From: a gamma proteobacterium HTCC2207
GTDB taxonomy: Bacteria > Pseudomonadota > Gammaproteobacteria > Pseudomonadales > Porticoccaceae
DNA: 35,459 bases
Assembly (NCBI GenBank): GCA_905182275.1
Contig: CAJJAU010000076.1
Span: 1 to 35,459, forward strand
Reading direction: 5' to 3'
Position 1 is the stretch's first letter. Every line of letters starts with the position of its first letter. Shown here piece by piece: positions 1 through 35,459 of the stretch. The notes beneath the pieces are model-generated. The model saw nothing but the letters and a program-made list of their open reading frames with translations, was not told the DNA's origin and did no database searches. The translations under genes and the position numbers were made by a program.

Positions 1-743
1 ACCTGCAGGGAACTAAAACAACAGCAGTCCTTGATGGCGACCATTACATCCTTAATGGTTCTAAGACCTTTATTACAAACGGTCAAAAAGCCGGTCTGGT
101 GATTGTCGTTGCAAAAACTGATCCTACAGCGGGCTCAAAGGGTATCAGCCTGTTTTTAGTGGAGGCCGACCTGCCAGGCTTCAGCAAAGGGAAAAACCTC
201 AATAAGCTAGGATTAAAAGCTCAGGATACCTCAGAGCTATTTTTCCAAGACGTTAAAGTCCCTAAAGAAAACCTCCTCGGTGAAGAAGGGCGCGGATTTA
301 TTTATCTTATGCAGGACTTACCTCAGGAGCGATTGTCTATTGCGGTAGGTGCAGTTGCTAATGCTCAGGCGATACTTGAAACAACGGTTACTTATACCAA
401 AGAGCGCAAAGCTTTTGGTACTTCGGTAGCCTCCTTTCAAAACACCCAGTTTAAGTTGGCTGAGTTGGCGGCAGAAGTCACCAGCGCAGAAGTATTTTGT
501 GATCGTTGTACTGAACTACTACTAGAGGATAAATTAGATTCAGTAACTGCTTCTAAGCTGAAGCTGCTGACTACTGACTTGCAGTGTAAAGTTGCTGATG
601 AGTGCCTTCAACTCCACGGTGGTTGGGGTTACATGTGGGAATACCCAGTGTGTCGCGCCTTCGCAGACTCTCGCGTACAGCGCATCTATGGTGGTAGCAA
701 CGAGATCATGAAGTTAATTATTTCGCGAGACTTAATGAAATAA
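1..743 (+). CDS. Long-chain-type acyl-CoA dehydrogenase (5' end cut by window edge)
   Basis: The reading frame is already open at base 3 (…YILNGSKTFITNG…), so the gene starts outside the window; the GTG at 99 is internal. About 246 C-terminal codons are present. They cover the end of the middle beta domain and the whole C-terminal helical domain, with the family signatures KERKAFG, LQLHGGWGYMWEYP and RVQRIYGGSNEIMK. The enzyme is an FAD-dependent oxidase of acyl-CoA thioesters (first step of beta-oxidation). The position holding the catalytic Glu in medium/short-chain enzymes (IYEG) is Gly here. The Glu of MWEYP (bases 639-641) is the base used by long-chain dehydrogenases such as mammalian ACADL, so a long-chain or branched substrate is likely. 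The exact substrate cannot be read from the sequence. The gene ends at a strong terminator. Confidence 0.93.
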   Translation, partial: LQGTKTTAVLDGDHYILNGSKTFITNGQKAGLVIVVAKTDPTAGSKGISLFLVEADLPGFSKGKNLNKLGLKAQDTSELFFQDVKVPKENLLGEEGRGFIYLMQDLPQERLSIAVGAVANAQAILETTVTYTKERKAFGTSVASFQNTQFKLAELAAEVTSAEVFCDRCTELLLEDKLDSVTASKLKLLTTDLQCKVADECLQLHGGWGYMWEYPVCRAFADSRVQRIYGGSNEIMKLIISRDLMK

Positions 744-761
744 ACTGTATCGCAAGGTCAA

Positions 762-793
762 ATGAAAACGCCCCTCAAGAGGGGCGTTTTCAT
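762..793. terminator. Bidirectional rho-independent terminator
   Basis: A perfect inverted repeat has 14-bp arms (ATGAAAACGCCCCT at 762-775 and its complement at 780-793) and a 4-base loop, CAAG. The GC-rich core is flanked by an A-run on the left and a T-run on the right, so it can terminate transcription from both sides. It lies between the acyl-CoA dehydrogenase gene (plus, stop at 743) and the aldolase-fold gene (minus, stop at 803), exactly where a shared terminator is expected. Confidence 0.93.
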
Positions 794-802
794 TTAGTCA
801 GA

Positions 803-1537
803 TTAGTTTTTATAAGAGGGGTCAATCTTATCGATGATACGGACGAACGCGTTAAACTCAAGTTCTCCCGCTGGTTCCCCCTTGGTTTGCATCTCCATGA
901 GTTGTTCAGATATTTTCAAAACATCATCGTTCACTGGAATAATGGCTTTACCTGTTGCATCGCAAGCCACTTGAATTTCACAGGATCGCTCAAGTGTCCA
1001 CTGATTGATGAAGGCTTCAGGTATTGTGCGGCCGCAGGTCAGCAGTCCATGGTTGCGCAAAATGAGTAAACTTTTATCGCCAAGATTTGCCACTAGCCGT
1101 GGCTTCTCATCGTCCCTAACCGTGAGACCTTCAAAGTCGTGATAGGCGATACGATTGTGCAGCAATGCGGAATAAAAGTTGTCTGTTCGCAGACCTTCTT
1201 GTGAACAAGCAACGGCCATTCCGGCATTAGTATGAGTGTGAGCAATGCAGTGGGCTTCGGGCCGAGCAGCATGAATGGCAGTGTGAATAACAATGCCTGC
1301 CGGATTTACGGTGTAGTCGGTATCTTCAACAATGTTACCCTCTATATCGACTTTCACTAAGTTCGATGCGGTGACTTCGCTGTAGTGCAGGCCATACGGA
1401 TTAATCAAGAAATGATGTTCATCGCCTGGAAGTTTAACGGTGATATGGTTAAAAATCATTTCGGTCCAGCCCATGTGGTCGAATATTCGATAACATGCCG
1501 CCAGTTGAATACGTAGTTCTTGCTCAGTTTTTTCCAT
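803..1537 (-). CDS. Class II aldolase/adducin family protein
   Basis: A 244-residue single-domain protein with the aldolase II/adducin fold. The metal-binding histidines are visible as HTHT (H100 and H102) and RNHG (H163). The region NPAGIVIHTAIH (78-89) aligns with the part of L-fuculose-phosphate aldolase that carries the catalytic Glu (SSEWRFH). That Glu is Gly81 here, as in the adducin-like bacterial branch, so retro-aldol cleavage of a sugar phosphate should not be assumed. The function is unknown. The start codon overlaps the stop of the upstream phnA-like gene by one base (TAATG), implying translational coupling. Transcription ends at the hairpin at 762-793. Confidence 0.85.
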   Translation of the reverse strand: MEKTEQELRIQLAACYRIFDHMGWTEMIFNHITVKLPGDEHHFLINPYGLHYSEVTASNLVKVDIEGNIVEDTDYTVNPAGIVIHTAIHAARPEAHCIAHTHTNAGMAVACSQEGLRTDNFYSALLHNRIAYHDFEGLTVRDDEKPRLVANLGDKSLLILRNHGLLTCGRTIPEAFINQWTLERSCEIQVACDATGKAIIPVNDDVLKISEQLMEMQTKGEPAGELEFNAFVRIIDKIDPSYKN

Positions 1538-2115
1538 TAGTTAGCCCTCTTTACAAATTTAGTCAAAATGACAATTTGGGTACCGTTTACTCGGCCCTCT
1601 AGCTGTTCTGGGTTGTCTTCCACCAGAGATATATTTCGCACTGCTGTGCCACGTTTAGCGGTAAAGCTAACGCCTTTAACATTTAAATCTTTGGTGAGTG
1701 TGACCGTATCTCCGTCCTTGAGTAATGCACCATTACTGTCTTTATGGTCAACAGTCGGGAGGCTGTCCTGGTTTGCCCCAGTCTTTGCCCAGGCTAAAGT
1801 ATCATCTTCTAGATACAACATATCAAGTAGATCTTGAGCCCAAGGTTCAGTATTTAGCTGATTTAGAAGCCGCCACACAATAACCTGTACCGCTGGAACT
1901 TGACTCCACATGCTGTCATTAAGGCAGCGCCAGTGATTGGGGTCCACTGTTGAAGAGTCATTCAGCCGCTCATGGCACTGTTGGCAAACCACTACATTGT
2001 GGTCTGGAAAGTCATCACTATGAGGCGCGATCGCGAAGCTATACAGTTTATCTTGTGCGGTGCAGAGTTCGCATTTTTCATCGCAGCGGCTGTTTAGAGA
2101 TGCACTTAGAATCAT
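1537..2115 (-). CDS. phnA: PhnA/YjdM family zinc-ribbon protein
   Basis: 192 residues from the ATG at 2115; an in-frame TTG lies three bases further upstream. The N-terminus holds a CxxC pair at C15/C18 and a second at C44/C47 (CQQC), forming a zinc ribbon. The C-terminal part (about 128-190) is the SH3-like PhnA domain, recognisable by DSNGALLKDGDTVTLTKDL and the VKGVSFTAKRGT stretch. It is longer than the roughly 110-residue E. coli protein because of a middle segment. Despite the historical name, this family is not a proven phosphonate enzyme and its role is unclear. It is the first gene of a two-gene operon with the aldolase-fold gene; a sigma-70-like promoter sits just upstream. Confidence 0.85.
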   Translation of the reverse strand: MILSASLNSRCDEKCELCTAQDKLYSFAIAPHSDDFPDHNVVVCQQCHERLNDSSTVDPNHWRCLNDSMWSQVPAVQVIVWRLLNQLNTEPWAQDLLDMLYLEDDTLAWAKTGANQDSLPTVDHKDSNGALLKDGDTVTLTKDLNVKGVSFTAKRGTAVRNISLVEDNPEQLEGRVNGTQIVILTKFVKRAN

Positions 2116-2149
2116 CAATTAAGAGGTCTTTTTTATGGTTTAGCAGATC

Positions 2150-2178
2150 ATTATAACCAACCATATATTTGCTGCCAT
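2150..2178 (-). promoter_or_regulatory. Sigma-70-type promoter for the phnA-like operon
   Basis: Read on the minus strand: a perfect -10 hexamer TATAAT (2155-2150), a 17-base spacer, and a -35 hexamer ATGGCA (2178-2173), which matches 4 of 6 consensus bases. Predicted transcription start is near 2143, giving a 5' leader of about 28 bases before the ATG at 2115. No strong Shine-Dalgarno sequence is seen. The position and spacing fit well, but this is pattern matching only. Confidence 0.6.
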
Positions 2179-2231
2179 GGTTAGACTGATATTGAGCTTA
2201 ACGTACTTTTTAGGCCAGTGTGTGGCCAAGT

Positions 2232-3215
2232 TTACGCGTCTATTAGCGATTTTGCCGCAGCCCAGCCAGATAGTACCGCGCCTTCCACGCGGGGGCCGGC
2301 AAAAGCATCTCCAGCTAATACCAATGCTGGCAAGTCAGTTGACTCGCTAACCACCATGCAAGGACTGTTGTCGACGATGATGGGCTTACTGTAGCGCCAG
2401 CCATGCACTTGAAAATCAACCACTGCAGCACCCAAATAGGGGCTAGCTGCTTGTATCAGTTGTTGAGCAACTTGATCACGATCACTATCAAAGTGTTTAG
2501 CGCTAAAATCACCACTACCATGAATAGTCACTGCTGGAATGGCAGAAACACCCTTTTGCTGATTATCGCTAATCCATGCGATCGGACCTGTCTCAATGGC
2601 CATTGCTCCTGGGGCCGCAATGGCACTGGGCTGGTCCAAAACTGCCATGACCGCAATGCAACTCTCGTAGCTAATTCGGTTCAGACGATCACTCTTATCC
2701 TTGGGGAGTTGAATATTGCCACTGTCCAACAAGACTAAAGTCTGAGGGACTGGTGAAGTGATCACTAGTGATCGAGACTGGATACTGGTTCCATTATTTA
2801 ATTGGCAAAGCCATCCATCGCGATTAACATTAAGTGACGTTACTGTAGTCCCAAGTTTGACGCTGATATCTACAGCCAAATGTTTGGCAATAGCTGTCAT
2901 GGTAGGCACTCCTCGGTAACGGGCATGGCTGTTAGCTTGACCTGGAAAGCTGCTGTACCATTCTTTGGCAACTCCGGCCTCTATCCACTCCCTAACTTGC
3001 TCTACAAACTTCGGATCACGGGTAGTCATAAACTGAGCACCATGATCAAAACTGGCATTGTCTATACGTCGACCTGCTAAACGCCCCCCTAAACCGCGTC
3101 CTTTATCGACGACTAACACTTTATAGCCTGCGCGCTGAAGATGATTAGCGGCACTTAAACCAGCAAGGCCAGCTCCGATGATTAAAACGTCTGTATTGTG
3201 CGTAGGTAGAGTCAT
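2232..3215 (-). CDS. Renalase-like FAD-dependent oxidoreductase (amine oxidase fold)
   Basis: 327 residues from the ATG at 3215 (MTLPTHNTDVLIIGAGLAG). A longer reading frame to 3329 exists, but its extra 38 residues overlap the DUF2256 gene in another frame and precede the FAD-binding strand, so they are not used. The N-terminal Rossmann motif GAGLAGLSAA (residues 14-23), the following acidic strand end VVDKGRGLGGR, DHGAQF, and the C-terminal GDAFAGPRVEGAVLSG are typical of the NAD/FAD-dependent amine-oxidase/renalase group. The substrate is unknown. The start lies 10 bases after the DUF2256 stop codon, so the two are probably co-transcribed behind the TauD-like gene. No clear terminator was found after the stop. 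Confidence 0.82.
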   Translation of the reverse strand: MTLPTHNTDVLIIGAGLAGLSAANHLQRAGYKVLVVDKGRGLGGRLAGRRIDNASFDHGAQFMTTRDPKFVEQVREWIEAGVAKEWYSSFPGQANSHARYRGVPTMTAIAKHLAVDISVKLGTTVTSLNVNRDGWLCQLNNGTSIQSRSLVITSPVPQTLVLLDSGNIQLPKDKSDRLNRISYESCIAVMAVLDQPSAIAAPGAMAIETGPIAWISDNQQKGVSAIPAVTIHGSGDFSAKHFDSDRDQVAQQLIQAASPYLGAAVVDFQVHGWRYSKPIIVDNSPCMVVSESTDLPALVLAGDAFAGPRVEGAVLSGWAAAKSLIDA

Positions 3216-3225
3216 AAATAGATTC

Positions 3226-3381
3226 TTATGGTGAGTTTTTACGCGCCTCAGATTTACAGCGCACGGAGCAGTATTGCACTTCTTCCCAACAGCGTTGCCA
3301 CTTTTTACGCCAGGTAAAAGGCCGCTCACACGCCAAGCAAATTTTAGTAGGCAAGTCAGATTTTTTACGCATGGAAGGCAT
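3226..3381 (-). CDS. DUF2256 small zinc-binding protein
   Basis: A short gene of 51 residues from the ATG at 3381, or 48 from the ATG at 3372. The second start (MRKKSDLPTKIC…) looks more like family members. The protein contains the DUF2256 signature: KICLACERPFTWRKKW, then C31, W32EEVQYC and a final C42, so CxxC…C…CxxxC-type cysteines that probably bind zinc. The function of this family is unknown. From memory, its members often lie beside photolyase/cryptochrome or flavoprotein genes, and here the downstream neighbour is an FAD oxidoreductase 10 bases away. The upstream TauD-like gene ends 8 bases before the first ATG. Neither start has a strong ribosome-binding site, which fits translational coupling. 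Confidence 0.88.
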   Translation of the reverse strand: MPSMRKKSDLPTKICLACERPFTWRKKWQRCWEEVQYCSVRCKSEARKNSP

Positions 3382-3389
3382 CGTTGGAC

Positions 3390-4220
3390 TTAGGCTGCAG
3401 TTAAGGCAGTACCCGCTAAAGTGATGCGATGCATCAGCCTAGCCTCACCTTGATAGTCGTTTTTTGCTTGATGCCATGTGCAGCGATTATCCCAAAACGT
3501 CACCGACCCGGGGAGCCAATTAAAGCTGCAGGTAAATTGAGGCTGGTTGACGTGAGCATAGAGCTCGTCAAGCAATACACGGCTTTCAGTAAAGTCCCAA
3601 CCTTCAAATTGAATAGTGTGGCCAGGGTTTACATAGAGTACATTGCGGCCACTTTCAGGATGCTTAATCACTACAGGGTGTGTGGCATCGCCAACGCGAT
3701 CCATACCACCGAGTTGCTCAGCGAGATCTGTATGCCGATACACCCCATTCTCACCATAGAGATGCTCATTCGAATGCACCGCGCGCAGATTCGCAATACG
3801 CTTTTTCATTGCTGGGGGAAGTGCGTCATAGGCGGCAGCAAGATTAGCGAATTCAGTATCTCCACCAGTCTTGGGCAGAGTGCGAGCCACTAAGATAGAA
3901 CCCATAGCAGGAATCTCATCATAGGAATGGTCGGTATGCCAGCCACCCCCGATATTGGTTTGTTGAGTTTTCTCTTTGCGTACTTCGGCTATCTTAGAAA
4001 AATCGCTGGTAGCTTTGAAAAATTTATTGATAACAATACTGCCGAAACGTTCGGCAAATCTCAGATGTTCTGCGGGCGGCAATTCTTGATCTCGGAAAAA
4101 TAATAAACCATGTTCAGCAAAAGCGTCTCTTAAACTAGTCAGCTCATTATCTGACAGTGTCGCTAGTTGGATGCCACTAACCAAGGCGCCACAACCGGAT
4201 GAGTATGGGGTAACATTCAT
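3390..4220 (-). CDS. TauD/TfdA family Fe(II)/2-oxoglutarate dioxygenase
   Basis: 276 residues. The Fe(II) facial triad is visible: H95 and D97 in GGWHTDHSYDE, and H250 in CTWHQAKND. R265 in ARLMHRITL is the likely 2-oxoglutarate-binding arginine, equivalent to R270 of E. coli TauD. The family hydroxylates diverse substrates (taurine, 2,4-D, carnitine precursors and others), so the substrate cannot be named. There is no sulfonate transport gene nearby. A ribosome-binding sequence AAGGA precedes the ATG by about 8-9 bases. The gene begins 18 bases after gatB and is followed within 8 bases by the DUF2256 gene, so it probably belongs to the same transcript as gatCAB. That linkage looks positional rather than functional. 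Confidence 0.87.
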   Translation of the reverse strand: MNVTPYSSGCGALVSGIQLATLSDNELTSLRDAFAEHGLLFFRDQELPPAEHLRFAERFGSIVINKFFKATSDFSKIAEVRKEKTQQTNIGGGWHTDHSYDEIPAMGSILVARTLPKTGGDTEFANLAAAYDALPPAMKKRIANLRAVHSNEHLYGENGVYRHTDLAEQLGGMDRVGDATHPVVIKHPESGRNVLYVNPGHTIQFEGWDFTESRVLLDELYAHVNQPQFTCSFNWLPGSVTFWDNRCTWHQAKNDYQGEARLMHRITLAGTALTAA

Positions 4221-4238
4221 GGACAGATCCTTATTACA

Positions 4239-5696
4239 TTATAAAAGTTCATTGAGCTTTTGAAGTAATATTTGATTGACTTGCTGAGGGTTCGCCTGAC
4301 CCTTAGAGGCTTTCATGATCTGGCCCATAAAGCCGCCGAGTTTTTTCTTGCGCTTACTTTCATCGCTATTAATAAAGTCTTCAACCATGACTGCATTCGC
4401 GGCTAAAACATCAACTACAATTTTCTCAAGAGCACCGCTATCAGACACCTGCTTTAGTCCTTTGGACTCAATAATTTCATCGGCGGTGCCTTCACCTTGC
4501 CACATAGCTTCGAATACCTGCTTGGCCATCTTTCCAGAAATACTGTTGTCTGCAATACGTACAACCATGCCTGCGAGTTGTTTAGCGGACACTGGGCTTT
4601 CAGTGAAACCGAGACCCGCATTATTTAGGCTTCCACTAAGTTCACCCATGACCCAGTTCGCCGCCAGCTTTGGATTGTTTGAATCCTTTGCGACGGTTTC
4701 GAAGAATGCCGACATATTGGAGTCACTAGCAATAATAGCAGAGTCATAGTCCGATAGTGCGTACTGACTAACAAAGCGGTTTTGGCGAGCATCAGGTAGT
4801 TCTGGTAATGCTTGCCGGAGTTCTTCTATGGTCTCATCACTGACTAGTACCGGAAGTAGATCGGGACAGGGGAAGTAACGATAATCGTTAGCCTCTTCCT
4901 TACTACGCATTGACTTAGCCACTTTGGTGTCGCCATTGTAAAGACGTGTTTCTTGAGCCACCGTGCCACCGTCTTCAATCAGATCTATCTGACGTTCAAC
5001 TTCGCGTTCGATGGCTTCTTCCATAAATTTATACGAGTTAAGATTTTTGGTTTCTGTCCTTATACCCAAAGTAGAACTACCGGCAGGTCGGACTGAAACA
5101 TTGACATCAAAACGCATGCTGCCTTGGCTCATTTCACCGTCGCAGATTTTAATTGATGTCACTATACTGTGAAGCTTTTTAGCAAAGGCGATGGCCTCCT
5201 CCGCGCTGCGCATATCTGGCTCAGACACAATTTCAATCAGCGGTGTGCCGGCACGATTAAGATCAACGCCAGACATTCCATATGGTAGATCGCCTTCGTG
5301 AGTAGATTTTCCAGCATCTTCTTCAAGATGAGCATGGTGAATACGGATAGCCTTTTCCGTGCCATCCGCCAATTGAATAGTCACACTGCCGCGGCCAACA
5401 ATCGGTTTCTCCAACTGCGTTGTTTGATAGCCTTTTGGCAAGTCCGGATAGAAATAGTTTTTCCGTTCGAATACAGATTCCTGACAGATCTCTGCGTCTA
5501 TGGCCAGCCCAAACATAATGGCGTAATTTACCGCCTGTTTGTTGAGCACGGGTAGGGTTCCTGGCATAGCTAAGTCGATTGCACAGGCTTGGGTATTGGG
5601 GGTGGCACCAAAAGTAGTACTCGCCGCCGAGAAGATTTTAGTTTTGGTGGCCAGTTGAACATGAACTTCAAGTCCAATTACAGTTTCCCAGTTCAT
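4239..5696 (-). CDS. gatB: Asp/Glu-tRNA(Asn/Gln) amidotransferase subunit B
   Basis: 485 residues, the usual length. Signatures include [14 protein letters not shown] at the start, the [10 protein letters not shown] motif, the zinc/phosphorylation region [35 protein letters not shown] and [12 protein letters not shown]. The C-terminal GatB/YqeY domain is also present ([18 protein letters not shown]). GatB binds the mischarged tRNA and activates Glu or Asp with ATP; ammonia comes from GatA. Its start overlaps the gatA stop by one base (TAATG), and it is the third gene of gatC-gatA-gatB. The presence of the complex implies that at least one of Gln-tRNA(Gln) or Asn-tRNA(Asn) can be made indirectly. 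Confidence 0.97.
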
Positions 5697-7147
5697 TACA
5701 CAGCCTCCGGCGCTTGATGATGCCAGTCAGTGATCTGCTGGAATTGATGCGCGACATTTAGCATACGTGCTTCATCAAAGTAGTTGCCAATAATCTGCAA
5801 GCCCACCGGTTTTTCCTCAACCATACCGCAAGGTACTGACATGCCGGGCAATCCCGCTAAATTGGTCGCAATAGTGTAAATATCTTCTAAATACATCGCC
5901 ACAGGGTCATCTCCCTTGGCGCCAAATTTAAATGCAGGTGATGGGCAGGTTGGGCCCATTATCAAGTCTACTGATTTAAAGGCTTCTGAAAAATCTTGCT
6001 GAATGAGTTGCCGAACCTGCTGAGCTTTACCGTAATAAGCGTCATAGTAACCAGCAGAGAGACAATAGGTGCCAATCAAAATTCGTCGCTGGACCTCTTC
6101 GCCGAAACCTTCAGAGCGACTTCGGCAATACATATCCTGCAAATCTTTTGGATTCTCACATCGATAGCCATATTTTACACCGTCGAAACGCGATAGGTTA
6201 GCTGACGCTTCAGCCGGTGCAATCACGTAGTAAGCAGGTACCGAGAGGTCGGAGCTGGGAAGGCTTATATCAACTAATTCTGCGCCCTGTGCCTCAAGTT
6301 CGGCCAACGCTTCTCTAACCGCCAACTCAGTACCAGGATGGAGGCCTTCTGAAAAATATTCCTTAGGAATTCCGATCTTCAGCCCCTTGACCGAATTGCC
6401 TAAGGATGCAGTGTAATCGGGTACACTTTGCTCTACTGATGTTGAATCTTTTTCGTCAAAGCTGGCCATACAGTTGAGCATTATTGCACAGTCTTCTGCG
6501 GTGCGAGCCATCGGACCTGCCTGATCTAAACTTGAGGCAAAAGCAATCATTCCCCAACGAGATACTCGCCCATAGGTTGGTTTTAGACCGCTAATTCCGC
6601 ACAGTGCCGCTGGCTGACGAATAGAGCCACCGGTATCTGTAGCGGTTGCCCCAGGCGCTAATCGAGCGGCTATAGCCGCAGCAGAGCCTCCAGAAGAACC
6701 GCCAGGAACTGAATCTGTCGCCCAAGGGTTCTTTACCGGTCCATAGAAACTGGTTTCATTTGACGAACCCATGGCAAATTCGTCCATGTTGGTCTTGCCC
6801 AGCATGACGGCACCATCGCGGGCAAAGTTCTCTACTACGGTGGCGTTATAGGGTGGTACAAAGTTATCGAGCATCTTAGAGCCACAGCTAGTGCGCACCC
6901 CATCAGTACAGAAGATGTCTTTGTGCAGGATTGGCACTCCGCACATGGCAGGAGCATCGCCACTCGCAAGACGCTTGTCAGCCAGCGCCGCAGCCGTTAG
7001 AGCCTGTTCACCGGTAATGGTAATAACCGCGTTGTAATTGTCATTTAATTGACTTATTCGGTCTAAAAAGTGCTGAGTTAACTCGACACTTGAAAATTCC
7101 TTGTTTTGTAGCCCTTTAATAAGCTCAGCAATAGTGTAGTTGTGCAT
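5696..7147 (-). CDS. gatA: Asp/Glu-tRNA(Asn/Gln) amidotransferase subunit A
   Basis: 483 residues of the amidase-signature family. The Lys of the Ser-cis-Ser-Lys triad is in PILHKDIF. The glycine/serine-rich signature [19 protein letters not shown] is followed by [10 protein letters not shown], which carries the cis-Ser and the nucleophilic Ser. GatA hydrolyses glutamine and channels ammonia to GatB. The start is the ATG at 7147, 11 bases after gatC, and the stop overlaps the gatB start (TAATG). All catalytic residues appear intact. Confidence 0.97.
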
Positions 7148-7158
7148 TGTTAATCCGG

Positions 7159-7446
7159 TTATTCGATCATTTTGGGAACGCTAAATAATCCATTATGGGT
7201 TTGCGGCGCTATCGCCTGAAAAGCATCGCGTTGATCTGTTTCCTTTACTTCGTCATTACGCAGCCGCTGAGAGGTGTGGAAAGGCCGAGATATTTCCTGC
7301 AATGACTCAGTGTCGGCATTCTGCAGTTGATCTACCAATGCTAAGACACTACTGAGGCGGCCAGTAACATCAGCGATGGTTTTTTCGTCAATCGCCAGAC
7401 GCGATAGTGTGGCTAATTTTTTAATTTCTTCTCTTTCAATAGTCAT
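7159..7446 (-). CDS. gatC: Asp/Glu-tRNA(Asn/Gln) amidotransferase subunit C
   Basis: 95 residues, the family's normal size, from the ATG at 7446 ([19 protein letters not shown]). An extension to 7470 is possible but adds eight residues not typical of the family. The ATG at 7446 has an AGGT ribosome-binding element about 8 bases upstream. GatC wraps around GatA and stabilises the GatCAB complex; the conserved features are LSRLAID near the N-terminus and the C-terminal [14 protein letters not shown] stretch. It is the first gene of the minus-strand operon and diverges from mreB. Confidence 0.94.
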
Positions 7447-8797
<1,351 letters not shown>

Positions 8798-8840
8798 GAG
8801 GATTGCTGATTTATTAGAGTTTGATTACCACTGATTCTTC

Positions 8841-8846
8841 GGGAGC
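8841..8846 (+). promoter_or_regulatory. Ribosome-binding site for mreC pointing at an ATT codon
   Basis: GGGAGC is followed six bases later by the in-frame ATT at 8853. No other strong purine-rich ribosome-binding site occurs between the mreB stop and the TTG at 8898. This element decides the proposed mreC start. Confidence 0.55.
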
Positions 8847-8852
8847 AGAGCC

Positions 8853-9701
8853 ATTAGCAACGCCTTTATCAAACTATCATCGATCTTCCGTCGTCTGTTG
8901 ATTGTGGTAGCAATTTCATCTGGGCTGATGGCTGTGCATAGTTATACCACCTGGTTTAACCCTATTGAAAAATTCTTTGATAATGCTCTTCTTCCAGCGC
9001 ATTGGGTGGCTACCGTGCCTGCTCGCTTAAATGAGTGGGGCCAACTTATCCTCTCTGATCGTTCTGATTTAGAGGTAGAGAATACTCGACTCAAACAGGA
9101 GAGTTTGATCCACAGAGGGCAGATTCAACGAATGGCAGATCTGGCTGCTGAAAATTTACGCCTGCGCCTATTACTCAATGCAACAGAACTATTAATGGAT
9201 AGTGTCTTAGTGACTGAGGTGATTGGGGTTTCCCCCAGTCGTAACAGTCATACATTATTTATTAATCGAGGCGCTGATGACAATGTCTATGCCGGGCAGC
9301 CAATTCTTGATGCTGAGGGTTTGATGGGACAGGTGACTTCGGTGTTTGAGCACCACAGTGTGGCTTTATTGATTACCGATAGCACTCATGCGATTCCTGT
9401 GCAGATATTACGCAATGGTGTGCGGTCGATTGCTGAGGGTACCTCTAATTATGACCGTCTACGATTGCGGTTTGTGTCGCCTACTGCAGATATCAGAGAG
9501 GGCGATCAACTGGTGAGTTCTGGGTTGGGCGGGCGTTTTCCTGCGGGCTATCCTGTTGGCAGTGTTCTTAATATTGAGCATAAGGCCGGTGCTAGTTTTA
9601 TTGAGGTGGATGTTGCGCCAGCTGCGAAAATAGACAGAAGTAAGCATTTGTTACTTGTTTTTACATCTAAAGATGGCGGCGAAATTGGACCCTCGCAGTG
9701 A
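8853..9701 (+). CDS. mreC: Rod shape-determining protein MreC (proposed ATT start)
   Basis: MreC bridges cytoplasmic MreB/MreD and the periplasmic wall synthases. It has a single N-terminal membrane helix, a coiled coil (DLEVENTRLKQESL, AAENLRLRLLLN) and a periplasmic beta domain (VTEVIGVSPSRNSHTLFINRG…GLMGQVTSV). In this frame there is no ATG or GTG after the stop at 8832. The first conventional start is TTG at 8898, which would cut off the basic cytoplasmic tail and the first residues of the membrane helix. Starting at ATT 8853 gives SNAFIKLSSIFRR before LLIVVAISSGLMAVHSY, a normal MreC N-terminus, and places GGGAGC at good spacing. The protein would be 282 residues. A sequencing error altering an ATG is the alternative. 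The stop overlaps the mreD GTG. Confidence 0.88.
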   Translation: MSNAFIKLSSIFRRLLIVVAISSGLMAVHSYTTWFNPIEKFFDNALLPAHWVATVPARLNEWGQLILSDRSDLEVENTRLKQESLIHRGQIQRMADLAAENLRLRLLLNATELLMDSVLVTEVIGVSPSRNSHTLFINRGADDNVYAGQPILDAEGLMGQVTSVFEHHSVALLITDSTHAIPVQILRNGVRSIAEGTSNYDRLRLRFVSPTADIREGDQLVSSGLGGRFPAGYPVGSVLNIEHKAGASFIEVDVAPAAKIDRSKHLLLVFTSKDGGEIGPSQ

Positions 9702-10171
9702 AAGAGTCTGGTGTTGGACTTGCTTTTATAATTTCTATTTTGCTGGCAGCAGTACTTCAGCTAGTGCCAGTTTCAGGCTATCTGTTACTTTTAAAACCCA
9801 ATTTTTTACTGTTAATTGTTATTGGCTGGATAATTTTTAGACCTAGCCAATGGGGGATTGGATTCGCAGCTGCAACTGGGCTGTTGGCCGATTTGCTCTT
9901 TAGAGCTCCGATTGGGTTGCATGTGTTACTGTTTTCCACGGTCGGGGCTATCCCACTTTATTTAAGTGGGTGGTTAGTTTACTTCTCTCTGATACACCGA
10001 TGTCTTTTTGTGTTTATTTTGATTATTTTTGCAGAGCTTATGCGGAATCTGCTGCTTTTAATGTGGGCGATTCCCGCGGATTATAACTATATACTTATAA
10101 TTGCTCTGACGTCGGCGACAGTATGGCCTGCGATTGATCGATTACTGTTAAACATTAATCGAAAACGTTGA
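9698..10171 (+). CDS. mreD: Rod shape-determining membrane protein MreD
   Basis: 157 residues, strongly hydrophobic, with five or so membrane helices (for example GLAFIISILLAAVLQLV and NFLLLIVIGWIIF). The family motif FRPSQWGIGFAAATGLLADLL is followed by the APIGLHVLLF region. It starts with GTG at 9698, overlapping the mreC stop by four bases (GTGA), so translation is probably coupled. MreD is an inner-membrane partner of MreC in the elongasome. Assignment rests on position in mreBCD plus these motifs. Confidence 0.93.
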   Translation: MKESGVGLAFIISILLAAVLQLVPVSGYLLLLKPNFLLLIVIGWIIFRPSQWGIGFAAATGLLADLLFRAPIGLHVLLFSTVGAIPLYLSGWLVYFSLIHRCLFVFILIIFAELMRNLLLLMWAIPADYNYILIIALTSATVWPAIDRLLLNINRKR

Positions 10172-10230
10172 TAATAATCCGTCATAGAATTAACCGATGG
10201 ATTCATTAGAATAAACAAAAAGGCCAATAT

Positions 10231-10848
10231 ATGTCTTTCACTAAAATTGTGGCGAGCAGTTGTGACCTTGTGTTGGCCTCCGGATCTCCGAGGCGACATG
10301 ATATTTTAGATCAAATTGGTGTTCTCCATCGCGTTGTCATTCCATATATTGATGAGTCTCAAAGGACCGCTGAATCAGCTACTAGCTATGTTAGTCGGCT
10401 AGCATTGGAAAAGGCTAGCGCCGGTTGCCTAATGCATAATTTGAATGTTCCTGTACTTGGAGCAGATACTATCCTTGTTTCTGAAGGCCAGGTGTTTGGT
10501 AAGCCAATTGACTCTTCAGATTTTAAAGCTATGTTTGCCGCCTTATCGGGTAAAACGCACAGTGTATTATCAGCAGTCGCTGTCAATAATGGGACAGAAA
10601 GTTTGGTTTTATTGTCCGAAACATTGGTCACTTTTCGGGCCATCACCGCGCGAGAGATAATGATGTACTGGGACACCGGCGAGCCCAAAGACAAGGCCGG
10701 GGGTTACGCGATACAAGGATATGGTTCAATTTTTGTTGAGCATATTGAAGGTAGTTATAGCGGTGTGGTTGGACTACCTATTGCCGAAACATGTCGTTTA
10801 CTGACTGAATTTAATGTGCCTATATGGCAATCTCCCGTTGCGGAATAG
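10231..10848 (+). CDS. maf: Maf-type nucleoside triphosphate pyrophosphatase
   Basis: 205 residues. The substrate-loop motif SGSPRR is at 17-22. The catalytic Asp is D79 in GADTIL. Other signatures are GKPIDSSDFKAMFAALSGKTHSV and GEPKDKAGGYAIQGYG. The family hydrolyses non-canonical or excess nucleotides (dTTP/UTP and modified pyrimidines for the YhdE type) and is linked to septum control when overexpressed. YhdE type is suggested by its place between mreD and rng. There is a 59-base gap after mreD and only seven bases before rng. Confidence 0.95.
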   Translation: MSFTKIVASSCDLVLASGSPRRHDILDQIGVLHRVVIPYIDESQRTAESATSYVSRLALEKASAGCLMHNLNVPVLGADTILVSEGQVFGKPIDSSDFKAMFAALSGKTHSVLSAVAVNNGTESLVLLSETLVTFRAITAREIMMYWDTGEPKDKAGGYAIQGYGSIFVEHIEGSYSGVVGLPIAETCRLLTEFNVPIWQSPVAE

Positions 10849-10855
10849 AGTTTAA

Positions 10856-12364
10856 ATGAGCAAGCATAGTCGCAGTCAAATACTTATTAATAGTCAATCA
10901 GGTGAGGTGCGTGTCGCTTTATTGGAAGATGAGGTGGTTCAAGAAATTCACATTGAGCGAACCAATGATTTGAGTATCGTCGGGAATATCTATCGAGCTG
11001 TCGTGACAAGAGTAATGCCCGGTTTACAGGCGGCATTTGTTGATTTTGGCAGTGAGCGCAATGGGTTTTTACATATTGATGATGTGTTTGCCAATGCAAT
11101 TGCTCAACCTAATCAACAAACGAACGCTTCAAATAACATTAAAGATATCCGTTATTTACTACGAGAGGGGCAGCAAATCAGTGTTCAAGTGCTCAAGGAG
11201 CCAGTAGCTGAAAAGGGCGCTAGGTTATCAACTAAGCTTGCTCTGGCATCAACCTATGCGGTCTATAAACCCAATGGATCAGGCCATAAGATATCTCATC
11301 GTATTAACGCTAAAGATGAGAGGACCAGACTTGAAAACGGATTGGCGGAAATTTTAGATACTAGCCCGATGAGGCAAAAGAATTGCGCTGGAAGCTATAT
11401 TTTACGTTCTGCTGCAAACAATATCGATTTATCTCTATTAGCAGCGGATGTACATTTTCTACAGCGTTTGTGGTTAGGTGTGGAGGCCAAAAGAGCTATC
11501 GGTAACAGACCTAGTTGCCTACATCAAGAGCTACCTGTCGAGCAGCGACTGATAAGGGATTTACCTGTAGGTGAGCTGACGCAAATTATTGCGGATGACA
11601 AACGTGTTTTAGACAAGTTAAAGAAATTTTGCGATGACATTAAGATTGATATTCCAAATGGTCTTAATTATTACTCCGAAAGTCAGCCACTGTTTGGTAA
11701 ATATGGAATTGATCTTGAAGTCGAGAAGGCGTTGCAGGGCAGGATAGAGCTCGATAATGGTGGGTATTTAATAATCGACCAAACCGAAGCCATGGCAACG
11801 GTTGATGTTAATACCGGATCGAATGTAGGTCGTCACGACCCTGAAAAAACGGTCTATCAAACTAATCTTTGCTCAGTGACTGAGATCGCTCATCAGATAA
11901 GGTTACGTAATTTATCCGGTATTATTGTTATTGATTTTATCGATATGCAAAATACACATCATCGTGAACACGTTTTGGACAGTTTAAAAAGTGCTATGAA
12001 AGGAGATAGAACAGACGTTTTTATATCTAAGTTTACTGAGTTGGGCCTTGTACAAATTAGGCGTAAGCGCACCTACCAAAGTCTACGACAACTGTTACAT
12101 GCCGATTGTTCTAATTGTCATGGTTATGGGTCCGTAAAGTCGGTAGATACAGTGGTTTTTGAGATTTGGAGGGAATTGAAACGCGTTGTGGACATGTATA
12201 ATTGCACTACCCTTAGTGTTCGTGCATCCTCAGAGGTTATTGAGGGCATCTTGGCTTCAAAAGACACCTTCATGAAGACATTTAATGAGATCTTCAAATG
12301 TAAAGTTGTGATCACAGATGAACCATTATTTACCCGAGAACAGTTTGATGTTACTCCAGGTTGA
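10856..12364 (+). CDS. rng: Ribonuclease G
   Basis: 502 residues, close to E. coli RNase G (489). It begins with an S1 RNA-binding domain (IVGNIYRAVVTRVMPGLQAAFVDFG). The DNase I-like catalytic core carries the metal-binding aspartates in ATVDVNTG and IIVIDFIDM. The CxxC zinc link (ADCSNCHGYG) joins subunits, and the C-terminal EQFDV motif is present. RNase G is a 5'-end-dependent endonuclease that matures the 5' end of 16S rRNA and degrades some mRNAs. It lacks the long scaffold tail of RNase E. Position after maf is conserved. Confidence 0.95.
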   Translation: MSKHSRSQILINSQSGEVRVALLEDEVVQEIHIERTNDLSIVGNIYRAVVTRVMPGLQAAFVDFGSERNGFLHIDDVFANAIAQPNQQTNASNNIKDIRYLLREGQQISVQVLKEPVAEKGARLSTKLALASTYAVYKPNGSGHKISHRINAKDERTRLENGLAEILDTSPMRQKNCAGSYILRSAANNIDLSLLAADVHFLQRLWLGVEAKRAIGNRPSCLHQELPVEQRLIRDLPVGELTQIIADDKRVLDKLKKFCDDIKIDIPNGLNYYSESQPLFGKYGIDLEVEKALQGRIELDNGGYLIIDQTEAMATVDVNTGSNVGRHDPEKTVYQTNLCSVTEIAHQIRLRNLSGIIVIDFIDMQNTHHREHVLDSLKSAMKGDRTDVFISKFTELGLVQIRRKRTYQSLRQLLHADCSNCHGYGSVKSVDTVVFEIWRELKRVVDMYNCTTLSVRASSEVIEGILASKDTFMKTFNEIFKCKVVITDEPLFTREQFDVTPG

Positions 12365-12373
12365 GATTAAAAA

Positions 12374-15300
12374 ATGACTGCTAGATTACTGACAATCATA
12401 GCGATGACCGGCCGCATTTTTCTTGTTGGTACAGTGTCGTTAGTGATTGGAACAATTATTCTTGTTCTGATTGGCAGACAAACTGTAGCGCATGTGGATG
12501 ATCTTCGTGAAAATATCGAAAATTTCTTAGTCGACAATATAGGCTTGCAGGTAGAACTAGGACAGCTAGCTGGGGAATGGCCGCGATTAGTGCCGATTAT
12601 CGATGTTACGACTTTAATGCTTAAAGACGATGCGCAGCAGCCATCGATTGTATTGACTGAGGTTCGTGCTGAACTAGATTTTTTTCGAACTCTCCGCCAT
12701 TTAAACATCATATGGCGCGAACTCACTATTGCTGAGCTTTCCTTAGTGTTGGTAGAGGACCGAAATGGTGTTTGGAATTTGAGAGGTTTCGAGGGGGACT
12801 CAGACACTGACTTGGAGGCACTGTTAGCGCCCTTTATCCATAGTCGATTGATTAATTTAGAGCAAATACAGATAGAACTTCAAGCTTTCTCTGGCCAGAT
12901 CACGCAGTTAACAGGAGTATCTGTAAAGGTCGAAAACGACGACAGCTTTCATCGTAGTGAGATGTCTTTATTTTTTGCAAAGCAAGTTGCGCCCGTCTAT
13001 TTTGTTCTCGAAGGCTATGGCAACCCGTTGGATCGAGAGTTCTTCAGCGCTCAGGCATATATAAAGGTACGAGATTTTGATATTTCCAAGTCATTAGTTG
13101 CTTTTGGGAAATCTCTTGCTCCAGAGGTTTTTAAAGATCTAAATCACTTTAGTGCAGGATTAAATAGTGAGGTATGGTTTGATATGCAGCCGGGCGGCAG
13201 TTTAGATTTTGAAGGCTCGATGTCGATGACTGAGCTACCGCTTGACTGGTTTGCCAATGCTCCACCAATCAAAGACATTAGTGCCGATATCACTGGATGG
13301 TATATGCCTGATCAAGACTGGGGTTTTCGGCTTCAAGGCCTTGATTTAGATTGGTCGGCCAGCGAGATAAGGCCTTTAGATGTTTTGTTTAGTCAACGAC
13401 TACAATATCAATGGTTTGATTTTGATGTATCGATGAATCACCTTAATCTGAGTCTTCTATCCGATCTTATTGAGCAAACAAATGTCATTAATGAAGGCGT
13501 TTTAAAAACCCTAGATCAGCTGCGACCTCGGGGAGATTTAAGTGTACTGACTTTTGGCCACAATCAATCAGGCTACTTCGCATCTGCTAATTTAACGGAC
13601 ATTGATATAGAGCCTTTCAAAGGTATACCGGGTGTTAGGGGCGTTAATGGCTATGTTGAAATTGAAGGCAATAAGGGTCTTTTTCATATCGATGATAAAG
13701 ACGGTTTCAGCCTACTCTTTCCTGCCGTATACAGAGACTACTTGCGGCTAGAGCAAGCATTGGGCACTGTTTATATCCAAGCTAACGCCAAAGAAAAAAC
13801 TACTATAGTTAGAAGTTCGGTAATAGATGCGAAAACGGAAGCAGGAGCCGCCAGCTTTTTGTTTTCGGTGAAGCAAGATAATTCCGAACAGAAAAGTCGG
13901 CCCACGGTAACTCTTATAGTGGGTGCTAACAATATTGATGCTGCTTACACGGATCAATATCTTCCTTACAAACTCTCACCTCCATTACTACAGTGGCTCC
14001 AGGGAGCAAATTTAAGCGGTAACGTGAAACAGTTTGGGCTACTGCAAAGATCTGGTCCTGGCGTAGGTCAAGAGCAAGTGCGTACCACACAGTTACTATT
14101 GGATGCCGAAGGAGCTAATTTAGATTACCATCCTAAATGGTTGGGATTGCGTGACTTTGATGCAACTATTCTGGTAGACGACGCTTTCACTTCAGGGCAA
14201 GTCTCACGCGGTACATTGGGTGGTGCAAATATTATTAATGCGGGTGTCCAATTAGGTAATTCAGAGGTGGGACAATTAAAATCTAGTCTTTTGCGGATTA
14301 ATGCTAGTGTCGAATCAAGTGTTTCGCAGACGGTTAATATTTTGGCTAACTCAACCTTGGCATCTAATATCGGTGCTTTAGCGAATTGGGGTTACGGGGG
14401 GCAACTACAAGCTGAGATTGCCCTGCAGATACCGTTGAAAAAACAAGACGGAACATATGATAAAGGCGACTACCAGGTTCTCGGTACCTTGATAGACGCC
14501 CAGATATCGATCCCTAATAGTCCTGTAGCAGTGACAGATCTTAATGGAGCCATCAATTTCTCGGTTGCTAAGGGTTTGTACTCGGAGGCCATTACTGGTC
14601 AGTTTTGGGGGCAACCTATAGACGCCCATTTGTTCTCAGAAAATGATGGCCAAAAGATGCTGTTCAGCACCTCGGTTGAACCGGTTAACCTGAGCAAGTT
14701 AGTGGATTTCCCTTGGTCCAAAACGATTACAGGAATAATCCCTCTGGAAGGCCTGTTAAACATTAGTTCACTCCCGATATTGGTTACCGATGCCAACCAA
14801 GAAAATGGTGATTTAGAAGACATCAGTCCGGTGACATTAACTATAAAAAGTCAGTTAGCATCAAATGAGATAATACTTCCAGAGCCTTTGGCAAAGGACG
14901 CAGGTGAGATAAAAGAGTTTGCGCTAAAATTACATTTTGACTCTGGATTGTCACGTCTTGAGGGAATCCTCGGTAACCGTCTAGTGAGTGATTTACGTTT
15001 TACTGATGGGGGTCTAAACCGGGGGGTGATCAATTTTGATCGCGCGCTAAGTCTGCCAGCCGAGAATACTATTTTGGTAGGAACTTATTTGCCCACCACT
15101 GATATTGATTCATGGCGCCCAGTAATCGACCTTTTTACTGACGTTTCGGATAGCACTGAGAAAACCTGGCAACCAGTGTTTGATCTTAAGTTTGACTTTT
15201 TAGAGCTGGCAGGGATTAAAGTTAAAGATATACGTTCTCAGGCCAGAATTCTGGCAGATGGTGTAGAGTTTGATTTTCTCAGTGAGTTAGCTGATGGGCG

Positions 15301-16312
15301 TCTAGCGTTTGATATTAATAACGAACAAATACCCTTATTACATTTAACGCGCTTAAGTATCTCGAGAAGTTTGTTACAAGAAAAAATTGAAACTGTGGCC
15401 TTTGATCCTAGGACGCTTTCTGCACTCGACTTTTCGGTTGATAGGCTATTTTTCGATGAAACACTATGGGGTGATCTTGCCTTTGAACTGCGGCCACAGG
15501 ATTCTGGCGCCAAATTTAGTAACATTAACGGTGACATATTTGGATTACAATTAGATGGCTCTCCTGAGCGTGACGGCGCAAATTTTTACTGGGGATTTGA
15601 TGGTGAAAAATATCATAGCCGGCTAAAGGGTTCTGTCACCACTAAAAATATTGGTGACTTGTTTAGCGGCTTTGGCTTGGCACCGCCAGTTGACAGCGAG
15701 TCCGGAGAAGTTGTTTTTAACCTTCAGTGGCCTGACAACCCATGGCGTTTTTCTAAACAAAATCTTGCGGGCAATTTTGAAATTGAGCTTAGTAAAGGTA
15801 GTTTTTACAATTCATCTGTAGGCACTAATCCAGCACTTAAACTTATTAGCCTGTTTAATTTTGCTAATTGGTTACGCAGGTTACAGCTAGACTTTTCGGA
15901 TGTTGTCGGCGAGAATTTTGCTTATAACCAGCTCCAAGGGTCGGTACATTTTGATCAGGGGAATGCTCGTTTGTTAAATCCACTAACAGTAAAAATGCCC
16001 TCCGGAAGAATGAGCTTGGCGGGAGACTTTAATTTACTAGCTGAAACTGCGGACGCTAAACTGGTGGCAACCTTACCCGTAGCAACTAATTTGCCCTGGG
16101 TGGTTGCTCTTCTCGGAGGTATTCCCGCAGCTGCAGGAGTCTTTATTACCAGTAAACTGGTTAGTAAGCAGGTAGACCGACTATCCAGTATTAGCTATAC
16201 GGTGAATGGGCCATGGGACGAGCTAGAGGTGTCAGTGGATAAGATATTTGCTGCACAGTTAAAAAGTAGCCCAAGTATAGGCTCAACGGTAAACTCGGCA
16301 GTCGAAGAGTAA
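12374..16312 (+). CDS. yhdP: YhdP family AsmA-like envelope lipid-transport protein
   Basis: 1312 residues, similar to E. coli YhdP (about 1266). One N-terminal membrane helix (TMGRIFLVG-like segment through IGTIILVLIG, about residues 12-35) is followed by a long periplasmic region rich in beta strands and a C-terminal AsmA-like segment (NLAGNFEIELSKGSFYN, LLNPLTVKMPSGRMSLAGDFNL). The family (DUF3971/AsmA-like) is thought to form a hydrophobic groove moving phospholipids to the outer membrane, with TamB and YdbH. It begins 9 bases after rng. In Pseudomonas the next genes would be a nitrilase and tldD; here the next gene is darP on the opposite strand. Confidence 0.93.
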   Translation: MTARLLTIIAMTGRIFLVGTVSLVIGTIILVLIGRQTVAHVDDLRENIENFLVDNIGLQVELGQLAGEWPRLVPIIDVTTLMLKDDAQQPSIVLTEVRAELDFFRTLRHLNIIWRELTIAELSLVLVEDRNGVWNLRGFEGDSDTDLEALLAPFIHSRLINLEQIQIELQAFSGQITQLTGVSVKVENDDSFHRSEMSLFFAKQVAPVYFVLEGYGNPLDREFFSAQAYIKVRDFDISKSLVAFGKSLAPEVFKDLNHFSAGLNSEVWFDMQPGGSLDFEGSMSMTELPLDWFANAPPIKDISADITGWYMPDQDWGFRLQGLDLDWSASEIRPLDVLFSQRLQYQWFDFDVSMNHLNLSLLSDLIEQTNVINEGVLKTLDQLRPRGDLSVLTFGHNQSGYFASANLTDIDIEPFKGIPGVRGVNGYVEIEGNKGLFHIDDKDGFSLLFPAVYRDYLRLEQALGTVYIQANAKEKTTIVRSSVIDAKTEAGAASFLFSVKQDNSEQKSRPTVTLIVGANNIDAAYTDQYLPYKLSPPLLQWLQGANLSGNVKQFGLLQRSGPGVGQEQVRTTQLLLDAEGANLDYHPKWLGLRDFDATILVDDAFTSGQVSRGTLGGANIINAGVQLGNSEVGQLKSSLLRINASVESSVSQTVNILANSTLASNIGALANWGYGGQLQAEIALQIPLKKQDGTYDKGDYQVLGTLIDAQISIPNSPVAVTDLNGAINFSVAKGLYSEAITGQFWGQPIDAHLFSENDGQKMLFSTSVEPVNLSKLVDFPWSKTITGIIPLEGLLNISSLPILVTDANQENGDLEDISPVTLTIKSQLASNEIILPEPLAKDAGEIKEFALKLHFDSGLSRLEGILGNRLVSDLRFTDGGLNRGVINFDRALSLPAENTILVGTYLPTTDIDSWRPVIDLFTDVSDSTEKTWQPVFDLKFDFLELAGIKVKDIRSQARILADGVEFDFLSELADGRLAFDINNEQIPLLHLTRLSISRSLLQEKIETVAFDPRTLSALDFSVDRLFFDETLWGDLAFELRPQDSGAKFSNINGDIFGLQLDGSPERDGANFYWGFDGEKYHSRLKGSVTTKNIGDLFSGFGLAPPVDSESGEVVFNLQWPDNPWRFSKQNLAGNFEIELSKGSFYNSSVGTNPALKLISLFNFANWLRRLQLDFSDVVGENFAYNQLQGSVHFDQGNARLLNPLTVKMPSGRMSLAGDFNLLAETADAKLVATLPVATNLPWVVALLGGIPAAAGVFITSKLVSKQVDRLSSISYTVNGPWDELEVSVDKIFAAQLKSSPSIGSTVNSAVEE

Positions 16313-16375
16313 TGTAACTAATTCTATTACTGATAGGCGGTGCAGTAACATCTTGATGTAAATTAAAGTGAATAT

Positions 16376-16879
16376 TTATTCTGAGACTGATCGAATATAT
16401 TCAAAAATTTTACGACTCGCTACGGGTGGTTTTTTAAGTTCTATTTCACGATTGGCCTGACGCTGTAAGTTACGCAACTGCTGCCGCTCTGCGCGTGGGT
16501 AATCTTTTAAAAAAGACTCTATTCCCTTGTTTCCTTGAGTGATAATCCGTTCACGCCAGACTTCCAGTTGTTTAAAGTGTTGGCGATAAGTTAAGGACTG
16601 ATGATCCATCTTATCCAGTGTGATTTGAATTTCATCGATGTCTGATATACGCATCAGTTTGCCGATATATTGCAAATGACGACGTTTGGCTTCGCGGTTT
16701 TTTAGCTTGCGTGCTTCATAAATAGCCTCTTTCAGAGCGTCGGGTAAGTTAAATTTTTGTAACTTTCCCTCGGGCATTTCGACTAATTCTTTGCCCATAG
16801 CTTGAAGCGCGTGACTGTCTCTTTTGAGCTGGGACTTACTGGGTCCGTCGAACTCCATTGGCGGTTTAGAATCATCCAT
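16376..16879 (-). CDS. darP: Ribosome-associated protein DarP (YjgA, DUF615)
   Basis: 167 residues, highly charged and helical, with the DUF615 pattern GPSKSQLKRDSHALQAMGKEL at the N-terminus, EARKLKNREAKRRHLQYIGKLM in the middle and RLRNLQRQANRE-like residues near the end (QQLRNLQRQANREIE). In E. coli it binds late 50S assembly intermediates. Its ATG overlaps the mgtE stop by one base (TAATG). It converges with yhdP across 63 bases that contain only a weak 6-bp hairpin. Its customary neighbour pmbA/tldE is not here. Confidence 0.93.
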   Translation of the reverse strand: MDDSKPPMEFDGPSKSQLKRDSHALQAMGKELVEMPEGKLQKFNLPDALKEAIYEARKLKNREAKRRHLQYIGKLMRISDIDEIQITLDKMDHQSLTYRQHFKQLEVWRERIITQGNKGIESFLKDYPRAERQQLRNLQRQANREIELKKPPVASRKIFEYIRSVSE

Positions 16880-18243
16880 TAGACAAGAAATACTGCGGCT
16901 AGTCCCAGAAAGGAAACAAAGCCGACAATGTCAGTAATCGTGGTAAGAATAACCGAACCCGCAAGAGCGGGGTCGATCTTTAGAGATCTTAATATCACCG
17001 GTAAAATAGTCCCTGTAAGAGCAGCAGCCATTAAGTTTATAGCCATCGCAAGTCCAATTATGACTGCCATTCTGAAATCTTGAAACCATACAGAAACGAT
17101 ACCGCCGACTACAACGGCATACAACAACCCATTTAAAACGCCGACCGCAAATTCCTTACTCAACAGCCAGCTTATATTGCCTCTCTCAACCTGCCCCAAA
17201 GCCATGCCTCGAATTACCACAGTGAGTGTTTGACTTCCGGCTACACCACCCATACTTGCGACAATGGGCATTAGGATGGCAAGTACAACGACTTTGTCCA
17301 GTGTAGCTTCAAATAGACTAATTGCTGATGAGGCCAAGATGGCGGTCAGTAAATTGACCCCTAGCCAGACTGCGCGACGGGGAGCTGTGCGACCAATGGA
17401 CGAAAAGGTGTCTTCAGTATCGCTGAGTCCAGCCATAGCTAGTAAAGAATGATCAGCATCCTCGACGATAACATCGACTACATCATCAATTGTGATTCTT
17501 CCTAGCAACCGACGACTCTCATCGATAACTGGTGCAGAGACAAGGTCATAGCGCTGAAATAGAATGGCGACATCTGAATCCACTAGATTAACGTCAATGG
17601 CTTTGAATTCTGTATTCATCACCTCGCGAACGGTGGTTGTCGGAGAAGAGGTGAGTAACTTACCTATCGATAAATTACCCAAAAAAGTATCGTCGCGACT
17701 AACCACGAAAAGATTGTCCGTGGTCTCTGGAAGTTCTTCAAAGCGCCTTAGGTACCTGAGAACAACATCGACTGAAATATCCGGCCTTACAGTGATAATC
17801 TCAGTGTCCATGAGGCCGCCGGCGGTATCCTCCTTATAGGTCAATGCTGTTTCAACACGCTGGCGATCTTGCAGTGACATGGCCTTTAGTACTTCAGGTA
17901 CCACTCGGTCTGGTAACTGTTGCAGAATATCAACGATATCATCTACATCTAGTCCTTCAGTCAAGAGGGCAACTTCGGCACCGTCCATCTTATTAAGGAA
18001 TTCTAGTTGTATGTCATCGGATAAGTCTTGAAGTACTTCACCAGAAACCTGCGATTCGACCAGTTCCCAGAGAATATGGCGATATTTTGGAGGGGCAATT
18101 TCAAGTTGATGCGCAATGTCCGGAGGTGCGAGATTATTAAGGGTATGCCTAACCTGATTCAGTGTGACTGAATCAATCGAGTTGTCGAGTTTGGCAAGTA
18201 ATTTATCACTGACAATCATAGGTTGTAATCCCGGTCGATCCAC
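16879..18243 (-). CDS. mgtE: Magnesium transporter MgtE
   Basis: 454 residues. The N-terminal superhelical domain (about 1-135) carries LPDRVVPEVLKAMSLQDR. Two CBS domains (about 138-260) include TAGGLMDTEIITVRPD and LLGRITIDDVVDVIVEDAD. The rest is five membrane helices with PIVASMGGVAGSQTLTVVIRG and a closing PALAGSVILTTITDIVGF, which forms the ion pore. MgtE is a Mg2+-gated channel in the inner membrane. Annotated from the GTG at 18243; the ATG at 18219 (MIVSDKLLAKLD) is an equally plausible start. It lies 109 bases after ptsO, with an inverted repeat in its leader, and is coupled to darP. Confidence 0.94.
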   Translation of the reverse strand: MDRPGLQPMIVSDKLLAKLDNSIDSVTLNQVRHTLNNLAPPDIAHQLEIAPPKYRHILWELVESQVSGEVLQDLSDDIQLEFLNKMDGAEVALLTEGLDVDDIVDILQQLPDRVVPEVLKAMSLQDRQRVETALTYKEDTAGGLMDTEIITVRPDISVDVVLRYLRRFEELPETTDNLFVVSRDDTFLGNLSIGKLLTSSPTTTVREVMNTEFKAIDVNLVDSDVAILFQRYDLVSAPVIDESRRLLGRITIDDVVDVIVEDADHSLLAMAGLSDTEDTFSSIGRTAPRRAVWLGVNLLTAILASSAISLFEATLDKVVVLAILMPIVASMGGVAGSQTLTVVIRGMALGQVERGNISWLLSKEFAVGVLNGLLYAVVVGGIVSVWFQDFRMAVIIGLAMAINLMAAALTGTILPVILRSLKIDPALAGSVILTTITDIVGFVSFLGLAAVFLV

Positions 18244-18260
18244 TTGGGCTGGACGAAGCT

Positions 18261-18292
18261 CTATTCTAACTTTGTATGCCTAAATAGAATAG
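18261..18292. repeat. 8-bp inverted repeat in the mgtE leader
   Basis: CTATTCTA (18261-18268) and TAGAATAG (18285-18292) are perfect inverse copies separated by 16 bases. The element lies 18-49 bases upstream of the mgtE GTG. No T-run follows on the mgtE-coding strand, so it does not look like a terminator. It could be an operator or a leader stem. Chance occurrence cannot be excluded because the arms are AT-rich. Confidence 0.45.
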
Positions 18293-18352
18293 GAGATATT
18301 TGCATTTGTCGGTTGTTCGTTAAGATTGAAAGGGTTAAAGATAACTTTGAAT

Positions 18353-18622
18353 TTACTCGCCTTCGCCAAAATAATCGTCAAATAACGCTCGCATCGCAGT
18401 GTGAGCCTGCTCTTGTTCTGGGCCATCAAACTCAAATATAAGATCGGTCCCTTGATTTGCAGCGAGGAGCATTAGTGACATGATACTTTTTGCATCAACT
18501 AGTGGTGGTTTTTCACCCGTGCGAATTGCGCATGAGTAGCGGCCCGCCAGGCTCGCCAATTTGGTTGCGGCGCGAGCATGCAGCCCCAGCTTATTGATAA
18601 CTTTGATTTTAGTTTGGATCAT
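18353..18622 (-). CDS. ptsO: Nitrogen-PTS phosphocarrier NPr (HPr family)
   Basis: 89 residues from the ATG at 18622. The open frame continues to 18754, but the extra 44 residues lie inside the end of rapZ and are not HPr-like. The phosphorylated histidine is H15 in LGLHARAATKLA, and S46 lies in AKSIMSLMLLA, where HPr proteins carry the regulatory serine. NPr passes phosphate from EI-Ntr (PtsP) to EIIA-Ntr (PtsN), a signalling rather than sugar-transport route. It follows rapZ by 19 bases in the conserved rpoN cluster. Confidence 0.95.
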   Translation of the reverse strand: MIQTKIKVINKLGLHARAATKLASLAGRYSCAIRTGEKPPLVDAKSIMSLMLLAANQGTDLIFEFDGPEQEQAHTAMRALFDDYFGEGE

Positions 18623-18641
18623 AACAATATGCCCATCGCGA

Positions 18642-19553
18642 TCACTTGGGCAACTCTTTATGCACGATTTGTACTGAGGGGTAATCTTTTGAAAAATGTT
18701 CATGCAGCCGGTTTGATATATAAACTGACCGATGTTGGCCGCCAGTGCAGCCAATAGAAATAGTCAAATAACTACGATTATTGGCTTGGAATTTAGGAAT
18801 CCATCGCGTCAAGAAGCCAATAATATCAGCAAGCATGGCGGCCACCTCCACCTGACCCTCTAAAAATTCAATAACCCCGGCATCATTGCCATTTTGAATT
18901 CTTAGCTCTTGCTTCCAGTAAGGATTTGGTAGGCATCGTACATCAAAAATAAAGTCAGCTGCATCAGGTAAGCCGCGTTTAAATCCAAAAGATTCAAACA
19001 GGATTGACATGGTATCACTACTATTGGGCACCACAGTATTTTTGATAAGGTCTCGTAGTTGGTGGAGTGAAAGCCCCGAGGTATCAATATTTTGGTCTGA
19101 AATTTTTAGTATTGGTGAAAGTATTTCTTCTTCAAGATCAATAGCTTCAGATAGACCGACAGTGTCGCTACTCAACGGGTGCTTGCGCCGAGTCTCACTA
19201 TATCTGCGGATCAGATCAGACCGACGTGCCTGCAGAAAAATCACGCTGACATCAATACCTCCGGCCTCAATTTGACTTAATATTTCCGGTAGTTTGTTAA
19301 GGTCACCGGCGATATTCCTGGCATCAATACCGACTGCTAGCTGTGTATCATAGTTAGTGGTTGCTGAATTGAGATCGTTCATTAGATCTAGCTGACTATT
19401 GCCGGAGTTCTCTGAGTTGAGTTCCTTGATTAGATTGGGCAACAAACTTGCAGGCAGATTATCAATACAGGTAAATCCTACATCCTCAAGAATATTGAGA
19501 GCGGATGTCTTCCCCGAGCCCGAGCGACCACTAACAATAACCAGACGCAACAT
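18642..19553 (-). CDS. rapZ: RNase adapter/nucleotide-binding protein RapZ
   Basis: 303 residues; E. coli RapZ has 284. The Walker A motif GRSGSGKT is at residues 9-16, followed by DNLPASLLPNL. Further signatures are RRYSETRRKHPL, ESFGFKRGLP, FDVRCLPNP and SIGCTGGQHRSV. Relative to E. coli it has an insertion of about 20 residues (around 50-72, Asn/Ser/Asp-rich). It also lacks the very basic C-terminal tail that contacts GlmY/GlmZ RNAs in enterics, ending instead in VQIVHKELPK. It binds nucleotides and probably links the nitrogen PTS to cell-wall precursor supply. It overlaps the ptsN stop by one base (TAATG). Confidence 0.94.
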   Translation of the reverse strand: MLRLVIVSGRSGSGKTSALNILEDVGFTCIDNLPASLLPNLIKELNSENSGNSQLDLMNDLNSATTNYDTQLAVGIDARNIAGDLNKLPEILSQIEAGGIDVSVIFLQARRSDLIRRYSETRRKHPLSSDTVGLSEAIDLEEEILSPILKISDQNIDTSGLSLHQLRDLIKNTVVPNSSDTMSILFESFGFKRGLPDAADFIFDVRCLPNPYWKQELRIQNGNDAGVIEFLEGQVEVAAMLADIIGFLTRWIPKFQANNRSYLTISIGCTGGQHRSVYISNRLHEHFSKDYPSVQIVHKELPK

Positions 19554-20020
19554 TAGTTAGCGCGCTCCAATGCTATGGCCGTGTTATACAGATCCTGACT
19601 ATTTTCACATTCACGCAGTAACTGTCGAGAAGAACCTTTTTGCATAAGTGCGGCTACTCTCGCCAGCGTGGCCAAATGCTCGTCATTTTTCTCTTCGGGG
19701 ACGATTAACGCAAATATAAGATCAACCGGTTGGTCATCAACGGAATCGAAGTCTATAGGATTCTCAAGCGTTAATAGGCACCCGTGGATTCGCTTCACCC
19801 CTAGGGCCCTGCAATGAGGTATCGCTACTCCATCCCCTATAGCCGTACTACCGAGTTTTTCACGCGCCACAAAACTGTGAAATAGATTCTCAGCTTGATC
19901 CTCATCATTGCCTAAGTAGTCACTGACCAAGGATGATAAATTTTCAAGAACACGCTTCTTACTTGGCCAGGCTAAGCGACTTTGTGTTGTGACAGGAGAG
20001 AGGATGTCGGTGATTTTCAT
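19553..20020 (-). CDS. ptsN: Nitrogen regulatory EIIA protein (EIIA-Ntr)
   Basis: 155 residues, the normal size. The phosphorylated histidine is H69 in GVAIPHCR, preceded by REKLGSTAIGDG. PtsN is the last acceptor in the PtsP-PtsO-PtsN chain and regulates potassium homeostasis, phosphate signalling and other processes in its unphosphorylated form. It sits 8 bases after hpf and is coupled to rapZ. Confidence 0.96.
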   Translation of the reverse strand: MKITDILSPVTTQSRLAWPSKKRVLENLSSLVSDYLGNDEDQAENLFHSFVAREKLGSTAIGDGVAIPHCRALGVKRIHGCLLTLENPIDFDSVDDQPVDLIFALIVPEEKNDEHLATLARVAALMQKGSSRQLLRECENSQDLYNTAIALERAN

Positions 20021-20028
20021 TGTTTCGG

Positions 20029-20316
20029 TTAGTGCCCCCGGTGTTTTTCTTTGTGCTTAATAATTTGTCTGTCTAACTTGTCGGCCAGAGCATCTATTGC
20101 CGCATACATATCCTCATGCTCGGCTATGGCGAAAAGCTCTGCACCGCTTACATGAACTGTAGCCTCGGCCTTCTGTCTCAATTTCTCGACGGTCAGCATT
20201 ACAGTAGTGCTAGTTATTTGTTCGTAGTGCCGCTCTAGTTTTGATAATTTATTGGTAACGTATTCTCTTATTGGGTCTGTGACGTCTAAATGGTGCCCAC
20301 TGATGGTCATCTGCAT
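20029..20316 (-). CDS. hpf: Short ribosome hibernation promoting factor
   Basis: 95 residues, the short HPF form without the C-terminal dimerisation domain of long HPF. It contains the core MTISGHHLDVTDPIREYV and the basic helix ALADKLDRQIIKHKEKH. It binds the 30S decoding region and, with RMF, helps form 100S ribosomes in stationary phase. The gene has a good ribosome-binding site (GGAG about 8 bases before the ATG), overlapping the end of rpoN's downstream spacer of 12 bases. Position directly after rpoN is conserved across gammaproteobacteria. Confidence 0.95.
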   Translation of the reverse strand: MQMTISGHHLDVTDPIREYVTNKLSKLERHYEQITSTTVMLTVEKLRQKAEATVHVSGAELFAIAEHEDMYAAIDALADKLDRQIIKHKEKHRGH

Positions 20317-20328
20317 GTAATACTCCTT

Positions 20329-21864
20329 TTAGATAGTATTTTCGAATCGTTTTCTCTGGCTCGAAGACGGTATGCCCAGGCTCTCTCTATATTTGGCTAC
20401 CGTGCGGCGAGCCACCTGAATCCCTTGCTGTTCCAGTAAAGCCATTAGTTTGTTGTCACTTAATGGCTTCGAAGGCCTTTCCGCCTCAATCAGAGTTTTT
20501 AGAATAGCGCAAACTGCCGTTGATGAACACTCTCCACCAGAGGAAGTGCCAACATGACTTGAGAAAAAATACTTTAACTCAAAAATTCCTTGTGGCGTGG
20601 CTAAATATTTTGCTGTAGTTACGCGCGATATTGTTGACTCGTGTAGTTCTAATCTAGTCGCAATATCGGCCAAAACCATCGGTTTCATGCCAATGGGGCC
20701 ATCATCTAGAAACGCTTGCTGTAGCTCTACGACAGTAATAGCAACACGCATCAATGTTTCATTACGACTTTCCAGGCTACGCAAAAACCATCGCGCTTCT
20801 GCTAAATTATCTTTTAAATACTGATTTTGTTCACTATTGTCAGAGCGCTTGATTAAGCTTGAGTAGACTTCGTTTATCTTGAGGCGCGGCATGTTGCTGT
20901 CATTGAGACGGACTTGCCAGCGGCCAGCAATTTTCTCTACGTAGGCATCAGGCGCAATATATTCAGTGTTATTTTCGGCTAAGGATTCACCCGGGCGAGG
21001 ATTCAAACTTTGAATCAATTTAATGGCACTTTGTAGTTCATCTATTTCATAGTGAGTTTTCTTGGCAAGACTGTTGAGATCTATAGAGGCAATATCGGTT
21101 AAAAACTCAGAGGTGAGTCTTATAGCTTGGACGACAAAAGGAGTGTCCGTCGACAACTGATATAGCTGAATCAGAAGGCATTCGCGAACATTCCTGGCAA
21201 GTACTCCGGGAGGATCAAACTGCTGTAGTCTATGCAGTACTGCTAATAATTCATCCTCCTCTATCGGATCATCCGAGGTATTGGACTCGTGGTGAGATAT
21301 TATGTCGGCTAAATTTTCATTGATAAAACCTGAATTTTCGATTGAATCTATAAAAGCTTCAGCAATCTGTTTGTCTCGCAGAGTAAAAGGCGTTAAGTTC
21401 AATTGCCACAACAGGTGATCTTGGAGTGATTCAGTAACCTGATAGACCTGCTCCCAATTAGCCTCTCCACTAGTATTCGATGTAGGGGGGCTGGCGCTGA
21501 AATTCTCTTCCCAGTTTGCTTCAACGGCTAACTCTGTAGATTTCTCAGTCAGCCAATCATTCTCTGCTTCAATTTCGGTAATTGGTTTTTCTGTTGCGTC
21601 CTCAGCGACATTATGATTTTTATTATCATCGAGGTTTAGTCCGCCAGTCATCGTATTCTCATATTCAGAGGGAGACTTTTCAGGATCATCGCTCGACTGG
21701 CTGCCTGCCCCTTCATCGACTTCTAATAGAGGATTACTGTAAATTTGTTCAGTGATTTCTTGACTTAACTCGAGGGTAGACAACTGTAATAACTTAATCG
21801 CCTGCTGCAACTGGGGCGTCATCGTTAACTGTTGGCTAAATTTTAATTGTAAGCCTGGGCGCAT
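20329..21864 (-). CDS. rpoN: RNA polymerase sigma-54 factor
   Basis: 511 residues. Region I is the Gln/Leu-rich activator-responsive segment (QLTMTPQLQQAIKLLQLSTLEL). An acidic region II (about 50-130) follows, then the core-binding region, the HTH part (FELKYFFSSHVGTSSGGECS) and the RpoN box ARRTVAKYRE at 485-494, which reads the -24 promoter element. All hallmarks are intact. The ATG at 21864 has no strong ribosome-binding site. The 86-base gap to lptB contains a near-perfect sigma-54 promoter and an overlapping sigma-70-like one, so autoregulation is likely. Confidence 0.97.
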   Translation of the reverse strand: MRPGLQLKFSQQLTMTPQLQQAIKLLQLSTLELSQEITEQIYSNPLLEVDEGAGSQSSDDPEKSPSEYENTMTGGLNLDDNKNHNVAEDATEKPITEIEAENDWLTEKSTELAVEANWEENFSASPPTSNTSGEANWEQVYQVTESLQDHLLWQLNLTPFTLRDKQIAEAFIDSIENSGFINENLADIISHHESNTSDDPIEEDELLAVLHRLQQFDPPGVLARNVRECLLIQLYQLSTDTPFVVQAIRLTSEFLTDIASIDLNSLAKKTHYEIDELQSAIKLIQSLNPRPGESLAENNTEYIAPDAYVEKIAGRWQVRLNDSNMPRLKINEVYSSLIKRSDNSEQNQYLKDNLAEARWFLRSLESRNETLMRVAITVVELQQAFLDDGPIGMKPMVLADIATRLELHESTISRVTTAKYLATPQGIFELKYFFSSHVGTSSGGECSSTAVCAILKTLIEAERPSKPLSDNKLMALLEQQGIQVARRTVAKYRESLGIPSSSQRKRFENTI

Positions 21865-21891
21865 ATTAAATAGTTATAAGTCTAGTTGGAC

Positions 21892-21907
21892 TGCAATTTT
21901 AGTGCCA
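21892..21907 (-). promoter_or_regulatory. Sigma-54 (-24/-12) promoter upstream of rpoN
   Basis: On the minus strand the sequence is TGGCAC-TAAAA-TTGCA. This matches the sigma-54 consensus TGGCAC-N5-TTGCW at every fixed position, and the GG and GC doublets are separated by exactly 10 bases. Expected transcription start is near 21881, about 17 bases before the rpoN ATG. It reads toward rpoN. It is a pattern match in a short intergenic space, not an experimental site. Confidence 0.7.
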
Positions 21908-21925
21908 ACACTATCAGTATGGCAA
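21896..21925 (-). promoter_or_regulatory. Sigma-70-like promoter for rpoN overlapping the sigma-54 box
   Basis: Minus strand: TTGCCA (21925-21920), an 18-base spacer, then TAAAAT (21901-21896). Each hexamer matches five of six consensus bases (TTGACA, TATAAT). The -10 lies inside the sigma-54 element at 21892-21907, so binding of one holoenzyme would exclude the other. Confidence 0.55.
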
Positions 21926-21930
21926 TGCAT

Positions 21931-21954
21931 TTAATAATAATAAGATATTATTAA
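21931..21954. repeat. 9-bp AT-only inverted repeat at the lptB stop / rpoN upstream region
   Basis: TTAATAATA (21931-21939) and TATTATTAA (21946-21954) are perfect inverse copies around a 6-base loop, overlapping the lptB stop codon. It lies 24-47 bases upstream of the -24 box. A sequence TATCTTATTATTA on the minus strand is a partial match (two mismatches) to the IHF consensus, and IHF often bends DNA at this distance from sigma-54 promoters. A weak terminator stem is the other reading. Confidence 0.4.
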
Positions 21955-22676
21955 AGGGTGAAATGCTCGCCAAGATAGGTTTTTTTAACCTTTTCGTCCT
22001 TTAAAATATGCTCGGTAGTGCCTTCGGCAATAACATGGCCTTCGCCAATAATATATGCGTGTTCGCATATGTCTAGAGTTTCTCTCACGTTGTGATCAGT
22101 GATTAGAACGCCAATACCTTTATCGCGGAGGTGACGAATAATGTTTTTAATATCATTAACAGAGATAGGGTCAACCCCTGCAAAAGGCTCATCAAGTAAT
22201 ATAAATTGAGGATCAGCCGCCAGCGCGCGAGCAATCTCAACGCGCCGTCTCTCTCCTCCAGAAAGGCTCATGCCGATACTTTTCGCCAAATGAGAAATGT
22301 GGAATTCGTTTAACAATGTTGTCAGTATCTCGTTGCGCTCACGTCGAGAGAGAGCTTTTCTCGTTTCCAATATTGCTAGAATATTATCTTCAACGCTAAG
22401 TGTTCTGAAAATAGAAGGCTCTTGTGGCAAATACCCGAGCCCTCTGCGAGCGCGACCATGCATCGGCAAAGCTGTTATATCTTCACCATCAATGTAAACA
22501 TTGCCGCCGTCTTGTGCCACCAAGCCTACAATCATGTAGAAGCAGGTAGTTTTACCGGCGCCATTAGGACCTAGTAGCCCAACAATTTCCCCTTGCTTTA
22601 CTGACAGAGACACATCTTTTACGATCGGTCTTTTGGCATAAGCCTTAGCAAGATTTCGTGCCTCTAAGACGGCCAT
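21951..22676 (-). CDS. lptB: LPS export ABC transporter ATPase LptB
   Basis: 241 residues. Walker A GPNGAGKT is at 36-43, the Q-loop is YLPQEPSIF, the ABC signature LSGGERRR is followed by Walker [14 protein letters not shown], and the switch histidine is in ITDHNVRE. LptB drives LPS extraction from the inner membrane with LptF and LptG (encoded elsewhere) and passes it to LptC. The start overlaps the lptA stop by one base (TAATG). Confidence 0.97.
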
Positions 22677-23239
22677 TAGGTGATGTCCTTTAATTGATCT
22701 GACAATGTTTCTTTTTCGCTTGGCAGTTCTTCATCTATTGTATTTTGATTGAACGGTGGAATGACCAGTTGAATCCGCTTTTGTTCACCTTCCTCGTTAC
22801 CCTTGGCTGTCCATGTACCTTTTGCTAGGTCATAGTTAATGCTATCGCCCTTTATAGAGGTACCGTTGCGAGTCAATGCAGCATTGCTCTTTAAGTTAAT
22901 CGCATCTTCAGTAACAAGATACTCAATACTCTCAGCGCGCGCGATGATTAGGTTATCATCAATTGCAGACATTTGTTGGTAACGCGCGGGTGCTCCGGTA
23001 CACGATATACGACTGACCTTGTCATCTTCGTAGTAAATAATCACTCGGTCAGCGTTGATTAGAGTAGTACCTTGCCGAATAACCACATTGCCACGATACT
23101 CTGTCAGTCCGGTGACCTCATTGCGCTTAGCATAGTTAGCATTGACTGCAATAGCTTGATTGCCATCAGCATAAACCGATGCCGACAGCATAGGCAGGAC
23201 TAAGCAAAAGAACAGTAGAATGTATCTAAGTAGCTTCAT
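22676..23239 (-). CDS. lptA: LPS transport periplasmic bridge protein LptA
   Basis: 187 residues from the ATG at 23239; an in-frame GTG at 23248 adds three residues. A signal peptide is clear ([20 protein letters not shown], cleavage near SVYA-DG). The OstA-like beta-jellyroll repeats follow ([37 protein letters not shown]). LptA polymerises between LptC and LptD to carry LPS across the periplasm. The gene overlaps the end of lptC by 14 bases. Confidence 0.94.
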
Positions 23240-23801
23240 GAACGGCACGGACTTTGGAGTTCATCGTAAAAATCTCTTCACTAAGGTTGGCATTGAGTCC
23301 CTTGCCAGAGACCGATAATGCGGGAGTGGTTAAAGTAAAATTACCATCTGTTGTAATTAGCATGTTGGGGGCATCGTACTCGAGGCTATCTGAGGTCATT
23401 ATGCTCTGGCTATTTTTACCGGCGATAACCGCTTCTACGTCACCATTTAATACTAGGTTGCGACCGTCCTCAGAAAGGGTTCCGGTGTTGGCAACAAAAG
23501 ATACACCGGTATCTTCGCCTTTACCTTTGTTAGAGACAGTAACAAAACGCGGTGTAGAAAGTACCACTCCAGATTCGCCTTTAAATAATTCCATCTTAGA
23601 CGAGGTAAGGAAGAACAACTCATCGCCATTATCTGAAAAACGCCGACTGCTTATTCCAGTCATATAGCTATCAACACTGCGTTTTTGAACCAGTTGACCG
23701 TCATTTTTACGCATAAAAGATTCTGGAGGAGAATCCCATACCACCAAAAACCAACCGACAATCAGTAGCAAAATAACACTTATGAATGATTGACGAATCA
23801 C
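23226..23801 (-). CDS. lptC: LPS export membrane protein LptC
   Basis: 191 residues from GTG at 23801, which overlaps the kdsC stop by four bases (GTGA). A single N-terminal membrane helix (SFISVILLLIVGWFLVVW) is followed by a periplasmic OstA/LptC-type beta domain (VSFVANTGTLSEDGRNLVLNG). LptC is bitopic and receives LPS from LptB2FG. Sequence conservation is modest, as is usual in this family; the position between kdsC and lptA confirms the call. Confidence 0.92.
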   Translation of the reverse strand: MIRQSFISVILLLIVGWFLVVWDSPPESFMRKNDGQLVQKRSVDSYMTGISSRRFSDNGDELFFLTSSKMELFKGESGVVLSTPRFVTVSNKGKGEDTGVSFVANTGTLSEDGRNLVLNGDVEAVIAGKNSQSIMTSDSLEYDAPNMLITTDGNFTLTTPALSVSGKGLNANLSEEIFTMNSKVRAVHEAT

Positions 23802-24331
23802 TTAAATTGCTCCACAAGAGCATCAAATTTATTCTGGGCTCTGAGGATCATCTCCGCAGCTTCGCGCACGGCACCATCGCCACCGGACCGTCGTGTCTGC
23901 CAAGCTGCCTCTGTAGTCAAAGTACTGCTAGCATTTGCTACAGTGATACCTAATCCGACGGTGTTGATGACTGAAAGATCGGGAAGGTCATCTCCCATGA
24001 AGGCAATTTCATTTAAACCCAAATTCATGCCTTGTAATAATTCTCTCAAAGCGGTTAATTTGTCTTCACGACCTTGAATGACAGGGCTGATCCCCAGCTC
24101 ATCGGCTCGTCTTTGCAATAAAGCAGACACACGCCCGGTTATTATTCCAACTTGTATTCCGGCTTGCTGCAGCAATTTTATACCCAGACCATCTTGAATA
24201 TTAAAAGCCTTCAATTCTTCGCCGCTATTGCCGTAGTAGAGCTTCCCATCGGTTAGCACACCATCTACATCAAGAAGCAAAAGTTTGATATTTTTCGCAG
24301 CGCTGAGTATATCTTTAGAAGGAATAGGCAC
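23798..24331 (-). CDS. kdsC: KDO-8-phosphate phosphatase
   Basis: 177 residues from GTG at 24331, which shares one base with the kdsD stop (TAGTG). HAD-superfamily motif I is DVDGVLTDG with nucleophile D21 and D23. Motif II is in GIITGR and the later acidic pair in FMGDDLPDL. It removes phosphate from KDO-8-P, giving KDO for LPS inner core. It belongs with kdsD upstream and the lpt genes downstream. Confidence 0.95.
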   Translation of the reverse strand: MPIPSKDILSAAKNIKLLLLDVDGVLTDGKLYYGNSGEELKAFNIQDGLGIKLLQQAGIQVGIITGRVSALLQRRADELGISPVIQGREDKLTALRELLQGMNLGLNEIAFMGDDLPDLSVINTVGLGITVANASSTLTTEAAWQTRRSGGDGAVREAAEMILRAQNKFDALVEQFK

Positions 24332-25296
24332 TAAACGACTCCCGCTCGAAGAATGTCATGCAGATGGACCACACCTGCAGGGTGTTGATGATCATCCTCA
24401 ACAATAAGCGCTGTTATGCTTGAGTTTTCCATAATCGTTAAGGCTTCAGCAGCTAACATATTTTGATGGATAGTTTTTGGGCTCATGGACATCACATCAC
24501 CGATGGGTGTATTTGTAATGTCGACACTTAAATCAAAAATTCGACGCAAATCACCATCGGTAAAGATACCTATTAATTTATTTTCCGGGGACATAACGGT
24601 GGTCATTCCGAAGCCCTTTTGGGTCATTTCAAGAAGAGCCGCTTGCAGTGGTTGGTCGGCCATTACTGAGGGCATCTCATCACCTCTATGCATAATATCG
24701 CCGACGCGGAGCAGTAGCTTACGTCCTAAGGCACCCCCGGGGTGGGAAAAAGCAAAGTCCTCGGCGGTAAATCCTCGAGCCTCTAGAAGTGCTATCGCGA
24801 GTGCATCTCCCATCACTAAGGTAACGGTAGTGCTGGTTGTTGGGGCTAAGTTTAGAGGGCAGGCCTCACTGCTTACCGATACATCTAGATTTGCGCAGGC
24901 CGCTTGAGCCAGCTGAGATTGATCATCGCCGGTCATACTAATCAAAGGGATGCCCAAACGAATAATTAACGGTATTAGAGTAAGAATTTCATTAGTATTA
25001 CCCGAATTGGATATCGCAATCACCACGTCACCTTTGGTGATCATGCCAAGATCACCATGACTGGCCTCTCCTGGATGGACAAAAAATGCAGGTGTGCCTG
25101 TGCTGGCTAGTGTTGCTGCAATTTTGTTGCCTATATGGCCTGACTTTCCCATGCCGATAACGACAACGCGACCTTCGCAGGACAGAATCGTTTTGCATGC
25201 AGTGACAAAGGGGACGCCGATTCTAGACGACAGCTCTCTTACTGCATCGGTCTCCATTTGAATAGTTCGCTTGCCTGACTCTATAAAGTCTGTCAT
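24331..25296 (-). CDS. kdsD: Arabinose-5-phosphate isomerase KdsD
   Basis: 321 residues from the ATG at 25296 (MTDFIESGKRTIQ), which aligns with the E. coli N-terminus. The open frame continues to a TTG at 25365, but that has no ribosome-binding site. An SIS domain occupies about 30-180 (VVVIGMGKSGHIGNKIAATL, HPGEASHGDLGM, ISNSGNTNEIL). Two CBS domains fill the C-terminal part. It converts ribulose-5-P to arabinose-5-P, the first step of KDO synthesis, in the cytoplasm. Confidence 0.95.
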   Translation of the reverse strand: MTDFIESGKRTIQMETDAVRELSSRIGVPFVTACKTILSCEGRVVVIGMGKSGHIGNKIAATLASTGTPAFFVHPGEASHGDLGMITKGDVVIAISNSGNTNEILTLIPLIIRLGIPLISMTGDDQSQLAQAACANLDVSVSSEACPLNLAPTTSTTVTLVMGDALAIALLEARGFTAEDFAFSHPGGALGRKLLLRVGDIMHRGDEMPSVMADQPLQAALLEMTQKGFGMTTVMSPENKLIGIFTDGDLRRIFDLSVDITNTPIGDVMSMSPKTIHQNMLAAEALTIMENSSITALIVEDDHQHPAGVVHLHDILRAGVV

Positions 25297-25372
25297 TTCA
25301 AAATCCGAGGTTTTGCGTTCAGTTATTGTTGTAGTCGCTATTATATGATGAAAAGGGCTGATCAAGTAAGCA

Positions 25373-26365
25373 TTAGCTTGTAACCATTGAAGGCCACAAA
25401 ATTATGTAGTAACTACAATAGGCCGCCAACAAGATGACACCAATAACTCTAGAAATAAAAGCGCCACCTGGTGTTTTAGCGCCTTTTATAAGCGCAAACG
25501 CGACGATCGCTACCAGTAGTAGGGTCATTGCAGCTAGGGCAACATAGTCTCGAGTAAAAACCTCTGGAGATAGAGCGATTGGTGAAATTATCCCTGCGGC
25601 TGTCATCACTAACAAAATATTAAATAGATTTGAGCCGAAAATATTTCCCACGGCGATGTCATGATGGCCGCGCTTTGCGCTCATAACCGACGCGGCTAAT
25701 TCAGGAAGGCTGGTGCCAATAGCGACGACCGTTAAACCTATAATAAGATCGCTAATTCCAAAATGAAGGGCAATTGACTTAGCGCCCCAAACCGTGACTT
25801 CTGCGCCGACTAAGAGAACACCCAGTCCAATGAAAAGCCAGATACTAGATTTTTTTAAGCTAACATTGGGTTCCAGGTCTTCGTGGTCAGCAATTTCTGA
25901 ATCAGGGTGACTCTTTTTGTACTTCACCACCATGATAAGCAAGGGAATGACCAGTAGACCAAGAGCAAGGCTCTCGATACGATTTAGTTGGCCGTCATAG
26001 AGGCATAATCCAGCCAATGCTGTAATCAGTAAGAGCACTGGAGTTTCTTGGTACAGTAGGTGTTTTTGAACTGGAATGGGTGCCACCAGCGCAGTAATGC
26101 CGAGTACTAGCCCGATATTGGCAAGGTTTGATCCGATCGCATTACCCACAGCGAGCCCACCAGAATTTTTCAACGCAGCATTTATCGACACAATTATTTC
26201 GGGCGCAGAAGTACCGATTGAAACGACGGTCAATCCGATGACCAGCGAAGAGATCCCAAGACTGCGTGCAATACCGACACTGCCGCTAACAAACCTGTCT
26301 GCACCCCATATTAGGCCGCATAGGCCCGCAATTAAAGCGACAATAGGGATTGAAAGTGCTGGCAT
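25373..26365 (-). CDS. yrbG: Sodium/calcium exchanger family protein (YrbG-like)
   Basis: 330 residues from the ATG at 26365, which has GGAG six bases upstream; an ATG at 26389 without a ribosome-binding site would add eight residues. The two inverted alpha repeats of the CaCA family are evident: SIGTSAPEIIVSINA with GNAIGSNLANIG, and AIGTSLPELAASVMSA with GNIFGSNLFNI. About ten membrane helices are expected. It is an inner-membrane cation antiporter; the ion specificity is not proven. It heads the minus-strand kds-lpt-rpoN series, 76 bases from kdsD, and diverges from mlaC. Confidence 0.92.
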   Translation of the reverse strand: MPALSIPIVALIAGLCGLIWGADRFVSGSVGIARSLGISSLVIGLTVVSIGTSAPEIIVSINAALKNSGGLAVGNAIGSNLANIGLVLGITALVAPIPVQKHLLYQETPVLLLITALAGLCLYDGQLNRIESLALGLLVIPLLIMVVKYKKSHPDSEIADHEDLEPNVSLKKSSIWLFIGLGVLLVGAEVTVWGAKSIALHFGISDLIIGLTVVAIGTSLPELAASVMSAKRGHHDIAVGNIFGSNLFNILLVMTAAGIISPIALSPEVFTRDYVALAAMTLLLVAIVAFALIKGAKTPGGAFISRVIGVILLAAYCSYYIILWPSMVTS

Positions 26366-26416
26366 GAGATCTCCAAAGATCGTGTGCATTGTATTTATTC
26401 GACTACCTGAGAATGG

Positions 26417-26422
26417 TATAGT
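26417..26422 (+). promoter_or_regulatory. Possible -10 element for mlaC-ibaG-murA
   Basis: TATAGT is followed by a GC-rich discriminator (GCGCGAC), as in strong housekeeping promoters, but no convincing -35 hexamer lies 16-18 bases upstream. It would leave a leader of about 100 bases containing a small stem (CAGCTC/GAGCTG, 26487-26501). Confidence 0.3.
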
Positions 26423-26530
26423 GCGCGACTGGAAAAGTATGCAGTGTATCAGCAGAAACTTTTTATGCTAGAAAATAGCTATACAGCAGCTCTAGGAGCT
26501 GAGTTAAAGGATTAACAGAGGAAACAAATT

Positions 26531-27169
26531 ATGATGACATTAGGTCGTTTTATTACCATTATTTGCTTAGCTTTTGGGCTGAGTTCAGTGGCGTCTACTC
26601 AAACCCCCGGCGGGGTAGTTAACAGCCAACAAAATCCGTTCGACAATATTGAACAGATGACGGGTCAGTTGCTGATAATTATTGATAAGCATAAAGACAG
26701 ATATCCGGCTAATGAAGAAGCTTACTTTGAAGCGCTTAATACGCTGATGACGGGATTTGTTGATTTTAATTTCGTGGCAAAAAAAGTAATGGGTAAATAT
26801 GCCAAGTCATCATCAAAAGTTCAGAGAGCCCGATTTGAGGTAGCTTTTCGGCAGGGTTTGGTGGAAACCTATGGCCGCGGATTGATGAGTTATGGCAACG
26901 AAAAAATTGTGCTCATCAATAAGCAAGCGTTGGCCGACAAGCAGAGAAGGGTTGTAGCTAAACAAGAAATTCGTAGTGAAGCTGCTGTGTATCCACTCCA
27001 GTATTTGATGTATCAGAAAAAAGCCACTGGAGAGTGGAATGTTGTTAACGTGACGCTAAACGGCATAGATTTAAGTAAGACTTTCGCGAGCCAGTTCTTG
27101 AATGCAGCACGAAAGTCATCGGGTAATATCGATCAAGTGATCGAAAACTGGCTGTCAGGGTCTAAATAA
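26531..27169 (+). CDS. mlaC: Periplasmic phospholipid shuttle MlaC
   Basis: 212 residues with an N-terminal signal peptide (RFITIICLAFGLSSVAS, cleavage near ASTQ) and the MlaC/Ttg2D fold (FNFVAKKVMGKYAKSSSKVQRARFE split over 75-100, GEWNVVNVTLNGIDLSKTFASQF toward the end). A strong ribosome-binding site AGAGGAAA precedes the ATG. MlaC carries phospholipid between MlaA-OmpC and the inner-membrane MlaFEDB complex. Unusually, neither mlaFED upstream nor mlaB downstream is present: the previous gene is the exchanger and the next is ibaG. The partners must be elsewhere or absent. Confidence 0.93.
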   Translation: MMTLGRFITIICLAFGLSSVASTQTPGGVVNSQQNPFDNIEQMTGQLLIIIDKHKDRYPANEEAYFEALNTLMTGFVDFNFVAKKVMGKYAKSSSKVQRARFEVAFRQGLVETYGRGLMSYGNEKIVLINKQALADKQRRVVAKQEIRSEAAVYPLQYLMYQKKATGEWNVVNVTLNGIDLSKTFASQFLNAARKSSGNIDQVIENWLSGSK

Positions 27170-27201
27170 AATGTGCGATAAAGCACTTTAAGTGAGAAAA
27201 A

Positions 27202-27444
27202 ATGAACGCTGAAGAGGTTAAACTCCATTTAGAAAACACGCTGCCAGACTGCCTTATTCAAGTGGAGAATCAAGGCAATCACTTTAATGTCGTGGCTGTC
27301 GGTGATCTTTTCGACGGAAAGCGAGCTGTGCAACGTCAGCAACTTGTGTACAAGGCTTTAAATGAGCAAATTTCATCGGGCGACATACACGCGGTGACTA
27401 TGAAGTTATTTACTCAGCAGGAATGGAAGGAACGCGCCGAGTAA
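27202..27444 (+). CDS. ibaG: BolA family protein IbaG
   Basis: 80 residues of the BolA fold. The invariant His is in DIHAVTMKLFTQQEW, and the loop carrying the Fe-S ligand in this family is around NHFNVVAVGDLFDGKRAVQRQ (split over 27-46). IbaG acts with monothiol glutaredoxins (Grx4) in iron-sulfur trafficking and acid resistance. It lies between mlaC and murA, as in E. coli and Pseudomonas, where mlaB would precede it. Confidence 0.93.
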   Translation: MNAEEVKLHLENTLPDCLIQVENQGNHFNVVAVGDLFDGKRAVQRQQLVYKALNEQISSGDIHAVTMKLFTQQEWKERAE

Positions 27445-27508
27445 TTGCCGAGAGATCAATGTTATCGGTCTCTACATTATTTCATTTTTATACAAATTTT
27501 TTATTTAA

Positions 27509-28780
<1,272 letters not shown>

Positions 28781-28831
28781 TAGAAACAGTACCTGACCCC
28801 TAACTAAATTAAGTGAGTTAAATAAAAAGCC

Positions 28832-29461
28832 ATGACACAGATTACCTTAGCGCTCACCAAAGGGCGCATTCTAAAGGAGACCTTGCCGCTCTTAGAGGAA
28901 GCAGGGATTGTGCCTACGGAAGATATTTTTTCCAGCCGAAAGCTGGTATTCCCAACAAATCGTCCAGGGTTGCGGCTGATAATTTTACGCGGCTCGGATG
29001 TACCCACCTACGTGCAATTTGGGGCTGCTGACATCGGTATTGCCGGCAAAGACGTTTTGCTCGAGCATCAGGGTGACGGCTACTATGAGCCATTAGACCT
29101 AGGCATTGCTAAATGTAAGCTCATGACAGCAGTACCTGTTGGATCCTCTGTTCAGAAAGGTCGACTGCGAGTGGCGACAAAATATATTAACGTCGCGCGC
29201 CAGTTTTACGCGGAGCAGGGCAGGCAGGCAGATCTGATTAAATTGTTTGGCGCTATGGAGCTTGCTCCTATTTTAGATTTGGCGCATGAGATTGTCGATA
29301 TCGTCGATACTGGTAATACACTGAGGGCTAACGGCTTAGAAGCACGAGATGAAATAGCTGATATTAGCGCTCGATTGATTGTGAATAAAGCAGCCATGAA
29401 GACCAAATTCAGTGAACTTCAGTCGACAGTCAACGCACTCACCCGAGTCGTAATGAAATGA
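28832..29461 (+). CDS. hisG: ATP phosphoribosyltransferase, short form
   Basis: 209 residues, so the short HisG type that needs the regulatory subunit HisZ (not in this window). Signatures: [49 protein letters not shown] and [14 protein letters not shown], the PRPP-binding loop. It performs the first step of histidine synthesis. The stop overlaps hisD by four bases (ATGA). Confidence 0.97.
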
Positions 29462-30783
29462 ACAGTTCCAATGATTCCCAACGCTGCGCCATCTCAAGAT
29501 TAAACGCCAGCGAGAGTACATTCGCAGGTACATTGACCGCCTTGATCGATTGGGACTCCGTTTCTAACAGTACAGTAGAGAACGTTGTCCGTGAAATTAT
29601 CGGTGAGATCCGTAGCCATGGTGACTCAGCACTGCTGCAATATACCAATCGCTTTGATCGTCGAACCTGTGCTGATGTTGAGGAGTTGTGCATTGCTCCT
29701 GAAGAAATGCACAAGGCGTTGGAGTCTATTGATGAAGATACCCGCCAGGCATTGTTGGAAGCCGCTAAACGCATTGAAGATTATCATCGCCACCAGGTAC
29801 AAGAGTCGTGGCAATATCAGGAAGCCAACGGCACCCTGTTGGGTCAGCAAATAACCCCTATAGAGCGAGTGGGTATTTACGTGCCCGGCGGCAAGGCAAG
29901 TTACCCCTCATCGGTTTTAATGAATGCCATACCTGCGCGAGTTGCCGGTGTTGATGAAATAATCATGGTGGTTCCGGCGCCAGATGGCGAACTTAGCCCG
30001 GTTGTGCTGGCGGCAGCGGCTATTGCCGGTGTAGATAAGGTAATCACTATTGGTGGAGCCCAAGCGGTCGCCGCCTTAGCCTATGGCACCCAAAGCGTGC
30101 CTAAAGTAGATAAAATTGTTGGCCCGGGTAATATATATGTAGCCACCGCCAAACGTTTTGTATTTGGTTCTGTAGGCCTGGATATGGTTGCTGGTCCGAG
30201 CGAAATTTTAGTCATCTGCGATGGCAATACTGACCCTGATTGGGTGGCAATGGATCTGTTCTCTCAGGCCGAGCATGACGAAGAAGCTCAGTCTATTTTA
30301 CTCGCCTGGGATGCTGATTTTTTAGACGCGGTGCACGCAAGCATGACGCGATTACTTCCAGAAATGGAACGTAGTGAAATTATAGCTAAGTCATTAGCCA
30401 GCCGTGGAGCACTCATTCAGGTTGCCGATGCCGAGCACGCAGTAGAAATCTCTAATCGTATCGCGCCGGAGCATTTGGAATTATCCGTTGCAGATCCACA
30501 AGCGTGGCTGCCCAAAATTCGTAATGCGGGGGCTATTTTTATGGGGCGCTACACATCGGAGGCTCTGGGTGACTATTGTGCAGGGCCCAACCATGTATTG
30601 CCTACCTCAGCCACATCGCGCTTTTCTTCGCCGTTGGGCGTTTATGACTTTCAAAAACGAAGCTCTATTGTTTACTGTTCAGAGCAAAGTGCTTCTGACT
30701 TAGGTAAAATTGCCTCAGTGTTGGGTCGTGCAGAATCGCTGACTGCCCATGCACGGGCTGCTGAATACCGAATTAAAGATTAA
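29458..30783 (+). CDS. hisD: Histidinol dehydrogenase
   Basis: 441 residues. Motifs: [74 protein letters not shown] with zinc ligands, and IAPEHLELS with the catalytic Glu-His pair. It oxidises histidinol to histidine in two NAD-dependent steps. ATGA overlap with hisG indicates coupling. Confidence 0.98.
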
Positions 30784-30809
30784 AATTAGCCGCACTAAAA
30801 GGCAATTCA

Positions 30810-31868
30810 ATGAGTAAATACTGGAGTGATTTAGTCACACAACTGGAACCCTATATCCCGGGTGAGCAGCCGAGTATGACTAATATTACTAAGTTAAATA
30901 CCAACGAAAACCCCTTTGGCCCATCGCCATTGGTACTGACGGCTATGGCATCACTTCTAAATCAAGATCTGCGTCTGTACCCACCTCCTGGTGCAGACAG
31001 TCTCAAGGAAGCCGTAGCTAAATACTATAATCTCACTGCCGATCAGGTTTTTCTCGGCAATGGATCTGATGAAGTCCTAGCTCACGTTTTTAATGGCTTA
31101 TTAAAGCACTCAGAGCCACTGCTGTTCCCAGATATAAGCTACAGCTTTTACCCGGTTTTTTGTAAGCTTTATGATATTAGCTATAAAAAAATCCCTTTGA
31201 CCGATGACCTGTCACTGGATTTAGAGAATTATAAACGTCCAAATGGCGGCATTATTTTCCCTAACCCCAATGCCCCTACAGGCAGAGTACTGCCGTTAAA
31301 AGCCGTAGAAGAGTTGTTAAAAGCAAACCAGCACTCGGTGGTGGTGGTCGATGAAGCCTATATTGATTTTGGCGGTCAATCGGCGGTGACTTTGATCAAC
31401 CAATATGACAATTTGATCGTTGTTCAAACTATGTCCAAAGCACGAAGTTTGGCAGGTATGCGCATTGGTTACGCACTTGGCTCTGTGCAACTAATTGAGG
31501 GGCTTGAGCGGGTTAAAAACAGCTTTAATTCCTACCCTCTGGGACATCTGCAGATCGCAGCGGGCATTGCTGCTTTTGAAGATCAGACGTATTTCGATGA
31601 CACCCGCAATCAGGTCATGGCGAGCCGTGAATGGCTTTCTGTGCAGCTAAAAGCCTTACATTTTGATGTGCTGCCGTCCGCGGCTAACTTCGTATTTGTC
31701 CGTCCGACGCAAAAACCTGCCGAGACGATTGCAGATCAACTGCGAGATTTAGGTATTATTGTTAGGCACTTTAAACAGCCAAGAATTGAAGAGTTTTTGC
31801 GTATCACTGTCGGCACAGAGGCGCAGAACCGGCAGCTTATTAATGCCCTGGCAAGTTTACTAAAGTAG
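30810..31868 (+). CDS. hisC: Histidinol-phosphate aminotransferase
   Basis: 352 residues of the fold-type I PLP family. The PLP lysine is K210 in [46 protein letters not shown] and VDEAYIDF are the substrate- and cofactor-binding motifs, and [10 protein letters not shown] is near the C-terminus. It begins 26 bases after hisD. Its last nine bases overlap the convergent protease gene, with no terminator between. Confidence 0.96.
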
Positions 31869-33017
31869 ACCTTTGGTAATCGCCTCGCCGCGATCACCGG
31901 CAATGATACTGAATTGCTTTACTTGATCTTTTCTAAGTACGCTTAGTTTAATCGGTTGCCCCGGTGATACATTAACGATCTGGCTCACGCTAGCCGCTGG
32001 GTCTGTCACAAAGGCACCATCAATTTTGAAAATAATATCACCGCGCTGCATGCCGGCTTTGTCTGCTGGTCCACCCACAGTGAGATCTGTAACGCCAAAT
32101 ATTTGTGATACGCCGAGTTGGTCAGCGATATTTTCGGGTAAAAACCCTGGGCTTGCGGTCATTCCAAGCCAGCCTCGAACCACGCGACCAAATTGAAGAA
32201 TGTCTTGTAATACTTTTTCCGCGGCATCTGCGGGAATGGCAAAGCTAATGCCGTAAGCACCAGTGCCATTTAGCGTTGCTGTGTTAATGCCCAGCAAATT
32301 ACCATAGGCATCAATGAGTGCGCCACCTGAGCTACCAGCATTAATATCAGCGTCAGTTTGAATAAAGTTTTCAAAGATATTTTTTTGCTGAATATTCCTA
32401 CCTTTGGCGCTGATAATGCCTTGAGTGACAGATTGGCCGATCCCAGACGGATTACCGATCGCCAAAACAACGTCACCGATTCGAGCTTGAGAGGGCTCCC
32501 CTACAGTGATGGGTGTTAATCCACCGATATTAATTTTTAAAACGGCCAAGTCAATTTCAGGGTCACTGCCAATAATAGTGGCGGGTGCTTCACGACCGTC
32601 ATACAGCAGAACCAAAATTTTAACCGCACCATCAATTACATGGTGGTTAGTTAATATTATGCCGTCCGACTGCATAATTACGCCAGAGCCTAAAGAGGTT
32701 CTGGGAGTATTATCATTCGCCGAGCGCCTTTCTTTTAAGGTGTAAATGTTGACCACTGACGGGGCTGCCAGAGCTACTGCGGATGCATATGAAACCGCGC
32801 CAGACCAATTAGAACCAAGGTCAGATTGGCGCAATGCCATAGGGTCATCAGGCTGAATTTTAGTACTTGGGCGAAGTTCAGGTACTACTAACAGCAACAC
32901 GGCAGCAACAAATAGCCCAACCGCCACCGGCTTGAGGAAGAAATCGATAACAATTATCTTTGTAGACTCTTTCACATTAGTACCCTGTCTTGACTCCAGA
33001 TTATGCCACAACCCCAT
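31860..33017 (-). CDS. algW: Membrane-anchored serine protease DegS/AlgW
   Basis: 385 residues from the ATG at 33017; a GTG at 32975 (VKESTKIIV) is an alternative start that keeps the membrane helix ([20 protein letters not shown]). The trypsin-like triad is H126 (TNHHVIDG), D156 (EIDLAVLKI) and S230 (NAGSSGGAL). One PDZ domain follows ([20 protein letters not shown]). The single PDZ and N-terminal anchor identify the site-1 protease that senses misfolded porins and cuts the anti-sigma factor RseA/MucA. Its place after hisC is like Pseudomonas algW. The sigma-E genes are not in the window. Confidence 0.92.
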
Positions 33018-33044
33018 CCGTGGGTAGGAACCTTTTGTAGGCTG

Positions 33045-33350
33045 CTACTTGCGCAACAGATTCGATAATTTGGGGTTTGGTTTCAATGCGGCTCTAAAAA
33101 TCAACAACACATGGCCTATCGACTGCATTAGTTGGGCCTTATGAATTTGACAAATCTCTTCGCTAATAAGTTTTTTAGCGTCTCGGTCGCCAACTGATAC
33201 TTTGATCTTAATTAACTCATGATCATTCAGCGCACGATCGATCTCAGAATTGACCGAATCGGTCAGTCCTTTGTTAGCGATGGTAACGATTGGCTTAAGA
33301 TTGTGCCCTAAACGTCGTAAATGTTTTTTATCTGCTGCGGAACTTGTCAT
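33045..33350 (-). CDS. yhbY: Ribosome assembly RNA-binding protein YhbY
   Basis: 101 residues from the ATG at 33350 (MTSSAADKKHLRRLGHNL); the frame remains open to 33437, but that extension runs into the rlmE start. The CRM/KH-like domain is clear: HNLKPIVTIANKGLTDSVNSE split over 15-36, ALNDHELIKIKVSVGDR, and the final QSIGHVLLIFRA. It binds pre-50S particles. It diverges from rlmE over 48 bases. A TAGAAT -10-like hexamer (33384-33379, minus) may serve it. Confidence 0.93.
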   Translation of the reverse strand: MTSSAADKKHLRRLGHNLKPIVTIANKGLTDSVNSEIDRALNDHELIKIKVSVGDRDAKKLISEEICQIHKAQLMQSIGHVLLIFRAALKPNPKLSNLLRK

Positions 33351-33398
33351 AATGCTAGGCTCAATGAGTAAGGTGGACATTCTAGCGAAAACTAACCC

Positions 33399-34019
33399 AT
33401 GGCGAAATCTAAAGATCGTAGTTGGATAAAAAAACATGTTAACGACCCTTTTGTTAAAAAAGCACAGGTTGATGGCTATCGATCTCGTGCCAGCTATAAA
33501 TTACTGGAAATTGTCGAGAAAGATCGTCTAATCCGATCGGGGATGACAATCGTAGATCTAGGGTCAACACCAGGAGGATGGTCGCAAGTAGCTGCTCGCC
33601 TGGTTGGTCATGATGGCAGGGTTCACGCACTGGATATACTGCCAATGGACGCCATTGCCGGCGTAGACTTTATTGAGGGTGATTTTACCGAAGAATCCGT
33701 ATTTGAAGAACTTTTGAATTTAATTGAAAATCGGCCTGTCGACCTTGTAATTTCTGATATGGCCCCCAACTTAAGTGGTAACAAAGCCGTAGATCAGCCC
33801 GCGGTAATATATCTAGCAGAATTAGCCTTGGAGTTAGCTGGAAAGGTATTGACCAGCAAAGGCGTTTTTATAGCCAAATTGTTTCAAGGGCAAGGATTTG
33901 ATCCGTTTGTGCTAGAAGTTAGAAAAATGTTTAATGGAGTGTCTATTATTAAACCAGAAGCTTCAAGATCGCGATCGCGGGAAGTGTATCTGGTGGCCAA
34001 AGGCCTTAAAGCCAACTAA
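33399..34019 (+). CDS. rlmE: 23S rRNA (uridine-2'-O) methyltransferase RlmE
   Basis: 206 residues (E. coli 209). The SAM-binding motif is [15 protein letters not shown]. The catalytic tetrad K34 (ASYKLLE), D120 (VISDMAPN), K160 (FIAKLFQG) and E195 ([10 protein letters not shown]) is complete. It methylates U2552 of 23S rRNA in a late 50S assembly step. yhbY-rlmE-ftsH is a conserved gammaproteobacterial arrangement. The ATG at 33399 has no obvious ribosome-binding site. ftsH begins 13 bases after its stop. Confidence 0.97.
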
Positions 34020-34032
34020 AGAGGAAAAGAAA

Positions 34033-35459
34033 TTGAACGATTTGGCAAAAAATATAGTGGTATGGTTAGTTTTAGCAGCCATTCTAATGTCAGTTTTTAA
34101 CAGCTTTGCCCCAGAGCCTGAAAACAATAATATCGATTACTCTGTATTTTTGAATGAGGTGCGCAATGATCGGGTCAGTGAGGTTGTTATTGCCGACTTG
34201 ATTATTCAAGGTGAACGCAACGACGGCACCAAGTTCAGGTCTGTACGTCCGAATATTCAAGACCCCAAGCTGATGGATGACTTGGTTAATCACAACGTCA
34301 ACGTCATTGGTAAAGAGCGCGAAGAGCCCAGTCTATTTTCGCAATTATTGGTCGCCGCATTCCCTATTTTATTAATTTTGGCTATCTTTGTATTCTTCAT
34401 GCGCCAAATGCAGGGCGGCGCCGGTGGCAAAGGTGGACCGATGAGCTTTGGTAAGAGCAAAGCTAAACTACTGACAGGTGATCAGATTAACACTACATTT
34501 GCTGACGTTGCAGGTGTTGATGAGGCAAAAGAAGATGTCGCCGAGTTGGTAGAGTTTCTAAGTGACCCTACTAAGTTCCAGCGCCTTGGCGGCCGAATCC
34601 CCAAGGGCGTATTAATGGTAGGCCCTCCAGGAACCGGTAAGACCCTGCTTGCCAAAGCTATTTCCGGCGAGGCAAAGGTGCCGTTCTTCTCTATTTCCGG
34701 CTCAGATTTTGTTGAAATGTTTGTTGGCGTGGGTGCGTCGCGCGTTCGAGACATGTTTGAACAGGCTAAGAAGCAATCACCCTGTATCATATTTATTGAT
34801 GAGATCGACGCGGTCGGTCGCCATCGTGGTGGCGGTCATGGCGGCGGTAATGATGAGCGCGAGCAAACTTTAAATCAGCTGCTGGTTGAAATGGACGGCT
34901 TTGAAGGGAACGAAGGGGTTATTGTTATAGCTGCTACTAACCGTCCCGATGTATTGGACAAGGCCTTGTTGCGCCCCGGCCGATTTGATCGCCAAGTATA
35001 TGTTAGCTTGCCTGATATTCGTGGCCGCGAGCAAATTCTTAAAGTTCACTCTCGCAAAGTACCACTTGGAGACACGGTCGACTTGTCAATTTTGGCTCGC
35101 GGTACACCGGGCTTCTCTGGTGCTGATTTAGCTAACTTGATCAATGAGGCTGCACTTTTCTCTGCACGTGGTAATCGTCGTGTTGTGAGTATGGAAGAAT
35201 TTGAAAAAGCCCGCGACAAAATTATGATGGGCGCAGAGCGCCGTTCAATGGTGATGTCGGAAAAAGAGAAAACAAATACCGCCTACCACGAGGCGGGACA
35301 CGCTATTATCGGTCGTTTAGTCCCCGAGCACGATCCAGTTCACAAAGTCACCATTATTCCCCGTGGCCGAGCACTGGGAGTTACCCAGTATCTTCCAGAG
35401 GAAGATCGTTACAGCATGAATCGCACGCAGCTGTTCAGTCAGTTGTGCAGCCTGTTTGG
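34033..35459 (+). CDS. ftsH: ATP-dependent zinc metalloprotease FtsH (3' end cut by window edge)
   Basis: The frame is open from the TTG at 34033 to the edge: 475 codons. The TTG ([21 protein letters not shown] follows) has a strong AGAGGAAA site 5-6 bases upstream, and matches the E. coli N-terminus; the first in-frame ATG is inside membrane helix 1. Two membrane helices (about 8-25 and 100-120) bracket a periplasmic domain. Walker A GPPGTGKT is at 197-204, Walker B IFIDEID ends near 258, the SRH is [20 protein letters not shown], and the zinc motif HEAGH is at 419-423. The C-terminal protease part lies beyond the window. FtsH degrades LpxC, sigma-32 and damaged membrane proteins. Confidence 0.97.

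Follow-up and report, generated by a model that had tools for sequence, protein, structure and literature searches.

What is a sigma-54 promoter box doing directly upstream of the gene that encodes sigma-54? The question is posed by rpoN in the window—the whole stretch of 35,459 bp that was analyzed here—in which a sequence-only reading had placed a -24/-12 box overlapping a sigma-70 promoter and had proposed two modes for this arrangement, activated self-transcription and self-repression. As a precedent it invoked Pseudomonas putida, in which rpoN regulates itself negatively. The host genome is a Porticoccaceae MAG that is 91% complete and presumably "SAR92-like," and Porticoccaceae MAGs are the majority among its named close relatives. 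We are highly confident that the sigma-54 site at rpoN is real and selected. Comparison of upstream sequences within the genus and across the order points to autogenous repression of rpoN by promoter occlusion as the best single mechanism, a reading that we hold to be probable and well short of certain.

The rpoN locus and its overlapping promoter elements

The locus comprises the following features, all on the minus strand.

20329-21864, minus strand: rpoN, encoding sigma-54 (511 aa), matching NCBIfam NF004595 and TIGR02395 above cut-off
21865-21950, minus strand: lptB-rpoN gap of 86 bp, containing both promoter elements
21907-21892, minus strand: sigma-54 -24/-12 box TGGCACTAAAATTGCA, a consensus match, with the -24 element at 21907-21902 and the -12 element TTGC at 21896-21893
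21925-21920, minus strand: sigma-70 -35 hexamer TTGCCA, from promoter prediction and genus conservation
21901-21896, minus strand: sigma-70 -10 hexamer TAAAAT, within the sigma-54 box, from promoter prediction and genus conservation
21951-22676, minus strand: lptB, the upstream neighbor of rpoN in the same direction, matching TIGR04406 above cut-off

The gap measures 86 bp because the lptB stop codon starts at 21951 and the rpoN ATG finishes at 21864. Family profiles give the gene order lptC-lptA-lptB-rpoN-hpf-ptsN-rapZ, each over a cut-off except PtsN, which is below its own, and the predicted RpoN has the RpoN box ARRTVAKYRES.

Both elements that had been read in this gap were found there. 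TGGCAC-N5-TTGCA, with its GG-N10-GC spacing, has a single mismatch-free occurrence in the 35,459 bp, at 21892-21907 of the minus strand; the six further matches in the window have 2 mismatches each and do not exceed chance, seven having been found in all against 11.8 expected. Within the gap itself, an 11-letter match would arise by chance with a probability of ~2e-5 (~71 places, one strand, equal base frequencies). The sigma-70 promoter TTGCCA-18-TAAAAT (21925 to 21896) has 10 of the 12 consensus letters, and its -10 lies inside the box, being composed of the box spacer and the first T of the TTGC. A longer sigma-54 consensus, TGGCACG-N4-TTGCW, has G at its seventh position; the window box has T there instead, and that T is the first base of the -10. 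Sigma-70 promoters throughout this report are matrix predictions, and TTGCCA-18-TAAAAT is among six promoter-like sites in 21700-22200, where 1.5 are expected. Another of 10/12 letters, TAGACA-16-TATTAT, lies inside lptB (22075-22048). Since a search of 21700-22200, the gap included, gave no terminator-like site and other promoter-like sites lie inside lptB, transcriptional read-through into rpoN is possible.

In the mechanism that we propose, sigma-70 polymerase would transcribe rpoN from TTGCCA-18-TAAAAT, with a predicted start near 21889, and sigma-54 holoenzyme, in an inactive closed complex, would occupy the -24/-12 box that overlaps this promoter. Without an activator there, the bound holoenzyme would cover the -10 and exclude sigma-70 polymerase. 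Rising sigma-54 would then mean less rpoN transcription, and sigma-54 would act as an autogenous repressor whose operator is written in promoter letters. In the window organism, the binding of sigma-54, its occlusion of the promoter, and the direction of the feedback are all inferred.

Conservation and loss of the box within the genus

The genus set consists of 38 rpoN upstream regions, drawn from 34 of 35 same-genus genomes (G012 was without an rpoN match), two further regions, and two named MAGs included on their placement among same-genus rows in the RpoN tree. The sigma-54 box is kept in 32 of the 38 rows at a threshold of 9/11 that was set post hoc, after results were seen (11/11 in 14 rows, 10 in 17, and 9 in one). 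These 32 boxes begin 42-46 bp before the ATG and are forward in every case. An anchored count, made with no score selection, likewise finds GG and GC in place in 32/38, with AG but no GC in four rows and no anchor in two. The invariance of GG and GC among rows with a box is by construction, because those letters and the score were the criteria for choosing the rows; the TAA of the box spacer plays no part in the score and is invariant in all 31 distinct box-bearing sequences. The TTG of the -35 is present in 32/32 box-bearing rows, 18 bp from the -10 in 28 and 17 bp in four, and the -10 reads TAAAAT (20 rows), TAAACT (10), TAAGAT (1), or TAATAT (1). The sigma-54 consensus requires neither a -35 nor a TAA spacer, and in the sigma-54 box of glutamine synthetase in the same genus the spacer is variable (GGCAA, GACAA, GACTA, AAGAA, AGAAA). 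Flanking columns of the genus alignment are mostly at 35-65%, apart from one other conserved island, ATTGCCA, which is the -35, and two exceptions: a T directly before the box (31/31) and a T seven bases before the -35 TTG (25/31).

We read this pattern as two overlapping promoters under selection in the genus. Comparison of the predicted elements shows that both exist and are conserved, and the overlap therefore withstood the check that the sequence-only reading had set for it, conservation among close relatives. A TGCCA/TGGCA dyad, considered as the site of another regulator, was dropped, 16 of the 31 distinct rows reading CGGCA. One relative, with 5% contamination, has a second rpoN match (G006:C38:30524-31810; 77% identity, residues 82-510), which is either a duplicate rpoN or a contig of foreign origin.

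The six genus rows in which the box is absent (L029, L030, L158, L159, L031, and L032) are of two kinds. The first four read CAGCACTAA, the GC of the -12 being gone, and retain TTGCTT-18-TAACAT or TTGATA-18-TAAAAT with the 18-bp spacing; L031 and L032, from the 1.4-Mb genomes G010 and G005, have an rpoN gap without anything recognizable from the genus promoter. We count one or two losses, because the RpoN tree places the six rows on two branches and the best tree needs two changes, yet a single clade is not rejected (p-AU 0.07). The ARRTV of the RpoN box is kept in the RpoN of all six (for L031 and L032 in the full genes, L299 and L300), and a glutamine-synthetase sigma-54 box with a score of 10 or 11 is kept in each of the four box-less genomes, of six, that were checkable (G005, G008, G010, and G014; 1.2-1.4 Mb). 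The sigma-54 system therefore appears to persist while its site at rpoN is lost. By the same comparison, the predicted sigma-70 letters can outlast the sigma-54 letters, and where the -35 and -10 remain after box loss, this fits a sigma-70 promoter that would work without the box.

Box placement across Pseudomonadales

Rows from the rest of the order were drawn among the matches listed, ranked by similarity to the window RpoN and mostly one per genus. Among the 83 such rows outside the genus (250 bp upstream, score at least 9), 39 have a forward box, against 2.65 in shuffles, and 14 a reversed one. For counts by family, each of 38 families is represented by its first row alone. Among the matches listed, these counts give forward boxes in 16/38 against a shuffle mean of 0.96 (largest 5 in 200 trials), reversed boxes in 6/38 against 1.17 (largest 4), and no box on either strand at a score of at least 9 in 14/38. 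Named loci were grouped from record titles, six of 80 being left out for short upstream DNA. In those from other Pseudomonadales or unplaced, forward boxes are found in 26/49 against 27/490 upstream windows and reversed boxes in 5/49 against 8/490. Rows from Enterobacterales, Vibrio, Alteromonas, Colwellia, and similar groups have a forward or reversed box in 0/17, which says little because the forward background of 10/170 predicts about one.

The place of the box is best described by its register, defined as the box start relative to the start of the predicted -10. The register is -6 in the window genus. In f21, where the box is as in named Pseudomonas rows (AGGCATATAATTTGCT), it is -5, top-ranked in five of eight rows, and in the remaining three a tied reversed match is listed first. 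Marinobacter-like rows (f20) have +6 or +7 in 6/8, as in L107 and L150, where the box lies directly past TTGTCT-17-TAAACT. Two values are seen in f24 (-34 in 3/7, -49 or -50 in 4/7), and Cellvibrio-like rows (f16) scatter apart from -47 in 3/9. Three families of one row each (f9, f13, and f32) have -34, the -12 TTGC doubling as a -35, a register partly produced by the matrix itself. The box of f41 is reversed in 8/8 rows, five of them from one genus, at -45 in seven and -44 in one, and directly precedes a TTGC-containing -35 followed by TAAACT or TACACT; four named Halieaceae loci, which possibly overlap with the f41 genomes, have the same reversed arrangement. The register is thus common to all f41 rows and most f20 and f21 rows, and differs between families. 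Proximity to the best predicted sigma-70 promoter, among the matches listed, is seen in 56/71 rows against 27.2 when the box is kept and its flanks are shuffled (largest 34 in 60 shuffles), and as the family majority in 16/24 against 5.85 (largest 10). This box-kept shuffle replaced a first null (53/71 against 19.4, among the matches listed) that was confounded because TTGC, part of the box, is itself scored as a -35. The whole-row counts of register and proximity are biased upward, because 20 of the rows were added from families in which boxes had already been observed.

Could the box have arisen merely as a side effect of the sigma-70 promoter, or serve another regulator? TTGC does resemble part of a -35, and an A/T-rich spacer resembles a -10. 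However, GG and GC lie outside any sigma-70 hexamer and are nonetheless kept in most of the genus. The enrichment over shuffles (one row per family, among the matches listed) and over upstream windows also stands against this explanation, as does ChIP-seq binding of RpoN upstream of rpoN in P. aeruginosa, as given in the relevant passage of PMC8855297. Shuffles, upstream windows, and placement nulls together reject a chance origin of the boxes, and we find an explanation by chance or by another factor hardly credible.

Activation or repression of rpoN

An alternative of more substance is activated self-transcription, in which the box serves rpoN as a normal sigma-54 promoter, an enhancer-binding protein providing positive feedback atop basal sigma-70 expression. 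The forward orientation and narrow range of distances from the ATG in the genus would match the look of an activated promoter. The enrichment of rpoN among sigma-54-promoter genes of gamma-proteobacteria (PMC12316311) and the positive autoregulation reported for Stenotrophomonas maltophilia (PMC8229486), in the passages concerned, point the same way. Against this stand the activators and their sites. A PF00158 profile search of the window genome, 91% complete, gave six stretches, three of them weak. One is NtrC, which has GSFTGA and adjoins an NtrB-like kinase, two belong to one NtrC-like regulator without GxFTGA, and six-frame translation of the six loci finds GxFTGA only in NtrC. The site of NtrC, GCACC-N5-GGTGC with 0-1 mismatch, is present no more than 300 bp ahead of the glutamine-synthetase box in 23/23 loci (23 of 24, L271 at a contig end being left out). 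Within 600 bp of rpoN, an NtrC-like site with up to 2 mismatches is found in 0/29 genus genomes, against 80/580 shuffled controls (the scan covered 29 of 38 rows of the genus, without L006 and eight others), and the window itself, from 20296 to 22503, yielded no match even when 3 mismatches were allowed. From 0/29 at rpoN against 23/23 at glutamine synthetase, activation of rpoN by NtrC from its usual site appears unlikely. The reversed boxes of other families, moreover, cannot be the promoter of rpoN on their predicted orientation, although they can block sigma-70 polymerase. We therefore regard activated self-transcription as unlikely.

It might also be that both modes operate, with repression while sigma-54 holoenzyme is idle and activation when an activator is active, for example a flagellar one in relatives. 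The forward orientation maintained in the genus is in keeping with this, as are further GSFTGA regulators in relatives G025 and G031, beside genes that we call flagellum-like from their translations. An unseen activator is indeed possible because the window genome is 91% complete and close relatives carry further GxFTGA regulators. However, these further regulators and FlhA were not found in that genome (G000, at 91% completeness), and its box is nevertheless perfect, so we consider a combination of both modes quite unlikely. Of the two modes of the sequence-only reading, self-repression is thus the better half, because of the lack of NtrC sites at rpoN, NtrC being the sole GxFTGA activator found in the 91%-complete genome, and the other registers and reversed boxes; activated self-transcription is not supported here. 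The main reason for favoring an operator over a promoter is that register and orientation vary between families. Against repression are the positive autoregulation in S. maltophilia (PMC8229486, in the passages available), the 14 of 38 families that are box-less among the matches listed, and the scatter of registers in f16.

Several observations on these regulators and their targets were made in passing. The window genome contains an NtrC-family response regulator (L263:1099-2367) without the GxFTGA loop, whose AAA domain match is broken up and which is probably not a sigma-54 activator, judging from its sequence. Eleven of 35 same-genus genomes, among them that of the window, have a GlnII-type glutamine synthetase (L268:1466-2476, which is G000:C43; L269-L279); its best family is NF041605, below cut-off, and in the window genome it adjoins ntrBC. 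Most remaining genus genomes have weak matches only, to type I glutamine synthetase, which in G008 and G014 lies <3 kb from an NtrC-like gene. Both kinds of glutamine synthetase are preceded by a sigma-54 box and NtrC sites.

That rpoN can regulate itself is not new. Kohler 1994 is cited for it in P. putida by PMC8855297, which also claims agreement of its ChIP-seq data for RpoN upstream of rpoN with two other data sets. The P. putida precedent thus stands as to self-regulation; the sign, negative in the background account, is absent from that passage. The likeness to Pseudomonas is that sigma-54 binds its own gene there, as predicted for the window, and that rows show AGGCATATAA[TC]TTGCT with a -10-like TATAA[TC] inside, as in the window; the differences are that P. 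aeruginosa and P. putida belong to another family and that the passage is without site, register, or sign. Sigma-54 holoenzyme of E. coli represses overlapping sigma-70 promoters (argT, chaC, mdfA, and patA), lowering product in vitro by 10-60%, and in the part of PMC4551910 that describes this, the sigma-54 site overlaps the sigma-70 polymerase footprint and the C at -12 is kept, as in the arrangement proposed here. However, the E. coli targets are other genes, whereas the target in the window is rpoN itself, with a site conserved through the genus; the word stem "autoregul" has 0 occurrences in PMC4551910. The relevant passage of PMC4591121 agrees on repression for intergenic sigma-54 sites, those inside genes being without effect, and occlusion of a nearby sigma-70 promoter by sigma-54 has been discussed, in a passage on it, for meningococcal pilE. 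A 2025 matrix study found rpoN enriched among sigma-54-promoter genes in gamma-proteobacteria and other classes and read this as autoregulation (PMC12316311), in a section that does not take up where the sites lie with respect to sigma-70 promoters, nor their orientation, losses, or sign. In rhizobia, negative autoregulation is cited for rpoN1 of Rhizobium etli and rpoN of R. leguminosarum in passages of PMC3916325 and PMC3538637. There sigma-54 is reported to lower its own expression, as is proposed here, but these are alpha-proteobacteria and the passages give no mechanism or site. Expression of rpoN also depends on RpoN in S. maltophilia, with the opposite sign, in another order, and in passages of PMC8229486 without a site. 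In the open-access literature searched, subscription papers being outside its scope, the parts of the sources covered held no description of a sigma-70 overlap at rpoN, of registers specific to families, or of a reversed box.

Taken over the order, the comparison suggests that across much of Pseudomonadales sigma-54 may be a dedicated repressor of its own gene, a wider reading to which we give an even chance. The operator would be kept at the sigma-70 promoter of rpoN while its place would not: over the -10 in the window genus and Pseudomonas, just past it in Marinobacter, at the -35 or slightly ahead of it in several families, and ahead of the -35 in reversed orientation in Halieaceae. Some small-genome lineages that retain the sigma-54 system would have dropped the operator. 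Self-regulation of rpoN is recognized in Pseudomonas and rhizobia, and an account of how it works was met nowhere in the literature searched. If the boxes are operators, a simple occlusion switch would explain it for a large order, and a sigma factor that normally awaits an activator would be selected as a repressor. Repression and activation come cleanly apart in the family whose boxes are reversed, and rows that lost the box are natural mutants.

A final observation concerns Pseudomonas-like rows. In five of them (L124, L131, L148, L177, and L229), CTAGGCAAA lies ~20 bp before the AGGCATATAA[TC]TTGCT box; it is poor as a -35 and is 19 bp from TATAAT.
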